Shown here: one piece after another, positions 1 to 64,000 of the stretch
Numbering within the stretch: position 1 is the first letter of the stretch
Layout: each line of letters opens with the position of its first letter
DNA from: a virus
Reading direction: 5' to 3' (one strand)
Virus record (IMG/VR): IMGVR_UViG_3300004369_000013
Coordinates: 1 to 64,000 of that record
Length of the DNA: 64,000 nucleotides
The notes under the pieces: generated by a model
Database searches by the model: none
Told to the model about the DNA's origin: nothing
What the model saw: the letters and a program-made list of their open reading frames with translations, nothing else
Made by a program: the position numbers and the translations under genes

Positions 1-150
1 ATATCCTGCACATAATGGAGGTTTGCAAATTTCATTATTCCAGTTTTGTGGATCTTGACACTCATATCTATAGCGATCCTGAAATATTCCACAGCCAGAT
101 AACCCAAGGGCTAAAATAACAGCAGAAAATATAGATAGTATCGCCTTCAT
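1..150 (-). CDS. Small phage lipoprotein (3' end outside window)
   Basis: The first 50 codons are present; the gene runs off the left edge. The N-terminus is a classic lipoprotein signal: two or three polar residues, a hydrophobic stretch, then lipobox L17-S18-G19-C20. After the lipidated Cys come charged and Cys-containing residues (YECQDPQNWN, then a CKPPLC motif). Small Cys-rich lipoproteins of this form occur in many aquatic phages, but I know of no proven function. Because a holin-like gene lies just upstream, an outer-surface or spanin-like lysis role is possible but unproven. The start has no ribosome-binding site and a -10 box 7 nt upstream, which suggests a leaderless mRNA. Confidence 0.75.
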   Translation of the reverse strand, partial: MKAILSIFSAVILALGLSGCGIFQDRYRYECQDPQNWNNEICKPPLCAGY

Positions 151-157
151 AACTAAC

Positions 158-166
158 ATTATACTA
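158..166 (-). promoter_or_regulatory. -10 promoter box for the lipoprotein gene
   Basis: TATAAT on the minus strand (hexamer 158-163), preceded by TAG rather than TGN. It ends 7 nt before the ATG at 150, so the transcript would begin at or next to the start codon. There is no clear -35 box. Confidence 0.5.
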
Positions 167-184
167 TATTTATTTCTAAATAAA

Positions 185-370
185 CTAGTCTTCTTGTTCT
201 TTATTCCTAAGTGGACTAGTTATAATCCAAAGACCAAGGGTTGCCATAATTCCATGTCCAACGATAGTTTTTGCACTACCGTCTAATACTACCCAGGCAA
301 TAAACATTCCAAGAAGAGTCCATGCCTGATCTATGAGATCCTTGATTATATTTTTTAGTATTCTTACCAT
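185..370 (-). CDS. Holin-like small membrane protein
   Basis: A 61-residue protein with a short basic N-terminal amphipathic segment, then one long or two short hydrophobic segments (about residues 16-30 and 37-53) around a DGSAKT turn, and a charged tail (LRNKEQED). Size and layout fit small phage holin-type membrane proteins, which permeabilise the inner membrane to release endolysin. Its ATG overlaps the end of the PA14/coiled-coil gene by 7 nt and has a strong AGGAGG 6 nt upstream, so the two are translationally coupled. The holin role is inferred from form and from the neighbouring lipoprotein. The lysozyme gene is far away, at 55.8 kb. Confidence 0.5.
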
Positions 371-2964
371 TTTCTACCTCCTCTTGAGCCTGGAGAATTT
401 GCTCCTGACGAGCCTCCTCCAGAATTTCGTCCACCAGATGAACTACCAGTGGCTGCACCAGTGGCTGCACCAGTGGCTGCACCAGTGGCTGCACTCGCTG
501 CTGCTGCTACCGCATTCATTGCTGCACCTGTTGCTACTACTGTAACCACAACCATATCTGTTGCCTCTTCTCTTTCTTCTTCTGTCATATCTGCACCAAT
601 ACTTCCAATTGCCTCTAGTGCTGCTCCTGGATCAGTAAATGCTGCTTCTAATAATGCTCCAGCATCTGTAACTAATTCTACGTTTGCAGCAACTTCTGCT
701 GTTATAACAAGTGCTTCTCCGCTTTCAGATGTACGAACTTCAACTGGTGTTGAGGCTGGAAGATCCTTGTATTCAATTCCAGCATCTTGGATCTGTGCTG
801 CTGAAACATTTTCTCCAGATGATATGGCTGCTGCGACAACAACTGTTGCAATTAAATCTTTTTGCTCAGATGTAAGTGGCTTGTCTGATTGTTTAATTGC
901 TTCTACAATACTTGCAACTTCTGCTTGGGTAACCTTACCGTCAGAGTTAATATTATCTAAAACTTTTTTAGCATCTTCTGCTGTAATCTTTCCATCATTT
1001 AAAGCCTTTTGCTCAGCAGCCTTTCTATCTTCTTCTGCCTTTAATCTTGCAGCCTCAGCCTCTTTAGCCTTTTGCTCTGCTAAGATTCTGGCTTCTTCTG
1101 CTGCTATCCGTTCAGCCTCTTCTTTTGCTTCTGCAATGGCTCTTTCTTCTTCCGCTATGCGCTCTGCTTCTATGCGTTCAGCCTCTGCTTTTGCATCTTC
1201 TTCTGCCTGTCTTGTTGCCTCAGCAATTGCTTCTTCTTCAGCCTTTGCCTTCGCTTCTGCTTCAGCAGCCTCTATTTCTGCTGCTATGCGAGCAGCCTCT
1301 TCTTCTGCTGCTATACGCTCAGCCTCTGCCTTGGCTTCTGCTTCTGCTTTTTCTTCTGCTGCTTTAACTTCTGCTGCAATGCGATCTGCTTCTTCTTGGG
1401 CTTTTATCTCTGCCTGTTTTGTTGCTTCAGCAATTGCTTCTTCTTCAGCCTTGGCTTTTGCTTCTGCTTCAGCCTTTGCCTGAATTCTTGCTGCTTCTTC
1501 TGCTGCTTCTGCTGCAGCAATTCTTTCTGCTTCTGCTTTGGCTGCTGCTGCTTGGGCTGCAACTATTGCTGCTGTTTCAGCCTCTATTCTTGCTGCCTCT
1601 GCTGCCTGTGCTGCTGCTTGGGCTGCTGTTTGGGCTGCAATTTCTGCTTCGGCTTGGGCTTGTGCTGCTGCTAAAGCATCTGCTGTCGCTTGTGCTTCTG
1701 CCTCTGCTTGTGCTGCTGCTGCTTCTGTTGCTAACCTTATGGCCTCTTCTTCTTCAGTTGGTCCAGTAGGCTCTTCAATTGGTCCTGGCTCTGGTGTAGG
1801 TTCAGGGGCAGGCTCTTCAGTTGGCTCTGTTGTAGGTTCAGGGGCAGGCTCTTCAATTGGTCCTGGCTCTGGTGTAGGTTCAGGGGCAGGCTCTTCAGTT
1901 GGTTCTACAACTGGCTCATCAGTTGGCTCTGGTTCGGGTGTAACTTCTGGTGATGGTTCAGGTGTGGGTTCCTCTGTAGGATCCACCGTAGGTTCAGGAG
2001 AAGGCTCTGGGGTAGGCTCTTCTGTTGGTTCTTCGGTAGGTTCAGGAGAAGGTTCTGGAGTAGGTTCAGGAGAAGGTTCTGGAGTAGGTTCAGGAGCAGG
2101 TGCTACATATGTAGACCCAGTAACAACGTTTGAATTTTCAGAGTAAAGAGAAAATGTATCGTTATCTGATCTAATATGAAATGACCATACGGTTCCTGCT
2201 GGAAGAAGGCTATCTAATAATGAATGATTAATTGTAATTGTTGTGTTAAGAGCATTAGCATCTCCAACATTTCCAGTTGCTATTCCCCATCCCCCGCTAC
2301 CTGCACTAAAAGAGATAGCATATCTTTCTGGTTGAGTGTTTCCAGTGTCTGGTGCTTCCCAACTTAAGACTATTGATGTTTCTCCACTAGATATTGTTAA
2401 ATTTCTTGGAGGACCTATTGTTTTTACTACTGGGGCTGCTTGTGAAGTAAAGGCTTCTGCTGGAATAACTTGCATTGACCCAGACTGATTCCACCATAGT
2501 TCAACCCAAGCACCTCCACCATTTTCATAGTACAGTAACTCTATGGTCTTTGGAACTCCTGCCGTAAATGCTACTGGTGCGCTTGTTGTTCCTCCGCCAC
2601 CTTTGTCGTACCAGTCGTTTGTTATATTAATACCGTCAATGTAAAGTTTTGTTCCATCATCTGCTGTTGCATAAAATGATATATCCTGAGTAGAATCGCT
2701 TCTAATTGACCCTGTAAATCGTACAACAACATCCTCTGAGGGACCGCCTAAGACGCTACCCTCGCCCCACTGGAAGTCAATGTTGGGTACGTTTGTAGTT
2801 ACTACTGGAGAGGCTTCCTGTGGTATGTAAGGAGATTCGTTTTGTCCTAGTACATCATAAACCTGAGCAGTCAAACCTTCTGATGCATGTGCTTTGTCAA
2901 TTCCTAAAAAGAGGGGAAATAGAGCAAGTGACGCAATTAATGTTATTCTTAATAACTTTTTAAT
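364..2964 (-). CDS. Exported PA14 / fibronectin-III / Pro-Glu repeat / coiled-coil surface protein, probable ATT start
   Basis: About 866 residues. Order: signal peptide 1-27 (KKLLRI, hydrophobic core, cleavage after AHA), PA14-like beta domain about 60-175 ([15 protein letters not shown] motif), Fn3 domain about 180-285, a [11 protein letters not shown]-type repeat about 287-402, a 250-residue Ala/Glu/Lys coiled coil, an EF-hand-like loop ([10 protein letters not shown]), and a Gly/Ser/Arg-rich tail with GAAT repeats. The first conventional start is a TTG at 2874, but it would remove the signal peptide. The reading frame upstream is open only back to a TAG, and the only start that fits is ATT at 2964, with AGGAG 6 nt before it. 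PA14 domains often bind carbohydrate, so a role in coating or modifying the host surface is plausible. The signal peptide argues against a virion protein. Function is unknown. Confidence 0.7.
445..492. repeat. Four tandem 12-bp repeats in the surface protein gene
   Basis: ACCAGTGGCTGC occurs four times head to tail (445, 457, 469, 481). On the minus strand it encodes the repeated Gly-Ala-Ala-Thr tail. Perfect identity suggests recent slippage expansion. Confidence 0.9.
1769..1903. repeat. Pro-Glu repeat region with a 78-bp direct repeat
   Basis: A segment of more than 50 bp beginning GGCTCTTCAATTGG at 1769 recurs at 1847 almost unchanged, within a longer array (about 1757-2100) encoding PEPTPEP, EEPAPEP and PGPIEEP motifs. 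It forms an extended linker between the Fn3 domain and the coiled coil. Confidence 0.8.
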
Positions 2965-2975
2965 CTTTAACTCCT
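2962..2975 (-). promoter_or_regulatory. Ribosome-binding site and ATT start codon of the PA14 protein
   Basis: On the minus strand AGGAG (2971-2975) is followed by six bases and ATT (2962-2964), then AAA AAG and a signal-peptide sequence. No ATG, GTG or TTG lies between the upstream in-frame TAG and the end of the signal peptide. Confidence 0.6.
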
Positions 2976-3008
2976 AATAGTCGTAGTGGTGATATGACTA
3001 ATAAGGCT

Positions 3009-3017
3009 ATTATATCA
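3009..3017 (-). promoter_or_regulatory. Extended -10 promoter for the PA14 gene
   Basis: TGATATAAT on the minus strand, between the terminator of the Ig-like surface gene and the PA14 gene. The predicted leader is about 38 nt and includes the AGGAG site. No -35 box is evident. Confidence 0.6.
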
Positions 3018-3027
3018 TTTTATGCAA

Positions 3028-3056
3028 CAAAAAAGGGAGCCAGTTTCCTGACTCCC
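3028..3056 (-). terminator. Intrinsic terminator of the Ig-like surface protein gene
   Basis: On the minus strand a 9-bp stem (GGGAGTCAG with CTGGCTCCC, one G-U pair), a GAAA tetraloop and a run of six T. It lies 22 nt after the stop codon. Confidence 0.9.
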
Positions 3057-3077
3057 CTAGTTGTTAGATTAAGGTTT

Positions 3078-4817
3078 TTACTTTTTTACTTTTACCCTCT
3101 TTGCAATCTTGGCAACTGTGTTGGCAAGAGTTGTAATTTGTGCCTTTAGGGCTGCCATCAAAGTTGTAACCTCAGTTGATAGAGCCTCAACGGCTGAGGT
3201 TGCAGCATCAGCAGCATTGCGTGCCTCTTCAGCAGCAACTGTTGCAGCATCTGCTGCTTCAGCAGCAAGGTTTGCAGCATCTGTAGCAGCCTGTGCTGCC
3301 TTTGCTGCATCTTCAGAAGCCTTTGTAGCAGCCTTTGCTGCTTCATTAGATACTGTTGCTGATGCTGTAACTGCAACCTGTCCTGCTACTGGAAGAGATG
3401 ATCCACCTGTTGCAGTAATTGTTACAGTGTTTTCTGTCAAAGGCATAAATACCTTATATGACTTAACTGTTTCTGTATCAGTTGTGATTGATGTTGCTGT
3501 AAGAACATCTGAACCTGAACCAAATGCATAGGTTGAAGTAATTCCACCTGTTGCAAATAGTGCTGAGTGTGTCTTTCCAGATACTGGAAGACCTGCTGCA
3601 TCAAGAACTTGAACCTTGATAGTTGCTGCTTCTCCTGGAAGATATGTTTCCTTGTCAAATGACAACTTAACTGTTGCTGCTGCTGCCTCTACACGAGTAG
3701 CAACTGGAGCAGAAGCAATTGTTCCTGTTGAGTTCTTTACTGTAACCGCAACCCCACCTGCCTTAACACCTGTAAGCGTAAAGACTGCTTCACCGTTTAC
3801 GATTGTTGCTGCTGTACCTGAATCAGATACTGTCGCTACATCTGATGAGTATGCATAAAGTGTGCCTGCTCCTACTGCTACGCCTGATGCATCTCTAGCA
3901 ACTGCCTTTACGGTGGTTGTATTTGCGCCAAGTGCGATAACAGACTTAACTGGAGTTGCCGTAATTGTAGCAATATCTCCATAGAATGTTACAGTCTCTG
4001 TTGCAAGAACTGTACCTGTAAGTGTTGTAAGAGTAATTGTTCCAACTCCTGCTGTACCGTCAGCAAAAATACCAATATAGTTACCTGTTGGAATAACAAT
4101 TGAGCGACCAGCAGAAGACATTGTTGTGGCATTAGTGCCATATCCAATCAAACCTGATCCTGATACTGTTGCAAGAATTGCTTCTGTTGCAGATCCTCCT
4201 GCAGCATTCTTAGGTGTAACAACGATAACCGCTGCTGCATCAGATGATGCTGTTTTTGGTGCGTACACTGTTGCATCTGTTGTTGCAGTTGTTACTTCTC
4301 CTGCATTGAGGATTGAAGTTGTTGTTGCTGCAGATGGAGTAATGTCCCCTGTTTTAACCGTAACTGTCCATGAAATAGTTGGACCAGTTGATGGCTTGGT
4401 TGTGATAACTCGTGCCTCATAAGTACCTGCAACTGTAGGTGCAACCAATGACAGCGTAAATTTTGCAGTTACATATCCTGGTGTGTTTACAGTTGAGTTA
4501 ACATCTGCCGATATATTGCTAGCAGCAACCTCTACTGTTGAAGTTGTTGTTTCAAGCAAAGTAAGTGTTGCATTCTTTGCAGCGCCTGTTGGCTGTGAGA
4601 ACATGGCAGACAATACAGTTGCTGTATCTGCTGATGTTTCTGAAATAAATGACAATGTTACCACTGCTGTTGCGGTTTCACCTACAAGGATTGAGTCTGT
4701 AGCAGAATCAATCGTTAGTGACGGTGCAATCACAGCAGCACTTGTCGGAAGTGCTGATAGTACGCCAAAGGACATTGCTGCAGCGAGTCCTAGGGCAATT
4801 TTCTTAAATGAATTCAT
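3078..4817 (-). CDS. Secreted Ig-like repeat surface (S-layer-like) protein
   Basis: 579 residues. A signal peptide (about 1-28, ending PTSAAV) is followed by about 450 residues of Thr/Ser/Ala/Val-rich beta sandwich modules, for example LSFDKETYLPGEAATIKVQV, typical of bacterial Ig-like repeats. Next comes an Ala-rich coiled coil (about 485-555) and a short strongly basic end (KIAKRVKVKK). This combination resembles surface-layer-like proteins of acI actinobacteria, as I recall them, so host origin is inferred. The start is clear: ATG with AAGGAG upstream, 17 nt beyond the terminase stop. A phage gene for an exported host-like coat protein could mask the infected cell from other phages, but nothing in the sequence proves this. 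It could also be a virion decoration, though the signal peptide argues against that. Confidence 0.7.
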   Translation of the reverse strand: MNSFKKIALGLAAAMSFGVLSALPTSAAVIAPSLTIDSATDSILVGETATAVVTLSFISETSADTATVLSAMFSQPTGAAKNATLTLLETTTSTVEVAASNISADVNSTVNTPGYVTAKFTLSLVAPTVAGTYEARVITTKPSTGPTISWTVTVKTGDITPSAATTTSILNAGEVTTATTDATVYAPKTASSDAAAVIVVTPKNAAGGSATEAILATVSGSGLIGYGTNATTMSSAGRSIVIPTGNYIGIFADGTAGVGTITLTTLTGTVLATETVTFYGDIATITATPVKSVIALGANTTTVKAVARDASGVAVGAGTLYAYSSDVATVSDSGTAATIVNGEAVFTLTGVKAGGVAVTVKNSTGTIASAPVATRVEAAAATVKLSFDKETYLPGEAATIKVQVLDAAGLPVSGKTHSALFATGGITSTYAFGSGSDVLTATSITTDTETVKSYKVFMPLTENTVTITATGGSSLPVAGQVAVTASATVSNEAAKAATKASEDAAKAAQAATDAANLAAEAADAATVAAEEARNAADAATSAVEALSTEVTTLMAALKAQITTLANTVAKIAKRVKVKK

Positions 4818-4834
4818 TATTCTCCTTGTTATTT

Positions 4835-6619
4835 TTATATTAGGTTAAGTTTATCTAGAAAGTCCTTAACATCGTTAGGCATTTCCCGATTATCCAATTC
4901 TACCATACGTTGCTGTTTTTCTGCAAGTCGTGTAGAAGAACTCCATGTGTGAATCTCTATCTCTGTATTATTAGTCTTTTGTGTATGGGATATTGCTCCA
5001 AATACCGCCCCACAGACCGCATCGGCCAAGTCTTTTGACCTTTTACGAGGGTGATCAACCCTGTTGCCTTTCATTATTTTTAATTCTGACATTTCTTCTA
5101 ACAATATAGGAATCATTGGTATGGCAACACGCTCTTCATAAATCATCATGGCCAAATCTTCATAGTGTTTTTTTGCAACTGACACAGTTTCTGTTTTAAT
5201 GCCAACAGCCTGAAGTTCATTCTGAATATCAAATGATTGCCAACGGTCAAAAGAAACCATTCCGATATTAAAGCCTTCTCTACGCAAATTAATGATCCAC
5301 TGTTTTACTTCAGACAAGTTAACTGGTCCTTCTGCTTTTGGTTCCCACCAGGCAACGGCATCAACAACGACGATGGGGGCCACCTGTTCATAGTCTTTAA
5401 TAACTTGAATGTTAACCCACTTATCTACATGTGCAATTGCTACCGCACACTTGTCATGCTTTTGTGCAAGGTCAGCGTGAATATAATATACCTTTTCTGG
5501 GTCTGCTTTAAATGTTGCGTCAAACCTTCTAAATTGATCTAACGGATTTCTGGTATTCATACATTTCTCTAACTTCTCTTTTTGTTTAAAGAATGCATCT
5601 GATGCGTAGGTTGGCATACATGCAAACCTCATCATTGCATCACCAAGGTCTGTGTAAAAAGCCAACTTAAAATCTTCTATTTTTCTTGTGGGGTTTACTT
5701 CCCATGTTGGTCTTTTAAATGCATATACTCTTGGAACTTTGTATGACAATATTGTGTCTTCATCCCATGAAATTTCAAACTGGTTTGCTGGATCATCATG
5801 TGGCAAGTCTTCATTCATTATGAAGTTATGTGTGCGTTCAATGGTTTCTTTTTCAGCAATAACTGACTCATATCTTTGTGAAATAAAATCACCTTGATAT
5901 CGGGGAAATGAAAGAAGAACCACCTTACCAAGATCAGGAAAGCGAGAGTCTACTGATCCACGGAAAGCCTTGTAGATGTTGTCTGCAGTTTTACCTTGCT
6001 CGTTGCCAGTATTAACTTCTGTTGCAAACCCAGAAATCTCATCAAGTACTGCCATAAGAAGGTTTAGCCCCTCATGCGATTCTCTTTCTGAGTGTCCAGA
6101 ATAAACTGTTATTGATTTATCAAACTCAACTGAGTCTGCTTTGGCATTATACTTTCCAGCAAACCAAGGAGACTTTTCAATTTTTGTTTTAAATCCTTTA
6201 AAAAAAACATTTTTTGCTTGTTGTGCGTTAATAGCAACATTTATGAGGTCAATAGCGTCTCCTGCAGGCTTACCAAAGTAAGTTGCTGGATCTTTAAGGC
6301 ATAAAAGTTTATACACTACATATGCACATGCCACCGTTGATATAAAGTCTTTTCCAGATCCCTTGCCAAGTTGTAGAATCAGTTCATTCTTTGTATACTT
6401 ATTAAAATGGTTTAGTCCTTCAGCCTGCCCCATCAATTCTATTAGATCTTCTTTACGGTAGATTTGACTCATGGCCTCTACGATTTCATATTGGATGTCA
6501 GACAGCAACGGTTGACCAAGATAGTTTGGTGACTGAACAAATGTTTTTACATCTACAGGAGTTTCAACAAAATGATTTTCTTTTAAAACATCAAAAAACT
6601 CATTGAACGTCGTGGACAA
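4835..6619 (-). CDS. terL: Terminase large subunit
   Basis: 594 residues. The packaging motor has an N-terminal ATPase and a C-terminal RNase H-like nuclease. Walker A is LGKGSGKD at about residue 84; Walker B is LMAVLDEIS at about 187-195. Nuclease acidic residues are likely in YYIHADLAQKHD (about 375), SFDRWQSFD and DLADAVCGA near the end. It overlaps the small-subunit candidate by 20 nt. It sits between replication genes and two surface-protein genes, and about 36 kb from the portal gene, which is an unusual distance. ATG start; end agrees with family length. Confidence 0.93.
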   Translation of the reverse strand: MSTTFNEFFDVLKENHFVETPVDVKTFVQSPNYLGQPLLSDIQYEIVEAMSQIYRKEDLIELMGQAEGLNHFNKYTKNELILQLGKGSGKDFISTVACAYVVYKLLCLKDPATYFGKPAGDAIDLINVAINAQQAKNVFFKGFKTKIEKSPWFAGKYNAKADSVEFDKSITVYSGHSERESHEGLNLLMAVLDEISGFATEVNTGNEQGKTADNIYKAFRGSVDSRFPDLGKVVLLSFPRYQGDFISQRYESVIAEKETIERTHNFIMNEDLPHDDPANQFEISWDEDTILSYKVPRVYAFKRPTWEVNPTRKIEDFKLAFYTDLGDAMMRFACMPTYASDAFFKQKEKLEKCMNTRNPLDQFRRFDATFKADPEKVYYIHADLAQKHDKCAVAIAHVDKWVNIQVIKDYEQVAPIVVVDAVAWWEPKAEGPVNLSEVKQWIINLRREGFNIGMVSFDRWQSFDIQNELQAVGIKTETVSVAKKHYEDLAMMIYEERVAIPMIPILLEEMSELKIMKGNRVDHPRKRSKDLADAVCGAVFGAISHTQKTNNTEIEIHTWSSSTRLAEKQQRMVELDNREMPNDVKDFLDKLNLI

Positions 6620-7136
6620 TTGTAATCACCTCTCCTTCTTTGGCAATCTGAGAAAGTCGGTGCATAATTAAATCACGAACTTCTGGGTGGGTAGAAGCAA
6701 TTTCTCTAAGTATTTCAACCAACACATCTTGCCTTCTTTCAATCTCAATCATTTCTTCTGCAAGTTCTTTGTTCTCAAGCAAGCCAGCCTTTTGAAGCAT
6801 CTCAATTCTAGATTTTTCAATGTCCATAACTAGTTTGATTGCCTGTGTTTTTGCACTAAGATTATTTGTCATTGATGCCTCGTCAATAACTTCATATGCT
6901 TTTGTGATTAACTTACTATAATGTGTGTCTGCTCCAGCAAGAGCCTCTTTGGCACGAGCACGAATTGCCTCATTAGCAGAAGCCATAACCTTCCACTCAT
7001 TAATTAATGCAACAACACGAGTTCTTGGCATATCTAAGTCTTTAGATATTTTTGTTGGATCTTGTCCTTTTAAATACTCTGTGACAACCTTGTTTACCTC
7101 ATCAAGATGTTGAATTAGTTCTGTTTCAGTTGACAT
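6600..7136 (-). CDS. terS: Probable terminase small subunit
   Basis: 178 residues, highly helical. The N-terminal third reads like a helix-turn-helix (DPTKISKDLDMPRTRVVALINEW), followed by long charged helices suited to a ring-forming small terminase that binds the packaging site and feeds DNA to TerL. The assignment rests on the HTH and on position directly before TerL (20-nt overlap), as I recognise no diagnostic motif. ATG start with AAGGA upstream. It overlaps the preceding gene by 11 nt. Confidence 0.6.
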   Translation of the reverse strand: MSTETELIQHLDEVNKVVTEYLKGQDPTKISKDLDMPRTRVVALINEWKVMASANEAIRARAKEALAGADTHYSKLITKAYEVIDEASMTNNLSAKTQAIKLVMDIEKSRIEMLQKAGLLENKELAEEMIEIERRQDVLVEILREIASTHPEVRDLIMHRLSQIAKEGEVITIVHDVQ

Positions 7137-7461
7137 TTTTTTCCTTTGCTATTTTAAGCAATACCAAATATCCAATAAGGTCATCTATATCATTATCTCC
7201 AACATAGTCTGTTCCCTTCATAAGTCTACTTAATTTGTCATCAATTCTTACTCTAAGTTGTTCTACTGGATCTGATTTACTAAAAATTCTAACAGGCTCT
7301 AAGGCAGAATCACCATATGCAATATTTTTATCAATAAGCATTTTTGCAATTTTATGACATGTTGAAAAAATATCGTTACCAGAAGGTGCTGCAGTAGAGT
7401 GAAGGTATAAATCTTCACAACTAAATCTTTTTACATCTTTAAATACTGGTTGCAAGTTCAT
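7126..7461 (-). CDS. Nmad1/DUF1599-like protein (all-alpha, nucleotide-related)
   Basis: 111 residues. The pattern YGDSALEPVRIFSK followed by EQLRVRIDDKLSRLMKG matches, from memory, the family called nucleotide modification associated domain 1 (DUF1599), linked by others to all-alpha NTP pyrophosphatase folds and base-modification loci. Acidic and basic residues in the IDDKLSR helix could bind a metal-nucleotide. No other DNA-modification enzyme is evident here, so the substrate is unknown. The ATG overlaps the HTH gene stop (ATGA). Confidence 0.65.
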   Translation of the reverse strand: MNLQPVFKDVKRFSCEDLYLHSTAAPSGNDIFSTCHKIAKMLIDKNIAYGDSALEPVRIFSKSDPVEQLRVRIDDKLSRLMKGTDYVGDNDIDDLIGYLVLLKIAKEKNVN

Positions 7462-7613
7462 CGCTTAGACTTCCTTAATCCAAATTTAGCAAGGTATACG
7501 TAAATAGTTTCAACGCTAGTTCCGCACTCCTTAGCAATGTCTTGTGGAGACTTCTTATCCATAACAAACCTTTTACGGAGCCAAGTCTCGCTTGTATATA
7601 GTTTAGCAGCCAT
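7458..7613 (-). CDS. Small helix-turn-helix DNA-binding protein
   Basis: 51 residues from MAAKLYTSE. The segment SPQDIAKECGTSVETIYVYLAKFGLRK is a clear HTH (helix, turn CGTS, recognition helix). The frame extends further upstream, but the earlier starts lie inside the preceding gene, so I chose the ATG 4 nt upstream of 7610, just after that gene's TAA. Likely a phage regulator or DNA-binding accessory; the target is unknown. Confidence 0.7.
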   Translation of the reverse strand: MAAKLYTSETWLRKRFVMDKKSPQDIAKECGTSVETIYVYLAKFGLRKSKR

Positions 7614-7617
7614 AATA

Positions 7618-8265
7618 TTATTTGTCAACTTCTGTATCAATAACGTCATAATGATATGCATCTGAATCTTCTGTGATCCACTTGGAAGCATCTTCTACGT
7701 CCCATTTTCGGGTATTAATAAGGCGATGTATAACAGGCTTACCAGGCTTTGTAGTAAATGAAGGCTCTAAAACAAAGATACGGTTGTTGGGTTGGATAGC
7801 AAAGTTACCATCATCACGTTGAATAACGTGCCCACATTTATGCTGACCAGGGTTTTCAGAGTAGCCATCATCAAGATTGTTTGCGTCTCCGCTGTACCAA
7901 TCTAAAGTAAATAAATACTTACCAGATACCTTAGTCTTAGTTCTATCCGTATAGAACATGCTAAGGTTTGCAAGGTTTGAGAATTTTGTGACGGTAACAA
8001 AAGGACTAAAGGAATTCCATAATACTAAGTTGTGTATGTCTTCTTCTTTAACCCCTGGCTCAGTACAGAAAGCATTGATAGGCATTCTCCACCAGATACC
8101 GCCATCCTCCATCATAAAATGAAACAGTGGGCTTCGGTTTGGTACACTGGATACGCCAAAGATCACACATGGAAAGTATTGATCGTGACTGTCTTTTTGG
8201 TTTCGCAAAAAATTACCACGAACATAGCATTCAATTGGCGGGATGTTTGCATTTAACTCTGGCAT
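7618..8265 (-). CDS. Conserved phage protein of unknown function
   Basis: 215 residues rich in aromatic and polar residues with no signal peptide or membrane segment. Features include MPELNANIPPIECYVRG at the start and GKYLFTLDWYSGD in the middle. It resembles hypothetical proteins I have seen in aquatic phages, but no function is known to me. Its ATG overlaps the previous stop by one base (TAATG), so it is translationally coupled to the 58-residue gene before it. Confidence 0.8.
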   Translation of the reverse strand: MPELNANIPPIECYVRGNFLRNQKDSHDQYFPCVIFGVSSVPNRSPLFHFMMEDGGIWWRMPINAFCTEPGVKEEDIHNLVLWNSFSPFVTVTKFSNLANLSMFYTDRTKTKVSGKYLFTLDWYSGDANNLDDGYSENPGQHKCGHVIQRDDGNFAIQPNNRIFVLEPSFTTKPGKPVIHRLINTRKWDVEDASKWITEDSDAYHYDVIDTEVDK

Positions 8266-8441
8266 TATAGGCTACCTCTTTCTACTATTTTTATTTTATC
8301 CCAATAACCTTCTGGATTTCCTTGATATGTTTGACCCGTTTCACGATCTATTAACAACCATTTTGTAGGAGCAAGAGTTTTTACAGTAAGTATGACTTCA
8401 GAACATTCTTCTTTGAAAATAAAACTATTTCTGTCGCTCAT
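8265..8441 (-). CDS. 58-residue phage protein of unknown function
   Basis: Starts MSDRNSFIFKEE and ends EGYWDKIKIVERGSL. Coupled at both ends: its ATG lies in the stop of the RuvC-like gene (ATGA), and its TAA shares a base with the next ATG (TAATG). The pattern TKWLLIDRETGQTYQG looks like a small beta-rich fold. No motif of known function. Confidence 0.75.
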   Translation of the reverse strand: MSDRNSFIFKEECSEVILTVKTLAPTKWLLIDRETGQTYQGNPEGYWDKIKIVERGSL

Positions 8442-9031
8442 ATTGCACCTATTGCTTTACTCCAATTAGACAAAGCCCAGTGCCCAATACCACAAGCATC
8501 TGCTACATCATTATCTGTAATTGTTCTATCATAAATAGTATTAATAAACTTTATTGTTCTTTCTTTACGAAGATTTCTTTCGTATGACTTATACCAAGAA
8601 ACAGACTTTCCAGGATTAGCAGAGCGAATTGCCAACTGCTCTTCTTTAGATATCTTCTTGTTATTAATAAAGTTTTGCCATGTGATAGGTGATACCTTGC
8701 CGATTACTTCTGTTTCTGATTGCCCTGCTGCTCCCAGAATAGCACCTTGCACAAGAGCAAGATCTGCAGCAGTCTTAGGGCTATTCATAAAAACAGTATG
8801 CTCAATAATGATTGCCCTAAATCCCTCATAGTGATCAAAAAATGCTTTTACTTTTTTGCCAGCATCCATTACTTTTTCATAAATATCTTTGCCCTCAAAA
8901 TTAATTTTTCCTACGGTACCTAGTGTTTTTTGTTTAGTATCAAACAAAGCAAAAGCAAGACTGTTAGTGCTGGCATCAATAGCACAAATAGTATCTGGCA
9001 TTAATGGAACGCCCCACTTACTCTTGTTCAT
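8438..9031 (-). CDS. RuvC-like Holliday junction resolvase
   Basis: About 197 residues with an RNase H fold. Catalytic acids are placed as in RuvC: Asp in ICAIDASTNS near the N-terminus, Glu in IIIEHT in the middle, and Asp in DNDVADACGIGHWAL near the C-terminus. It would resolve branched recombination or replication intermediates before packaging. I used the ATG at 9031 (AAAGGA 10 nt upstream, inside the preceding gene). An ATG at 9001 (MPDTICAID) is the alternative and would give a start more typical of RuvC. Confidence 0.85.
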   Translation of the reverse strand: MNKSKWGVPLMPDTICAIDASTNSLAFALFDTKQKTLGTVGKINFEGKDIYEKVMDAGKKVKAFFDHYEGFRAIIIEHTVFMNSPKTAADLALVQGAILGAAGQSETEVIGKVSPITWQNFINNKKISKEEQLAIRSANPGKSVSWYKSYERNLRKERTIKFINTIYDRTITDNDVADACGIGHWALSNWSKAIGAI

Positions 9032-9308
9032 AATCAAAAAATCCTTTCAATTGCTTCAATATTTTATCTACTTCTTTTTTATTTACATTGCAATTGGGGC
9101 AAAATCCAAAATCATTATATATAGACAACTGCTCTCCACAACCACCAAGACAAAGTCTTTTTTTACCTATTCTATTTTGTCTGCGAGTTATTTGATATCT
9201 TTCGGCTATCTTTGCTTTTGTTGCTTCTTCTCTACAAGAACTTCCGCAATAAATTTGATAACTTACTTTTGGCTTAAATGGGCTATCGCACCTTTCACAT
9301 AATTTCAC
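9018..9308 (-). CDS. Zinc-finger protein with two Cys clusters
   Basis: 96 residues with CERC and YCGSSC near the N-terminus, then CLGGCG and CPNC in the second half, giving two likely four-Cys zinc sites. A basic linker (AERYQITRRQNRIGKKR) separates them. Likely binds nucleic acid or acts as a structural partner of the replication and recombination proteins around it. GTG start with GAGGA 9 nt upstream; it overlaps the RuvC-like gene by 14 nt. Confidence 0.75.
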   Translation of the reverse strand: MKLCERCDSPFKPKVSYQIYCGSSCREEATKAKIAERYQITRRQNRIGKKRLCLGGCGEQLSIYNDFGFCPNCNVNKKEVDKILKQLKGFFDYEQE

Positions 9309-9313
9309 ATTGA

Positions 9314-10174
9314 TTAATCCTCTTCGTCTTTTAATAATACCAACGGTTTAATCTTTATTGTGCCTGTCCCTGCTTCGGCACACGCTTTTTGAATTGGACA
9401 CACCTTGCAAATTTTTGAATTTGAGCGATATGGAATTTCTGGCAATTGTTGATCTTTCCAATTTTTATAAACTACTCTCATCCACTCAAAAGCCTGTTCT
9501 ACCCAATTACGATAATGCTCATTTACCACTACAGGCAACGTAAGTAACTCATGGTTATTTTTATTTTCATAAATCATAACGCCTTTACGAATCTTTAAAA
9601 CCTTCATATACATTAATAACTGCATTAAGTGACCCATCTTAGGTCGTCTACTTATTTTTTTATATTGAAAACCATCGTTAGGCATTGTCTTTATTTCGCC
9701 AAGAAGTCTTTCGCCCTTGTAGTCAAGCATGACATCCCCGTATCCATCAAATGGCGGATCATCAGTTTTAACTCTAAACTCCATTGCTGGATGAGTTTGC
9801 TTATTATACTTTCTTGGTAGTGGATCAAACTCCATGTCTTGTGCAAGCAGACCAGAGGCTGCTATTGCTTCTTGTATTCTTTCATGTCCAAGACTTCCCT
9901 GTGTTCTGTTTGCTACACCAAAAGCGTCTGCATTATCATAAAATATTTGCCCCTCAAAAGCCAAATACCAATACCTTGGACACTCTCCAGAACCATAGGT
10001 TAAGTTTGATGCAGAAAAATTATTCTTCTTTGTAAATTTTGGTTTTGTTTTAGCAAGATAGCCAGAGTTGATTGCCTCTACTAAGCCTTCAACAAAATCT
10101 TCATCCTCTGCGGTATTCTTAACCTTGCCCTGATTATTTTTAATCATAACTTGCTTTAATAAATTTTTAGCCAT
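9314..10174 (-). CDS. Cas4-like PD-(D/E)XK nuclease with iron-sulphur cysteines
   Basis: 286 residues. The nuclease core has Asp in FDGYGDVMLDY and Glu-x-Lys in LLGEIKTM. An N-terminal Cys (SGECPRYWY) and a C-terminal cluster (CKVCPIQKAC) match the 4Fe-4S site of Cas4/AddB-type nucleases. It would act as a 5' or 3' DNA exonuclease in recombination alongside RecA and the resolvase. No CRISPR array or cas1/cas2 is present, so this is a phage recombination nuclease. ATG with AAAGGA upstream and its own promoter-like box. Confidence 0.85.
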   Translation of the reverse strand: MAKNLLKQVMIKNNQGKVKNTAEDEDFVEGLVEAINSGYLAKTKPKFTKKNNFSASNLTYGSGECPRYWYLAFEGQIFYDNADAFGVANRTQGSLGHERIQEAIAASGLLAQDMEFDPLPRKYNKQTHPAMEFRVKTDDPPFDGYGDVMLDYKGERLLGEIKTMPNDGFQYKKISRRPKMGHLMQLLMYMKVLKIRKGVMIYENKNNHELLTLPVVVNEHYRNWVEQAFEWMRVVYKNWKDQQLPEIPYRSNSKICKVCPIQKACAEAGTGTIKIKPLVLLKDEED

Positions 10175-10196
10175 TGTTTATCCTTTGTTTGTACTA

Positions 10197-10205
10197 AGTA
10201 TAGCA
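10197..10205 (-). promoter_or_regulatory. Extended -10 box before the Cas4-like gene
   Basis: TGCTATACT on the minus strand, 22 nt before the ATG, in one of the few gaps within the replication block. No -35 box is seen. Confidence 0.5.
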
Positions 10206-10207
10206 GG

Positions 10208-10513
10208 TTAGCGGATTATGTATTTAAGCGCTGATACCAAGTTGTTGATTGAATCTGCTGCCGTGAAATATATGTTCTTTTTTGCTCTGTCCGACTTGTC
10301 AACGTTGGCCATCCAAGTTGCTTTAAATGACATTTTTGCAGCAATGGCTTGTAAGCGAACTATTTCAACCGTAGCCACATTAAGAGGTATGTCTGGTTTA
10401 ATTATAATCTTGGCAATAAAGGTAAGTGCTGTGGTCAACTCCTCATCTTGCATATAGTCTGCTATCTCTGCCAAACCATTTACCATATCTATTGTTGTTT
10501 GCTGTTGCTCCAT
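10208..10513 (-). CDS. Conserved phage protein of unknown function
   Basis: 101 residues, mostly helical. The conserved-looking middle (PDIPLNVATVEIVRLQAIAAKMSFKA) and end (FTAADSINNLVSALKY) resemble hypothetical proteins next to recombination genes in actinophages. No catalytic motif. Its ATG overlaps the previous TAA (TAATG), so it is made together with the nuclease-like protein before it. Confidence 0.75.
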   Translation of the reverse strand: MEQQQTTIDMVNGLAEIADYMQDEELTTALTFIAKIIIKPDIPLNVATVEIVRLQAIAAKMSFKATWMANVDKSDRAKKNIYFTAADSINNLVSALKYIIR

Positions 10514-10794
10514 TATTCCTCCATTATGTTTTCTAGTATACTCATTTCAATTATAGCAAGTCTTACCTTTGCGTTACCCTCGCCCATTACGACCACTATT
10601 GCTGGATCTTTGCCATTTTTCATGGCATCTGTAGTAGCCTTAGCCCAAACCTCTTTATTTAAAGTAAAAGACTTTCCAACTTCTTTAAAATCTACAACAA
10701 AAGTTTTCCAAGAAGCATCACCTTTTTGGGTATTGCGTCCAGAATTTTTGTGCTGTTTAGCACCAATTCTTTTGCTTTCGCTTTTCTCAGTCAT
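10513..10794 (-). CDS. Possible PD-(D/E)XK-like or Holliday junction resolvase-like protein
   Basis: 93 residues. GAKQHKNSGRN followed by KGDASWKTFVVDFKE gives an Asp and a DxK-like FVVDFKE that could be a minimal nuclease site. Proteins of this form have been labelled resolvase-like in other phages, as I recall, but this is weakly supported. The second half (IVVVMGEGNAKVRLAIIE) is a beta-rich core. Its start overlaps the stop of the preceding small zinc-finger gene by 8 nt. Confidence 0.5.
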   Translation of the reverse strand: MTEKSESKRIGAKQHKNSGRNTQKGDASWKTFVVDFKEVGKSFTLNKEVWAKATTDAMKNGKDPAIVVVMGEGNAKVRLAIIEMSILENIMEE

Positions 10795-10963
10795 TTTTTT
10801 TTACTTTTTTATATCCTTTTTTAAATAACATTACTTCTGATAAATGTTTTTCTGAACACATCCAAGATGCCATACCAGCATCCATATAAACTCTCATAGT
10901 TTTTACTTCTTTTTTGCAAGTTTTACAAGGAAACTTTCCTTCGTATGTGCTGTAATTATTCAT
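10787..10963 (-). CDS. 58-residue zinc-finger protein
   Basis: CKTC at residues 13-16 and C36-x3-H40 form a likely single zinc site. The end is strongly basic (KKGYKKVKKND). The segment MDAGMASWMCSEKHL looks conserved in small actinophage proteins. The ATG lies inside the recA stop region (8-nt overlap) and its own stop overlaps the next gene. Nucleic-acid binding is inferred. Confidence 0.75.
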   Translation of the reverse strand: MNNYSTYEGKFPCKTCKKEVKTMRVYMDAGMASWMCSEKHLSEVMLFKKGYKKVKKND

Positions 10964-11966
10964 TTAACTTAGACTTAATTGATTCTTGCAAGTCAAGATC
11001 CTCTCTAACACGATTAACAAATGCTTCCTTGCCTTGGACTTTTGTGCCATCGGGAAGTATGTACCAGGCTCCTGTGCGCTCTACGATACCGTTTAGTTCT
11101 GCTGTAGTAACCAGGTCGCCAATGGTGTCAAGACCAATATTGTCACCTCTGAAGTAAAAATCATACTCACCAGACTGGAACCCTGGAGAGGTTTTAGAGA
11201 ACTGGAGTTCCCATTTAATAGTTCTACCAATTTTTTCTTCAATTAACTTATCTCCTACCTTAATTTTTCCTTTAATTGCTTGGTTATCTGACTCGGAACT
11301 AAATAACTTAATTATGCAAGAAGAATAAAATTTAGTGGCCTGACCACCAGAAGGCTGCTGGCTAGTGTACATAGCATTAATATTATTACGAGACTGACTA
11401 ATAAGAACAAGTAGGGTAGGCTTAACTTTGTTGTTAGCATAATTAAGCATTTTCCATGCGTTACTAAAGTCACGGGACTCTGCTCCAATTTGTTTTGTAT
11501 TTTCCAAAGCCTTCATTTCATCAGTGTCTTTCTCAAAATAAATGGCAGGAAGCATTGATGTAATGGAGTCTATTACAATTAAATCAACCCCAGCATTCAT
11601 TAGTCCGACACCAACATCTACCATATCGCTAATAGTTCTTGCTTGTGAGTAGATTAGTTTTTCTGGATCTACCCCCATCCGTCTGGCCCAATCTTCTGAG
11701 TATGACATTTCTGAATCAATCCAGGCACACAGTTTTCCTTCTGCCTGTGCTAAGGCAATCATTTGAAGGCACATAGAAGACTTTGCAGAAGACTTGGAGC
11801 CCCAGATAAGCACTTGTCTGCCATATGGAAGACCACCACCCAGTGCACGGTTTAAACCAAAACTAGGAGTAGGTTGATATTCGTAGTTAACTCCTACGCC
11901 ACTTCCTAATCTTTTTCTTAACTTAGGGTCTAACTGTGCTAACGCTTCTTCTATACTAACTGACAT
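10956..11966 (-). CDS. recA: RecA-like recombinase
   Basis: 336 residues. Walker A is LIWGSKSSAKSS (about 52-63); Walker B is LIVIDSITS (about 132). The ATPase core continues with LVLISQSRNN and a SGGQATKFYSSCII segment. It is shorter at both ends than bacterial RecA, as usual for phage versions, and catalyses strand exchange. I chose ATG at 11966 with GGAGG 6 nt upstream over an ATG two codons earlier. It overlaps dnaE by 11 nt. Confidence 0.92.
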   Translation of the reverse strand: MSVSIEEALAQLDPKLRKRLGSGVGVNYEYQPTPSFGLNRALGGGLPYGRQVLIWGSKSSAKSSMCLQMIALAQAEGKLCAWIDSEMSYSEDWARRMGVDPEKLIYSQARTISDMVDVGVGLMNAGVDLIVIDSITSMLPAIYFEKDTDEMKALENTKQIGAESRDFSNAWKMLNYANNKVKPTLLVLISQSRNNINAMYTSQQPSGGQATKFYSSCIIKLFSSESDNQAIKGKIKVGDKLIEEKIGRTIKWELQFSKTSPGFQSGEYDFYFRGDNIGLDTIGDLVTTAELNGIVERTGAWYILPDGTKVQGKEAFVNRVREDLDLQESIKSKLNE

Positions 11967-14900
11967 GTACATCCTCCAATGTTACAGTTCCGTCTTTAGT
12001 TTTGCCAAAATTAAACTTATAATATTTGCCCTCTTGAATATGCATGTATGCTTTTGGAAAAGAAGTTGGAAATACTAAAATTGAATGAAGATCTCTTTTC
12101 GTATCTGCCAGAGTGAGCGAAGCCATTTTTTTTCCAGTCTTAGTAACCCTAGGCTTAAAGGAAACTACAAACATTTCATCATCTTTAAATGGCAATTGCT
12201 TGTATCCTAAAAACTTAACAAGAGCATGCGATGATTCTTTTATTTCTTCAGACGGTATGAAAGATACAATCCGATTATCGCTACAAAGAACCAAATAAGA
12301 GCGACCTGTCTCAATAGTTGTATTTTCATCGTCAAATATACCCACAGACCCAGTTTTGTCCAAAATTTCAACTCGTGACCATCCTTTTCCTCTTTTAATT
12401 GCCTTAGCCATTCCCAATAAAATAAATGCACCCTTTTCTTCAAAGTCACAAACGTCTTGAATAAAAGCATAGTAGTGTGAGGGAATTGAAAGATTAAACT
12501 CTGGAAGATTTAAATACTCATAAATGTTTTCTTTAATTTCTAAATCATTTCTAGGATTATCTGGAAAAGTTGCAGCCCCTACTAATCTCATTGACGATAA
12601 AGCACGACTGTTAACACCATTACCTTTTGTAAAAGTAAAATCTTCAAGTTCTTTATAAGATTTAAACGGTCTTGCTGCAATATACTTGTTTGCAATATTG
12701 CTAGATATGTATTTAATTCCAGTCAACCCAAACCTTATGCCTTTACCTTCAATCTTAAAATCTAGATCAGAATCATTAATATGTGGGAGTTTGATTGATA
12801 TACCCATACGTTTTGCTTCAATCAAATATTCTGTGCGTCCATCTTTATCTTTTTCGTTTTTAAGAAGGGCAAACATAAATTCAAGCGGATAATAATACTT
12901 TAACCACGCCGTCCAATATGAGAGCGTAGAATAAGCAACCGCATGACTTTTGTTGAACGAATATCCCGCATGCGCTTCAAAGTCCTGCCATAAATCACGA
13001 GCCTGATTGGGAGTAATATAGGCAGAAGCACCAGCAATAAAACGTTCTTTGTAGATATCAAATTCTTTAGCATCCTTCTTTTTTCCAATAATTTTTCTAA
13101 CCTTGTCTGCTTCAGACATGGACATTTGCCCAAGGTGTACGCATGCCTGCATGACTTGCTCTTGATAAAGAATGCAACCATAGGTGTCCTCCGTATAGGG
13201 TTTTAATATCTGGTGTAAATAGGATACAGCCTGTTTTCCATGTTTACGGTCAACATAGTCCTTTCCAATAGTATTCATGGCACCTGGACGAACAAGGGCA
13301 TTAGATGCTGCAAGTTCATCAAAGTTCTTTACGCCCATTTTAACCAATAGGTTTGTATACGGTGTTGCTTCACATTGGAATACACCCTTTGTATACCCGT
13401 CCGAGAGCATCTCGTAAACTTTTGCATCTGCTAAGTCTAAAGATAGTAGATCTATTTCTTTGTAATGATTTTCCTTTATCATTGCAACTGCATCCTGAAT
13501 AACACTTAATGTTTTTAAGCCAAGTGCATCAATTTTAATTAAACCAATCTTTTCGGCCTCTTGCATATCAACACCAACCACAGGTATGCGACTGTCTGAT
13601 CCAGGAGAGGAGCGAGTTTCTAGTGGTGCATACCTAAAGATTGGGTCCTTACTAGTGACCACGCCAGCAGCATGAATACCAGTGCCCCTAATACGGCCTC
13701 GCAATTGCTCTCCGTAAACTTCTACCTCTGGATACTTTTCTCTAAACCATTCTGTGGTTTTTGATCTACAAAAATCATCCCAGGTGTCAACTAACTTTAA
13801 AACTTTATTAACATCTGTTAGTGGAATGTCCAATATTCTTGCAACATCTCTTACCACGCCTTTGTCTTTAAACTCCATAAAGGTTGCAATAGAAGCAACG
13901 TGTCTGTATTGTCTAACCAAATAGTCTTTTACTTCATCTCGGCGAGTATCTTGAATGTCTGTATCAATATCTGGAAAGTCATTACGCTCTGGATTAATAA
14001 AACGGAAAAACAGCAAGCCGTGCTTTATTGGATCAATTGTGGTGATGCCAAGTAAATAACAAACCAAAGAGCCAGCAGATGACCCACGACCTGGACCTAC
14101 AAGGATTCCTTCTTTCTTTGCCCAATTAATCATATTGCTTACCACAAGAAAATATGATGCAAACTTTTTATCACGAATAATTTCTAGTTCTTCATTAAGC
14201 CTTTGCTCATAGACATCATTCCCAATCCAACTGTTTGTAAGTTTTTTTTCTTCAAGTCCTGCGAATGCTAGGCTTGATAACTCTTTATCTGGATTTTTAT
14301 ATTGAACTGGAAGAAGATTTAAACCATCTTGAATGTTATATTCTTCTACTGTATCTGCTAACAGTAAGGTATTTGAGTAAATGTCTTCTCTATCAATACC
14401 CTGTTTTTGCATGGCAGCCTTTATCTCATCATAAGACAAAAGATGAATATCAAATTTGTTAAAAGTAATATCCCTGTTTTCGCCATAAAGGTAGTCAAGT
14501 CTGTCCATCATAGAAGAATGCTTTTTGGATTTTGCATAAGTTGTGTCTTTTTGAACTTTAGTATGTGTATTTAATAATAACTTAAATTCTTGAACTTCTC
14601 TTTGAGATGTGTCTGAGTGATGGCAGTCTGGAGTTACAACAGCCTTTATATCAAACTCATCTGCAAGTTCAAGTAAATATTTATTTATTTCGGGGGTATT
14701 GTGTGGCATAACCTCAATGTAATAATCAACACCAAAATTATCTTTAAACCATTTAATGTGTTTTTTTGCAATTGCAAACTCTTGCTCTTCTAATGCTTTA
14801 ACAAGAACGCTACTTGGACAAGCAGATGTAACAATAATACCTTCTTTGTATTTTTCTAATATTGCAAAGTCAAATCTTGGCTTTTTAAAAAATCCATCAG

Positions 14901-15243
14901 TCCATGCAATCTCGCTAATCTTATTAAGATTTTCCAAACCTTTTTGGTTCTTGGCTAGAAGGATAATGTGGTTGTAGACAAGATCTTGTTGACCTTCTCT
15001 TTCAGACTTATCTCGTGTATCAGATATGTCTGCACACATGTATCCTTCTAGACCTAGAATTGGCTTAATGCCCTTTGCTTTTGCAATACGGTGCAGTTCC
15101 CTATGCCCAGATAAAGTACCGTGGTCGGTGATAGCAATTGCTGGCATCCCCAACTCAACTGCACGGTTCACGTATTCTTCTGGAGTAGCAATCCCATCAA
15201 ACAAACTAAAATGGGTGTGGACATGTAAGCCTACGTAGTTCAT
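11956..15243 (-). CDS. dnaE: DNA polymerase III alpha subunit (C-family replicase)
   Basis: 1,095 residues, near the length of bacterial DnaE. The N-terminal PHP domain keeps its metal ligands (H7, H9 in HVHTHFSL; ITDHG; GLEGYM; TPDCHH), so it may proofread. The palm has GRGSSAGSLVCYLLG and FPDIDTD with the DxD acids; a third acid is likely in IKIDALGLK. A helix-hairpin-helix region and a C-terminal OB-like segment follow. No epsilon exonuclease or clamp gene is in the window. The ATG at 15243 follows the previous TAA by one base; the longer frame start would overlap the ssDNA-binding gene. Confidence 0.95.
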   Translation of the reverse strand: MNYVGLHVHTHFSLFDGIATPEEYVNRAVELGMPAIAITDHGTLSGHRELHRIAKAKGIKPILGLEGYMCADISDTRDKSEREGQQDLVYNHIILLAKNQKGLENLNKISEIAWTDGFFKKPRFDFAILEKYKEGIIVTSACPSSVLVKALEEQEFAIAKKHIKWFKDNFGVDYYIEVMPHNTPEINKYLLELADEFDIKAVVTPDCHHSDTSQREVQEFKLLLNTHTKVQKDTTYAKSKKHSSMMDRLDYLYGENRDITFNKFDIHLLSYDEIKAAMQKQGIDREDIYSNTLLLADTVEEYNIQDGLNLLPVQYKNPDKELSSLAFAGLEEKKLTNSWIGNDVYEQRLNEELEIIRDKKFASYFLVVSNMINWAKKEGILVGPGRGSSAGSLVCYLLGITTIDPIKHGLLFFRFINPERNDFPDIDTDIQDTRRDEVKDYLVRQYRHVASIATFMEFKDKGVVRDVARILDIPLTDVNKVLKLVDTWDDFCRSKTTEWFREKYPEVEVYGEQLRGRIRGTGIHAAGVVTSKDPIFRYAPLETRSSPGSDSRIPVVGVDMQEAEKIGLIKIDALGLKTLSVIQDAVAMIKENHYKEIDLLSLDLADAKVYEMLSDGYTKGVFQCEATPYTNLLVKMGVKNFDELAASNALVRPGAMNTIGKDYVDRKHGKQAVSYLHQILKPYTEDTYGCILYQEQVMQACVHLGQMSMSEADKVRKIIGKKKDAKEFDIYKERFIAGASAYITPNQARDLWQDFEAHAGYSFNKSHAVAYSTLSYWTAWLKYYYPLEFMFALLKNEKDKDGRTEYLIEAKRMGISIKLPHINDSDLDFKIEGKGIRFGLTGIKYISSNIANKYIAARPFKSYKELEDFTFTKGNGVNSRALSSMRLVGAATFPDNPRNDLEIKENIYEYLNLPEFNLSIPSHYYAFIQDVCDFEEKGAFILLGMAKAIKRGKGWSRVEILDKTGSVGIFDDENTTIETGRSYLVLCSDNRIVSFIPSEEIKESSHALVKFLGYKQLPFKDDEMFVVSFKPRVTKTGKKMASLTLADTKRDLHSILVFPTSFPKAYMHIQEGKYYKFNFGKTKDGTVTLEDVHVS

Positions 15244-15244
15244 C

Positions 15245-15901
15245 TTACCAATCAGCGTTGGTAGCAGATGAAGATGTTGGACCGTCAAAACCTAAGTAAA
15301 ATGCTTCCTGTTCAGCGTAAGGAATTTTCCTTAGCGCTAATTCAAGAGGATAAGGCTTGTGTGCTGACCAGTCAAATGGCTCTGCGTCTGGCGCTCCAGG
15401 AATAGTTGTGTAACTTGTCTCAGTTCCCTGGCCATTACGTTTTACTTTCCAGACTACGTTTGAAATGCTTCCTGTTTCAAGAGCATACTCACGGATTGTA
15501 TTAAATGCTGATTGCTTACTTACACCCATTGACCAGATAGCCACGTAAGGTGGTTCAATGCCATCGTCAACTAGAACATTGCAATAGAAACGAAGACGTG
15601 CTCTCCAGCCAGCCTTTGGATCTTTACGGTGCATTTCTTCTGCCCAGTCACGACCTTCTGATTCCATTGTATCTACAGCCTTACGCTTATAGTCCTTTGG
15701 ATTTGTGTGTTCTTTAACAACTAGTGCAAGACCACGTTCTGCATTATAATTTGCAGAGTCTTCATCTAGTTCCTCAACGAAACGAATTTTTGCGGATTGG
15801 CCATCGGCAAGTTTTAACCATCTCACCTTTGGCGAATTTTCATCATACTTTGGCTTGTCAACTAGGGCATTAATATTTTTTAGTCCCTTTACAATAGTCA
15901 T
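15245..15901 (-). CDS. Probable single-stranded DNA-binding protein
   Basis: 218 residues. A basic N-terminal region, a beta-rich OB-like core (SAKIRFVEEL, ARLRFYCNVLVDDG, YVAIWSMGVSK) and an acidic, flexible end resemble phage gp32-like ssDNA-binding proteins. The position directly before dnaE supports a role in the replication fork. No zinc site is evident. ATG with AAGGAG 10 nt upstream. Confidence 0.65.
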   Translation of the reverse strand: MTIVKGLKNINALVDKPKYDENSPKVRWLKLADGQSAKIRFVEELDEDSANYNAERGLALVVKEHTNPKDYKRKAVDTMESEGRDWAEEMHRKDPKAGWRARLRFYCNVLVDDGIEPPYVAIWSMGVSKQSAFNTIREYALETGSISNVVWKVKRNGQGTETSYTTIPGAPDAEPFDWSAHKPYPLELALRKIPYAEQEAFYLGFDGPTSSSATNADW

Positions 15902-15929
15902 ATTATTTTTTCTCCTTTTGTTATTGATT

Positions 15930-16862
15930 TTATTTTAGCATACCAACGATAGAATTGTCAAACTTAAACTCAAGTTTTTTAATTGCCTCATCGTCCATAT
16001 CGCCTATATCTTTATATTTTTTATCTATATATACGGGAGTTACAACTGGACCAAGTTTTTCAATTAACTTATCTTTCATTATTACTCCTGCATCATCGTT
16101 ATCTGCAATCAAAACAATGCCATTAAAATACTTCTCTAATAGCCTAATTTGCGCTGCAGAAACATTAGCCCCCAACGTAGCCACGGCGGGGAATCCCACT
16201 TGATCTAGTCTAATTGCATCAAACGATGACTCCACTAAGTATACTACGTTTGATGTTTTTACTCTGTGTAAATTAAAAAGAGTTTTTCCTTTTGGTAATC
16301 CTGGAGTATTTTTAAACTCTTTGCCCTCAACAGTTCTAGCAACAAACCCTATACACACTCCATCTGGTGAGTGTACTGGAACTGTTACGGAGTCTTGTCT
16401 TTCAGAATACCCAAGCACAAACTTTTCTATTGATTTTTTTGTTATTTGTCTTCCTTCAAAATACCTGAGTGCTCTTGGAGACTCTAATGCTTGATTGTTT
16501 AATCTTTTAATTAGCAATTGATCATATTGAACAAACTCTGGTTTATCTATTAGTGCTTTATTTATAGAGTCCTCAATATTTGTTTTCTGCTCTTTACTTT
16601 TAATATATCTTATTGCCTCAAAGTATGTCCTATTAGATATATACATTACAAACTCAACAAGAGTTTTTGTGGTTTGACATCCAAAGCAAAAGAACAGCCC
16701 AGATTCTTTTGAAACTTCTCCAGCAGGTGTTCTATTATTATTATGATAAGGACAAAAGATTATATAGTCAGTACCATACTCTGCTTCTATGTCTATTCCT
16801 GCGCCAGTCAGTACCCTGTTTATTTGCTGCGCTGAATAAATATCTCTACTGTTTGTCTTCAT
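15930..16862 (-). CDS. dnaG: DnaG-type DNA primase
   Basis: 310 residues. An N-terminal zinc-binding domain (CPYHN, then CFGC) is followed by a TOPRIM catalytic domain: Glu in VYLVESSFDAIRL and the DxD in IVLIADNDDAG. It would lay RNA primers for the DnaE polymerase, working with the DnaB-type helicase next door. It is shorter than bacterial DnaG because it lacks the C-terminal helicase-interaction domain. I chose ATG 16862 over an upstream TTG. It overlaps the helicase by 17 nt. Confidence 0.92.
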   Translation of the reverse strand: MKTNSRDIYSAQQINRVLTGAGIDIEAEYGTDYIIFCPYHNNNRTPAGEVSKESGLFFCFGCQTTKTLVEFVMYISNRTYFEAIRYIKSKEQKTNIEDSINKALIDKPEFVQYDQLLIKRLNNQALESPRALRYFEGRQITKKSIEKFVLGYSERQDSVTVPVHSPDGVCIGFVARTVEGKEFKNTPGLPKGKTLFNLHRVKTSNVVYLVESSFDAIRLDQVGFPAVATLGANVSAAQIRLLEKYFNGIVLIADNDDAGVIMKDKLIEKLGPVVTPVYIDKKYKDIGDMDDEAIKKLEFKFDNSIVGMLK

Positions 16863-18069
16863 AGTCCTTGTATCTGTAATAACCTTTGTCAAAGTCTACC
16901 TGTACTAAAAAATCACCCATAAAACCATTTCTATTTTTTCTAAATACGCATTCAATAATATCACTATTTGTAGCACGACCAAGTGCCATGACCCAGTCAG
17001 CATCATATGCAATCTGTCTAGACCACGCTGTTTGCCCCAAAGTCGGAGGTGTAGAGAGATCTTTGACATCATCTGGGGTAGCAGAAGAAATGGCCATAAT
17101 AGGAACCTCTTCACTAATAGCCATAAGTTTAAGTTCTCTTGAAAGATTCTTCATTCTTACCGTTTCATTGTCAGACTTCTGGTTTGGACTCATAAGTTGT
17201 AAGTAGTCAACAATAACAAAATCTGGTTTGTATTGATCAATCTTTCCACGTATAACAGAAGGGGTTATATCTCCGCCATTGTCATTTGATATGATATGAA
17301 ATTCTGGTTTTCCTGCTAATTTTTGAGCATGCCATTTTTTAAGCATATCAATTTCTACTTCACCATTACTAAGTTTACGGTGAGACCAAAGTCCTTCGCC
17401 CATAATTGCAAACACACGATTACGAACTTCTGTTTCAGACATTTCAAGACTTATGATAAGTGGACTACGACCCTGCTTCCATGCTTGTACTGCAAAATAT
17501 AAAGCAAGCCAAGACTTTCCAATACCTGGATACGCTAAGAAAACGCCAAGTTGCCCTGGCATGATTCCAGAAGGCAGGTAATTGTCAAACCCTGGAAGCC
17601 CTGTTTTAATTCCAACATGCCCAAGGGCTTGCATCTTCTTTACATTTTCAAAGTACGCAACGGCTGAATCTAAATCTGTAACTTCAATATCTCTAATTGC
17701 AGATGTATTCTTTTTTAGTTCAGATGTTTTTGTGATTAACTGCTCAAGAGCGTTAGAACCATTTCCTACTTGAACTTCGGATGCTGCATTACGTAAAATA
17801 TCTTTTAGGCTATCAGTTAGGTACTCTGACTGTAATTCTTCAAGATGATGCTTTGTTGACCCTACACCATCTACCGTAGCAAAGTCTCTAAATTTTTCTA
17901 CTACTAAAGACATTGGAGGAACTGACTGATTATTTTCTGAATACAGCCTAATAAAATTCCATACATCGTTGTGCGTTCTTAAAAGATTTTCAACATTGGC
18001 CTGCAATAAAACATGGATTTGCCTATCATTAAGCACTGCTGTGATTAACTTTGCCTCTGTGTTATTCAC
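16846..18069 (-). CDS. dnaB: DnaB-type replicative helicase
   Basis: 407 residues. A helical N-terminal domain is followed by the RecA-like motor. Walker A is AYPGIGKSWLAL (about 187), Walker B is PDFVIVDYLQLMSP, and a sensor-like region GQTAWSRQIAYDADWV follows. It unwinds the fork as a hexamer and would pair with the adjacent primase. GTG start with AAGGAG 7 nt upstream, overlapping the preceding small gene by 8 nt. Confidence 0.94.
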   Translation of the reverse strand: MNNTEAKLITAVLNDRQIHVLLQANVENLLRTHNDVWNFIRLYSENNQSVPPMSLVVEKFRDFATVDGVGSTKHHLEELQSEYLTDSLKDILRNAASEVQVGNGSNALEQLITKTSELKKNTSAIRDIEVTDLDSAVAYFENVKKMQALGHVGIKTGLPGFDNYLPSGIMPGQLGVFLAYPGIGKSWLALYFAVQAWKQGRSPLIISLEMSETEVRNRVFAIMGEGLWSHRKLSNGEVEIDMLKKWHAQKLAGKPEFHIISNDNGGDITPSVIRGKIDQYKPDFVIVDYLQLMSPNQKSDNETVRMKNLSRELKLMAISEEVPIMAISSATPDDVKDLSTPPTLGQTAWSRQIAYDADWVMALGRATNSDIIECVFRKNRNGFMGDFLVQVDFDKGYYRYKDYEDKQ

Positions 18070-18370
18070 TCAGCCACTCCTTTGCTTTTTTTCTTAATGC
18101 TGCTCTTTGCTTGATATCTTCTTCTACTTCTAGTTTACCATTAAGAATTTTTTCTGCATTGTAAGCAAAATAATTCCATTTAGGATCTTGGGAAATACTA
18201 AAATAATACTCTAATAGATCATAGCATTGTGATAGACCGTAGGACTCAACAAGTGCATCAGCAGCCCATTGCTCTACATTAAGGTTCATGTTAGACTTTT
18301 GCTCATACCTTTGCAGGTAAAATTTATTAAATCTGCTGAGCAAGGCCATTCGGTCTTTGCGGTCAGCCAT
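18062..18370 (-). CDS. Small conserved protein next to the helicase, possible loader
   Basis: 102 residues, helical, basic and aromatic (FNKFYLQRYEQK, then LLEYYFSISQDPKWNYFAYNAEKIL). It overlaps both neighbours (TAATG with the gene before, 8 nt into the helicase). Such tight coupling to dnaB suggests a helicase loader or accessory, but no known loader motif is visible, so the role is inferred only from position. Confidence 0.7.
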   Translation of the reverse strand: MADRKDRMALLSRFNKFYLQRYEQKSNMNLNVEQWAADALVESYGLSQCYDLLEYYFSISQDPKWNYFAYNAEKILNGKLEVEEDIKQRAALRKKAKEWLSE

Positions 18371-18585
18371 TACTCTTTACTATCGGACTCTGCTTCTGCC
18401 TCTTTGACCTTTTCTGTTAATTTGTCTTCAACAAATTTATACACTCTTTCAAAGGCCTGCTCTGTATTTTCACCATCACGCTTTGAGTCAACTATGCCAA
18501 AGTCAAATCTTAATGACTGAAAATTACCTAGATTAAGGGTATATCCAATCGCCACTGATATTTTTGTATTTTCGTTTTCCATCAT
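18370..18585 (-). CDS. Small acidic phage protein of unknown function
   Basis: About 71 residues from MMENENTKIS. The body looks beta-alpha (VAIGYTLNLGNFQSLRFDFGIVD, then a long helix with an acidic Glu/Ser tail). The start is uncertain: ATGs at 18585 and 18582 both follow GGTGGGG closely. The frame opens further upstream, but that would overlap the previous gene's end. Unknown function; it belongs to the replication operon. Confidence 0.65.
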   Translation of the reverse strand: MMENENTKISVAIGYTLNLGNFQSLRFDFGIVDSKRDGENTEQAFERVYKFVEDKLTEKVKEAEAESDSKE

Positions 18586-18602
18586 CCCCACCATTTCTAT
18601 TG

Positions 18603-19145
18603 CTAAATATTTTCTGCCCAAACAGGAATGAATCTACCATCCTCTGTCTTTGTATATGTAAGTATACCGTCGCCCATTCGCCTTGTCAATTCTTGGCTTG
18701 TAGGAGTCATATTATTTGTTATAAGCCCATCTTTTCTTGGTTGTCCTATATGTATAGTAGCCAGTATAGCACGAATGTCCCTGACCATGCTTTCTGAATA
18801 ATAGGATCTAATTTGCCAACCTCTTTCACCGTTTAGCCTTGCACCAATTGGAGGCGGAATCATTCCAGTTTTAATTAGTTTAGGCATATACTTTCTATGA
18901 CGATTAATTAATTTAGCAGTCTCTGTGACAGTATAGGCTCTTTCTCTATTTTTTCTAAAATCTGAACGCAAACAAGTTTCAAGCCTATCTTTAGTTATAT
19001 TATAAAACGAAACCATTCCAGTAGATCGTGAACTATGATGAATTCTTACAAGGTCATTATTTAGAAACCATATTTTTTGATTTCCTTTTATTACAGTTTC
19101 GTTATTGTAAATTTCGCCCTGTATAATTCCTTTGCTAGTAACCAT
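18603..19145 (-). CDS. MerR/excisionase-like DNA-binding protein
   Basis: 180 residues from MVTSKGIIQG. The middle contains AYTVTETAKLINRHRKYMPKLIKTGMI, a winged-helix pattern like MerR or excisionase proteins, then an RLNGERGWQI wing and a SYYSESMV helix. The N-terminal part (WFLNNDLVRIHHSSRSTG) is a separate small domain. It could control early or replication genes. The start at 19145 follows GAGG closely; it overlaps the preceding zinc-finger gene by 55 nt. Confidence 0.65.
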   Translation of the reverse strand: MVTSKGIIQGEIYNNETVIKGNQKIWFLNNDLVRIHHSSRSTGMVSFYNITKDRLETCLRSDFRKNRERAYTVTETAKLINRHRKYMPKLIKTGMIPPPIGARLNGERGWQIRSYYSESMVRDIRAILATIHIGQPRKDGLITNNMTPTSQELTRRMGDGILTYTKTEDGRFIPVWAENI

Positions 19146-19282
19146 CTTCCCTCTTCGCTTTCTGCTGGCGGATGAAAAAACTTTCTCAGCCCACACACAA
19201 TACAATAAGTCTCTATATGTTGAATGCTGCTATACTGTCTGTCAATAAAGGTTTTACCTTTGCACTTTTTACAAAAAATCAT
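19091..19282 (-). CDS. 63-residue zinc-ribbon protein
   Basis: CKKC near the N-terminus and CIVC at about residue 28 form a zinc ribbon; the rest is basic (ELYRAKFTITKL). Its last 55 nt overlap the MerR-like gene in another frame. No ribosome site precedes the ATG at 19282. Probably a transcription or replication accessory, as short zinc-ribbon proteins often are. Function unknown. Confidence 0.6.
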   Translation of the reverse strand: MIFCKKCKGKTFIDRQYSSIQHIETYCIVCGLRKFFHPPAESEEGRWLLAKELYRAKFTITKL

Positions 19283-19295
19283 TATTTTTTTATTC

Positions 19296-19736
19296 TTAGT
19301 TTGGAATTCCAACAATAATTAAGTGCACTGCTAAAGATAGATCGCCAGAGGCACCGAACCTTACAATGCCCTCAACCCTTGTCTCAGTAACACTTTTTAA
19401 AATAACGTTAACATTTTGTCCCGCTGGAGTTTGTCCAATGTTTACTGGCGTAGCCGAAACAATTGGCGGATATTTAAAGTCTTTAAAATCGTATGTAAAT
19501 GTTTTTTCGTTTCCAGCAGATACCGTTGAATTGTTAGCAACTTCAACATAGCCACCAATTATCCTTGAATTAGAAGTTTTAATTTCTTGTTTTCCAGCAC
19601 TTACTGTATCTATTACGGTTTTATTTACGGTTGTGGATGCAACCTGTGTTGAAAGATCGTTGACAGCATCAACCAAACTGTATAAATATGTAACATCAAG
19701 AGGTTGCCCTCTTTCTGGTAGTGGTACCTTAGCCAT
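19296..19736 (-). CDS. Short tail fibre or baseplate protein
   Basis: 146 residues. The N-terminus (DVTYLYSLVDAVNDLST) looks like a short trimeric coil. The C-terminus contains the pattern KTFTYDFKDFKYPPIVSATP, seen in lectin-like fibre tips. It lies at the promoter-distal end of the tail operon. ATG with AGGAGG upstream and an extended -10 box before it. A host-contact role is likely but inferred. Confidence 0.6.
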   Translation of the reverse strand: MAKVPLPERGQPLDVTYLYSLVDAVNDLSTQVASTTVNKTVIDTVSAGKQEIKTSNSRIIGGYVEVANNSTVSAGNEKTFTYDFKDFKYPPIVSATPVNIGQTPAGQNVNVILKSVTETRVEGIVRFGASGDLSLAVHLIIVGIPN

Positions 19737-19752
19737 TGTTTCCTCCTATTTT

Positions 19753-19761
19753 ATTATACCA
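19753..19761 (-). promoter_or_regulatory. Extended -10 promoter for the fibre gene at 19.3 kb
   Basis: TGGTATAAT on the minus strand, 16 nt before an ATG that has AGGAGG. It overlaps the last bases of the upstream gene. Confidence 0.55.
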
Positions 19762-20179
19762 AAGCCTGTGAGCCAGAGTCGTATATCTGAAGGCTTTGAC
19801 TTAACTGTTTGATAGATGCTTCAATCTGAATTACAACACGAACATTGGTGGTTCCAGTATTTATAAAAGAATATGTATGTATTGGAGAAGTTCCATGATA
19901 TACGGGAACTAGCCCATCAAAACCAACGAATATGTCGTATTTAGGTCTATTTTCTTCGTCTCCCCAAACTGCTGTTATGATCGTTTGTGAAATTTGTAAA
20001 GCCCCTGAGACCGCAGTAATCGTGTCACCTAAAACAATATTTATTGGGGACCAGTGCGATACTCTATTTTTATCTTCAGAAATTATCCTATACTGAAAGA
20101 TGTAACCAAGACTATCAAAATCTATTGCTGGAAGAGAAGATTTTTTAATTATTACTTTTTTTATTCCTAAATCAGCCAT
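19754..20179 (-). CDS. Small tail-associated protein (Fn3/Ig-like)
   Basis: 141 residues, all-beta in appearance. YIFQYRIISEDKNRVSHWSPI resembles one Fn3-like strand set, as in minor tail proteins. Its ATG overlaps the previous TAA by one base. It likely sits in the tail tip with the two proteins before it. No enzyme motif. Confidence 0.6.
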   Translation of the reverse strand: MADLGIKKVIIKKSSLPAIDFDSLGYIFQYRIISEDKNRVSHWSPINIVLGDTITAVSGALQISQTIITAVWGDEENRPKYDIFVGFDGLVPVYHGTSPIHTYSFINTGTTNVRVVIQIEASIKQLSQSLQIYDSGSQALV

Positions 20180-21339
20180 TATGATATTACCCCGCCAGAG
20201 ACGTCTACAGAAAATCTAAACTCAACATAATTGCTTGTGTTGGGATTTTTAACTATGGTTGATGCATCCTGTGTCTGAATAACAGAGTAACCTGTTAATC
20301 CGTAAAGTGGATTTGTAGTATAAATATTTTCTAATTTTAAAGCGTCTAGTGCCACGTAGTAATCGCTTGATGGATTAACACCATCAATAACACATGCATA
20401 TATTTTAACTACAGAAACCACATTCCAATCAAAATCTGAGGTTCTATACAAATCCTGAAGTTGTTTTGTTACAACAAAATATCTTTCTGTAGCAAAATCA
20501 TACTCTCCTCCACTGCTATCGTCGGCAACTTCCGCTTCAAGCCTTGCAAATTGTGTTCCACTTGTATTTTCAAATGAAATTAAAACTCTAGCCCTTTCTG
20601 GCTGAGTTCCATCACCAGTTGTTCCGTCCCTATTTACAATTGAAAATGCCAGCCTTAATTCGTCCAAGGGAGAATTTTTTGTAAAATCAACCGTTGCTCC
20701 ACTCAACTTAATATAATTTGACCCCGCTCCAATTTCAAAAGTATCCTGTGTCGGACCGCTGTCTAATTCAAGATCCAGATCAGCCTCATCACCTCTTATC
20801 ATAATAATGTTATTTAAAAATCTTGGCCTTTCATATCTTTCAACTCTTGGTGATTTAAAAAATATTGGATTGTCTGCACTTGTTTGAAATACTGGATCTG
20901 CTACAGCAATAATATTGTCATATTCTGTAGCGTCTAGGGCTTCAGAGTAGGTATCAATTGCTACGGCTGACACATCTGAAACATATTGCCAGTTTTCAGT
21001 TTCTGTAAAAGCAAAAACGGTCTTGCTGTCATACGCTCCTGCAGACGGGTTAGAACCTGCAGAATATATTCCGATTTCAGATATTTCGTATCTTTCTTCT
21101 GTTGGCAGTTCTGCTGTTAAAACAATTTTATCTACACCATTTTCATTTACAAAACCTCTAGATGATATTGGAACACGAAACATTTCAAAATCTAAATTTG
21201 TTTTTGTAGAATGGTCACCTATTGTGTCTCCAGTTGCTAGCGGAGTAGCGCCACAACCAACAGCAATATATGAAGCATATGCTGGTGCTTGTCCAAGAAG
21301 GTATTTAGCAATAATGGTTTTACCAGTATTAGTAATCAT
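20179..21339 (-). CDS. Tail-tip or baseplate protein
   Basis: 386 residues. The N-terminus MITNTGKTIIAKYLLGQAPA with AVGCGATPL is a common opening of phage baseplate or collar proteins. The middle has SNPSAGAYDSKTVFAFTE, and the rest is beta-rich, ending in SNYVEFRFSVDVSGGV. It overlaps the LysM gene by 4 nt. Role inferred from position among the tail genes. Confidence 0.65.
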   Translation of the reverse strand: MITNTGKTIIAKYLLGQAPAYASYIAVGCGATPLATGDTIGDHSTKTNLDFEMFRVPISSRGFVNENGVDKIVLTAELPTEERYEISEIGIYSAGSNPSAGAYDSKTVFAFTETENWQYVSDVSAVAIDTYSEALDATEYDNIIAVADPVFQTSADNPIFFKSPRVERYERPRFLNNIIMIRGDEADLDLELDSGPTQDTFEIGAGSNYIKLSGATVDFTKNSPLDELRLAFSIVNRDGTTGDGTQPERARVLISFENTSGTQFARLEAEVADDSSGGEYDFATERYFVVTKQLQDLYRTSDFDWNVVSVVKIYACVIDGVNPSSDYYVALDALKLENIYTTNPLYGLTGYSVIQTQDASTIVKNPNTSNYVEFRFSVDVSGGVIS

Positions 21340-22298
21340 GATATATTTTCTCCGAGATCTATATCATATATTGTACCACTTGTGGTAATTTGAGTTTCAA
21401 TCTGTTCGTCACTGTTTATACCAACAAACTCAATTACTAAGTCTCCTAGGGCATTTATGTATACGTTCTCGCCGTTTGGTCCGTTACCCTCGTTTGGAAT
21501 TTTATCCTCTAGTTTTATTGAAAACCCAGAAAAATATTTATCTCCAGTTTGTTGAAGACCAAGAATATTGTTAGGATTATACCTTTGCTGTATGGACGAC
21601 AAATTTTTAATAGGTTGATAAGATATTTTTTGACCATTAACGATATCAGACCTTGTAATATTAATTAATTCTATTCCCCCAATATTTTCAAATATTAAAT
21701 CTGCCATTGTATCTATTGGCGTTGATTCATCATCAAACAAAATAATATCAGGTGTTGCTGTTTTAACTGGTGGCGGAGGGGGCGATACAATTGCTGCAGA
21801 TATTGCCGATGGAGTTAGCGGTGTTGGCTTTACAGACTCACTCACATAAAAACTTAAAGGGCTTGATGTTATATTTGTATTTGTTTCTACCTTTGGGGCT
21901 ATTTTTGGAACAATAGTGGGGGGTTGAATTGATTCTGGCTTTTTCTCTGGCACATATGGCAGCGGCACTGATGCTGGCTCTAATTTTGGAGCCACCTTGG
22001 GGGCGGGTACTGGTGCTGGTGCTGGTGTTGGGGCTGCTTTGGAGCGAGATACTTTTGATGGAATAACAACCTTTGTTCCAGCAAATATTGTATTTCCACC
22101 CTTATATTTTGGGTCTTCTGTAAATTTTGGATTAGCAGCAAGAATTGCTTTTACGGTGGTGTTGTTTTCTCTTGCAATAGAAGAAAGGGTGTCTCCTCTT
22201 TCTACTTCAACCTTTGTTGATTTTTTTGATTTAGAGGTTGTAGTTTCTTTTGATTCAGTGCTTCCATCACCATCAATTAGAGGTCCCAAATATCTCAT
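21336..22298 (-). CDS. LysM-containing tail baseplate protein
   Basis: 320 residues. A LysM motif (about residues 30-80: VERGDTLSSIARENNTT, then FAGTKVVIP) is followed by a long Pro/Ala/Lys linker, then a C-terminal domain (LIFENIGGIELINITRSD). LysM in phage tails usually binds peptidoglycan or holds hub proteins. It lies directly after the 1,501-residue tail-tip protein. Confidence 0.8.
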   Translation of the reverse strand: MRYLGPLIDGDGSTESKETTTSKSKKSTKVEVERGDTLSSIARENNTTVKAILAANPKFTEDPKYKGGNTIFAGTKVVIPSKVSRSKAAPTPAPAPVPAPKVAPKLEPASVPLPYVPEKKPESIQPPTIVPKIAPKVETNTNITSSPLSFYVSESVKPTPLTPSAISAAIVSPPPPPVKTATPDIILFDDESTPIDTMADLIFENIGGIELINITRSDIVNGQKISYQPIKNLSSIQQRYNPNNILGLQQTGDKYFSGFSIKLEDKIPNEGNGPNGENVYINALGDLVIEFVGINSDEQIETQITTSGTIYDIDLGENIS

Positions 22299-22299
22299 T

Positions 22300-25200
22300 T
22301 TATACCTCCGCCAAATAAAGTGTCATTTCAGGACCACTTATTCTTCTTGTATAATCAATATTATATACTATAAACCTAGAAGTGTCTTCTGTTACTAAAT
22401 CTAAATTATTAGAATCTTTGTAATTAATTGTAACAATATCGCCAAGTTGAATAGTTGGAGTTGTAAAAATTTTTATTCCAATAGATTTTTTAGGCACCAT
22501 TAACTTATCTATAAGCCAACCCATTAGGTTTTCAGCGTCATCGTGTGTTTGAATATATGGGGTGTCCAAAGTAAACTCATTATTGCCGTATATCATTCTG
22601 CTTAATTTTATATTATCAAATTGTTCTTTTTCAATAAGTGGAGAAATAATTTGAGACGAAGAGTCTAGTTGTGGATTAGAAAAGTTACTACGTTTTTTAA
22701 AATATTCATCAACGGTCAATTCATGAGTCGTGTCCTGGGTAAATGTAACTCCTTGAATTCTTAAATAATTTCCACTAGTTTCATCAAGATTAATTGCTGT
22801 ATCTGTAGCATTAAAGATTAAAAATTCAGCGCCGTAGGAATCAGCATAAAATCCAGACGTTGTATAACCTTTTATTTTATTAAATGTTGGAGATAGTTGT
22901 GCATAAAGAGCAGGGTAGGCACGGTCATACTTAATATCAAAATACGCACATTCACGCATGATAGTTCCAAATTCTTCAAAGTATAAATTATATTTAGGTG
23001 ATTCTTGAGAACTAATTCCAGATAAATAGGTTGACTGAACAATTCCACTCATCGCATACCTTCTAAAAGATTCACTGGCATTTATTTCTTTATTTTCAAA
23101 TGCTGATGAAAGTGTTTCTCCAACCGTAAAAATACTGTTTTGAGAATAATTTTCAGATAGTGCATAAATATTTTCAAACATAACCCTAGAAGATCCACGA
23201 ACAAATGGAGCCATGTTGTTGTGTATTGGAAGCGGATCTGGGTCGTCTACAACTTGAATCAACTGATTATTAATATACAAAAAGAATCTTCTAATTTTTC
23301 CTATGTCTTGATACTCTACTGCCAAATCATAGACTGTCGGATTTTCTTCACCAGCCATTCTGTATTGACCTGTAAACCTACCATCATCAACGATAATCTT
23401 TGACAATCCGCCCCAAAGTTTTACTGGTATTGCTTCTGTGTTAGCAGAATTTTTTTTAATTTTATAGAACACTACATTATTAATTGAAATATTAGACCTA
23501 TTGTTTTTATCTAAATTTAAGTACGACTCTACATTTTGCTCCGTTAGAGCAACAATTTCAAAATAATAACCGTTGTTTGTTTCTGGATTAAGCAATACTG
23601 CCAAACCGCCAGAGCCTCCAGCAATGTTTACGTTTTGATCTGGCCTTACTCCAGCAACCTGATAATACGTAACGCTTCCTGTTGGAGTCTGACTACGAAT
23701 TTCATTATTTTCAATTTTTCCAATAATTCTTATTCTGGCCCCAAAATGTTTGTATGCACTGTCTAAGTCTTTATAAACATATGAAACTAAATCAATAGGA
23801 TTTTCTGTTGTAGCAAAAGATGGTCCATTCATAACTAAAGCAGAAGACTGTATTGTTCCAGACTGCGTTGACAGTGTGCCATTAACTGACGTTTCAGTTG
23901 AATAACTTGAAGACATAAAGTTTTTTATAGTTCCATTTCTTGATGTTTGTCTTGCCTTGGTATTGTTAATTCCTGCTGCACCTGTTGTTGTTGATGGTGT
24001 TGATATGTCTTCAAGTAATGTAGTTGTAAATAAATACTCTGTCTTCATTTCACAGCCCCTGACATAATCATTATTTGACCAATAAGAGCCTATTCCTGCA
24101 GAGTGTGTAGCGATTGATGTTCCAAATTGTGCACGTCCATGCTCATAAACTGATCCATTTTGTAAACGAGTAATTCCTTCAATTTCTTCATAGAATGGAA
24201 CAGTGTATATTCTAACCAATCCTGTAGGGTATATTTTTCCATTAAATGGCAACGACTTAAAATAATTTTGATATTCCTGATTGTTTGTAATCCAGACATT
24301 ACTGCTTCCTTGTCTGTGTGAGGCTCTCCATCCCTGAATTTCTTGTCCTTTTTGCGCCTCTGTAATTTGTCCACTTGCAACTTTCTTATCTAAAGCATCA
24401 ATAAAATTAGTTGGAGCCAGTCTTCCAGGCAAAACGATTTGTGGCGAAGAGTCTAATAAAGATCCATCCGATTGAATCGGATACCAAATTGCAAGCGTAA
24501 CATTAAATTGAGCAGCGTCATATCTAATAATTTCTCCATTAGAATAAAAATATCCTTGATATCTAGTAAGCCAATAAACGTTTTCTCCAAGGTCTATTAC
24601 ATTATTTTGAATTTTATGATTAACCACTGTTGGAACGTTATTGGATAGATCTGAATTTATTGGCATTGCTCCAAGAACATATTTTGATTGTTTAGACGCA
24701 ACCTCATTAATTGTTTTTGTTGAATCCGTTCCAGATGCCTCCCAAAGTAATGATGGCTTATATATCCAGGTTTTTTCTTGATCAACCATGCTTGCTTGAC
24801 GAATATTTCCATAAGACCTTTGAATATATCTAGTTGTATAATTAATTTTTCCATTATTATAAACTTTTTTATCTTCAGATGCTATTGATAAAATATTAGG
24901 TAAGTTTCCCGATGTTTGATTTTCAATTATTCCACTAACAGATTGATTGTTTGATCCAGACAAAACAAAGTTAGTTTCTCTATCATTTTCTGTTGGCAAC
25001 ATATAGTTTTTGCTCATTATAATAAAATTATTATATTCATCAAAAAACATTGCGCTTTGTGTTGCTACTGCCAATTGATTTAAAACCTCTGCTACAGTTT
25101 GATCTGGCGCAATAAAAAAATATGGAATTATTGCTTCTGGCTCATCTGTATTTCTGTAAAAGGTGTAGTTGCTAAAACCAATATAATCAAGAATTAAAGT

Positions 25201-26805
25201 AATGGCGTAACTAAGTGATACTTCTGTAACCAACATTCTTGGGGCTGGCATAGACTCTAGAAAGAAATAAAAGTCTCTTAGGTATAAGTCTAATGTTCCA
25301 GCAGTTACATCTGCCTGTGGAAACCCGTCTGAGTACAAGGTTTTAATTGGTACCCAGTAATCATATCCACTTGCATTTAATATTTTTTCATAAAAATTAA
25401 ACTTTATATTTTTACGAATATAGTCACTAACAATACTATTATTGTTGTTATCATTCAATGCTTGATCGTCATCAAATATAGATAAATTTCCAGTTGAGGC
25501 CAACAACTGTCCTACTGGTAAAGAAGAATTTCCTAGGTCTGAAAGCATTTTTTTAACACTGTACTCTATAACTTTGTCAGATATGTTGGCAACAAGTCTT
25601 GGTGACATTTCAATTAAATCAAAAGTAGAGTCAAACTTGTTCATTCTTTCTACAACAACTCTTAATCCACGAATATTTTGAAACTCTCTATAGATTGTTT
25701 TTCCATTTAATGTTTCTGTAAAGGACAATGGCGATGTTAAGTCTGTTACAAAACTTGTCTTATTGTCAATTCTCTCGTCCCCTAAAATCCAACCGTATGC
25801 TGGCACAAAAGTTTCATATTCTTCTGTGGTTGAATCCCAAACATTAAATATTCCAGCCTCTCCTTCATTTTCAACCACTAAATATGCGTACCCATTAGTT
25901 GATTCTTCTGGTAACAATGTTGAAGAAGAGAGTGTTTGTGCTATAACAAAACTATCTTTAAATTTATTTGGAATATTTTTTAATCCATACTGCAACTCAA
26001 CATATCCATCGTGACCAACAATAGGAAGTCCATTGTCACGAGTATCGTTTTCAGTAAATACATAAGCATCTACCCAGTTATTTTCTTCAAGATACTGAAT
26101 CTTCCATCTTGTTGGAGTTGTTTTGTTTGCATCACCATACAGCGGATCTGAAAATGTTTTAGATATATCAGTAAACCCTCCTAGGTCTATATCTCCAACA
26201 TTTGTCTGCATTTTTACAATAATTCGGTTTGATGGAACATCCTCTTTGTACACTACAAAAGGTACGGCGTCGTCTATGTAGTAATTATTATTAACAATGG
26301 TTTTAGCAATGCCTCGCTCAATGCCGTCCTCGGTTCTAAAAGAAGTCCAATATTTAAATTGATCATATCTTGATGGCATATAATATCTTGGTCGTCTTGC
26401 AATATCTTTTCCAGAGTTTGCTAAAAATTTGCCATTAAAAAATACTGCTTTATTAATTCCAGACCTTGGTCTAAATGGCTTTATGCAATCTTCTAGGGAA
26501 TACAATAATTTAGTTTTTTCTTTTATTGAAGTAAATGCTTGAGTTGTTCCATTATTTTGAAATCCACCATCAACAACAACATCTGCATCTGTTGCTCCTG
26601 TATAAAATAAACCAACATCTGCTGAGTCAAAAGTATTTATTAATGTTAAAAATTGAGAATTTTGTTCTTGAGGTCTATATCTATAGTTTCCAAGTTTAAA
26701 TATATTATCTGGCATGTTCATATTCCATTCAGCCAGAACTAAAGATTCTGTTTTTATCGTTGCAGATGTTTCAAAATGATTTTTTAATTCAGCACTTTCA
26801 AACAT
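22300..26805 (-). CDS. Large minor tail / tail-tip protein
   Basis: 1,501 residues. The ending (LDTPYIQTHDDAENLMGWL, then LGDIVTINYKDSN) fits the C-terminal domains of siphophage minor tail proteins. Around residue 530-620 a hub-like segment occurs (SYAITLILDYIGFSNYTFY, DQTVAEVLNQLAVATQ). At about 1,000-1,240 a ConA/LamG-like sandwich is likely (GYYFEIVALTEQ, RRFFLYINNQLIQVV). It is next to the distal tail protein and LysM protein, so a tail hub or receptor-binding scaffold is likely. Confidence 0.75.
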   Translation of the reverse strand: MFESAELKNHFETSATIKTESLVLAEWNMNMPDNIFKLGNYRYRPQEQNSQFLTLINTFDSADVGLFYTGATDADVVVDGGFQNNGTTQAFTSIKEKTKLLYSLEDCIKPFRPRSGINKAVFFNGKFLANSGKDIARRPRYYMPSRYDQFKYWTSFRTEDGIERGIAKTIVNNNYYIDDAVPFVVYKEDVPSNRIIVKMQTNVGDIDLGGFTDISKTFSDPLYGDANKTTPTRWKIQYLEENNWVDAYVFTENDTRDNGLPIVGHDGYVELQYGLKNIPNKFKDSFVIAQTLSSSTLLPEESTNGYAYLVVENEGEAGIFNVWDSTTEEYETFVPAYGWILGDERIDNKTSFVTDLTSPLSFTETLNGKTIYREFQNIRGLRVVVERMNKFDSTFDLIEMSPRLVANISDKVIEYSVKKMLSDLGNSSLPVGQLLASTGNLSIFDDDQALNDNNNNSIVSDYIRKNIKFNFYEKILNASGYDYWVPIKTLYSDGFPQADVTAGTLDLYLRDFYFFLESMPAPRMLVTEVSLSYAITLILDYIGFSNYTFYRNTDEPEAIIPYFFIAPDQTVAEVLNQLAVATQSAMFFDEYNNFIIMSKNYMLPTENDRETNFVLSGSNNQSVSGIIENQTSGNLPNILSIASEDKKVYNNGKINYTTRYIQRSYGNIRQASMVDQEKTWIYKPSLLWEASGTDSTKTINEVASKQSKYVLGAMPINSDLSNNVPTVVNHKIQNNVIDLGENVYWLTRYQGYFYSNGEIIRYDAAQFNVTLAIWYPIQSDGSLLDSSPQIVLPGRLAPTNFIDALDKKVASGQITEAQKGQEIQGWRASHRQGSSNVWITNNQEYQNYFKSLPFNGKIYPTGLVRIYTVPFYEEIEGITRLQNGSVYEHGRAQFGTSIATHSAGIGSYWSNNDYVRGCEMKTEYLFTTTLLEDISTPSTTTGAAGINNTKARQTSRNGTIKNFMSSSYSTETSVNGTLSTQSGTIQSSALVMNGPSFATTENPIDLVSYVYKDLDSAYKHFGARIRIIGKIENNEIRSQTPTGSVTYYQVAGVRPDQNVNIAGGSGGLAVLLNPETNNGYYFEIVALTEQNVESYLNLDKNNRSNISINNVVFYKIKKNSANTEAIPVKLWGGLSKIIVDDGRFTGQYRMAGEENPTVYDLAVEYQDIGKIRRFFLYINNQLIQVVDDPDPLPIHNNMAPFVRGSSRVMFENIYALSENYSQNSIFTVGETLSSAFENKEINASESFRRYAMSGIVQSTYLSGISSQESPKYNLYFEEFGTIMRECAYFDIKYDRAYPALYAQLSPTFNKIKGYTTSGFYADSYGAEFLIFNATDTAINLDETSGNYLRIQGVTFTQDTTHELTVDEYFKKRSNFSNPQLDSSSQIISPLIEKEQFDNIKLSRMIYGNNEFTLDTPYIQTHDDAENLMGWLIDKLMVPKKSIGIKIFTTPTIQLGDIVTINYKDSNNLDLVTEDTSRFIVYNIDYTRRISGPEMTLYLAEV

Positions 26806-27441
26806 TTAAACTTCTTCTAACGTTACGGATATGTTCCAAAGGTCGTGATTTGTTGCACCACGCTTTACTACTGAATAGTTAAAGTCTGCAAAATAAACCT
26901 CAATTATTTGATTATATCTGTTCAAAGCACTATATTGATAGTCCTGACCTTCTAGGTTTGTATATTTGTCATAAGCGAGGTACATAAAAAATGGACCTTG
27001 ATGTGTTTCATACCAGTCAAGAATTTCTACGCCACCAGCACCGCCGTCTGCCGTGTATTCCGCTGAAGATGCTTCGCTTGGTGCTATTCCTGTTGATTCA
27101 TTAAAATTAGCCAAACCCGCATACCCTCTTGAAGGAATCATGTTCCATGACACAGACATGCTTAATTTATCTGCAATATGATAAGAACGCATACGGCCAT
27201 TAATTGTTCTTGTTCGCTGTTCAATTCTTTGGGTAGTAAACTGCATATCTCCCCTATTATGATCAGACAAAATAATAAACTGATCCAGTAGATCTGGATC
27301 TGTTTCTGCCGTAGAGGCTCCTACCTCTATGCCATTGGGCACGTATAGGCCATTAGAGAGGGTGCCAGAGTTGTTTGACCATAATATACCCTGCGGTCTT
27401 GTATACCTGCGTCTGCCCGTTAAATAAGCACTAGTAGCCAT
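26806..27441 (-). CDS. Distal tail protein-like
   Basis: 211 residues directly after the tape measure gene, where distal tail proteins normally lie. YLTGRRRYTRPQGILWSN opens it, and GPFFMYLAYDKY and IIEVYFADFNYSVVKRG suit the beta-rich ring fold that caps the tube. Its ATG shares a base with the tape measure stop (TAATG). Confidence 0.65.
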   Translation of the reverse strand: MATSAYLTGRRRYTRPQGILWSNNSGTLSNGLYVPNGIEVGASTAETDPDLLDQFIILSDHNRGDMQFTTQRIEQRTRTINGRMRSYHIADKLSMSVSWNMIPSRGYAGLANFNESTGIAPSEASSAEYTADGGAGGVEILDWYETHQGPFFMYLAYDKYTNLEGQDYQYSALNRYNQIIEVYFADFNYSVVKRGATNHDLWNISVTLEEV

Positions 27442-30400
27442 TAGACCCTTTGCCCCCTAACTCTTTGTAAGTCAACATTTTTGATTTCTCTCATTACGAC
27501 GTTAGCAATATCTTTTGCATTTGCGTTGCTTCCATTAATGTTAAACCCTAAATTATAATTATACACTGCCGTTGAGTTATCGCTTACAGATTTTGAAATG
27601 TTGTTGACTGGAGTCTGTGAGCCAATGCCATTTCCAATCATTGAAGGATATTTTGATTCATTTAGCATTGACAGCATTGGGCCAAACCGTTCACTTGCCC
27701 TTCTATTCATTACAAACTCTCCAGGAGTTAGCATCGCTGGAACGCTATCAGAGCCTATGCGTCCACCAGCAGCCATGTATTTGGGTACCACGCCACCATA
27801 ATTCATTGATATGAATTTGCCACCAACTGTTGAACCAGATGCTGATGAGGAAAGCCCAGTTACAACAGTTCTACCATCAACAACCCTTGTTCCTGTGACG
27901 GTTGAACCAGAAGAAGATCCAGAACTTATTGTTTTCTGTATGGTTGTAAGGGTAACAACCTTGCTTTGTATATCATTCCAGTTCTTAAGCATTGCTGCTG
28001 TTTTACTTTCAATACCCGCCATTGTTGTATCAAAACCATCTGCCTTTATTTTTGCTGCATCAATACCAGCCTGGGTTTCTTCCCACTTTTCTCTTTGTGC
28101 TTCAATTGCATCAATTTCAGCCTGAAGTATTTTTTGTCTGGCATCTAATTGTCTATTAATTGGCTCTATGATCTCTTCATTAATTTTATATATTTCATCT
28201 TCAAGAACTCTAATCTTTAATAATTCATCTTCTTTTCTTTCTTGAAGGATATAGATTTGATCTTCAATGCCACGAATTTTATCTAACAGAGGAACTCTTG
28301 CTTGCTCTAATCTATATATTACATCTTGCTTTGCAAGTATCTGTGCCTGAACCACATCACGATTTTGTTCTAATTGATAAGTTTGTTGTGATATCTGGAA
28401 CTGTCTTTCTTCTGCCTGTACCTTCGTCAAACCGCCAGCAGTACGTAGACCCGCAAGTTCGGCTTCTCTAGCCTGTCCAAGTGCCCCTCCAGAACGCTCT
28501 ACAGCAGAAGCGGCTGCAGCGGCTCGCATATCTTGTGCTGCTTGTGCTGCTGCTGAAATGTCTCCACTTGTAATTGCATCAGCAAGACCGATTCTTTGTT
28601 TTTCTTGTGAAATAATTTCTTGATTGAGTTCGGATATCTTACTAAGGGCTTCTTCTTGTGCATCATATTTTTTATTAATTTCATCTGCTACACGACTTAA
28701 AATAGATAAATCATTTGCTAACTTTCCAGACTCATCTTGTAAGGCCTGAATTGGTCTGTCAAATTGTTCTTCAATTTGTCTCTGTAAACCATTTATTTCT
28801 CTTTGAAGTCCATCTATAGGCCTATCAAACTGAAGTTCAATATTGCGTTGAACATCATCAATTTGTTCTCTCATTGCCTCCATTGGACGATCAAACTCTA
28901 ACTCAACATTACGACTTGCATCATCAATTGATTCTTGATACTCTTCAACTTTATCTTTTGCTTTTTCCAAAGCAGTTTCAATTGAATAAGAAACTCCCTC
29001 AAATGTTACTTTAGTATTTTGTAACCATTTTTTATATGTATTGTTTGCTTGGTTTTCAAGAAAGTTATAGAACCTTTCAGCCTTTTCTCTTGCTTTATCA
29101 AAATCACTTTGTATTTTTGCTAATGGATTTTTTAATCCAGCGATGGCATCTTCTAGATCTTCAATTTTTGGCTGATTCTTAATTAAGTCTTGAACTATTG
29201 GATCATTAATACCCTTGCTTGCAATCTGATCTGCTAATTCTTGATTACTTGCAATATAATCTAACAACTCTTCGCTTGTTATTCCAGATGCTCTTGCTGC
29301 AGATAGTGCAGTTATTACTGTACTTAGGTTTGTAATTTTATCTTGAACGCTTGCGCCAAGATTTTGCACCTCAAGGTTTAAATCTTTAATTTCATCTTTT
29401 GCTTTCTTAGCATCCTTGCCCATTTTAACAAGTTCTTTAGATGAAATGCTCTTGCTATTTATGGCTACTGCTAAAGATGCATCTGCTACCATCTCTAAGG
29501 CTGTTGCATTATCTACTCCAGCAGCCTTTAGTCTTAATAGTGCTGCTCGCTGTGCAAGAGTATCTTGAATTGTTTGAGCCTGAGTAACCTGAAACTCACC
29601 TATAACCTTTTCATTAAATGCCTCTTTAAGTGCTTTTCCTTGTTTTGTTAAAACTACCTCGCCATTTTTAATATTCATGTATGTCTTGCGAGTTTTATTG
29701 TCTAGGCTTTCTAGGAATGAAATAAATTCTCTACTTGCCCCACCCTTTGCTCCAGCCATTAACTGTTGCATTACTCCGCCAAATTTTTGTAAACCTTGAC
29801 CGCTGGTTATTTTTAATAACTCTTTTACCCCACCCTGAGCATCAATAGATGCTTTACGAATAAATTTAAGTCTTTTTAATAGTTCGTCTAAAGTTGTGTT
29901 CCTATTTTTATTAGCGTTAGTATCATCAACAATGTCGCCTCCTGGAACTGGTCCCAGCAATGTTCCACCTTTTGCAATTAATTCTGCTGCACTTTTGCCA
30001 GCAGCAGAGCCAAAGCCTTTAAAGTTAGGATCGTTGGATACAACATCAAAGGCAACCTTTAAGTTTTTACTTACAGTATCTTTGCCTTCAGACAATATGG
30101 TCCATTGATCATAAAATGCTTTCCATTCTCCTGGCTTTTCTTCAGCAAGTTTTGCTACCACATCTTTTGTTAATACATCTGGCAATGTTTCAATTTGCTT
30201 TAATGCATTTGTTGTGGTAATAATTTGCTGTATTCCATTGGCCTTGAGATCAAGAGTAATCCCATACGTAGGATTTATTTGATTTAAGAAACTTAAAGCC
30301 TGCATGTCTTTATCAAAATCTTCGGTATTGCTATTAACATACCTAAGCATGAGGGATCTTGTTTCGTCTGTAGCGCCTTGGGATGGCAATAGTTGTGCTA

Positions 30401-33400
30401 TCAATGCAGCATCTGCAAGCCCTTGCTTATCAACTAAAAGATTAAATGATGTTTCAAATCCTTTATTTCCTGCTGCAGTTGAAAGAATTTTTGCAATTAC
30501 AGCAGGGCCAACTTGTCCAGAAGCAAGTCCTATCTGTAGTCTTGTTTTAAAGTCTGACTTCTCTAATTCATTTAAGGCCTCTATTGCCTGATCTTTAAAG
30601 ACAGCCATTGGACCTTCTTTATACATTACGTCTGCTGCAGCCTTAATGCCTTTTGTAAATGCCTCTTCGCCCAACTGATCTCTTTGACTTACTAATAAAC
30701 TTAACGCATTTGCATTACTTGCATTTAGTTGATCAAGAGCATTTTTTCTCTCATCCTGAATTGTTTTTATTTGTTCTTCTGTTTTTGCAGATTTTAATTT
30801 TATATCGTATTGCTTATTTAGTGAATCTACAAGTCCTTGATTTTGTGCTACTTCCTGTATTCCAAGTTCAACTGCTGCTGCTGCAAGTTTAACATTGACG
30901 GCTTTTCTCTTATTGGAATCTGCTTCGCCCAGCATCATTGCTCCTGCGCCTGCTGCTGCTATTCCCGCTCCTGCTGCAACTCCTCCAGTAAGAACTGTTG
31001 CTGCAATTCCTGTTGCTATTAATCCAAATCCAGCAACCCTAGCCAACACATTTGGGGCTGTTGCTTCACTAATAGCGCCTTCAATTGCGGTTTTAAATGA
31101 ATCAGACTGCCTTTGCATGGACTCTTTTTGTATTTGTAATGTTACCTGCAGTGGATCTGATGCAAGGTTTTCACCGTTAGGACCAATTAAACTTATAAGT
31201 TTTCCACTGACCAAGGCTGGAATCTCATAACTTCCAAGGCTTTCTCCAAGTGCTGCAGCAATACTTCTTGCTTGAGTTGTTGTTACTGCCCCTTGTGCAA
31301 CTGCAACCGCTAAATTATTTGCAAGATTTTGAGATATTTCCTTAATTGACTTACCACTCTTGGACTGAGTTTCTATGTCAGCAAGTATTTGTTTTCCAAA
31401 TTCACTATCAAGTACATTTTGCCCAAATTGTCTTTGTCCTTCAACCGTTCCAGAAACAATATTTTGTCTTCTTCTTGCAGCCTCTTCACTTGCACTAACT
31501 GTTCCAGAAATAACCGATAAATCTACCAACTTTTTAGATGTCATAGACATAGCATTAGCAAGAGCAATTCCTTCTTGTCTTGCTTTTTCTATGTCCTTGG
31601 CCATTTTAAATAGTATTCCGCCAACAAGAGCAAGGCCCGCAACCATTGCAACAAAAGGATTTGCAAGCAGTGGAAGTAGTGCTACTATACCCTGCAATCC
31701 AAAAACAAAAGGCATTAAGGTTTGAGCAGTTTCTCCTAACTTACCGCCAGCAAAAGATGCTGCGATTGTAAGTCCAGAAATTGCACCTATGCCAAGGCTT
31801 GCTTTTGAACTAAATTGAGACAATTTTTGTTTAGTTGTTTTTTGAGCCTCTGTGGACTCATTCATTGCACTTGTTAGTTTGCTTTCTGCTGCTATACGTT
31901 TTTTGGCTTCATTTAAACTTATCTTTTCTGTTGCTGCCAGCAATTGTGCACGAGATAGTCTTGCTGATTGAGATATTTCTCCAAGTGTAGTGCTTCCAGT
32001 TCTTGGATCAACCTGTGGTGCATTTGCAAAACCACGTAGCCTTCTCATCCTTTGAACGATAGTTTCGTTTGGACCAAGAGTTGTTGTTCTATTATCTGAA
32101 ACATTTCTACTGGTTGTTCCAACAGAGGCTGGCTTTCTTGAGGTGTTTTGTCCTGTTAAAGGTGTTAAATTGCCTTTTGAGTCAACCTTGTATTCTCCCC
32201 TAGCCCTAACAGCAACAGTTTCTCTTTGAGGCTGTCTACCAATTAGCCTATCAAATGCATCATTTAATGATTTAGTAACTCTAAGAACCTGTCGTCCTCC
32301 ACCCAAAAACTCTCTTTGTGATTTAAATTTTCCATCAATCAATGCATTAATTACATTATTTTTTGTAATTTTTCCATCCGTTATTTCAGGTCTTCTATAA
32401 GCAACGATTTCACCTGCATCGTTTAACCTAGTAGGAACCTGTAAATTTGGATTAAGTTTCTTTAATTCAATTAATTTTTTAACTAACACTGGGTTTGAAC
32501 GAGTTTTTTGTACTGCCTTAATTACATCATCAATTGGCTTTAATTTATTTGTTACGATTGACGATCCACCGACTGCGCTTGAAGACACTCCGCCGAGTAA
32601 AGATGCTGCTGCTCTAGATATTACTGGATCTCCAGATTTAGCAAGCGCCCCCATAATTCCAGTTCTTTCGTTACCCATTCTAGAGTAAATCATTTTGTCA
32701 TTAATTAAAGCATTGTCTGGTAAAGAACTTAAAGATTTTAACAAATTTGTTCTAATTTGGTTTGATACTCTAAACGCTTCTTTATCTGGAATTCCTCGCT
32801 TAATAAGATTTTGTGTCATTGTTCTTAAAGAGTTATCATCAATAAGTGCTCTTCTATAATCGCCAGCAAAAACCGTTGAATTTTTTCTGTTCAGTTGTGC
32901 ATTCATTTCTTTAGGAATGTCAAAACCAACAGAAGTATATATGTTTTCTCTTCCAAAACCAAGTCTTCTAAACTGTTCTGAAACCTTTTTTCCAGAAACT
33001 TGTCTTCTATCTACGGCATGTCCAAATGCTAGTGCAGGCTGTGCGTCTCCAGTCCCAGTAGCAAATGCCTGTAGGTTGCCACTAAGCATTGCATCAATGA
33101 TTGGCTGAAATTGTGGATCTTGTGCTATATCTGTTGGAATTACCGCTTCTCCAGGCATCAAAACTGCAGGAACATTATCCTTTCTTCCCTTGCCTGGAAC
33201 AGATGCTGTTCCTCTTGCAAATTTCTTTGGTGCACCTCCTCTGCCAGGGATCATCATTCCTGGATTTGTCCTAGCAAAGTTTGCTGCTGCTACGGTTGCA
33301 TCAATATATGCCTGACGAAGTAATCTAACTGCAGATGCTTCAATATTAAATTGTTGTGTAAGTCTGCTATGTGCCTGGTTTAAAGATGCTGCTACTGTGG

Positions 33401-35222
33401 CAGCCTCAAACTGTTCCGCTGACAAATAGTTTGTTTGCTCTGCAAGAATTTTACTATTTCCGCCAAGCCTTAGAAAACCTGTACGCATTACCGCAAATAA
33501 TTTAATACCATTTGCAACCGCATTTAACAACAAACCGAAAGTCATTAACAATACTGGACCAATAATGCCAACTAACGTTGTTGCAATTACAATAAACTTT
33601 TTTGTGCCGTCTCCAAGATTATTAAACCTATCTAATAAGCCTGCAATTGATTGTGCAATTGGAGTGACTGCTTCTAAAAATGTTTTACCAATTGGCTCAA
33701 GTGTTAATTTAAGGTCTTGCATTGCCTTTTTAAACTTAGTTCCAACTGCATCCTCTAAAACTCCAAGTTCTCGTTCGGACATTATTGCAAGTTGTTCAAC
33801 AGAGTCTGTTGTTAGTCCAAGAACCTTTGATGCTTGTGTTCCATCTTTAATTACGTTTTGAAACAAAGTTGATAAACGCGAAAACTGAAACTTACCAAAT
33901 AATTGTTCAATGGCACGAGCACGATTAAGTGGATCTAAGGTATCTAATGCTCTTGCAAAGTCTACAACTGTTGCCTGAATATCTCCTTGATTACCTTCAA
34001 CAATTGCATTAATATTAATTCCCATGTCAGAAAGCATTTTGTTTGCCTTTTCTGTAGGATTAATTAATGCTGCAAGACCAGACTTTAGAGCGTTTGCTCC
34101 TTGTGATGCATTAATTCCGCCTTCTTTCATAGCAGTTAAGAAGAATGCTAAATCCTCAACGTCTCCACCAAGTTGTTTAACAACTGGACCTGCTTTAGGA
34201 ATTGCAATAGTTAAATCTTCAATAGATACAACTGTCTGGTTTTCAACGGCGTTAAGAAAATTAATCTTTTTTGCCAAATTTTCTGCTGCTGTACCAAATG
34301 CGTTGGTAATAGATATGGTTGTTTCTAGTGCCTGTCCTTGTTCTACCCCGCCAAGAACAGCAAGTCTAGTAGCCTGTGCAACCTGTGCAGTAAGGTCTGC
34401 TCCAGTCTTACCCATTGCTGCAGCATCTGCTGCCATTTTCATAGTATCTACAACTGCAACTCCATATTTAGTAAATGATTCTGCAAGTTGTCTTACATTT
34501 TCAAGAGCCTCATTTGTTTGTTCTGTTGTTGTGAAGATATCTCCATATACACGCCTAAACCTAACCGCTTGCGCTTCAAGGTCTATGAATGTTTTAGAAG
34601 CCACAGTTCCAAGATAGGCAAGGGGAATTGTAAAGCCAACCATCAACTGACGACCAGCCCACTGAGTATTCTTACCAAAATTTAGAAGATTAGTTGATCC
34701 TTGTTTTAGTAATTGATTAAACAATGCTTGTTTTTGTGCTGCCACTGCAACTTGTGTACCAAAGTCTTTCATATTTACACTAGTTGGAGTAACAGAAATA
34801 GCCTTCATAGAGCCGCTTGCATCACGGCCTAGTTTAATGTACTGTGTTTGTAATCTTCTTACACGATCTTGGGCTACCTTGCCAATTGTGTCAAACTCTG
34901 CTTTAAATAATCTTCCAAATGTTTTTGTAGAGCCTCCCGCAAAGCGAAAGTACTCTCTCATTGATAACTTATTTTTTTCAAGAGCATTTGTAAAAGATTC
35001 TGTGGATGTTTGAATAACACCCATCTGTGCTGAAAACTTACCAGAAGCATTTATTGAGTTCAGCAGATTCTGCTGCATGTTACGCTGTTGAGCAGCAGCA
35101 GAAGCACTACCCTTTGATACTGAAGTATGGAATAGTGCTAACTGTCGCTGTAAACTTTTAAGTTCCGCTAACGCCTGCGACGTATCAATTTGTACGCCAA
35201 TTCTGGCATTAACATCACTCAT
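27441..35222 (-). CDS. Tail tape measure protein
   Basis: 2,593 residues, the longest gene here. The N-terminal half has a typical tape measure core (about 200-500: GGDVEDLAFFLTAMKEGGIN). Hydrophobic stretches occur at about 555-585, 1,130-1,190 and 1,375-1,415, likely for membrane insertion on infection. Long coiled coils carry three 22-residue FDRP repeats. The motif VPAMLTPGEF-type appears twice (VPAVLMPGEAVIPT near 690 and VPAMLTPGEFVMN near the C-terminus). If fully extended at roughly 0.15 nm per residue the tail would be about 390 nm, but much of this protein may not be extended. ATG with GAGGTGA upstream. Confidence 0.95.
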   Translation of the reverse strand: MSDVNARIGVQIDTSQALAELKSLQRQLALFHTSVSKGSASAAAQQRNMQQNLLNSINASGKFSAQMGVIQTSTESFTNALEKNKLSMREYFRFAGGSTKTFGRLFKAEFDTIGKVAQDRVRRLQTQYIKLGRDASGSMKAISVTPTSVNMKDFGTQVAVAAQKQALFNQLLKQGSTNLLNFGKNTQWAGRQLMVGFTIPLAYLGTVASKTFIDLEAQAVRFRRVYGDIFTTTEQTNEALENVRQLAESFTKYGVAVVDTMKMAADAAAMGKTGADLTAQVAQATRLAVLGGVEQGQALETTISITNAFGTAAENLAKKINFLNAVENQTVVSIEDLTIAIPKAGPVVKQLGGDVEDLAFFLTAMKEGGINASQGANALKSGLAALINPTEKANKMLSDMGININAIVEGNQGDIQATVVDFARALDTLDPLNRARAIEQLFGKFQFSRLSTLFQNVIKDGTQASKVLGLTTDSVEQLAIMSERELGVLEDAVGTKFKKAMQDLKLTLEPIGKTFLEAVTPIAQSIAGLLDRFNNLGDGTKKFIVIATTLVGIIGPVLLMTFGLLLNAVANGIKLFAVMRTGFLRLGGNSKILAEQTNYLSAEQFEAATVAASLNQAHSRLTQQFNIEASAVRLLRQAYIDATVAAANFARTNPGMMIPGRGGAPKKFARGTASVPGKGRKDNVPAVLMPGEAVIPTDIAQDPQFQPIIDAMLSGNLQAFATGTGDAQPALAFGHAVDRRQVSGKKVSEQFRRLGFGRENIYTSVGFDIPKEMNAQLNRKNSTVFAGDYRRALIDDNSLRTMTQNLIKRGIPDKEAFRVSNQIRTNLLKSLSSLPDNALINDKMIYSRMGNERTGIMGALAKSGDPVISRAAASLLGGVSSSAVGGSSIVTNKLKPIDDVIKAVQKTRSNPVLVKKLIELKKLNPNLQVPTRLNDAGEIVAYRRPEITDGKITKNNVINALIDGKFKSQREFLGGGRQVLRVTKSLNDAFDRLIGRQPQRETVAVRARGEYKVDSKGNLTPLTGQNTSRKPASVGTTSRNVSDNRTTTLGPNETIVQRMRRLRGFANAPQVDPRTGSTTLGEISQSARLSRAQLLAATEKISLNEAKKRIAAESKLTSAMNESTEAQKTTKQKLSQFSSKASLGIGAISGLTIAASFAGGKLGETAQTLMPFVFGLQGIVALLPLLANPFVAMVAGLALVGGILFKMAKDIEKARQEGIALANAMSMTSKKLVDLSVISGTVSASEEAARRRQNIVSGTVEGQRQFGQNVLDSEFGKQILADIETQSKSGKSIKEISQNLANNLAVAVAQGAVTTTQARSIAAALGESLGSYEIPALVSGKLISLIGPNGENLASDPLQVTLQIQKESMQRQSDSFKTAIEGAISEATAPNVLARVAGFGLIATGIAATVLTGGVAAGAGIAAAGAGAMMLGEADSNKRKAVNVKLAAAAVELGIQEVAQNQGLVDSLNKQYDIKLKSAKTEEQIKTIQDERKNALDQLNASNANALSLLVSQRDQLGEEAFTKGIKAAADVMYKEGPMAVFKDQAIEALNELEKSDFKTRLQIGLASGQVGPAVIAKILSTAAGNKGFETSFNLLVDKQGLADAALIAQLLPSQGATDETRSLMLRYVNSNTEDFDKDMQALSFLNQINPTYGITLDLKANGIQQIITTTNALKQIETLPDVLTKDVVAKLAEEKPGEWKAFYDQWTILSEGKDTVSKNLKVAFDVVSNDPNFKGFGSAAGKSAAELIAKGGTLLGPVPGGDIVDDTNANKNRNTTLDELLKRLKFIRKASIDAQGGVKELLKITSGQGLQKFGGVMQQLMAGAKGGASREFISFLESLDNKTRKTYMNIKNGEVVLTKQGKALKEAFNEKVIGEFQVTQAQTIQDTLAQRAALLRLKAAGVDNATALEMVADASLAVAINSKSISSKELVKMGKDAKKAKDEIKDLNLEVQNLGASVQDKITNLSTVITALSAARASGITSEELLDYIASNQELADQIASKGINDPIVQDLIKNQPKIEDLEDAIAGLKNPLAKIQSDFDKAREKAERFYNFLENQANNTYKKWLQNTKVTFEGVSYSIETALEKAKDKVEEYQESIDDASRNVELEFDRPMEAMREQIDDVQRNIELQFDRPIDGLQREINGLQRQIEEQFDRPIQALQDESGKLANDLSILSRVADEINKKYDAQEEALSKISELNQEIISQEKQRIGLADAITSGDISAAAQAAQDMRAAAAASAVERSGGALGQAREAELAGLRTAGGLTKVQAEERQFQISQQTYQLEQNRDVVQAQILAKQDVIYRLEQARVPLLDKIRGIEDQIYILQERKEDELLKIRVLEDEIYKINEEIIEPINRQLDARQKILQAEIDAIEAQREKWEETQAGIDAAKIKADGFDTTMAGIESKTAAMLKNWNDIQSKVVTLTTIQKTISSGSSSGSTVTGTRVVDGRTVVTGLSSSASGSTVGGKFISMNYGGVVPKYMAAGGRIGSDSVPAMLTPGEFVMNRRASERFGPMLSMLNESKYPSMIGNGIGSQTPVNNISKSVSDNSTAVYNYNLGFNINGSNANAKDIANVVMREIKNVDLQRVRGQRV
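28713..28910. repeat. Three 22-residue FDRP repeats in the tape measure
   Basis: Consecutive units share the form x-(V/I)-E-x-x-F-D-R-P-(M/I), then a coiled-coil half and a QR-like end. On the minus strand they are at about residues 2,105-2,170 of the protein. DNA identity is only partial, so this is an old duplication kept at the protein level. Confidence 0.8.
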
Positions 35223-35237
35223 TTGTCACCTCATTGT

Positions 35238-35570
35238 TTAGTTGTTTGCAAGAACTGTGTTCAGGAGCGCATTTGCATCCTGAAGTTTTACCCCTGAAGC
35301 AGACTCAATGATTCTATAAACTGTTGGAAGATCAATATTTTCTTCTAACTTTTTAGCATCTTCTGCAATTTCTGGCTTATATTGTTTCATAGCAATTTGA
35401 ACACAATCAATAAGGACAGTTGTTGACTTGTCATTATCTTCTGCCACCTCTGCTAGTTCTGCAAATTTCTTCATAAATGGACGAAGTAATGAGATTTTAA
35501 GCGGTCTTGCTTTAATCTTTGTACCATCCAAAAGAACTAGTTCTACCTCTTCATACGTGCTTGTTGCCAT
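35238..35570 (-). CDS. Tail assembly chaperone, short form
   Basis: 110 residues. It matches the N-terminal 95 residues of the next gene upstream (LLDGTKIKARPLKISLLRPF versus LIDGTELEIIPLKIKYLREF; IAMKQYKPEI versus IAMKQYYPGI; LPTVYRIIES versus MPTIYSILDV). Together they correspond to the G and GT chaperones that hold the tape measure during tail assembly. The short copy has its own TGCTATAAT promoter and a strong AGGAGG site, fitting the need for much more short than long product. It lies directly before the tape measure. Confidence 0.8.
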   Translation of the reverse strand: MATSTYEEVELVLLDGTKIKARPLKISLLRPFMKKFAELAEVAEDNDKSTTVLIDCVQIAMKQYKPEIAEDAKKLEENIDLPTVYRIIESASGVKLQDANALLNTVLANN

Positions 35571-35597
35571 TGATTTTTCCTCCTATAGGCTATGTTA

Positions 35598-35606
35598 ATT
35601 ATAGCA
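35598..35606 (-). promoter_or_regulatory. Extended -10 promoter for the short chaperone gene
   Basis: TGCTATAAT on the minus strand, 27 nt before the ATG; AGGAGG lies between. This places a promoter inside the tail operon, just ahead of the short chaperone and tape measure. Confidence 0.6.
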
Positions 35607-35631
35607 TGATGATTCTTTATTTTTTAGTATT

Positions 35632-36327
35632 TTATTTTGTTAGATCTTCGTACTCTAGACCCATTCCAATACCAAACCCTGCTTTTTTGGCATTTTGTCC
35701 TTGAAGCGCTAAGATATCTCTACTATCACCTGTTGCACCCTTACTAAATACCCTGGCCTTCATGTCTTCCCATTCTTTTTGTCCTCGTGAAGATCCAGAC
35801 TGTTTGTCTAAATCTACCCCTTGAATTGCAGCAAGAAACTTTTTTTCTTCATAGTCAAGTTCTCTGCGACTAGCAAGTGTGGCCATTAATTCTGGCATTG
35901 ATAAAGACTCTTCTAATTCTTTATAATCTTTCCATATACCCAACAAAAATGCCTCAGCCTCAATTTTTGCTAGATCTAAGTCTGACCAGGTTGATCCACT
36001 TTCTGTTGCTTGATTTTTAACAGTTTCTTCTGAACTCTTGTTTATCTTAATTCCTGCAGAAACATCTAAAATTGAATATATTGTAGGCATATCAAAACTG
36101 TCTTCTATGTCATCTCTTTTTAACATTATGCCTGGATAATATTGTTTCATGGCAATTCTAACACATTCCATCAAACAGTCTATTGCTTCATCATCGTCTT
36201 CGGCTTTTTTTACATTTTCAAAAGCCTCCATAAATTCACGGAGATATTTTATCTTTAATGGAATAATTTCTAATTCTGTCCCATCAATAAGATTTATTAT
36301 TTTATTTTGATAAACTGTTGTTGCCAT
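35632..36327 (-). CDS. Tail assembly chaperone, long form
   Basis: 231 residues. The N-terminal chaperone domain (about 1-95) is the paralogue of the short gene, followed by an extra domain (SGSTWSDLDLAKIEAEAFLLGIWKDY onward) equivalent to the T extension of a frameshifted GT protein. It ends KAGFGIGMGLEYEDLTK. The long form is a separate gene, so a ribosomal frameshift is not needed. It has no ribosome site; a weaker -10 box (TAGAAT) ends 9 nt before the ATG. Confidence 0.8.
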   Translation of the reverse strand: MATTVYQNKIINLIDGTELEIIPLKIKYLREFMEAFENVKKAEDDDEAIDCLMECVRIAMKQYYPGIMLKRDDIEDSFDMPTIYSILDVSAGIKINKSSEETVKNQATESGSTWSDLDLAKIEAEAFLLGIWKDYKELEESLSMPELMATLASRRELDYEEKKFLAAIQGVDLDKQSGSSRGQKEWEDMKARVFSKGATGDSRDILALQGQNAKKAGFGIGMGLEYEDLTK

Positions 36328-36336
36328 AATTTATCT

Positions 36337-36345
36337 ATTCTATCA
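36337..36345 (-). promoter_or_regulatory. Weak extended -10 box for the long chaperone gene
   Basis: TGATAGAAT on the minus strand, 9 nt before the ATG, directly after the terminator of the tail tube gene. One base differs from TATAAT, suggesting lower activity than the box before the short chaperone. Confidence 0.45.
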
Positions 36346-36380
36346 CAGGAAAAACAAAAACCCACCTCGTAAGAGATGGG
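36346..36380 (-). terminator. Intrinsic terminator after the major tail protein gene
   Basis: On the minus strand an 8-bp stem (CCCATCTC with GAGGTGGG, one G-U pair), a TTAC loop, then TTTTTGTTTTT. It sits 24 nt after the tail protein stop. Confidence 0.85.
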
Positions 36381-36404
36381 CTTCTGCCTTAATCTAAGAT
36401 TAGA

Positions 36405-37037
36405 TTATGATTGACCGTATGTGCGATCTACGATCTTGCCGTATGATCCTGATGTATCTTCTGGTAATAGACGGAATGAAACTTCAAACATTGAAGCCTC
36501 ATCACGCTTTGCCGATACTGTAACATTTTCAATTGACAATGCACGGTATGCTGTGTAAACTCTTTCAACCTCGGAGGCAATATCTGGGTCTCCAGATCCT
36601 GGTCCAACAGCAACGATTCCTCGTTCTAGTGGAACCTCTCCGATGTCTCCTGCACTCAGATCAAGTGCTTGACCTGTAGATGCTGACTTGTTTCCTGTAA
36701 GTTTACTGTCAGAGTACGCTAAGGCAAGAAGCAAGTTTTCAAGGGTTGCTTCAGCAAAAGCGGTAGCAAGATTAACTTGCATACCTTGCTTATATAGTTT
36801 TGCAACGTCAAGAATTTGGTCTACCTGGACTTCACCGAAGTCTGGTTGGAACTGCAATTCTAGGCCGTTCATGGTATAACCTATGTTAGTATAATCTGCT
36901 TCATCTGTTAGTGTATCCTTAAAAGACTCACTTGCATCAAAAGCCTCCAGTGTGTCTGGAGTTAGAGTTGTATCAGCAACGAAAAGTGCTGCTGCACCAA
37001 CGATAATGTTGTTTGACGTACCACGGCTATATGGCAT
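36405..37037 (-). CDS. Major tail tube protein
   Basis: 210 residues. An all-beta tube fold is suggested (NNIIVGAAALFVADTTL, GYTMNGLELQFQPDFGEV, then FEVSFRLLPE). Position between tail completion proteins and the chaperones fits. Strong AGAGGTG upstream, a promoter-like box 59 nt before the ATG and a terminator after it indicate high and separate expression. Confidence 0.8.
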   Translation of the reverse strand: MPYSRGTSNNIIVGAAALFVADTTLTPDTLEAFDASESFKDTLTDEADYTNIGYTMNGLELQFQPDFGEVQVDQILDVAKLYKQGMQVNLATAFAEATLENLLLALAYSDSKLTGNKSASTGQALDLSAGDIGEVPLERGIVAVGPGSGDPDIASEVERVYTAYRALSIENVTVSAKRDEASMFEVSFRLLPEDTSGSYGKIVDRTYGQS

Positions 37038-37095
37038 ATTATTTCACCTCTTTCATAAAGTATATTAAATTGTTTGGCGTGTTTCCTCAAAACCC

Positions 37096-37101
37096 ATTAT
37101 A
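37096..37101 (-). promoter_or_regulatory. -10 promoter box for the major tail protein gene
   Basis: TATAAT on the minus strand preceded by CGG, in the 71-bp gap. The leader is about 52 nt and contains AGAGGTG. No clear -35 box. Confidence 0.5.
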
Positions 37102-37108
37102 CCGCTTT

Positions 37109-37681
37109 TTATGTATATCTAGAGTTTGTCTCAGTCTTTATGTGGTAGTCATACTCAACAATTATTTTGTTTACAAACAGGGTTCTTGCTGAGGCCAGTT
37201 CCGCTACGTCTCTGCTTTCATCTGCTTGGTATACCCTCGTATTGTGAAAATAAATGTTATATGGAATAGACTCCTCGCCAGAAGAGTTGAGTATTGGGTT
37301 TGACACATTGTAAGAGTTTACGTCTTGGGCTGAAGCGTCTTCTCGGTCAAGAGCGTTTGAAATAACCCTAACAGAATCTATCAATTTGCCGACATCTGTA
37401 GAATATATAAAATATATAAGTTGTTCTCTTTTATGAGCGTAAAATGGAGTAGGTCTAAATCTCATTAATCTATCATAAACAATAAGAATTGGACTCTCTG
37501 TTTGTCTTATTTGAATGCTGTCATTATATAAGTCCTCTATGTTTGTTGGAAATTGTGCTGGGACCATGGGGGAAGGATTGACTAGATCTGAGTCTGCTAT
37601 TAATTCATGAAAAGCCAATTCAGACAGAATATATCTATTTAAAAATGTAGGTGGAAAACCAGTATCTGTTAATATGCTCAT
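37109..37681 (-). CDS. Tail terminator / completion protein
   Basis: 190 residues. Located between the head-tail proteins and tube protein, where tail terminator genes lie. Strands such as ESPILIVYDRLMRF and REQLIYFIYSTD, and the end TLFVNKIIVEYDYHIKTE, suit that ring-forming fold. It starts 4 nt after the previous gene. Confidence 0.65.
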   Translation of the reverse strand: MSILTDTGFPPTFLNRYILSELAFHELIADSDLVNPSPMVPAQFPTNIEDLYNDSIQIRQTESPILIVYDRLMRFRPTPFYAHKREQLIYFIYSTDVGKLIDSVRVISNALDREDASAQDVNSYNVSNPILNSSGEESIPYNIYFHNTRVYQADESRDVAELASARTLFVNKIIVEYDYHIKTETNSRYT

Positions 37682-37685
37682 GTGA

Positions 37686-38363
37686 CTATTCTACCCCAAT
37701 TGTTGCATTAGCAATCCATTTAAAGCCTGTATCAAGGCCCTTCATTCTACCCGCTCTTGATCCAGCCCTTATGTTTGTCTTATAAAGTTTTGGTTTTTTA
37801 ATATAATCATAAATACCAGAAGCCTTTAGAAATGATTGTTTAAAATATCTTAAAATAAACTCATCTACAGTTTTTTCAAAACTTCCATAAACCATCTCTC
37901 CACCAGGACTGTCTACCTTAATAGACTTTCTTGTAAATACCTCTCCAGTCGGACCATTAAATTTCAATACACTGGATTTAGTGGGTGTAATAGTAACTGG
38001 AATACCGTTTTCCATAATTTTTGCTTTATCATAAAATGGTACCGTCATGTTTTCTGATACCGTTCTTGATTGTCTAAATGAAGAATTAATAGATAGTCCA
38101 AGATTGCTAACAGTATACTTTAAATTAAACAGCCTTGCATTTGGACTGCCAGTTTGATTCCATTCGTAAATGTGATGCAGTGCTTTTGGATTTGATCTTG
38201 CCTCAACATCAACATATTGTGCTAGGGCTTGAATTACTCCAACGCCCAGTCTATCTAAAAATATTTTTTTACCTTTATGAATGCCGTCTAAAAATCCAAT
38301 AGAATAATCAACAATGTTTCTCATTTGCTTATCAAAAATTTTTGTATTCATTCTAACTATCAT
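37686..38363 (-). CDS. Neck / HK97 gp10-like tail connector
   Basis: 225 residues, helical start (FDKQMRNIVDYSIGFLDGIH) then beta-rich. The region KKIFLDRLGVGVIQALAQYVDVEARSNP resembles phage minor head-tail proteins of the HK97 gp10 type. Its ATG overlaps the previous TAA (TAATG). Role inferred from order in the connector cluster. Confidence 0.65.
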   Translation of the reverse strand: MIVRMNTKIFDKQMRNIVDYSIGFLDGIHKGKKIFLDRLGVGVIQALAQYVDVEARSNPKALHHIYEWNQTGSPNARLFNLKYTVSNLGLSINSSFRQSRTVSENMTVPFYDKAKIMENGIPVTITPTKSSVLKFNGPTGEVFTRKSIKVDSPGGEMVYGSFEKTVDEFILRYFKQSFLKASGIYDYIKKPKLYKTNIRAGSRAGRMKGLDTGFKWIANATIGVE

Positions 38364-38812
38364 TAGTCACCCACAGTTTGATTTTCAGTCCTGCGCCACA
38401 ACATTTTGTAATACTCTATAGACCCAAATGGTCCTGCAAATGGCTCAACTGTTGCTATTTCATAAATAGTTCCCCTGCCAGATCTTGGCCCAGCGGTTTC
38501 TTTATAAATTATATTATCGCTTGCATCTCTTACGTTTGTTACAAGTATGTTTGTTGTTGCGTTGTTAGAATTATTTGAAGAAAGTCTGGGGTCATTTTGA
38601 GTTCTTGCAATAAGTTTATTTTCATATTGTAAAAATGTTTCTGGTTTAATGTCTTCCGTTCCTAGTCCACCAACTGAGGTTGCATTGCAGGTTACAGTTC
38701 TATCGTAAACCCAGTCTTTTTTGGGTTGACCATAATCTCCCTGTGTAAGAATTGGAAAATATATATCGGCTTTCATTGGATACATAAAGTCTGTAACTTC
38801 GCAAGAGTTCAT
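38363..38812 (-). CDS. Head-tail stopper / adaptor protein
   Basis: 149 residues. A short beta-rich protein (KADIYFPILTQGDYGQPKKDW, then VEPFAGPFGSIEYYKMLW) whose size and place fit a head closure (stopper) protein that seals the portal after packaging. Coupled to both neighbours through TAATG. No motif proof. Confidence 0.6.
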   Translation of the reverse strand: MNSCEVTDFMYPMKADIYFPILTQGDYGQPKKDWVYDRTVTCNATSVGGLGTEDIKPETFLQYENKLIARTQNDPRLSSNNSNNATTNILVTNVRDASDNIIYKETAGPRSGRGTIYEIATVEPFAGPFGSIEYYKMLWRRTENQTVGD

Positions 38813-39816
38813 TATAAAACTCCAGGACGAACAATATTATCAACATATTTAGACAAAATCTTGTCTACAATAATATTTCCAGTACCCTCAATCATTCTTT
38901 TGTCGTACTCAATTTTAAATTGATCAGTGCTGTAGTTTTTTACATATCTCTTGTAATAATCTAATTTGCCACACTTAATATCATTAATTAATAACTTTGT
39001 AGCATCTTGAATATCAATAGGAACTACTTTATACCCTGTTTCTAACAAGAAAATATAATCTGTTCCGTTTGGAAACCCTACGCCAGCAGTTATGGTTTGA
39101 ACATTTCCGCTATCTTCTGTATCAAATATTGCAAATGAATCTGAAGAAGCCACTGGAATTCTTGCTGGACGTCTTTCCGCTCTATTTAAAGAATCTATTG
39201 ACTGCACTGGGTCTTTTGTAATTGCAGTTTTATCTTTAGTAATTAAGTAATTAAAGGCTCCTAATGCTGGGCCGTCTTCGGTGTCGCTTGAGTCATAGAC
39301 CAGTTCTGCATTTTCATATGCTTTTAAAATTTTATGTGTTCTGTCCCAAAGTGGAATGTAATCTGTTTCTTGTCCAACTACCTCAAGATATTTACGTCTA
39401 TAATAAAATCCGCCAACAACTGTATCAATAATTGCCCTTGCCAATGATTCATATTCTTTATACTTGGCAATATCTGTTGCAGATGTTTCATTGTTTGCAG
39501 TTGCTAGTTCTGTTGGATTTATATATGGGCGCTCAACCTGTAAATTATCTTCAACTACAATGTCCCCACGCTCTCCATCAATATCTTCATAAACAGTGAC
39601 TGCATAAGATTTGTCGTATTTTACAAAATCTCCACTTAACTCATAAGTAATTGTTCCTTGTGAAGAAGATGTTAATCCAGACTCTCCAGCAATCTCTTCT
39701 TCAATTTCTGTTTGTTCTCCAACATCCTCAATAACAAGAATATAGTCTGCCGTTTCATCTGGAACCTCATAGGTCACTGAAAGCGGATATGGGGGTAAAC
39801 GAAGTACTATTGACAT
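38812..39816 (-). CDS. Head-tail connector protein with an N-terminal extension
   Basis: 334 residues. The C-terminal part (about 110-330) is helical and may be a gp6-like connector. The first 100 residues form an extra Ig-like or beta domain (PLSVTYEVPDETADYILVIE), not usual in small connectors. This could be an external decoration on the neck. Coupled to the next gene by TAATG. Confidence 0.6.
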   Translation of the reverse strand: MSIVLRLPPYPLSVTYEVPDETADYILVIEDVGEQTEIEEEIAGESGLTSSSQGTITYELSGDFVKYDKSYAVTVYEDIDGERGDIVVEDNLQVERPYINPTELATANNETSATDIAKYKEYESLARAIIDTVVGGFYYRRKYLEVVGQETDYIPLWDRTHKILKAYENAELVYDSSDTEDGPALGAFNYLITKDKTAITKDPVQSIDSLNRAERRPARIPVASSDSFAIFDTEDSGNVQTITAGVGFPNGTDYIFLLETGYKVVPIDIQDATKLLINDIKCGKLDYYKRYVKNYSTDQFKIEYDKRMIEGTGNIIVDKILSKYVDNIVRPGVL

Positions 39817-40172
39817 TAGTCTTTACGGTAATAAGATGCCACTTCTTCAGGCGATGCTACACGCACTAGCCTATGAGTCAGCCACTTTTCCGATGCCTCC
39901 TTTGATACTATGTTATATCCCACCTTTAATGCACCCAAATTATCCATGTGAAGATTTTTATCTGAATATAAGGCCACCTTATTAATTAAAGTTTTTGCCT
40001 TGTCCACTTCTTCTACTTCTTCTACTTTTGTCTCTGGTGGAAACCAACTAGCAATAATTTCCAAAATTTCAAGTTTAGTGCTTGCTTCAAAAAGTTCTAT
40101 ATTATTTTTTTTAGCATATGACTTTAATGCTAGTACGCTTTTAGTTGATAGTTCTTCCATTGTTGTGTTCAT
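39816..40172 (-). CDS. Small SAP/HeH-like head-associated protein
   Basis: 118 residues. The N-terminal helices (LSTKSVLALKSYAKKNNIEL) match the SAP or HeH motif often placed next to capsid genes and in Rho N-terminal domains, which can bind nucleic acid. Between the capsid and connector genes it may be a minor head protein. Promoter-like box and GGAGA upstream. Confidence 0.6.
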   Translation of the reverse strand: MNTTMEELSTKSVLALKSYAKKNNIELFEASTKLEILEIIASWFPPETKVEEVEEVDKAKTLINKVALYSDKNLHMDNLGALKVGYNIVSKEASEKWLTHRLVRVASPEEVASYYRKD

Positions 40173-40194
40173 AATTCTCCTGTACTCATTTGTA

Positions 40195-40203
40195 ATTATA
40201 CCA
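40195..40203 (-). promoter_or_regulatory. Extended -10 promoter for the head-tail operon
   Basis: TGGTATAAT on the minus strand, 22 nt before the ATG at 40172, immediately downstream of the capsid terminator. Confidence 0.6.
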
Positions 40204-40241
40204 GAATAACAATAAGGAGGACGGTTTTTATGCCGCCCTCC
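40204..40241 (-). terminator. Intrinsic terminator after the major capsid gene
   Basis: On the minus strand a 9-bp stem (GGAGGGCGG with CCGTCCTCC, one G-U pair), an 8-nt A-rich loop, then TTATTGTTATT. It ends the protease-capsid unit. Confidence 0.9.
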
Positions 40242-40262
40242 CTAGTACGTGATTGTTATATT

Positions 40263-41414
40263 TTAGGAATCAGCACTGTCTGCGTCAACATAAGCGACGG
40301 CATCTAGTTCTTCCCATTGAATACCAAAGCGTACGAATACTGTGTATTCAATTGTGTCTTTCTTTGGCTTGTATTCACGGTTTACAGTGATGTCTCTCTG
40401 GAAGCCCCATACACGGTTCTGAGGGAATGTTAAATCAACATATCCTGCAGGGTAGTAAGGAACCTCAAGAACATCTACACCAAGTACACGAGTTGTACGT
40501 GAGTTACCTAGTGTCTGCGCTCCACCATCAAGGAATTCTTGACGATTTGCTTGTGTGCTACCAACACGATCAGCGAATGCTGATGAGATGGCGTCTGCAA
40601 GTGTACCGTTGTTACGAACGATACCAGCAAAAGCATCAGTACCTGCGTAGAACTTAAGGTTTGACTTAAGTGCACGATACTTGCGAGGCATTGCTAATAG
40701 CAAGCCTTGCATTACTGATGTGGTGTAGTTGTTGTCTGCAACAGTTGCAGCATATTCGTGAGCGTCGTTTCCGACTGTTCCACGAGTTTGCTTGACGAAT
40801 CCTGCCATAATTGAAAGGAATGCGTCTGAGCCTGTACCGAGACCGTTGATAGCAAGATCTTCAATATCGTTTGCGAAAGCATTGGTCATCAAGCGAACTA
40901 GATGATCTTCAAGTGCTCCACCTTCAATATTGTCTTCAAGTGCTTCAGTTGATACTTCCCAATCAAGACGAATCTTTTTGGTTGTTAACTCAACTTTTGA
41001 AAATGTTGCGCCGATATTTGTATAATCTGGTGCTCCTTGAGCAGCAGCACGAATTACACGCTCACCTACGTTTACTTTTTCAATTTCCATGGTGTTTGCT
41101 CTCATGGTGACACGACGGCCATCTTTAGCGAGGACAGTTGCATCCCACACGTAGTCAATAAAACGACGTGCTTGCTCAGGGGCTAGAATACCACCTGCAA
41201 CACCTGTTGGATTTACTGCGTTTGCTCCAGTTGTTGAACCGAAGGCTGCAGTAGCAGTGTTACCAAGTTGTGAACCTACAGACTGACCTGCAGAGTCCAG
41301 ACCTGTTGCACCACCTATACCTCCAGACGCTAATGAACCTTCTGAGTTAATATCACTCGCTGGTGCATTAGAACTTGGATAGTTTTTTTCTATGTTTGTG
41401 TTTTGTTCCGACAT
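40263..41414 (-). CDS. Major capsid protein (HK97-like)
   Basis: 383 residues. After a Gly/Ala/Ser-rich N-terminus comes a body with FIDYVWDATVLAKDGRRV, then RVIRAAAQGAPDYTN, DHLVRLMTNAFANDIEDLAI and FVRFGIQWEELDAVAYV, typical of HK97-fold capsid proteins. The strong ATG at 41414 follows AGGAGG with 8-nt spacing. Its protease and scaffold lie just upstream and a terminator just after. Confidence 0.9.
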   Translation of the reverse strand: MSEQNTNIEKNYPSSNAPASDINSEGSLASGGIGGATGLDSAGQSVGSQLGNTATAAFGSTTGANAVNPTGVAGGILAPEQARRFIDYVWDATVLAKDGRRVTMRANTMEIEKVNVGERVIRAAAQGAPDYTNIGATFSKVELTTKKIRLDWEVSTEALEDNIEGGALEDHLVRLMTNAFANDIEDLAINGLGTGSDAFLSIMAGFVKQTRGTVGNDAHEYAATVADNNYTTSVMQGLLLAMPRKYRALKSNLKFYAGTDAFAGIVRNNGTLADAISSAFADRVGSTQANRQEFLDGGAQTLGNSRTTRVLGVDVLEVPYYPAGYVDLTFPQNRVWGFQRDITVNREYKPKKDTIEYTVFVRFGIQWEELDAVAYVDADSADS

Positions 41415-41441
41415 TATTTTCACCTCCTAGTGATTTTTACC

Positions 41442-42017
41442 TTATTTAAATAGGTCGGTTGATGTGAGGAAACGACCGCCCCATAGGGATTTTTGAACCA
41501 CTTGTGGTGATTCCTGTACGATCTCGCCTAGATCGCCAGACTTACGGAAAGCGGTGTCTTTTTCTACAAGATCTACACGCTTGCCAAACTCGTTAAAGTT
41601 GCTCTTAATGCCGTTAACATCTGCTGTTACTGCATCAAGAGATTTTGTTACTGCTGTTACCTTCTCATTAAGAGATTTGATAGTTGCAGCAAGATCGCCA
41701 AAGGCATTAGTAAGAGAAGTATTAATTTCTGAAACTGCTTTAGCAACTTCTTCTTTAACGTCTGCAATAGAATTTTCTACCACATTCTCTACCTCAACTG
41801 TTGCTGTTGCAACCGAAGAGTCTGCACTAGCATCGTCTGATTTAGCAATAGCAAGTTCTTCAACTGCTGGTGCCTCTTCAACGACTGCAGGGGTTTCTGT
41901 TTCTTCTGCAACAACCTCTGTTGCTGCTTCTGCATTTACCTCTGCTGGCTGTGCCCCTGGAGCAACCTCTGCATTTTCAACTACAGTTTCTACAACTGCT
42001 TCTGTTGATTCTGTCAT
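41442..42017 (-). CDS. Nested scaffold protein from an internal start (candidate)
   Basis: The last 191 codons of the protease gene begin with ATG at 42017 (MTESTEAVVE). On the minus strand it is preceded by AAGGAGGT and 7 bases, the strongest ribosome site in the head region, and the 254-residue region before it is the protease domain. This predicts a separate scaffold made in excess, as in lambda C and Nu3. The product would be an acidic coiled-coil protein. Confidence 0.7.
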   Translation of the reverse strand: MTESTEAVVETVVENAEVAPGAQPAEVNAEAATEVVAEETETPAVVEEAPAVEELAIAKSDDASADSSVATATVEVENVVENSIADVKEEVAKAVSEINTSLTNAFGDLAATIKSLNEKVTAVTKSLDAVTADVNGIKSNFNEFGKRVDLVEKDTAFRKSGDLGEIVQESPQVVQKSLWGGRFLTSTDLFK

Positions 42018-42776
42018 TAGATTTACCTCCTTAGTAATCTTAATTGCATTAATGCCTTTAGCACTATCAACTAAGAATTTTATCATTTCTGCATTATCTT
42101 TATCGTTCTTTTCTATAAAACCAATGTTTTGCATTTTGTTTCCAGTTATTGGACTTGTTACTGAGTCAGAATCTGAAACCATAATGATGCCGTTTTCTGA
42201 ATCCCAAAATACGTTTTCAATTTCTGTTTTTGACAAATAGCCATCTACAACATTTTGTCCATTTACCTTTTCAATAGAAACAATGTTTGCAAATTGATTT
42301 GCTGGATTATCTACAAGAGATAATTCATATAATTCGTATGTTTTAATTACACGGATTGTTTTATCAATTTTTTCGTCATAGGCATCATCCCAAGTCTTAA
42401 TGTTGCCACCAATTGAAAACCCAGTGTACGTTCCGTCTAAAACCTTTTCCCAGGCGTCTTGTGCACCCTTAGAAACATAGGCGGATACATAAACTCCGCT
42501 ATAAAATTTTTTGTCATTTGGATCAAAATACTTGTCCTCTTTAAAAGAAACAATCTTTCCTACAGCGCTTGGCTGGTGCATTTCACGAAGATTACCACGA
42601 AAATTTTTAAAGGCCTCTATGCTAGACTCTGTGGTTACAATATCTCCTTGCTTATCAATATTGTCAAGGGTTGCAAAACCAGACACCATGCGGCGTTCAA
42701 CATCTATTTTTCCAATGGGCATTGAAAGGCGAACATTGTCACCTTCAGTTTCCCAATGAGCCTTGTTTATTAACAT
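41442..42776 (-). CDS. Prohead protease with fused scaffold domain
   Basis: 444 residues. The N-terminal part (about 1-160) is an S78/U35-type prohead protease with His in LREMHQPSAVGKI and Ser in GFSIGG, and an ELYELSLVDNPAN motif. From about residue 254 it becomes acidic, Val/Ala/Glu-rich coiled coil, the likely scaffold, ending in a segment (VQKSLWGGRFLTSTDLF) that resembles a capsid-binding tail. The ATG is probably leaderless: TGCTATAAT ends 9 nt before it and no ribosome site is seen. Confidence 0.88.
   Translation of the reverse strand: MLINKAHWETEGDNVRLSMPIGKIDVERRMVSGFATLDNIDKQGDIVTTESSIEAFKNFRGNLREMHQPSAVGKIVSFKEDKYFDPNDKKFYSGVYVSAYVSKGAQDAWEKVLDGTYTGFSIGGNIKTWDDAYDEKIDKTIRVIKTYELYELSLVDNPANQFANIVSIEKVNGQNVVDGYLSKTEIENVFWDSENGIIMVSDSDSVTSPITGNKMQNIGFIEKNDKDNAEMIKFLVDSAKGINAIKITKEVNLMTESTEAVVETVVENAEVAPGAQPAEVNAEAATEVVAEETETPAVVEEAPAVEELAIAKSDDASADSSVATATVEVENVVENSIADVKEEVAKAVSEINTSLTNAFGDLAATIKSLNEKVTAVTKSLDAVTADVNGIKSNFNEFGKRVDLVEKDTAFRKSGDLGEIVQESPQVVQKSLWGGRFLTSTDLFK
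42025..42032 (-). promoter_or_regulatory. Internal ribosome-binding site for the nested scaffold
   Basis: AAGGAGGT on the minus strand, 7 nt before an in-frame ATG, inside the protease gene. Confidence 0.75.
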
Positions 42777-42785
42777 AACGTTATA

Positions 42786-42794
42786 ATTATAGCA
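42786..42794 (-). promoter_or_regulatory. Extended -10 promoter for the protease-capsid unit
   Basis: TGCTATAAT on the minus strand, 9 nt before the protease ATG, with no ribosome site. This predicts a leaderless or near-leaderless transcript. Confidence 0.65.
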
Positions 42795-42816
42795 CTGGTT
42801 TATATAGTTTTCTCAA

Positions 42817-44424
42817 CTATTGAGACGATCTTCCTTCACCCTGTGGATTACGACCAGAAACAGTGGTTGTTGAGTCAGAGTTATTATTTGTTCTTTCTGA
42901 ATCCCTTTGACGAGTCCCCGCTAAATTTGCCCTGGCATCGGTTGCCTGCCTTGGAGACATAACAAATGGATCATCACCATCTGCCCTTTGTGGCAAGTCT
43001 AATTTTTCACGAGCCTCGTTTGGCGTCATAACCTGCGTCTTTACATATCTTTCAATAATTTGAGATTGTGCAATTTCATCAGTCAGGGTTAACTCATTAA
43101 ACCTTAGTTCAAGAACGTCTGTTTTTTCTCTAATAATCTTATTTACCACTTTTTCTAAATGTCTTTGCGCTGGACGAGATACCTGCTCTTTAAATGTACG
43201 ATCTTGAGAAAGTGCTGCTGCAACTCCTGAAGAATCTGCACCACCTAACTTTGAAATAGGAACTTGATGAGCAATTAAAATATCATCACGATTTTGTTTG
43301 CGGTATTCTTTAAATGAACCGTCCTGGATACCATTTTCAATTGGCTCCATCTTAAACTCAACTTTATTTCCCTCTGTATCTCCAGGAAGTGGAATATATA
43401 GGGTTCTGTGTGATTGAGCCTTAAGGCCAGTCTGCAAAAACCTAAACATTTTATCTTCAGCGTCACCCGATAATTTTGCACCTTTTAGTGTTACCACGTA
43501 TCTTGGAACTGCTTTGTTTTCAAAATAGTCAATATTATATTGAGATGCTAACTGATCCCCAATTAAAGATGGCATTGCTGCAATAATGTCTGGAATTCCA
43601 TAAAATGTATTTAAAGGGGAATACTCTTTAAGATGGATGATTTCGTTTGGCCTTGGGTCTGTGCCCATAGGATTTGCATTTTTTGCTCCAAAGTTTTTAA
43701 AATAAACCACCTTTTGGCCAATAATTTGAATAAAGCCATCACGCAAACGGCGCACACGAACAGTGGTTGCTGGAATATGTCCAACGTAGCCAATATCTCC
43801 AGCCACTGTTCTGCCTACTTCAATAAACCCATTACCTGTTGCCTGAAGATCCGTATAAACCTTTTCCATGGTTTTTGTAAAACTGTCATCGTCGTTTAAA
43901 TTTTCTAGCCAATCACGTAACTGTATCTTTGCTCTTTCAATGCGATTGCGAGCACGATCTACTGCTGCCTGATCCTCATTCATTTCAAACCTCAACATAG
44001 TCCTATCTGAAACATCAAAACGATATCCAAGGCCAACTACGTTTTCTACCTTGGCGTCAATAGCAGCGTGATTGGCAAATGATGTGTCATAGAAGTTTGC
44101 TAATTCATACATGTTATATGGAGGAGTAATTACATCAAATAGTCCATATCCATTTCTATATACCGTGCCAGGATTAATTTGCTTTGAACTTGCATCTACT
44201 CCTGAAGGTGTAACATTTGCTGCATTTAAATATGCCTGATTTGTTTCTGGACTAATATATTTTGATAAATTACGGGTTGTTCTGCGACGAAAATTTTGAT
44301 CTAGTCCAGAATAATCTTTTAAATCTTCCCAACTCTTATTAAATGGATCTTGATTTTTAAAAGGGCTTTCTTCTTTATCTTGCGTATTAAGCCCTGCACG
44401 AATGTACTCTTGCTCATCACTCAT
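42817..44424 (-). CDS. Portal protein
   Basis: 535 residues. Typical portal elements occur: RNGYGLFDVITPPYNMYELANFY, IIHLKEYSPLNTFYGIPDI, then GDQLASQYNIDYFEN, and a C-terminal helical clip and crown region. It forms the dodecameric ring that the terminase and connectors dock on. It overlaps the small gene before it by 8 nt and is followed by the protease gene. Confidence 0.9.
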   Translation of the reverse strand: MSDEQEYIRAGLNTQDKEESPFKNQDPFNKSWEDLKDYSGLDQNFRRRTTRNLSKYISPETNQAYLNAANVTPSGVDASSKQINPGTVYRNGYGLFDVITPPYNMYELANFYDTSFANHAAIDAKVENVVGLGYRFDVSDRTMLRFEMNEDQAAVDRARNRIERAKIQLRDWLENLNDDDSFTKTMEKVYTDLQATGNGFIEVGRTVAGDIGYVGHIPATTVRVRRLRDGFIQIIGQKVVYFKNFGAKNANPMGTDPRPNEIIHLKEYSPLNTFYGIPDIIAAMPSLIGDQLASQYNIDYFENKAVPRYVVTLKGAKLSGDAEDKMFRFLQTGLKAQSHRTLYIPLPGDTEGNKVEFKMEPIENGIQDGSFKEYRKQNRDDILIAHQVPISKLGGADSSGVAAALSQDRTFKEQVSRPAQRHLEKVVNKIIREKTDVLELRFNELTLTDEIAQSQIIERYVKTQVMTPNEAREKLDLPQRADGDDPFVMSPRQATDARANLAGTRQRDSERTNNNSDSTTTVSGRNPQGEGRSSQ

Positions 44425-44812
44425 TTATGGCATCCTTTCCATACTTATCTAATGTTTGTTGTGCTGCATGCCAGGCGCCTAAGTCATTCATTGAAGGAAT
44501 TAGCCCCTCCTTCATTCTTTCTTTTTGCTCAGAATACTCTTCCTCACTGATTCTGGTAAGACCAGGAACAAAAATTGCCTTGCCTTCTCCGTCATCCCCA
44601 TAATGCATGGCGGCCTCTCTTAATTGAGAAATCTTGAACAGGTCACCACGATCTGAAGGAATATTTAAAATTGAGCCAGTGTCGTCTGTAAACCATTTTC
44701 CATTGGACTTCTTATATACGTAAAGACCCCAGTCATATTGCTTATCTATTACCTTACGACGAACATTTTGTACATAGGGCTTACCAGTTTTTGGGTTTAT
44801 TAGTGATTCCAT
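44417..44812 (-). CDS. Small conserved protein preceding portal
   Basis: 131 residues from MESLINPKTG. Opening PKTGKPYVQNVRRKVID and ending GAWHAAQQTLDKYGKDAINE. I recall similar hypothetical genes before portal in actinophages. It may be a head assembly factor, but no motif shows this. The ATG is 7 nt from a TGCTATACT box, so a leaderless mRNA is likely. Confidence 0.65.
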   Translation of the reverse strand: MESLINPKTGKPYVQNVRRKVIDKQYDWGLYVYKKSNGKWFTDDTGSILNIPSDRGDLFKISQLREAAMHYGDDGEGKAIFVPGLTRISEEEYSEQKERMKEGLIPSMNDLGAWHAAQQTLDKYGKDAINE

Positions 44813-44819
44813 AACCACA

Positions 44820-44828
44820 AGTATAGCA
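44820..44828 (-). promoter_or_regulatory. Extended -10 box before the pre-portal gene
   Basis: TGCTATACT on the minus strand, 7 nt before the ATG at 44812, with no ribosome site. Confidence 0.5.
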
Positions 44829-44830
44829 GA

Positions 44831-47800
44831 TTATACTGGTGTGGAGATGGTGCTTGACCATTCTATTTCTGAGTATATTTTTAATTTTTCAGGCTGATAC
44901 ACTAGACCCTCGCCGTCATCAACTATAATTTTATTCGTTCCTATGTACGTCTTATAAATGTCTAATGGATTAATTCCGTAAAACTCTGATGATCCTATTA
45001 CCAACATGCCTTCCCAGTTAAAGTTATTCCTCCAGAATTGCCAATCAAAGGTTGTAATTCCGTCTGTTAAAACCTTTATCCATGGCCTAAAAGTTCTGCT
45101 TTCAACCTCTTGTAGGCTATTTGCTTGATAATATGCAAGATTATTAAACAACACTGGTCCTGTGATATTTATATTTCCTAAATATGAATCATATATCAGG
45201 GATGTTAGGAATGAAATACCAATGGATGACCACTCTTTAAGCGACAAGACTGGCTCTCTCACGAGGTTGCCGTTTAAATAAAATGCAACTCCGTTATATT
45301 CAACCCCGTTTTCATTTAAAACAAATACCCTTGCCCTATCCATACTAGAACTGTTGGCCTGAATATAAAATCTTAGTGTGCCATCTTTATGATTAATTTC
45401 AAATATTTCTGTTGCTGTTTCTGGAAAAACATCTTGATCATATCTAAGCCATAGTTGCATGGCGCTTACTTTGTAGGAGGTTGCAAGTTCTTTGTTGATT
45501 GGAAGAGAGAGTCCACGATTTTCCAAAACATTAAGTTCTCCACGTATCTCCAGTCCAGATGTTTTTGTTAAATATAAATATGGAGTGCTTTCTTTGTATA
45601 TGCTAAATGGATTTTTTGTTTTATAGTCAAAATATATTCCATTTTTCTTATATGGAAATAGATCTACACCAAATCTTGTTCCAACAGGATTGGACGAATT
45701 GTTGTTAAACGCTTGAGACGTTAACTGTAACTTATTCAATAATATTGGCTTGGTTAAGATACCACGACTATTAAATTCAAGACTGTATACAATTGCAAGT
45801 TCATTAAAGTTTTCTGTTTTAATAGGATAAATTAAAGTATTGTTTAATACTTCAAACCTTGTGCTGTCCCAATCTTCATATTCGCTCATGTCAACAACCT
45901 TATATTGATTTAATGCTTGATCGTTTGCAAACGGCGTTACAATATTGGCTCCATCATAAACATATTGAAAAGTAACATAACTTTTTATTTGTGCTCCAGT
46001 TGTATCATAATAATATCCAGCGTTTCCAGATTCTTCACTCAATGTTGTGATAGTTGGATATCCCAAGTTAAACTGTAAAAAATCTAAATCATAATAGTCT
46101 TCATCATCTTGATTTTTTACAAACTGCCCAAAATAAGAAAGTGGTAGATAGTCTTGCCAATATCCAGCAACACCTATGTCTAGAAAATATTTTTGATATG
46201 CTTCAGAAGGCAAGAGCGTATAACTGCTTGTGTGAGAAATCAACGCTGAGCCATCGCTTAAAATAACAATTCCGTCTTCGTCAAAACTATCTGACATTTT
46301 AGAAAAATTTGTTGCACTACAGATGCCTACAGAATAAATCCTTCCACTAAAAGAATATTCTCCAGAATCATCTCCCCCTACGTACATTTTTAAAGAATTT
46401 TGATTTCCAAAAAATGAACTTACGCTTCCACCAAAATTGTCAGAAATACTTCTTAGGTTAAAACCTACTGAAAAAATGTTGTTGGCCGTTATTGGGTCTG
46501 ATGTAAAAAGTAATTCAGTGTCTCCATTATAAGTTAAAGAATATTTAATCTCATCAGCATCTTTAATAATAGAAAAATAATTTCCAGTTATGGGGTTATA
46601 TATTTTAAACAATATCTGTTCAGAAACTAAATCATGAGAACTAAAAACACCATAAAAAGCATCAACTTGGTTTGCCAAAACGTTAAACTTGTCAAAATTA
46701 ATATAAGTGTTTTTAGAATTCCATGTGTTGTTTGGCCTAAAAGATAAAAATTTGTCTTCAATAAATGGGCCAGATTCGTTATCTTGTATACCTTGATTGT
46801 CTTCATATAATTCTTCTAGTGTTTTACCGTCCAAAAATATTTCAGGCAATGAGTATTCTGGTGTTCTTAAACTTGTTGCAGTTGTGGTCAAATTATCAAA
46901 ACTTCCTTGACTCCATCTTGCAAAATCTGGATAGTTATAGTTTGCGGTATAGTCAGCAAATGGATAGTCTACGAATGCAGTTATTCCTCCATACGCCGAA
47001 TTAATTCCTTCTGGAGATATAACCCCTTGTCCATATACCCATCGGCGCTTTGCAACCGTAACTGGAACCTGATAAGAATAAATTGCAACACAATCAATTT
47101 CAAAAGGGTATACGTTTGCATGTGCATAAAAACCAAGCCAGTCTTGATCATCTTCATTTCCATCAAGTTCTTCTGGTAAAGAAAGAGTGGATGTATCAAA
47201 AGATAAAGATAATACCTCTTCTCCGTTTATTAATAATGATGCTGAGTTTCTAATTAAACGAATATGAATTAACATTGGTCTAAACCATTCACCAACAAAA
47301 TGAGAAGCAAACTGATTTCCAATAACTAATGTTAAGAATCCGTCTTCTACATACAGTCCGTCATCGGATGCAATCGGTCCAAAAATCTTAAATGGCGTTA
47401 AGGTGTTTGACTCTATCCTTGCCCAGAATTCAACTGTATAGTCGTTATATTGACCAGACTTATTTAAAAAACCTTTTCCTGGAATTATTAAAGATGCATC
47501 CGTATAGGGCTCTAATCTTGTTACCCCATTGGCGCCATATACTAATGGAATTCCTGCATTTTTACATTTCAGTCCATTTTCTGCAATATAATAGCCAGAG
47601 TATTCTGCTATACCATACGCTTGTGCTTCTACCGCATCCAGACCACCATAAATACTTACTGTTGATGGGACCGTAGTCTCTGTTACTCCGTTTAACGAAT
47701 ACGTATTAAACTCTTCATTCCACTGGCCCAAAGTAATACCATTAAAATAAAACTGATTGTCAGTTGTAATTGATGATCCTTCAAATATTTTTATTTTAAA

Positions 47801-48295
47801 CACAATCCTTAACTGTGCAGAAACATCTGGAATTTCAAAGGTTTCAGAAATAAAGCCCCACTTCTGATAAAGTGTGCTTGTAAATGTTTTTAAGTTTTGA
47901 ACTATTTGGGACGTTGCTGGATCTGTATATTCATATCCTATAGAAACACTTTGCAAGTAAACACTGTCTGAATAAAAATATGAACCTATGGTAAAGGTTT
48001 CAAGATTTTCAAGAGCATTAAAATTTAGTATATTAGGACTAACTATTGATGCCTCAAGAGTTTCAGTAACTGGAACATCAACTTCAATTAATGTTAAAGC
48101 ACTATTTGAAAATGGCTCTTTAAGAGACTCTGACTCCAAAGTTGCTGTTGCATCTGATATGGTCCAAGAATCAGATATGTCTCTTTGTGCCTCAGAGATT
48201 AAACTTTTATAATCAAGTGTGTCGTCTAATGCCCACAAAATTAATGGGTGTTCAGAGTATATTTTTTCTGCATATAAATTTGATGGGGTAGACAT
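44831..48295 (-). CDS. Large ConA/LamG-like virion protein
   Basis: 1,154 residues, nearly all beta. A ConA-like module is suggested at about 250-430 (YTVEFWARIES, LTLVIGNQF, IHIRLIRNSASLLINGEEV), and another is likely around 930-1,090. Such proteins act as head or tail decorations or bind carbohydrate on the host. Its place between the reductase and the portal is unusual for a fibre, so a capsid decoration is possible. The start is ATG with AGGAG upstream. Confidence 0.65.
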   Translation of the reverse strand: MSTPSNLYAEKIYSEHPLILWALDDTLDYKSLISEAQRDISDSWTISDATATLESESLKEPFSNSALTLIEVDVPVTETLEASIVSPNILNFNALENLETFTIGSYFYSDSVYLQSVSIGYEYTDPATSQIVQNLKTFTSTLYQKWGFISETFEIPDVSAQLRIVFKIKIFEGSSITTDNQFYFNGITLGQWNEEFNTYSLNGVTETTVPSTVSIYGGLDAVEAQAYGIAEYSGYYIAENGLKCKNAGIPLVYGANGVTRLEPYTDASLIIPGKGFLNKSGQYNDYTVEFWARIESNTLTPFKIFGPIASDDGLYVEDGFLTLVIGNQFASHFVGEWFRPMLIHIRLIRNSASLLINGEEVLSLSFDTSTLSLPEELDGNEDDQDWLGFYAHANVYPFEIDCVAIYSYQVPVTVAKRRWVYGQGVISPEGINSAYGGITAFVDYPFADYTANYNYPDFARWSQGSFDNLTTTATSLRTPEYSLPEIFLDGKTLEELYEDNQGIQDNESGPFIEDKFLSFRPNNTWNSKNTYINFDKFNVLANQVDAFYGVFSSHDLVSEQILFKIYNPITGNYFSIIKDADEIKYSLTYNGDTELLFTSDPITANNIFSVGFNLRSISDNFGGSVSSFFGNQNSLKMYVGGDDSGEYSFSGRIYSVGICSATNFSKMSDSFDEDGIVILSDGSALISHTSSYTLLPSEAYQKYFLDIGVAGYWQDYLPLSYFGQFVKNQDDEDYYDLDFLQFNLGYPTITTLSEESGNAGYYYDTTGAQIKSYVTFQYVYDGANIVTPFANDQALNQYKVVDMSEYEDWDSTRFEVLNNTLIYPIKTENFNELAIVYSLEFNSRGILTKPILLNKLQLTSQAFNNNSSNPVGTRFGVDLFPYKKNGIYFDYKTKNPFSIYKESTPYLYLTKTSGLEIRGELNVLENRGLSLPINKELATSYKVSAMQLWLRYDQDVFPETATEIFEINHKDGTLRFYIQANSSSMDRARVFVLNENGVEYNGVAFYLNGNLVREPVLSLKEWSSIGISFLTSLIYDSYLGNINITGPVLFNNLAYYQANSLQEVESRTFRPWIKVLTDGITTFDWQFWRNNFNWEGMLVIGSSEFYGINPLDIYKTYIGTNKIIVDDGEGLVYQPEKLKIYSEIEWSSTISTPV

Positions 48296-48312
48296 ATTTC
48301 TCCTATCCCCTT

Positions 48313-48321
48313 ATTATAGCA
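48313..48321 (-). promoter_or_regulatory. Extended -10 promoter for the LamG-like gene
   Basis: TGCTATAAT on the minus strand, 17 nt before the ATG, with AGGAG between. Confidence 0.6.
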
Positions 48322-48330
48322 GGGTAGAAA

Positions 48331-50361
48331 CTAATATAATTTAATTTCACATGCGTCTGTTGAGCAGTATTTTTCGGACTCAGCATCAAGGTTATTTTTG
48401 CCATCATAGATAGCAGACCAATCAATTTTGCCGATTGTTCCGACATAAGAATTGTACTCTTCTCTTGTTATTTGAGTATATGGCTGTTGTGGGTATGTTT
48501 GATTACCCATCGGTAAAAATGACACTGCCTTAAGTTGACCCTCGTGCATGTGAAGTGCTGGAGCAATATGCTTAGACTCTGATTCTTTGTCAAATGAAAG
48601 CGTTACAGATACACCATTGTCAGACCAATACTTTTGGGCAGTAGCAGCCAAACCAATCTTTTCAAAAAGACTTACATCTTTCTCAGATCTTGGATGTCCA
48701 GATGCTACGGGGAAATATACCACTGAAGTGTTTGCAGATACTACGTCATCTTCAATTTTATACCCTGCTGCTTTAAACAAATGAAGCATTGGATCTGTAT
48801 TTCCAAACCTAATAGCACGAAGATAAAATGCTCCTCCAGGACCCCAGTGAACTCCAGGCGTTGCGCCAGAAAGTAGGGATACAGAGCCCGAAGGCTTGAC
48901 GGTAGTTACACGAATTGACTCACGCACACATAGCCACTCTGAATATGTGTGATCATATGAACGAATCTTCTTATACCCTTCGTCCATCCAATTACGAACT
49001 GTTGGCATACCTTTTGTATCTGCAAATGATGCAATACCAGTAAGAGATGTTCCAATACGACGGTTGCGTTGCATAATGCCATTTGTGGTTTGCCAGTGTG
49101 TTGGCATTAATGTAACGGTTTTACCATATAGATATGCAAACTTTAGTGTACGAAGAAAATCTTCTTTGTCTTCGTGACGGTTTAAATGAACTTCTACAAG
49201 AGTACACAATTCATAAGACTCTAGTGGTTGTTCAGCACATGGATTAAAGCCCATAACACGAGAATCTTTATAGTCTGGAGCATCTGCTAATCTGCCGTAG
49301 TTTCTAGCAACATCTAGCCAAATAAATCCTGGCTCACCATTATCTGCAATCAAATCTACGTAGTCCTCATACTTGGTTCCAACTTCAGCAGCGATTGAGT
49401 TATTGCTCATCCATGCCCAACCTGGTTTTTCTGAATCAAAAGAGTTTCTGTCTGGAAAAACCTCTGCATTTTTTAAATTAATAAAATCATTGTCTCCTGG
49501 CAGCCCTAAAGCCAAGGTAGCAGAACGACGAACATTTCCAGAAACAACGCATGTGCCAATAAGGTTAACAATATCTACTATTGCTCTAGAGTCAAGTTTT
49601 TCTCCTGCTCTACCGCCAATTACTGCATCTATCTTATTGTGTAGTGCAATGAGTGGTGCTGGACCGCTGGCGACCCCTCCAAAGCCTTTTATGGGGGCAC
49701 CTAGGGGACGAATAAGATCATAACTAAACTTCTGTATGGCCTGATTGGGGCGTAGGTATGAGTTTAATAGCATTCTTACAGAGTCTACCCAACCTTCACG
49801 AGTGTCTGGAATTTCCCATACATTTTCTGGCTCTGTTGGAGCATATATGGTCATCTCTTTGTCTTGACCGATAGTGTCAAACCCTACACCTATACCAAGC
49901 ATTAAGGCATCCATAACCCATGCAAATAAGGCTCCTGGGTCATTACGATCAAGGTCACGAGTAGAAACCATGGCACAATTTTGTAAGGAGGCAGAGTTAC
50001 GCCTTTCCATAGTCATAGGGGTTCCAAATGCCCATAGACCACGGCCTGGGGGAGTCCACTTTAAGTTAAACATACGGTCATAGGCTTCTTGAGCAGACTT
50101 TTGGGCTTTGTTGTCATTCCATGGCAGTCTGTTGTCTTTAGCATGATTTTTTTGTACAGAGTACATTCCTTCAATTACCCGCTTGCAAACCTCATGCCAT
50201 CTTTCCTTTGTACCATCCTCTTTCATGCGAGAGTATGTACGTATAAAAGTAATTTCACCCAGTGAGTTAGAGCCTGCGTCTGTAAAACCAAAAGGCGATG
50301 AGACTCCAATATACTTGTTTACGAATTCATCTGTTAAACGAAAAGAAAAGATATCTGACAC
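48331..50361 (-). CDS. nrdJ: Adenosylcobalamin-dependent (class II) ribonucleotide reductase
   Basis: 676 residues, monomeric RTPR type. The key Cys of LQNCAM, the NPCAEQ active site and a Cys 11 residues later (SYELC) match the known Cys119, Cys408, Glu410 and Cys419 layout of the Lactobacillus enzyme; the C-terminal CSTDAC gives the mobile CX4C pair. It turns ribonucleoside triphosphates into dNTPs in the host cytoplasm, using vitamin B12, so it feeds the replisome. GTG start; an own promoter-like box lies 26 nt upstream. It lies inside the virion gene cluster. Confidence 0.95.
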   Translation of the reverse strand: MSDIFSFRLTDEFVNKYIGVSSPFGFTDAGSNSLGEITFIRTYSRMKEDGTKERWHEVCKRVIEGMYSVQKNHAKDNRLPWNDNKAQKSAQEAYDRMFNLKWTPPGRGLWAFGTPMTMERRNSASLQNCAMVSTRDLDRNDPGALFAWVMDALMLGIGVGFDTIGQDKEMTIYAPTEPENVWEIPDTREGWVDSVRMLLNSYLRPNQAIQKFSYDLIRPLGAPIKGFGGVASGPAPLIALHNKIDAVIGGRAGEKLDSRAIVDIVNLIGTCVVSGNVRRSATLALGLPGDNDFINLKNAEVFPDRNSFDSEKPGWAWMSNNSIAAEVGTKYEDYVDLIADNGEPGFIWLDVARNYGRLADAPDYKDSRVMGFNPCAEQPLESYELCTLVEVHLNRHEDKEDFLRTLKFAYLYGKTVTLMPTHWQTTNGIMQRNRRIGTSLTGIASFADTKGMPTVRNWMDEGYKKIRSYDHTYSEWLCVRESIRVTTVKPSGSVSLLSGATPGVHWGPGGAFYLRAIRFGNTDPMLHLFKAAGYKIEDDVVSANTSVVYFPVASGHPRSEKDVSLFEKIGLAATAQKYWSDNGVSVTLSFDKESESKHIAPALHMHEGQLKAVSFLPMGNQTYPQQPYTQITREEYNSYVGTIGKIDWSAIYDGKNNLDAESEKYCSTDACEIKLY

Positions 50362-50386
50362 TTATGTTCCAACTTTCTATTAAAAT

Positions 50387-50392
50387 ATTATA
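50387..50392 (-). promoter_or_regulatory. -10 box for the ribonucleotide reductase gene
   Basis: TATAAT on the minus strand, leaving a leader of about 19 nt. An inverted repeat ACTTTG/CAAAGT (50396-50414) lies just upstream of the -10 and could be an operator. Confidence 0.45.
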
Positions 50393-50437
50393 AGTACTTT
50401 GTAATTTCCAAAGTAGTGTTAAGTATATCATAGAATT

Positions 50438-50469
50438 AAAAAGAAAAACACGCTTGTTTAAGGCGTGTT
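50438..50469 (-). terminator. Intrinsic terminator after the fibre gene at 50.5 kb
   Basis: On the minus strand a 7-bp stem AACACGC/GCGTGTT with a 9-nt loop, followed by TTTCTTTTT. Confidence 0.85.
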
Positions 50470-50510
50470 AATCTCTAGTTTAGAGTTAGTGCTTTGTGTT
50501 TTATAAAGTA

Positions 50511-52253
50511 CTATGCACCAATCAACATTAATTCGCTAAACGCTGCTCCTGCTGCTGGAGTTGAGAAAGAGAATGTTCCAGAACCATCTGTCGTCAACAC
50601 CTGTCCTGCTGAACCATCTGCTGCTGGAAGTGTCCAAACTCTGTTTGTTGAAACAGTTCCTGGAGCCTTAAAGCCAACATAATGGCTTGAGTCTGTGTCT
50701 GCAAGTCTAAGTTCGGCTGTAGCGTTAAGAGTAAATGCTGTTGTTGCTAACGCACTTTCTAATGTTTTATTAGCAAGAGTTTCTGAAACATCTTTTAACA
50801 ATGTGCCGTTTAGATAAAGTGACTTTCCAGATGCTAGGTTGATATGCTCTGATGAGGTCCAAGCGTCTGTAGCGTCTACCCAGTTAAATGTTTTATCAGT
50901 AGTTCCCTTTAATGTTATACCGCCACCGTCTGCTGTGTTGTCTGCAGGTGATGTAGTATCTCCAAGAACAATATTTTTGTCCTCTACAACAAGATTAGTT
51001 GAGTTAATGTTTGTGGTTGTTCCGTTGACTGTTAAGTCGCCAGAAAGAGTAAGGCTTGTTCCAGTTGCTTCGCCAATATCTGGTGTTGTTAGTATTGGGC
51101 TTGTAAGGGTTTTATTAGTAAGAGTTTGTGTGCCTGTGTCTGAAACAAGTACTGCATCTGCGTTTCCAATTGTGGTTCCACCAGGAAGTTTTAATGTGTT
51201 TGTTGCATTTTCGCTATGTGGTTGTGAAGCAATTTTCTGTCCATGAGAGTTTACGTGACAGTTTAATTGAATCTGTCCTACAACCGATGCGCCATCGCCA
51301 TAAACTTCTACGATTTGTGTTGCAGGGTCAATAATTAAGTTGCCAGAAGCGGTGGTTGTTGTTCCACCTAATACTGGTGATGTAAGAGTTTTGTTGGTTA
51401 ATGTGTCTGTTGTTGCTCTACCTACAAGGGTGTCGGTAGATGTAGGGAGCGTTAAAGTTCCTGTGTTAGATATAGTTGATATGATTGGTTCTGTTAAAGT
51501 TTTATTTGTGAGGGTTTGAGTTCCTGTTTCACTAACACTTCCACCTGTTGCAGCAGATATATCAGCAGTAGATGCGACTGTAAATGATGCGTTTGGGAAA
51601 GTAATTGTTCTGTCTTCTGTTGGATTTGTAAAAACAAGGGTTGTTTCAAATTCGTCTGCTTCAGAGCCTTCTACGACAATGCTTCCATCTGAAATCGTAA
51701 GACCTGAAATAATTGGACTAGTTAAAGTTTTATTTGTAAGAGTCTGACTTCCTGTCTCAGTGACAGTTTCTGCTGAAATATCAGTTGTAAGTGCTACAGT
51801 TCCTGATGCGTCAGGGAAAGTAATAGTACGATCTGCGGTTGGGTCACCTGCAGAAAGAGTAAGTTCGTGAGAATCTGCGGTATCGCCTTCCATTACGATT
51901 GTTGAAGTAAACACTCCAATGTCTGTAATGTCTGAAAGGTTGCCAGTTGTAATAACTGTACCGCTTACGTCTGGAATAGTAATTGTGCGATCATCGGTTG
52001 GATCTGTTACCTGAAGTGTAGTCTCATAAGAATCGGCGGTAGCACCTTCAAAAACAATGCTTGTACCAAAAGATGGGTTAACTGTAGAAGACTGATCAAT
52101 AAAATAATCTAGGTCTGCCCAATGATTTGTTCCATCACCAATCTTAAATTTATTGGTGTCTGATTCCCATCCCATTTCGCCAGCGTTTAATATTGGATTG
52201 GCAGTAGACCACTGTGAAGCGGTTCCTCTTCGCTGTTGCATTCTTGTTGCCAT
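50511..52253 (-). CDS. Tail fibre with repeated beta modules
   Basis: 580 residues. The N-terminus (RMQQRRGTASQWSTANPIL, then GEMGWESDTNKFKIGDG) is a widespread phage fibre start. The body repeats TLQVTDPTDDRTITIPDVSG and LTNKTLTSPI modules several times. A cassette of about 90 residues (EATGTSLTLSGDLTVNGTTT to TSSEHINLASGK) is shared with the 602-residue fibre. AAGGAG start. A receptor-binding or shaft role is likely. Confidence 0.75.
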   Translation of the reverse strand: MATRMQQRRGTASQWSTANPILNAGEMGWESDTNKFKIGDGTNHWADLDYFIDQSSTVNPSFGTSIVFEGATADSYETTLQVTDPTDDRTITIPDVSGTVITTGNLSDITDIGVFTSTIVMEGDTADSHELTLSAGDPTADRTITFPDASGTVALTTDISAETVTETGSQTLTNKTLTSPIISGLTISDGSIVVEGSEADEFETTLVFTNPTEDRTITFPNASFTVASTADISAATGGSVSETGTQTLTNKTLTEPIISTISNTGTLTLPTSTDTLVGRATTDTLTNKTLTSPVLGGTTTTASGNLIIDPATQIVEVYGDGASVVGQIQLNCHVNSHGQKIASQPHSENATNTLKLPGGTTIGNADAVLVSDTGTQTLTNKTLTSPILTTPDIGEATGTSLTLSGDLTVNGTTTNINSTNLVVEDKNIVLGDTTSPADNTADGGGITLKGTTDKTFNWVDATDAWTSSEHINLASGKSLYLNGTLLKDVSETLANKTLESALATTAFTLNATAELRLADTDSSHYVGFKAPGTVSTNRVWTLPAADGSAGQVLTTDGSGTFSFSTPAAGAAFSELMLIGA

Positions 52254-52278
52254 TTTATTGCTCCTTCTTCTTAGTTAT

Positions 52279-52287
52279 ATTATAACA
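52279..52287 (-). promoter_or_regulatory. Extended -10 promoter for the 580-residue fibre gene
   Basis: TGTTATAAT on the minus strand, 25 nt before the ATG, with AAGGAG in the leader. Confidence 0.55.
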
Positions 52288-52292
52288 GATAA

Positions 52293-52751
52293 TTAGTTAA
52301 AATTATCAACTGCTATTCCACCATCCCAAGTTACTAGCCATGACACTGTATTGTAAAATCCAGCGTCAGTTGAATCGGCACTGCTATCATAGAATCCAGC
52401 GTCTTTAAAAGTAGACACAATAAGACCTGTTCCATCAATTGCAGTATCGTGAATGTGTTGTGCGAGTTCTACTGTGTCTGCGTACATTGCAATACTGTAC
52501 CAAGCAGAACTGTAAAATATATAAATGTGGTCAGTTACAGTGTCAAAAAATAATTGACCTTCTGTTGGTGATGCTGGAAATTCACCACCAGATGCGACGA
52601 TTACGTTACTTGTTGCACTATCTACATATGCTTTTGTTGCAGCATGTGTGTTTTCAGTAGGGGTGGCAACTGTAACTGTTGATCCAAAAATACCGCCTTC
52701 GGCTACATTAAGGCCGTGCTTTACTCTGAAGTCTTTATTTACAGTTGCCAT
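52293..52751 (-). CDS. Short tail fibre protein
   Basis: 152 residues. It begins MATVNKDFRVKHGLNVAEG, like the 602-residue fibre (MATVTKDFRVKAGLVVEGS), so both have the same attachment domain. The rest has ATKAYVDSA and a FYSSAWYSIAMYAD tip segment. The leader GATAGGGGCTA is the same as at 58.64 kb. Confidence 0.75.
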   Translation of the reverse strand: MATVNKDFRVKHGLNVAEGGIFGSTVTVATPTENTHAATKAYVDSATSNVIVASGGEFPASPTEGQLFFDTVTDHIYIFYSSAWYSIAMYADTVELAQHIHDTAIDGTGLIVSTFKDAGFYDSSADSTDAGFYNTVSWLVTWDGGIAVDNFN

Positions 52752-52770
52752 ATTTTAGCCCCTATCTTAA

Positions 52771-54579
52771 TTATGCCTCAATATATACTTTGTGTACTTT
52801 AACAGAAGTATCTGCTGTAGTACCAGTAACTTGCAGAAGAACATTTCCTCCACTGTATACGGCATCGGTTGTTCCAAGAACAGTATTGCTAATTACATTA
52901 GCGTACTCTGTTAGGTAAACGTTGTTTGATCCATCTACAGTAACTAGAACCTCAATTACTTCAATGTCAGTACCCTTTTTCATTTGCACAAGATATTTTG
53001 CAGATGAATAAGTACTTGCTGAGAAGGAATCAATTGTTGTTGCTGAGTCTGAAGCAGTACCAATAGCAGTTCCTGCAAGTGCATCTGCAAAGGCAATGCT
53101 TGTTGCAGTTGCTGCACCAAGTACTGGAGTAACAAGTGTTGGTGTATTAGCAAATACTAGAGCACCTGTTCCTGTTTCATCTGAGATAACTCCTGCAAGT
53201 TGATCAGAGGTGGTTGCAGCAAATACGCTTAGGTTATCTGTTGTATATGCACCATTTGTTACTGTTGCAGCATTTCCTGTGTACTCTGTTGCTGATAGAA
53301 CTTGAGTTCCGTTAATCTTTAATACCTTGCCAGAAGCAAGATCAAGATGTTCTGATGAAGTCCATGAATCAGTTGCATCAATCCATGAGAAAGTCTTGTC
53401 TGTATCACCTTTAAGTGTAAGACCACCACCGTCTGCTCCTGCATCTGTTGGAGATGCGACAGCGCCAAGTGTGAAGTTCTTGTCATCAATTGTGATTTCT
53501 GTTGAGTTAATTGTAGTTGTTGTACCATTAACTGTTAAGTTCCCTGAAAGTGTAAGCGATGTACCAGTTGCTTCACCAATGTTTGGTGTCACAAGTGTTG
53601 GAGTATTAGCAAAAACAAGTGCTCCAGTACCAGTTTCGTCAGAAATAACTCCTGCCAATTCTGCTGAAGTAGTTGCTGCAAAAACATCCAACTTGTTGTT
53701 TGTAAGAGCAACAGTTCCTGAAGCATCTGGCAAAGTAATTGTGCGGTCTGCTGTTGGGTCTGTTACTGTAATTGTGGTCTCATGATCATCGGCTGTTGCA
53801 CCTTCAAGAACGATAGATCCATCTGAAAGTGTAAGGCCTGAAACTACGGGGCTTGTAAGTGTCTTGTTGGTAAGTGTCTGAGAATCAGATGTTCCAACTA
53901 CTGAACCTGTAACACCATGTACACCAGTTGATGCACCTGTGTGTGTTGTTAGGTCTGAATTTAAAGCCTTTGCATCTAACTGTGTCTGAATTGCTGAAGT
54001 TACTCCATCTACATAGTTAAGTTCTGTGGTAGAAAGAATTGCTCCATCAAGAATGTTAAGTTCTGTTGCGGTTGCTGACATAACAACATCTTCATTAATC
54101 TTTGGTGATGTTAAGGTCTTATTTGTAAGTGTCTGTGTGTTGGTTGTTCCAACTACCGCACCAGTTGCACCATGTGCTTCTGTAAGATCTGCGTGTCCTG
54201 TAACGTCAGAAGTAAGTGCCACTGTTCCTGTTGCATTTGGAAGTGTAATTGTTCTATCTGCTGTAGGATCAGTTACTTGTAAGGTTGTTTCAAATTCATC
54301 TGCTGTTGCGCCTTCAAATGTAATTGCTGTATCAAAAACACCAACTGCTTGTGGTGCTTTCCAGGCAATTCCATCTGCTGCAGTAGAATCTGCTGTAAGA
54401 ATATAGTTATCAGTTCCTACGGCTAAACGAGTTACCGCATCTGCACCTGAAGCAACTAGCAAATCACCTTTGGCGTCTACTAGTGCCTCTGTTAATATAT
54501 CATGTGAGTTAACGGTTGCAGTTGATCCCTCAACTACCAGTCCCGCTTTTACTCTAAAGTCTTTTGTTACTGTTGCCAT
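52771..54579 (-). CDS. Tail fibre with repeated beta modules
   Basis: 602 residues. A TKDFRVKAGLVVEG attachment domain, several TLQVTDPTADRTITLP and LTNKTLTSP modules, the conserved cassette shared with the 580-residue fibre, and a C-terminal tip of about 85 residues (DSFSASTYSSAKYLVQMKKG) that is related to the whole C-terminal half of the 148-residue neighbour. It probably determines host contact. AAGGAG start. Confidence 0.75.
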   Translation of the reverse strand: MATVTKDFRVKAGLVVEGSTATVNSHDILTEALVDAKGDLLVASGADAVTRLAVGTDNYILTADSTAADGIAWKAPQAVGVFDTAITFEGATADEFETTLQVTDPTADRTITLPNATGTVALTSDVTGHADLTEAHGATGAVVGTTNTQTLTNKTLTSPKINEDVVMSATATELNILDGAILSTTELNYVDGVTSAIQTQLDAKALNSDLTTHTGASTGVHGVTGSVVGTSDSQTLTNKTLTSPVVSGLTLSDGSIVLEGATADDHETTITVTDPTADRTITLPDASGTVALTNNKLDVFAATTSAELAGVISDETGTGALVFANTPTLVTPNIGEATGTSLTLSGNLTVNGTTTTINSTEITIDDKNFTLGAVASPTDAGADGGGLTLKGDTDKTFSWIDATDSWTSSEHLDLASGKVLKINGTQVLSATEYTGNAATVTNGAYTTDNLSVFAATTSDQLAGVISDETGTGALVFANTPTLVTPVLGAATATSIAFADALAGTAIGTASDSATTIDSFSASTYSSAKYLVQMKKGTDIEVIEVLVTVDGSNNVYLTEYANVISNTVLGTTDAVYSGGNVLLQVTGTTADTSVKVHKVYIEA

Positions 54580-54594
54580 CTTTTATCTCCTTGG

Positions 54595-55041
54595 TTAGGC
54601 CTTTAATCCCATACGCATGAAGCGTAGAGTTATCGGTGTAATCCCCCCTACTGGAACAACAGTTAATGAAACTGTGTCTCCAGCCCTTGAAACAGAGATG
54701 GTGCCAATATTCCCATCGTTGTCTATCGTTGCATACTCACTGACAGAAACATCTGTTCCGTCAATCAATATATTCAATTCTGTAGAGTAGTACTTGTTCG
54801 CACCACCTGCTACATATTTGAGTGAGATCATATATTTCATTGATCTAAACTCACTTGCGGTAAAGTTATCAAATATGGTTGAATTTTCAATGCCATTGAT
54901 TGTTAATTCATTATTACCGTCTGAACCAAGATCTGTAGACCTAGCAGAGGTACTATCAATTAAATCTATGTAGTTCGCCTCAGTTGGTCTGTCACCAGTT
55001 TCAAAAAGTGCTTTTACGCTTGCTATTGATACTTTCGCCAT
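54595..55041 (-). CDS. Short fibre tip-like protein
   Basis: 148 residues. The N-terminus (ALFETGDRPTEANYIDLIDS) is a common short helical fibre module. The C-terminus (IFDNFTASEFRSMKYMISLK, ATIDNDGNIGTISVS) is related to the tip of the 602-residue fibre. ATG lies 6 nt from a TATAAT box with no ribosome site, so the transcript is likely leaderless. Confidence 0.65.
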   Translation of the reverse strand: MAKVSIASVKALFETGDRPTEANYIDLIDSTSARSTDLGSDGNNELTINGIENSTIFDNFTASEFRSMKYMISLKYVAGGANKYYSTELNILIDGTDVSVSEYATIDNDGNIGTISVSRAGDTVSLTVVPVGGITPITLRFMRMGLKA

Positions 55042-55047
55042 GGCACC

Positions 55048-55056
55048 ATTATATCA
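55048..55056 (-). promoter_or_regulatory. Extended -10 promoter (leaderless) for the fibre tip-like gene
   Basis: TGATATAAT on the minus strand, 6 nt before the ATG. A second TATAAT lies directly upstream (55056-55061). Confidence 0.6.
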
Positions 55057-55063
55057 TTATATG

Positions 55064-55285
55064 TTAAAGAATATAGTTATTGACTCCAATAACTTGAAGA
55101 CCAATTCCAGGAACATTGGCATTTGCGGGGGCAATTCCTATTGTGGTGAACTTAACCCTAAAAGGTAAAACCTCATTAATTTTTACTGCTCGTGCGTTGT
55201 AAATTATTTCAGATAATGGATATCCAACAGAACTTATTGTTTTTACTTTTTGACTATCTGTGTCAATGATTAAAGCAGAAGCCAT
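55064..55285 (-). CDS. Small structural protein of unknown function
   Basis: 73 residues, mainly beta (ALIIDTDSQKVKTISSVG, PFRVKFTTIGIAPANANVPG). Coupled to the previous gene through TAATG-like overlap. Part of the fibre cluster. Confidence 0.6.
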   Translation of the reverse strand: MASALIIDTDSQKVKTISSVGYPLSEIIYNARAVKINEVLPFRVKFTTIGIAPANANVPGIGLQVIGVNNYIL

Positions 55286-55698
55286 TATGACTCTTGACCG
55301 TTTGTAATATCCTCAATGACTGTTAGAGTGCCACGAGCAACTGTCCAAACCCTAGTCTCATCGCTTAATTCAATATCAAAAATATCGCCTGTGTCTAGGC
55401 TTCTTGATTCTGCAGATGTTAGAGATACTGTAAATTCTCCATCTCCATCTTCTGCTGTGGCTACTGGATACAATGTTAATACGCTTGTTGGATTTGGATC
55501 ACTAAGATTACCCGCCACCGCTGGTCTTTTAATTTCCATCTCAATTGTCCACTCAGAAATAGTTAGTGCATCTTTATCATCATCTGTTACGTATACCCTA
55601 AATGCAGCGGTATCACCTTTTACAACTGTCCACTTTACTGTTGGCGGTGTAGATCCAACAGAATATGAACTTTGTGATTGAGTTCTAAATGTAGCCAT
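55285..55698 (-). CDS. BppU-like Ig-fold baseplate protein 1
   Basis: 137 residues. KWTVVKGDTAAFRVYVTDDD, an IDIELSDETRVW segment and WTVARGTLTVIEDIT follow the layout of the genes at 60.51 and 61.71 kb. These may be the N-terminal Ig module of upper baseplate or fibre-adaptor proteins. Leaderless start: TGGTATAAT ends 9 nt before the ATG. Confidence 0.65.
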   Translation of the reverse strand: MATFRTQSQSSYSVGSTPPTVKWTVVKGDTAAFRVYVTDDDKDALTISEWTIEMEIKRPAVAGNLSDPNPTSVLTLYPVATAEDGDGEFTVSLTSAESRSLDTGDIFDIELSDETRVWTVARGTLTVIEDITNGQES

Positions 55699-55707
55699 AA
55701 TCTTATC

Positions 55708-55716
55708 ATTATACCA
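55708..55716 (-). promoter_or_regulatory. Extended -10 promoter for the Ig-like gene at 55.3 kb
   Basis: TGGTATAAT on the minus strand, 9 nt before the ATG; no ribosome site. It lies back to back with the lysozyme promoter. Confidence 0.6.
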
Positions 55717-55762
55717 TCAACTAATAACAATTTTATGAATATTTTTTATTTAATGCGGGTAT

Positions 55763-55792
55763 TTGACTAAAAAGGCCAAACAATGGTATAAT
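55763..55792 (+). promoter_or_regulatory. Lysozyme gene promoter (full -35 and extended -10)
   Basis: TTGACT (55763-55768), an 18-bp spacer, then TGGTATAAT (55784-55792). It is one of the best -35/-10 pairs in the window and points rightward. Confidence 0.75.
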
Positions 55793-55798
55793 TAATAT

Positions 55799-55818
55799 AT
55801 GCTACCAGTAGGTAGCAT
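55799..55818 (+). other. 5' hairpin in the lysozyme mRNA leader
   Basis: ATGCTACC, AGTA, GGTAGCAT form a perfect 8-bp hairpin that begins at the predicted transcription start. AGGAGGT and the ATG follow 12 nt later. It could stabilise the mRNA or regulate it. Confidence 0.7.
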
Positions 55819-55843
55819 TTGTTTCTCTAGGAGGTATTTTACA

Positions 55844-56413
55844 ATGAGAGAGTCAAGTGTTTGGCTGGGGGTATTAACGTTAATTGTTGGCAGTACCGTT
55901 TTTGTTATTTCTGCAAATGCAATAAATAAAGACAGTTTATTGGCTAATGAAACTGAAAATAACTTGTTGATTAAAGAGCCTGAAAAACTTGCCACCCAAA
56001 AGGTGGCTTTTTTGGTTTCTAAAGAGAAAAAATTAGCAAACTATGAAAATGCTCATAATTTAACTGATGGGCAACTAGTTGATATGTTGCGTCATGTGGG
56101 TTTTAAGGGAGGGGCTTTAAGGTCTGCTTGTGCTATTGCCAAAGCAGAATCTAATGGTCGTCCTCTTGCCTTTAATGGCAATGTAAAGACTGGAGACAAC
56201 TCTTATGGCGTATTTCAAATTAATATGATTGGCAAACTTGGGGCAGATCGTAGAGAAAAGTTTGAGTTAGATTCAAATGCTGAGTTGTTAAATCCAGTAG
56301 TTAATGCAAAAATTGCTTTGCATATGACTAAGGGCGGAACAGACTGGTCTTCATGGAGTTCTGTAAATGGAAAACGGTATCAAGAATGGTATAATAAATA
56401 TCCATGTAAATAA
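55844..56413 (+). CDS. Membrane-anchored lysozyme / transglycosylase endolysin
   Basis: 189 residues. One N-terminal hydrophobic segment (SVWLGVLTLIVGSTVFVIS, then ANA) is a signal-anchor or cleavable signal. The catalytic domain (about 90-185) has Glu in CAIAKAESNGRP and the SYGVFQINM motif, as in lysozyme-like or SLT domains that cut the glycan of peptidoglycan. The ATG at 55844 has AGGAGGT 8 nt upstream; an earlier frame start is inside the hairpin. It is the only gene of the left 62 kb on the plus strand and ends at a bidirectional terminator. Confidence 0.85.
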   Translation: MRESSVWLGVLTLIVGSTVFVISANAINKDSLLANETENNLLIKEPEKLATQKVAFLVSKEKKLANYENAHNLTDGQLVDMLRHVGFKGGALRSACAIAKAESNGRPLAFNGNVKTGDNSYGVFQINMIGKLGADRREKFELDSNAELLNPVVNAKIALHMTKGGTDWSSWSSVNGKRYQEWYNKYPCK

Positions 56414-56422
56414 AAAATAAAA

Positions 56423-56460
56423 ATACCCCCTTGGTTATGTAATCTAGGGGTATTTTTTTT
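56423..56460. terminator. Bidirectional intrinsic terminator between two convergent genes
   Basis: ATACCCC (56423-56429) and GGGGTAT (56447-56453) pair over a 17-nt loop. A T run follows on the plus strand (56453-56460), and an A run precedes it, so it also works for the minus-strand gene. Confidence 0.85.
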
Positions 56461-57149
56461 TACCTATATTCTTTTTTATTCCAAAACATTTTTTTATACT
56501 TATTAAAAAACATTGTTCCTATTTCGTTGGTTTTTTTGCCAACTCTTTGAGCATCTTTTTCGTTTCCATATCTTGCTTTCCAACTATCTCTCTTAAAGGG
56601 TATTACTTGTGCAATTGGTGTGCCTTTTAAAATAATTCCTTCCCACTTTGGATCATTAATTACAAAAGGAAAGTTGACTGGTCCATGAAAATTGTCCGTA
56701 TCAACAATTGCTGGAAATATCGTAAAAGGTAAATCCTGATGCATTGGTGTTAAGAACAAACATGAATATCCTTTTGGTGTCTCAATTGCCCAAGGATTCA
56801 TAAATTTTGGATAATCATAAGAATTTTGCAAAGGATGCCCTTCTGCTTGTTTATGATTATGAAAAGTTACTTCCATAACTTTATTCCAAGTAAAAAATTG
56901 TTTATCATCTACTACAGAAACCGTTGTGTCTGATGGAGCAACAATCATATATCCAGATGAGAATGCATCAAATACTGGCATACATTTTTTTATAGAAGCA
57001 TCTGTGTTTCCATTTGGAAGAACTATTCCTTTTTCACTATCAATAAATGATTTGTGTTTTTTATACCATTCTGGAACAAAATTTGATGCTGGAAGTGGAT
57101 TTGTTAAATCAATATTTTGAATAAAAATATTTGTAAACTTAATTTCCAT
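56460..57149 (-). CDS. DUF6065-like conserved phage protein
   Basis: 229 residues. The pattern PEWYKKHKSF, KKCMPVFDAFSSGYMIVAPSD, FMNPWAIETPKGYSCLFLTP and KGTPIAQVIPFKRDSWKARY matches, as I recall, the DUF6065 family seen in aquatic phages and beside sugar or fibre genes. No catalytic role is known to me. The ATG is 6 nt from a TATCAT box, so the mRNA may be leaderless. Confidence 0.75.
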   Translation of the reverse strand: MEIKFTNIFIQNIDLTNPLPASNFVPEWYKKHKSFIDSEKGIVLPNGNTDASIKKCMPVFDAFSSGYMIVAPSDTTVSVVDDKQFFTWNKVMEVTFHNHKQAEGHPLQNSYDYPKFMNPWAIETPKGYSCLFLTPMHQDLPFTIFPAIVDTDNFHGPVNFPFVINDPKWEGIILKGTPIAQVIPFKRDSWKARYGNEKDAQRVGKKTNEIGTMFFNKYKKMFWNKKEYR

Positions 57150-57155
57150 TTATCT

Positions 57156-57164
57156 ATGATATCA
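57156..57164 (-). promoter_or_regulatory. Extended -10-like box for the DUF6065-like gene
   Basis: TGATATCAT on the minus strand, 6 nt before the ATG, with no ribosome site. One base from TATAAT. Confidence 0.45.
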
Positions 57165-57183
57165 TAAAAAAAATATTAAGTAT

Positions 57184-57582
57184 TTACGGTGTTATTTCTA
57201 TTCCTTGTCCATTTGGAGTCTCACCAGTTTCTGAAGGTGGAATGTCTGGTTCATCAATAACCACACCCTGAATCCATGAAACTGTTTCTTCGTCCCACAA
57301 ATAAAAATTTCCATCGTCTGGTCTTGGAACTGGAGGCTCCCAGTCTTTATCTGCATTTAAGACCCATGAAGGAAATGGCTTTATATAAATAAATGTTTCT
57401 CCATCCCAAGGACACCCAACAGACAAAAACCTTGGAGCAGTTAAAAATTTTTCAGGAATTTGCATTATTAGATCTGCTTCATTTAAAACCCTAACCTCTT
57501 CTAAAAATTCATCTGTAGGGTCTTCAAGCAAAACAATGTTTGAAATTAAAGAATCTTTTATTAAAACATAATTAGTTTCCAT
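57184..57582 (-). CDS. Short fibre-associated protein
   Basis: 132 residues. The stretch KPFPSWVLNADKDWEPPVPR followed by DDGNFYLWDEETVSWIQG is a motif common in aquatic phage tail genes, perhaps a fibre adaptor. The end is Pro/Glu/Gly-rich. It lies 12 nt before the stop-to-start of the adhesin gene. Confidence 0.7.
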   Translation of the reverse strand: METNYVLIKDSLISNIVLLEDPTDEFLEEVRVLNEADLIMQIPEKFLTAPRFLSVGCPWDGETFIYIKPFPSWVLNADKDWEPPVPRPDDGNFYLWDEETVSWIQGVVIDEPDIPPSETGETPNGQGIEITP

Positions 57583-57593
57583 CGTTGCTCCTT

Positions 57594-58637
57594 TTATTTA
57601 ACGTAAACTAAAATTCTGGCTGCGCCACCTGCGCCAGCGCCACCCCAGCCACCGCCACCGCCACCGCCTGGACCATTTGCGTTTCCGCCTACTGGATAGA
57701 AAGCGCCAGAGCCTCCTTGTCCACCTCCAGAGGATGGTCCACCGCTACCGCCAGCATGGGCTCCGCCTCCTCCGCCATAGCCGACAACCCATGGGTAATA
57801 ATTGTAGTATGTATTTCCCGATTTAAAGGCGCTGAACATTGGGCCTCCGCCTGCTCCACCGCCACCGCCACCGCCACCGAACGAAGCGATAGAGGTATTG
57901 GTGCTTGTTGCAAGTGAGTTACTTCCTCCTGCACCTCCAGGGGTTGCCGAAAAGTTAGCATTTGTGCCACCTACGTTTCCACCGCCTTGACCGCCTTCTC
58001 TAAAAGTAAATGTTCCAGTATTAGCATTTGCGCTACCTCCAGCACCACCTGCGGTTAAAAATCCTCCAAATGATGAGTTACCTCCACCTGCTCCTGCTAT
58101 TTGTACATAATGGTTTGATCCTGCTGAAACTGCTACATCTTCAAGAATAAATACTGGACCACCTGAGCCACCTGAAGTTCCAGAGCCAGCAGTACCTGCG
58201 CCAGCACCAACAATTGCAATCGCAGTCTTACCTGCAGGAACCGTAAATGTACCACTTGAGTTAAATGTTTGAGCCAACTCATATCCTGGTGCAACAATTG
58301 AATTAGAAGAAGTTGAATATGGAGACACGCCTGTTGCATTTACTGCTCTTACAGTAAAAGTATATGCTTGTCCAATAACCAAATTGTTTCCATAGTTAAT
58401 ACTTCCAGTATTTGAATTTGCTACTATGGATCCTGGGCTTGAAAGAGCAGAAAAAGATGAGGGTGTTCCACCTGTTGATGCAGCCGTTGCTGATAGTTGT
58501 ACTGCACCATTAACTACTGCAGGGGTTGCATTTAGTGTGGGTGTGTCTGGAACATCAGGAATCTTAGTTCCACCCGCTGAGGCATCATTATATTTCTTGC
58601 CTGTTAAGTTAGAGTCACTTGCTCTTCTTGTTGCCAT
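57594..58637 (-). CDS. Fn3-containing glycine-rich tail adhesin
   Basis: 347 residues. An Fn3-like domain (about 30-120: AYTFTVRAVNATGVSPYSTS) is followed by a body full of GGGG, GGAGG and GGSGG runs, ending with GAARILVYVK. Glycine-rich phage adhesins fold as polyglycine sandwiches at the fibre tip and bind receptors; the loops between Gly runs may set host range. The leader GATAGGGGCTA equals that at 52.75 kb. Confidence 0.8.
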   Translation of the reverse strand: MATRRASDSNLTGKKYNDASAGGTKIPDVPDTPTLNATPAVVNGAVQLSATAASTGGTPSSFSALSSPGSIVANSNTGSINYGNNLVIGQAYTFTVRAVNATGVSPYSTSSNSIVAPGYELAQTFNSSGTFTVPAGKTAIAIVGAGAGTAGSGTSGGSGGPVFILEDVAVSAGSNHYVQIAGAGGGNSSFGGFLTAGGAGGSANANTGTFTFREGGQGGGNVGGTNANFSATPGGAGGSNSLATSTNTSIASFGGGGGGGGAGGGPMFSAFKSGNTYYNYYPWVVGYGGGGGAHAGGSGGPSSGGGQGGSGAFYPVGGNANGPGGGGGGGWGGAGAGGAARILVYVK

Positions 58638-58657
58638 TACTAGCCCCTATCCTTTAA

Positions 58658-58990
58658 TTAAGAAATTTCTGAACCAAATGCTGAAAAAGACATGCTTCCA
58701 GAAGATGCGAAAACAGTAATTACGTCTTCTGCTGCAAGAGTAATTCCAACAGTGAGCATAATTGAATCTGATGCTCCGACAGTTGCTCCGTAAACTATGT
58801 AGTGTTTTTGTGCTGTTGAAGCATCTGCTGCTGGACGTACCGCAATACGGTATGTTCCTGAAGATCCTGCCTGATTAGCAACTGCAATAGTAGAAATTAC
58901 CGCTGACGTTGCAGCAGGTACTGTGTATAGAGTTGTTTCTGTGGTAGCACTTGGCGCTACTTGCGCTAAAATTTTATATGTTGATGCCAT
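58658..58990 (-). CDS. Small virion-associated protein
   Basis: 110 residues. The sequence LYTVPAATSAVISTIAVANQ and SGTYRIAVRPAADASTAQKHY is typical of a short beta protein common in aquatic phage tail clusters. Role unknown. Confidence 0.7.
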   Translation of the reverse strand: MASTYKILAQVAPSATTETTLYTVPAATSAVISTIAVANQAGSSGTYRIAVRPAADASTAQKHYIVYGATVGASDSIMLTVGITLAAEDVITVFASSGSMSFSAFGSEIS

Positions 58991-58993
58991 CTC

Positions 58994-59422
58994 TTATCCT
59001 CCCATTAGTAAGAATAGTTCTGGCAGTCCGCTTGCGTCTTGCCATGATGTTATTATACCATCTGTTTGTAATACTTTTCCTGCATTTCCTGCTTGTGCAG
59101 GAATAAAGGGAATCCATGATGATCCATTATAAAATTGAAGTTGATGAATTGTGTTTCCGCTACCATCTTGCCTTACTAGGCATATTGATCCTGCTGTTGG
59201 AGAGGTAATTGATGCATCTCTTGCCGATGGATTAAGATAATTATTTATACCCTTTTTTGCAACCAAAGACTCAAGCATTGTTACAGCAGACAGATAAGTT
59301 TGTAGTCCAGCCCATTCAAAAGTTCCAGAGGTGTCTGTTTTGCCAGATAACTCATACCAGGTGTCGTCTGCTGCGTTATATATAAAACCTGGTTTTCCGT
59401 CTGTATTAAATGAAGTTGGCAT
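58994..59422 (-). CDS. Tail fibre protein
   Basis: 142 residues. It contains PGFIYNAADDTWYELSG and a segment LVRQDGSGNTIHQLQFYNGS, similar to fibre modules that end at a GKVLQTDG stretch. Shares one base with the next gene stop. Part of the fibre cluster. Confidence 0.65.
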   Translation of the reverse strand: MPTSFNTDGKPGFIYNAADDTWYELSGKTDTSGTFEWAGLQTYLSAVTMLESLVAKKGINNYLNPSARDASITSPTAGSICLVRQDGSGNTIHQLQFYNGSSWIPFIPAQAGNAGKVLQTDGIITSWQDASGLPELFLLMGG

Positions 59423-59901
59423 TAAATCACCTGATCAAAACTACTAGTATCTCCATTGTAAACATATACCTCAATTGGGCTTGTTCCTTTTTTAATCCAA
59501 AGAACTCCGTTTGCCAATCCAGTTGTTGGTTCTGTTGCTGTATAAATTGATGTTGCTGACAAGTAACCAACTGGGGCAGGAGCATCTTTGTCTACCCAGA
59601 TATAACCATCTGGAATTGTATTAGAAAATGCAGTAAAGTCTGCTGCAACTGGTGCAGAATTTTGTGCTGAAGATATATCTCTTGCTGCCAGTTCTAAAGC
59701 AACCTGATCATCTATCTGTTCTTGTAGGTCATTAATTGTATATGCAATTGACGGATTTAAAAGGTTTGCTGTATCATTTTCTGCGGTATCAAAATCATAA
59801 GATCCATAGTGATATGCCCTTAAGGCGTCTTGAATATTAGCATCATCAACTAATGCTGGAATCTTGGTTGGTACTAAATTTCCTATATTCTCTACAGCCA
59901 T
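59422..59901 (-). CDS. Tail fibre protein
   Basis: 159 residues. A helical start (NIQDALRAYHYGSYDFDT) and a trimeric coil (TINDLQEQIDDQVALELAA) lead into a beta tip (GYIWVDKDAPAPVGYLSA). It has a promoter box and AGAGGTGA in its leader. Confidence 0.65.
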   Translation of the reverse strand: MAVENIGNLVPTKIPALVDDANIQDALRAYHYGSYDFDTAENDTANLLNPSIAYTINDLQEQIDDQVALELAARDISSAQNSAPVAADFTAFSNTIPDGYIWVDKDAPAPVGYLSATSIYTATEPTTGLANGVLWIKKGTSPIEVYVYNGDTSSFDQVI

Positions 59902-59919
59902 TGGGTCACCTCTTTAAAG

Positions 59920-59928
59920 ATTATACCA
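59920..59928 (-). promoter_or_regulatory. Extended -10 promoter for the fibre gene at 59.4 kb
   Basis: TGGTATAAT on the minus strand, 18 nt before the ATG with AGAGGTGA between. Confidence 0.55.
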
Positions 59929-59936
59929 TTTTTATA

Positions 59937-60512
59937 TCAAACTATTGATATAAATAAATGTACAGTTTTGCTTCCAGTTAATGCAGACCAACTACCACCA
60001 CTATATTCAACTGCATCAAAATTTATTACCAGATTTGATCCAGCCCCTGCCAAGGCAGGAATTTCCATTGATGATGCGATTGGGTTTGCCCCCTCAATCT
60101 TAAACTGAACATTAAAGTTTGAGGCAGTAAGTGGTGAGCCGCTAACAGTTACTATGTTTGATATTGGGATCGTTGTAGAGGCAGATCCAGAAGAAAAAGA
60201 AAGTGTCTGAACTGCCGAATAAATTGCTGGATTTATCTTTAAAACTTGTACCCAAGTATTTGTGCCTGCCTGAGATATGTATTGATACATATATCCATAG
60301 CCTGCTCCTGGAGCGGTATTGATATACATATCATTTAATATTAAAGTAGTTCCAAATAAAACACCACTTGCTGTAAGTGCATTGGGCTCTCCAGAACCAA
60401 CAATAAATTTGCTACCACGAGTTCCCTGTGGTCCAATATCTACCAAAACATCAACTGAGTCTGGCGGTCCTAAGACAACAACATCTTCAGTATTAAGTAA
60501 TACATCTACCAT
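59937..60512 (-). CDS. Tail fibre protein with a short Gly-x-y start
   Basis: 191 residues. The N-terminus has GPQGTRGSKF, a remnant of a collagen-like repeat, then a beta-rich body (LSFSSGSASTTIPISNIVTV) and an SMEIPALAGAGSNLVINF end. It shares one base with the next gene. Fibre role inferred. Confidence 0.6.
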   Translation of the reverse strand: MVDVLLNTEDVVVLGPPDSVDVLVDIGPQGTRGSKFIVGSGEPNALTASGVLFGTTLILNDMYINTAPGAGYGYMYQYISQAGTNTWVQVLKINPAIYSAVQTLSFSSGSASTTIPISNIVTVSGSPLTASNFNVQFKIEGANPIASSMEIPALAGAGSNLVINFDAVEYSGGSWSALTGSKTVHLFISIV

Positions 60513-60862
60513 TATGATTCATCTGCTCCAGTAATATCATTTGTTACAGTAATTGTTCCAGTAAGAACTGTAAAAATTTCAGATGCACTGGCATCTATTT
60601 GAACATCATATACATATGTTCCAGCAGCAAGATCTCTTCCTACGCCAGGAAGAATTGTGCAGGTGATTGTATCTGCCGAGGCATCAACTACTGCCTGCCC
60701 CTCATACTGCGTTTGATTTTCGCCTCTTGCAGTAGCAATAAAAAAGTTTGCACTAAAACCTGTTAAATCAAAAGCGCTACCATTTGCTGTTTTTGGACGT
60801 ACCACAAATTCGGCGGTATCGCCACGGTAGTAATTAAAATTAAAATTTCCTGGAAATGCCAT
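60512..60862 (-). CDS. BppU-like Ig-fold baseplate protein 2
   Basis: 116 residues. NYYRGDTAEFVVRPKTANGS and the end IFTVLTGTITVTNDITGADE align by eye to the other two Ig-like paralogues. Strong AGGAGG start. The TAATG-type overlap couples it to the next fibre gene. Confidence 0.7.
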   Translation of the reverse strand: MAFPGNFNFNYYRGDTAEFVVRPKTANGSAFDLTGFSANFFIATARGENQTQYEGQAVVDASADTITCTILPGVGRDLAAGTYVYDVQIDASASEIFTVLTGTITVTNDITGADES

Positions 60863-60877
60863 TATTCCTCCTACAAC

Positions 60878-60886
60878 ATTATACCA
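60878..60886 (-). promoter_or_regulatory. Extended -10 promoter for the Ig-like gene at 60.5 kb
   Basis: TGGTATAAT on the minus strand, 15 nt before the ATG, with AGGAGG in the leader. Confidence 0.6.
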
Positions 60887-61606
60887 TTATGATACTGCTA
60901 TATATATGCCTTTTAAAATAAAGGACCCCTCGTTGTCTGTTCTTATTTGAGGAATGCCTCCATGGTTTTTTATTTTGTCGTTATTTATAAAAATGGTTTG
61001 AGAATAAGATAGATCGTATTGATATTGATACTTTAACAATCCAACATATCCTGCTGGAGACAGATATTCATCTCTCAAAAGAGTTCTTATCCAAACCTCT
61101 GTATTATTTGAATATGTCTCTAAAGAAAAGTCATACCTAATTTCTACCCTTGCCCCTACCTTAAGTGTCTTTAGGTTAATATTTTTTGCTACCTGGTTTA
61201 ATAAAGAAACTGACTTGTTTGGAAGATAGGTTTCAACACTCTGATCCTGATTTATATTTAAGAAAAAAGAAACCCATCCATCTTCTCCTCTTTCTGGACC
61301 AACTCTATAGGCAACGGTTTCGCTTCCAGCATAATATGCCCAGCCAGGGTACTGTCCAGATGGGCTATCGTATCCTTCTGCCCCTTTACCAGGATCGCCT
61401 TTTTCTCCTTGAGGGCCCTGTAGTCCTTGTGCTCCCTTTTCGCCTCTCTCACCTTTTGGTCCTTGTGGCCCTGGTGGACCTGGTGGACCAATCTCGCCTC
61501 TTTCTCCTTGAATTCCAGGAACGGCAATATATTCGGTAGATTTTGTATTTTCTACAGTTTCGTTATATTTTTTCTTTTTACTAGGAAAATCCATATTTGT
61601 AGCCAT
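60887..61606 (-). CDS. Collagen-like fibre protein
   Basis: 239 residues. About 15 Gly-x-y triplets ([16 protein letters not shown] and onward to GDPGKG) run from about residue 30 to 76, followed by a beta-rich globular tip ([19 protein letters not shown], then [18 protein letters not shown]). Collagen-like segments form trimeric shafts in phage fibres. GGAG upstream of the ATG. Confidence 0.8.
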
Positions 61607-61616
61607 CAGACTCTCC

Positions 61617-61706
61617 TTACTTTATTTTTGTTTTAAAAACCTTTTTGCCAATTTTTACAATTGGAGGAATACTTGTATTTAGGGTAGAAGCCTTTACGAC
61701 TGGCAC
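61617..61706 (-). CDS. 29-residue basic mini-protein (candidate)
   Basis: GTG start just after the stop of the upstream Ig-like gene (TAGTG, one shared base), with GGAGG 9 nt upstream, and a stop 10 nt before the collagen-like gene. The product has many Lys and Val residues (IPPIVKIGKKVFKTKIK). Codons and spacing suggest it is real, but no family is known. Confidence 0.5.
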   Translation of the reverse strand: MPVVKASTLNTSIPPIVKIGKKVFKTKIK

Positions 61707-62107
61707 TATAAACTTCCTCCAGGAGTAACATTTCCAAGTACACATATTGTTCCAACCACTGGAGTCCAGACTGTGTCTTCTTCTCCACTACCGCCAGGAA
61801 TTGTAACCTGAAGATCAAAGGGTAATTCTGATACTACACTTCTATATTGAGTTCCCCAGTTTAACGTAGTTTCTGCTGGAATTGAAATTGTTACATACCC
61901 CTCTTCTGCTGTAACGGTAAGTTCGTCAAGAACCTCTCCTGCAGGATCGTAGGATGTAGATAAAAATGTCCAACCATCTGTATCCCAGTAAGTGGTTTCA
62001 TCGTCTTCAAAAAACTCTATTTTTAACGTTGCGCTATCTCCACGGACTACGGTCCATTGAATATTTGCTGGAGAAGCACCATATTTTTCTATTGTAGGAG
62101 TACACAT
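61706..62107 (-). CDS. BppU-like Ig-fold baseplate protein 3
   Basis: 133 residues. IQWTVVRGDSATLKIEFFED, then VWTPVVGTICVLGNVTPGG are the paralogous signature of the genes at 55.29 and 60.51 kb. It is the first fibre-cluster gene of the leftward block. Leaderless start: TGGTATAAT ends 8 nt before the ATG and no ribosome site precedes it. Confidence 0.7.
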   Translation of the reverse strand: MCTPTIEKYGASPANIQWTVVRGDSATLKIEFFEDDETTYWDTDGWTFLSTSYDPAGEVLDELTVTAEEGYVTISIPAETTLNWGTQYRSVVSELPFDLQVTIPGGSGEEDTVWTPVVGTICVLGNVTPGGSL

Positions 62108-62115
62108 AATAATTG

Positions 62116-62124
62116 ATTATACCA
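62116..62124 (-). promoter_or_regulatory. Extended -10 promoter (leaderless) for the Ig-like gene at 61.7 kb
   Basis: TGGTATAAT on the minus strand, 8 nt before the ATG. Confidence 0.6.
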
Positions 62125-62182
62125 TTAAATAAAACTGGACGCCTAGACGCAGTGGGGTGGGGGTAGTATCTAGGCGCCAGCA
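62125..62182 (-). ncRNA. Candidate small hairpin RNA with a C-rich loop, or terminator
   Basis: On the minus strand a 12-bp stem (CTGGCGCCTAGA with TCTAGGCGTCCAG, one bulged A) encloses a 21-nt loop carrying CCCCCACCCC, then TTTTATTT. It starts at the predicted start site of a TGATATAAT promoter. It could be a self-contained RNA of about 55 nt, or simply the terminator of the membrane-protein gene upstream. Confidence 0.45.
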
Positions 62183-62187
62183 TAAAA

Positions 62188-62196
62188 ATTATATCA
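62188..62196 (-). promoter_or_regulatory. Extended -10 box before the hairpin RNA
   Basis: TGATATAAT on the minus strand; its predicted +1 coincides with the base of the hairpin. A second minus-strand TGTTATAAT lies at 62219-62227. Confidence 0.5.
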
Positions 62197-62391
62197 TTGT
62201 ATTATTAAATATATACATATTATAACAAAAGGTTACAAATTAGACATTCAAAAATAATCGTTATAGGATTGTTATAATAATTGGTTGATAAACTGTAAAA
62301 ATCCAGGGTGTTAGGGTGTATACTTAAAATATATAAAGAAAAAGAATAACTAGCAAGTAAGGTATTTAAAGTATCTTATATATAAAGAAAA
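62197..62391. other. AT-rich non-coding stretch
   Basis: No gene found. It holds TGTTATAAT boxes on both strands (62219-62227 minus, 62270-62278 plus), a GGGTGTTAGGGTGT direct repeat (about 62308-62321) and a near-palindrome AAGGTATTTAAAGTATCTT (about 62360). Perhaps an origin or regulatory region; no proof. Confidence 0.5.
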
Positions 62392-62619
62392 TTATTTCCT
62401 AGAATGATCTTTAAGGTGTTCAATCATCATGTCAAATACTTTGTCCATTTTTGATTCAAGTCTTGTAACTTGATCTTTCATTGATGATCCAGAATTTGGT
62501 TTAAGTTCGGACATAATATCCTCAACGTATTTTTTCACAATCCACCTTCCGACAAGTCCGACGGCGCCAAGAATGGATAAAACAGTTAATATAAACCCCG
62601 CCCAGCCTTGTGCAGTCAT
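62392..62619 (-). CDS. Small membrane protein, holin-like
   Basis: 75 residues with one N-terminal membrane helix (GWAGFILTVLSILGAVGLVG) and a C-terminal coiled coil ending in a charged tail (MDKVFDMMIEHLKDHSRK). Could be a holin, antiholin or membrane anchor. No link to the lysozyme gene is visible. Leaderless start: TGATATAAT ends 7 nt before the ATG. Confidence 0.6.
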   Translation of the reverse strand: MTAQGWAGFILTVLSILGAVGLVGRWIVKKYVEDIMSELKPNSGSSMKDQVTRLESKMDKVFDMMIEHLKDHSRK

Positions 62620-62626
62620 AGAATGA

Positions 62627-62635
62627 ATTATATCA
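62627..62635 (-). promoter_or_regulatory. Extended -10 promoter (leaderless) for the small membrane protein
   Basis: TGATATAAT on the minus strand, 7 nt before the ATG at 62619. Confidence 0.6.
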
Positions 62636-62663
62636 TTATTTGAGATTAAATTCGGGCGGTATA

Positions 62664-62734
62664 CAACAAAGCCGAAAATAGATATTCAAACCACACCCTA
62701 GACAATCTATGAATGAAACATTCATTATGTCTAG
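62664..62734 (+). repeat. Upstream regulatory repeat, copy A
   Basis: AAGCCGAAAATAGATATTCA is followed by a compound inverted repeat: CTAGACA (62698-62704) pairs with TGTCTAG (62728-62734), and ATGAATG (62709-62715) pairs with CATTCAT (62719-62725). Copy B is at 63764-63831. Confidence 0.75.
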
Positions 62735-62737
62735 ATA

Positions 62738-62768
62738 TTGGACAATAGTTCAACCCCTAGGCTATAAT
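62738..62768 (+). promoter_or_regulatory. Promoter for the rightward operon
   Basis: TTGGAC (62738-62743), 19-bp spacer, TATAAT (62763-62768). The start codon follows only 6 nt later. Confidence 0.6.
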
Positions 62769-62774
62769 ATAGAT

Positions 62775-62915
62775 ATGGCAAATATTGAATTTATTAGAGA
62801 GCAAACAAAAAAAGATAAAGAAATTTTTGATAAACAAAATTTTAGATTTTTAACTTCTTTTCTGCCAGGTGGGATTTATCAAACCTTACAGAGAAAAAGA
62901 GATAAAAGTGAGTGA
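62775..62915 (+). CDS. 46-residue protein before the sulfotransferase
   Basis: Starts MANIEFIREQTKKD and ends QTLQRKRDKSE; basic, helical, with one PGG turn. Its TATAAT box is 6 nt before the ATG, so it is leaderless. Its stop overlaps the sulfotransferase start by 8 nt. Function unknown. Confidence 0.65.
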   Translation: MANIEFIREQTKKDKEIFDKQNFRFLTSFLPGGIYQTLQRKRDKSE

Positions 62916-63750
62916 TGGCGTTAAGCCAGGGGGTTTATTAAATCTTAATAAAACTAATCATTTTTTGTCTGGATTTCCCAGATCTGGCAATACGGTTCTT
63001 TCCTGTATATTAAATCAAAATCCAGAAATATATTCAAGTCCATTAAGCACTTTGTTAGAACATATGTGGCAATCTCATCTATTATTAAAAAATGGGCAAA
63101 TATCAAAAGTAATCAAAGAAGATTATAAAAGATCTAAAAAATTAATCTTAAACATGCCTTATATTTATTATAAGGATGTAGAAAAAAATATAATTTTTGA
63201 CAGATCTAAGTTTTGGGCAAATCCAGATAATATTTTATTAATAAAAGAATATATTACAAAAAATCCTAAGATAATTTTTACAACAAGACCAGTAATTGAA
63301 ATGATGACATCATTTATATCAGTATTAAAAGATGGAATTATTTCTGATATGAATAACAGCGACTTTGCTCAAAATAAAGATTTGTCAATAAATGATAACT
63401 TAGCAGATTTTTTATATTCAGAACATAGCATTTTTGGCAGGCACTTGAGATGGGCTTTTCAATCTATAGACAATTCAGATAATGCTGGAATAATTCACAT
63501 AGTTAAATATGAAGATCTTTTAAATACACCACAAGAAACCATGAATAAGATCTATGAATTTTTAGAGATTAAAAGTTTTCAGCATAACTTCAAAAATATT
63601 AAAAAAATAGAAAAGTACGATGAGTCTGTTTTGGGTATACCAAAAGATTTACACAACATTAGAAAAGTTCTTGGTAGAAGTAATTTAAAAGTTGAAGACT
63701 ATCTAACACCTAAAACTATTGAGAAATATAAAGACGTTAGGTATTTTTAG
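62908..63750 (+). CDS. Sulfotransferase
   Basis: 280 residues from the GTG at 62908. The 5'-phosphosulfate loop is GFPRSGNTVLSCIL, close to the N-terminus, and a later KYEDLLNTPQETMNKIYEF is the usual C-terminal helix. A TTRPVIEMMTSF segment is the 3'-phosphate site with Arg. Such enzymes transfer sulfate from PAPS to a sugar, protein or small molecule; in phages they may alter the host surface or a virion protein. An earlier GTG at 62869 is possible. Confidence 0.85.
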   Translation: MSDGVKPGGLLNLNKTNHFLSGFPRSGNTVLSCILNQNPEIYSSPLSTLLEHMWQSHLLLKNGQISKVIKEDYKRSKKLILNMPYIYYKDVEKNIIFDRSKFWANPDNILLIKEYITKNPKIIFTTRPVIEMMTSFISVLKDGIISDMNNSDFAQNKDLSINDNLADFLYSEHSIFGRHLRWAFQSIDNSDNAGIIHIVKYEDLLNTPQETMNKIYEFLEIKSFQHNFKNIKKIEKYDESVLGIPKDLHNIRKVLGRSNLKVEDYLTPKTIEKYKDVRYF

Positions 63751-63763
63751 TTATATCGTTAGT

Positions 63764-63831
63764 GTAAGCCGAAAAATAGAATATCAAACCATCATACGAC
63801 ATAATATGACTGCAAGCAGTCTGCTAATGTC
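63764..63831 (+). repeat. Upstream regulatory repeat, copy B
   Basis: AAGCCGAAAAATAGAATATC is followed by GACAT (63798-63802), GACTGC (63808-63813), AA, GCAGTC (63816-63821) and ATGTC (63827-63831): the same order of outer and inner stems as copy A, at the same distance from the GCCG box, but with a different inner sequence. Confidence 0.75.
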
Positions 63832-63853
63832 CCATCGGATGTAATATCTATAC

Positions 63854-63882
63854 TTGCTTAATCTCCCGATATAGGTTATAAT
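63854..63882 (+). promoter_or_regulatory. Promoter for the right-edge gene
   Basis: TTGCTT (63854-63859), 17-bp spacer, TATAAT (63877-63882). The GTG start follows 5 nt later. Confidence 0.6.
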
Positions 63883-63887
63883 GAGAT

Positions 63888-64000
63888 GTGCTAGATACAA
63901 TTAAGCAAATCCTAATAAATGGTTTGACAGAAAAACTAAAAGTACATCATAGTGTTTATCGTCTTCCGTGTACAAGTGAATTTCTAGAAGAACTTATCGC
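63888..64000 (+). CDS. Partial rightward gene of unknown function (3' end outside window)
   Basis: 37 codons from a GTG (an ATG two bases earlier is closed by a stop). The product begins LDTIKQILINGLTEKLKV, with no known motif in the part seen. Like the 46-residue gene it has a -10 box directly before the start and the repeat upstream. Confidence 0.6.
   Translation, partial: MLDTIKQILINGLTEKLKVHHSVYRLPCTSEFLEELI

Follow-up and report, generated by a model that had tools for sequence, protein, structure and literature searches.

What are the two structured regions that stand in front of the rightward genes near the end of this phage fragment, and what holds them in shape? Both lie in the window, the whole stretch of 64,000 nucleotides analysed here (a virus record of 65,385 bases, taken from base 1 to 64000), and the initial annotation saw in the kept pairing of their differing inner stems a sign of selection either on structure or on a two-fold protein site. 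Nearly all long genes run leftward up to 62619, orientation switches at 62620-62774, and a short rightward block follows; a rightward ORF for a lytic transglycosylase- or lysozyme-like protein (55799-56413, +) stands within the otherwise leftward block. The terminase shares 54-55% identity with its counterparts in Streptomyces phages such as Genie2 and Yaboi, and its further matches include many Gordonia phages, so an actinobacterial host is likely, and the kind of record suggests a freshwater source. Adjoining the terminase, positions 3078-4817 and 364-2874 (-) encode a surface-like protein with a signal peptide and a protein with long repeats. An example of the ordinary terminators of this phage is a classical leftward one at 62130-62190, with a long stem (CTGGCGCCTAGA/TCTAGGCGTCCAG) and then TTTTATTT on the minus strand.

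The two homologous regions, A (62669-62774) and B (63766-63887), are real, and their common anatomy is as first described (Table 1). The window contains two copies, and no more, of the box shared upstream of both rightward genes, AAGCCGAAAA(A)TAGA, at 62669-62682 and 63766-63780, against 0.00 expected in shuffles, and the sequence common to A and B runs on to CAAACCA. In both, the start of the box and the start of the outer-stem GACA are 32 nt apart, which bears out the equal spacing of the double palindrome, and the inner stems (ATGAATG/CATTCAT in A, GACTGC/GCAGTC in B) are wholly different yet pair. A host-type promoter sits directly before each gene with the stem-loop immediately upstream of it. 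Its -10 ends 6 nt before the ATG at 62775 in A and 5 nt before the GTG at 63888 in B, as the annotation had placed it, a spacing that reads as a leaderless layout and recurs in relatives: of 73 scorable copies, 49 have a -10 that ends 5-7 nt ahead of the start codon. Promoter A is the best promoter-like match of its region (11/12), and promoter B is not among the listed matches of the promoter scan. A covariance model of 28 copies finds A with an E-value of 7e-15 (A being among the 28) and B with 1.1e-9 (B not being among them).

Table 1. Features around elements A and B, in window coordinates
Feature	Position	Strand	Basis
75-aa gene, holin-like, first on the other side of the divergent region	62392..62619	-	PHROG 9869, E 5e-11; weak holin match
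Left part of element A: degenerate TTTAAATTCGGCGG-GATA motif, here TTAAATTCGGGCGGTATACAACA	62643..62668	+	Motif kept upstream of box in relatives
Box of element A: AAGCCGAAAATAGATATTCAAACCA	62669..62693	+	Same box in at least 119 viral stretches
Double palindrome A	62698..62734	+	Sequence; fold; covariance model, 66 bits; 62 nt from box identical to relative L009
Outer stem of A: CTAGACA / TGTCTAG	62698-62704 / 62728-62734		
Inner stem of A, loop AAA	62709-62715 / 62719-62725		
Promoter A: TGGACA-18-TATAAT, 6 nt before start codon	62739..62768	+	Promoter scan, 11 of 12
46-aa ORF, first gene after element A	62775..62915	+	No family match
Sulfotransferase gene (Sulfotransfer_1/3), cargo between A and B	62869..63750	+	Pfam, E 7e-11; PHROG 27463, E 7e-70
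Box of element B: AAGCCGAAAAATAGAATATCAAACCA	63766..63791	+	Sequence comparison with A; shuffles
Double palindrome B	63798..63831	+	Sequence; covariance model, 46 bits
Outer stem of B: GACAT / ATGTC	63798-63802 / 63827-63831		
Inner stem of B, loop AA	63808-63813 / 63816-63821		
Promoter B: TTGCTT (63854-63859), 17 nt, TATAAT (63877-63882), 5 nt before GTG	63854..63882	+	Read by eye; conserved in orthologues
199-aa ORF downstream of B, runs to 64487 of the record	63888..64000 in the window	+	44 orthologue loci; weak PD-(D/E)XK-like fold similarity

The annotation made its proposal depend on further copies and on pairing in relatives. Within the 65.4-kb fragment there is no genuine copy beyond A and B (a third covariance-model match, 9148-9206 on the minus strand, was rejected as lying inside a coding frame), and over 100 relatives occur elsewhere. 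An exact-pattern scan recovered the box in at least 119 IMG/VR stretches, and searching with the protein of the 199-aa gene that follows B returned 44 loci, almost every one preceded by the element; about 95 distinct copies of this type, termed class 1, were extracted, and relatives number about two hundred in total, in uncultured phages of apparently actinobacterial hosts. A logo of 89 class-1 copies shows a conserved ttaAatT..g..GG preceding AAGCCGAAAATAGA. In bacterial and archaeal genomes totalling 257 billion bases the box pattern has 46 matches, which are at chance level (best 39 bits), whereas phage class-1 copies score 45-78 bits. Neither class 1 nor the second class described below was found by BLAST in 50,697 phage records (INPHARED), and an Rfam 15 covariance-model scan gave chance-level matches only for class 1 and none at E <= 1 for class 2. 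The composite module is thus a real, widespread and, in these two collections, uncatalogued noncoding element family, abundant in uncultured phages with an actinobacterial-phage-like terminase. To our knowledge, no phage carrying it has been cultured so far.

Compensatory changes, looked for as the annotation had advised, are plentiful: in an alignment of 28 copies that share one geometry, 96.6% of stem cells are paired and 57 are double-changed, a pairing level reached by none of 500 shuffles, and sliding the partner arm lowers pairing to 15-50%. Both stems take part, the outer stem of one copy (L075) also having changed in a compensated way. Hairpins are moreover exchanged whole between near-identical orthologues: when the 151 orthologue pairs whose flanks match at 90% or better are compared, hairpin identity falls below 65% in 69, some of them with flanks that match at 100%. 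Comparative sequence evidence thus shows that the shape of the hairpin is conserved and its sequence is not, and selection on structure, the first of the two options of the annotation, is upheld. Strict retention of shape under wholesale replacement of sequence is an unusual mode of evolution. A further candidate class-1 stem, TTCGGC/GCCGAA, was rejected as lacking covariation support, because its box side is invariant while the other side drifts.

Scanning whole records with a covariance model revealed a second, shorter version, class 2, with the sharply bounded layout TTTAAAGTTCGGCG(C/G)AAAATAGA-n-AAACC-n6-[TGCCC-TAAAC-GGGCA]-n5-GGTTAGTAT. Its 94 distinct copies carry 35 hairpin types, and its pairing stands above every shuffle, whether scored by paired cells, by double-changed cells or by covariation.

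The second option of the annotation, the two-fold protein site, fares badly. Palindromes that immediately precede the promoters of a divergent control region are where an operator for a symmetric dimeric repressor or activator would be sought, and such an operator should present one palindrome at all sites of a genome. The palindromes of A and B are instead unrelated within one genome, as are those of class 1 and class 2, and therefore one dimeric protein cannot read both; whole hairpins also change between unchanged flanks. The loops are strand-polar: on the box strand A exceeds T in 34 distinct class-1 hairpins and T exceeds A in none, and the corresponding counts in class 2 are 30 and 3. 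This polarity fits a single folded strand rather than a dimer site, and we regard the operator as highly improbable.

Whether that strand folds as DNA or as RNA is a closer question. Among about 416 stem cells only 19 are non-standard, comprising two G.T, three A.C and 14 other mismatches, so there is no wobble preference on either strand, unlike in RNA helices. Taken with the loop polarity this leans towards a hairpin that acts as DNA, with the qualifications that the counts are small and that whole-hairpin exchange could itself remove G.T intermediates. A structured noncoding RNA, either a cis leader or a small RNA transcribed from box to hairpin, would account for the covarying multi-helix layout, the conserved unpaired box and the sharp boundaries, and the A-rich unpaired positions on the box strand of both classes are also typical of structured RNA. 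Such an RNA would, however, lack a conserved promoter upstream of the box in either class; the promoter that was identified sits downstream of the hairpin and would therefore not transcribe it. The box strand of class 2 is antisense to most neighbouring genes, G.U pairs are scarce on either strand, and there is no Rfam match, which together make this reading unlikely. The upstream CGGCGG-GATA motif was considered as a small-RNA promoter and rejected, having no conserved -10 and being absent from class 2. Choosing the strand by RNA folding energy was also set aside: the minus strand is lower in 36 of 38 cases, but the difference shrinks after dinucleotide shuffles (z 0.45; 25/38).

The arrangement of the two classes in whole genomes is regular. 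In all 12 records that hold both, they are oppositely oriented, hairpin sides facing, 12.7-17.7 kb apart, and a cluster of CAAACC/GGTTTG repeats lies between them, 0.8-2.4 kb from class 2, at a density of 12-20 per 800 bp versus 0.9-2.2 expected. In three genomes of about 105 kb (G006, G009 and G011) the main switch to divergent orientation lies at class 1, with about 24-27 kb in one direction and about 80 kb in the other. Some of the 12 records have perfect DnaA boxes in the cluster or close to it; one is G009, whose noncoding cluster stretch holds three of them together with ATTACGAA repeats. Clustered repeats with DnaA boxes in noncoding DNA are the marks of an iteron/DnaA-type origin, and here it is the interval between the elements that shows them and not the elements themselves; the CAAACC-cluster region is thus a probable replication origin, judged by its sequence. 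CAAACC is the end of the element's box and the only part that box and cluster have in common, the flanking letters being different. The window fragment ends before class 2 and the repeat cluster and contains neither.

Several further features of this interval can be recorded. Likely phage origins, in the form of noncoding stretches about 1 kb long that carry 10-16 CAAACC/GGTTTG repeats together with ATTACGAA repeats, are found in G009 (L215, about 3000-3700), G011 (23681-24660) and G006 (78900-79560). The 13-18 kb between the elements hold 3-8 perfect DnaA boxes (TTATCCACA) in 12 relatives, 1.4-6.7 kb to the right of class 1 (e.g. G009, G010, G018), and many of them are near class 1 and away from the repeat cluster; their number is far above a chance expectation put at a fraction of one by an estimate made without shuffle control. 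GC skew was uninformative as evidence of an origin, since it tracks gene orientation. Directly after class 2 in G006 (77224-77420) there is a third, degenerate element consisting of TTTCGGCGGGTATACAAAGGATGCCG, a TATTAC/GTAATA hairpin, and then ACAAACC with several GGTTTGA repeats.

The reading that we favour, at a probability of about 0.35, is that of a composite module in which a leaderless promoter is joined to a box and hairpin recognised by shape as DNA and linked to replication or recombination. In anatomy A and B are two copies of one intergenic module. Its downstream half is an ordinary sigma-70/SigA-type promoter from which transcription would start at or beside the start codon, and its upstream half, about 70 nt, comprises the conserved box and a hairpin kept, as the covariation shows, in shape and not in sequence. 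One strand would fold into the hairpin, as a cruciform or at a single-stranded stage, and a replication or recombination protein of phage or host may recognise the folded form by its shape, beside the sequence-specific box. The polar pair, class 1 at the main divergent point and the inverted class 2, brackets the origin-like region of CAAACC repeats; if replication does start at that cluster, the departing fork would meet both elements hairpin-first. We infer the action as DNA, the origin and the link to replication from these patterns, and the function of the module is proposed on the same footing. Should the polar placement around the DnaA/iteron-like region be functional, it would offer a direct handle on replication control. 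That all this amounts to a new type of replication- or recombination-linked DNA signal, joining a sequence-specific box to a hairpin recognised only by shape, in two polar, origin-bracketing versions, with rapid hairpin turnover across a widespread freshwater phage group, is conceivable, although the odds are against it.

The strongest rival gives the same parts to transcription. The module would be a promoter-terminator cassette in which the hairpin ends incoming transcription on the opposite strand and the adjacent promoters start the next unit, such cassettes serving to shuffle genes. Read on the non-box strand, the hairpin leads into GGTTTG-n4-CTCTATTTT, with a T-rich tract TCTATTTT, and if the outermost TAGA/TCTA paired, TTTT would follow the stem at once. 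In about 53 of 71 contexts class 2 comes immediately after the end of a gene that points at it, and 17 of these contexts are convergent; for class 1, the leftward genes on its right might have to be insulated from the leftward late operon. The stem beside the T-tract is, however, short, A+T-rich and interrupted; the terminator scan called only the inner stem of B (tail ATATTATGTC) and not A, and on the promoter (box) strand it found no intrinsic terminator, there being no T-tract after the hairpin. Conservation extends well past the T-tract (TTTAAAGTTCGGCGC), which a terminator would not need, and class 1 mostly has a divergent gene upstream (73 of 95 copies). We consider a terminator cassette unlikely, even though the mosaic junctions described below would suit it.

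The closest precedent for that reading is the promoter early stem-loops (PeSLs) of T4-type phages (Arbiol 2010, Comeau 2014, as cited in PMC4503421). As far as they are described in PMC4503421, PeSLs resemble our element in being intergenic stem-loops directly upstream of a host-type early promoter and junctions for modular gene shuffling. Set against the same description, the present element differs in the conserved box that precedes the hairpin, the complete change of stem between near-identical relatives, the polar inverted second version, the want of a clear terminator tail on the promoter strand, and the phage group in which it occurs.

Gene exchange at the element is visible in the relatives of the window. 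One of them, L009, is 93% identical left of A, 100% over the element's first 62 nt and unrelated thereafter; another, L019, resembles A on its left flank (91%) and B on its right (96%), lacks the sulfotransferase gene between them and so represents the empty site. The window thus carries an inserted block of element plus sulfotransferase gene, its locus being, on alignment evidence, a recombination mosaic with the insertion at the element. With mosaic junctions at the element and different genes on either side in relatives, the gene following class 1 varying between the 199-aa family, DUF6171 proteins and others, the element marks points of gene exchange in these phages. For the preferred composite module this would be a side effect, the module offering a homologous junction at which gene cassettes are swapped, here the sulfotransferase gene. 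The start codon of the latter is uncertain (GTG at 62869 or 62911); the 46-aa ORF overlaps its start region in another frame (62869-62917, GTG..TGATGG), which suggests translational coupling or a frameshifted fusion.

Integron attC sites are also cassette junctions, recognised by the shape of a folded strand whose stem sequence varies. Our element shares the junction and the variable stem with attC, but it precedes genes whereas attC follows them; inspection of the element showed no attC core sites, and we know of no integrase for it.

Turnover of the hairpin might alternatively be driven by the cassettes themselves. The palindromes would then be escape variants of the site of a cassette nuclease, and neighbouring nucleases (HNH by class 2, a possible PD-(D/E)XK enzyme after class 1) would cut rival alleles, so that the palindrome keeps changing. 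Class 2 in G009 does adjoin an HNH endonuclease gene (Pfam E 1.4e-12), and the 199-aa protein, modelled with confidence (pLDDT 82), has recurring weak fold similarity to NhoI, Eco15I, EcoRV and the junction resolvase Hjc, PD-(D/E)XK nucleases being among the matches. Its fold search nevertheless gave no match at E <= 0.001 and TM-scores of only 0.2-0.4, where class 1 does not precede a gene of the 199-aa family the gene after it is another one, mostly of DUF6171 type, and loop polarity would be left unexplained. This explanation is improbable despite its fit to fast hairpin turnover, and the HNH gene and the possible nuclease gene beside the elements are leads only.

Other known signals resemble parts of the proposed module. 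The virion RNA polymerase promoters of phage N4 are DNA hairpins with a 5-7 bp stem and a 3-nt loop; hairpins of such size near a promoter are found here too, but their stem varies and sits some 30 nt or more ahead of the sigma-70-like -10. Extended start-associated sequences (ESAS) of Cluster K mycobacteriophages, known from actinobacterial phages with function unknown, are likewise inverted repeats upstream of a short motif near start codons (PMC3203893). They follow a single consensus across the many sites of a genome, whereas the stems of A and B are unrelated and each class has only one or two copies per genome; the 13-bp start-associated sequence GGGATAGGAGCCC beside the start codon is absent from the A and B regions read. 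The 17-bp palindromes of Cluster O mycobacteriophages, with a 7-bp inverted repeat around a 3-bp A/T-rich centre, are similar in form, but they are invariant and present in more than 30 copies per genome (PMC4351075), whereas the present hairpins are hypervariable and rare in each genome.

Among the genes of the early block of these phages, one for iron-sulphur cluster assembly (IscA-like) was seen in L002 (2854-3183, -) and also in G006 and G009.
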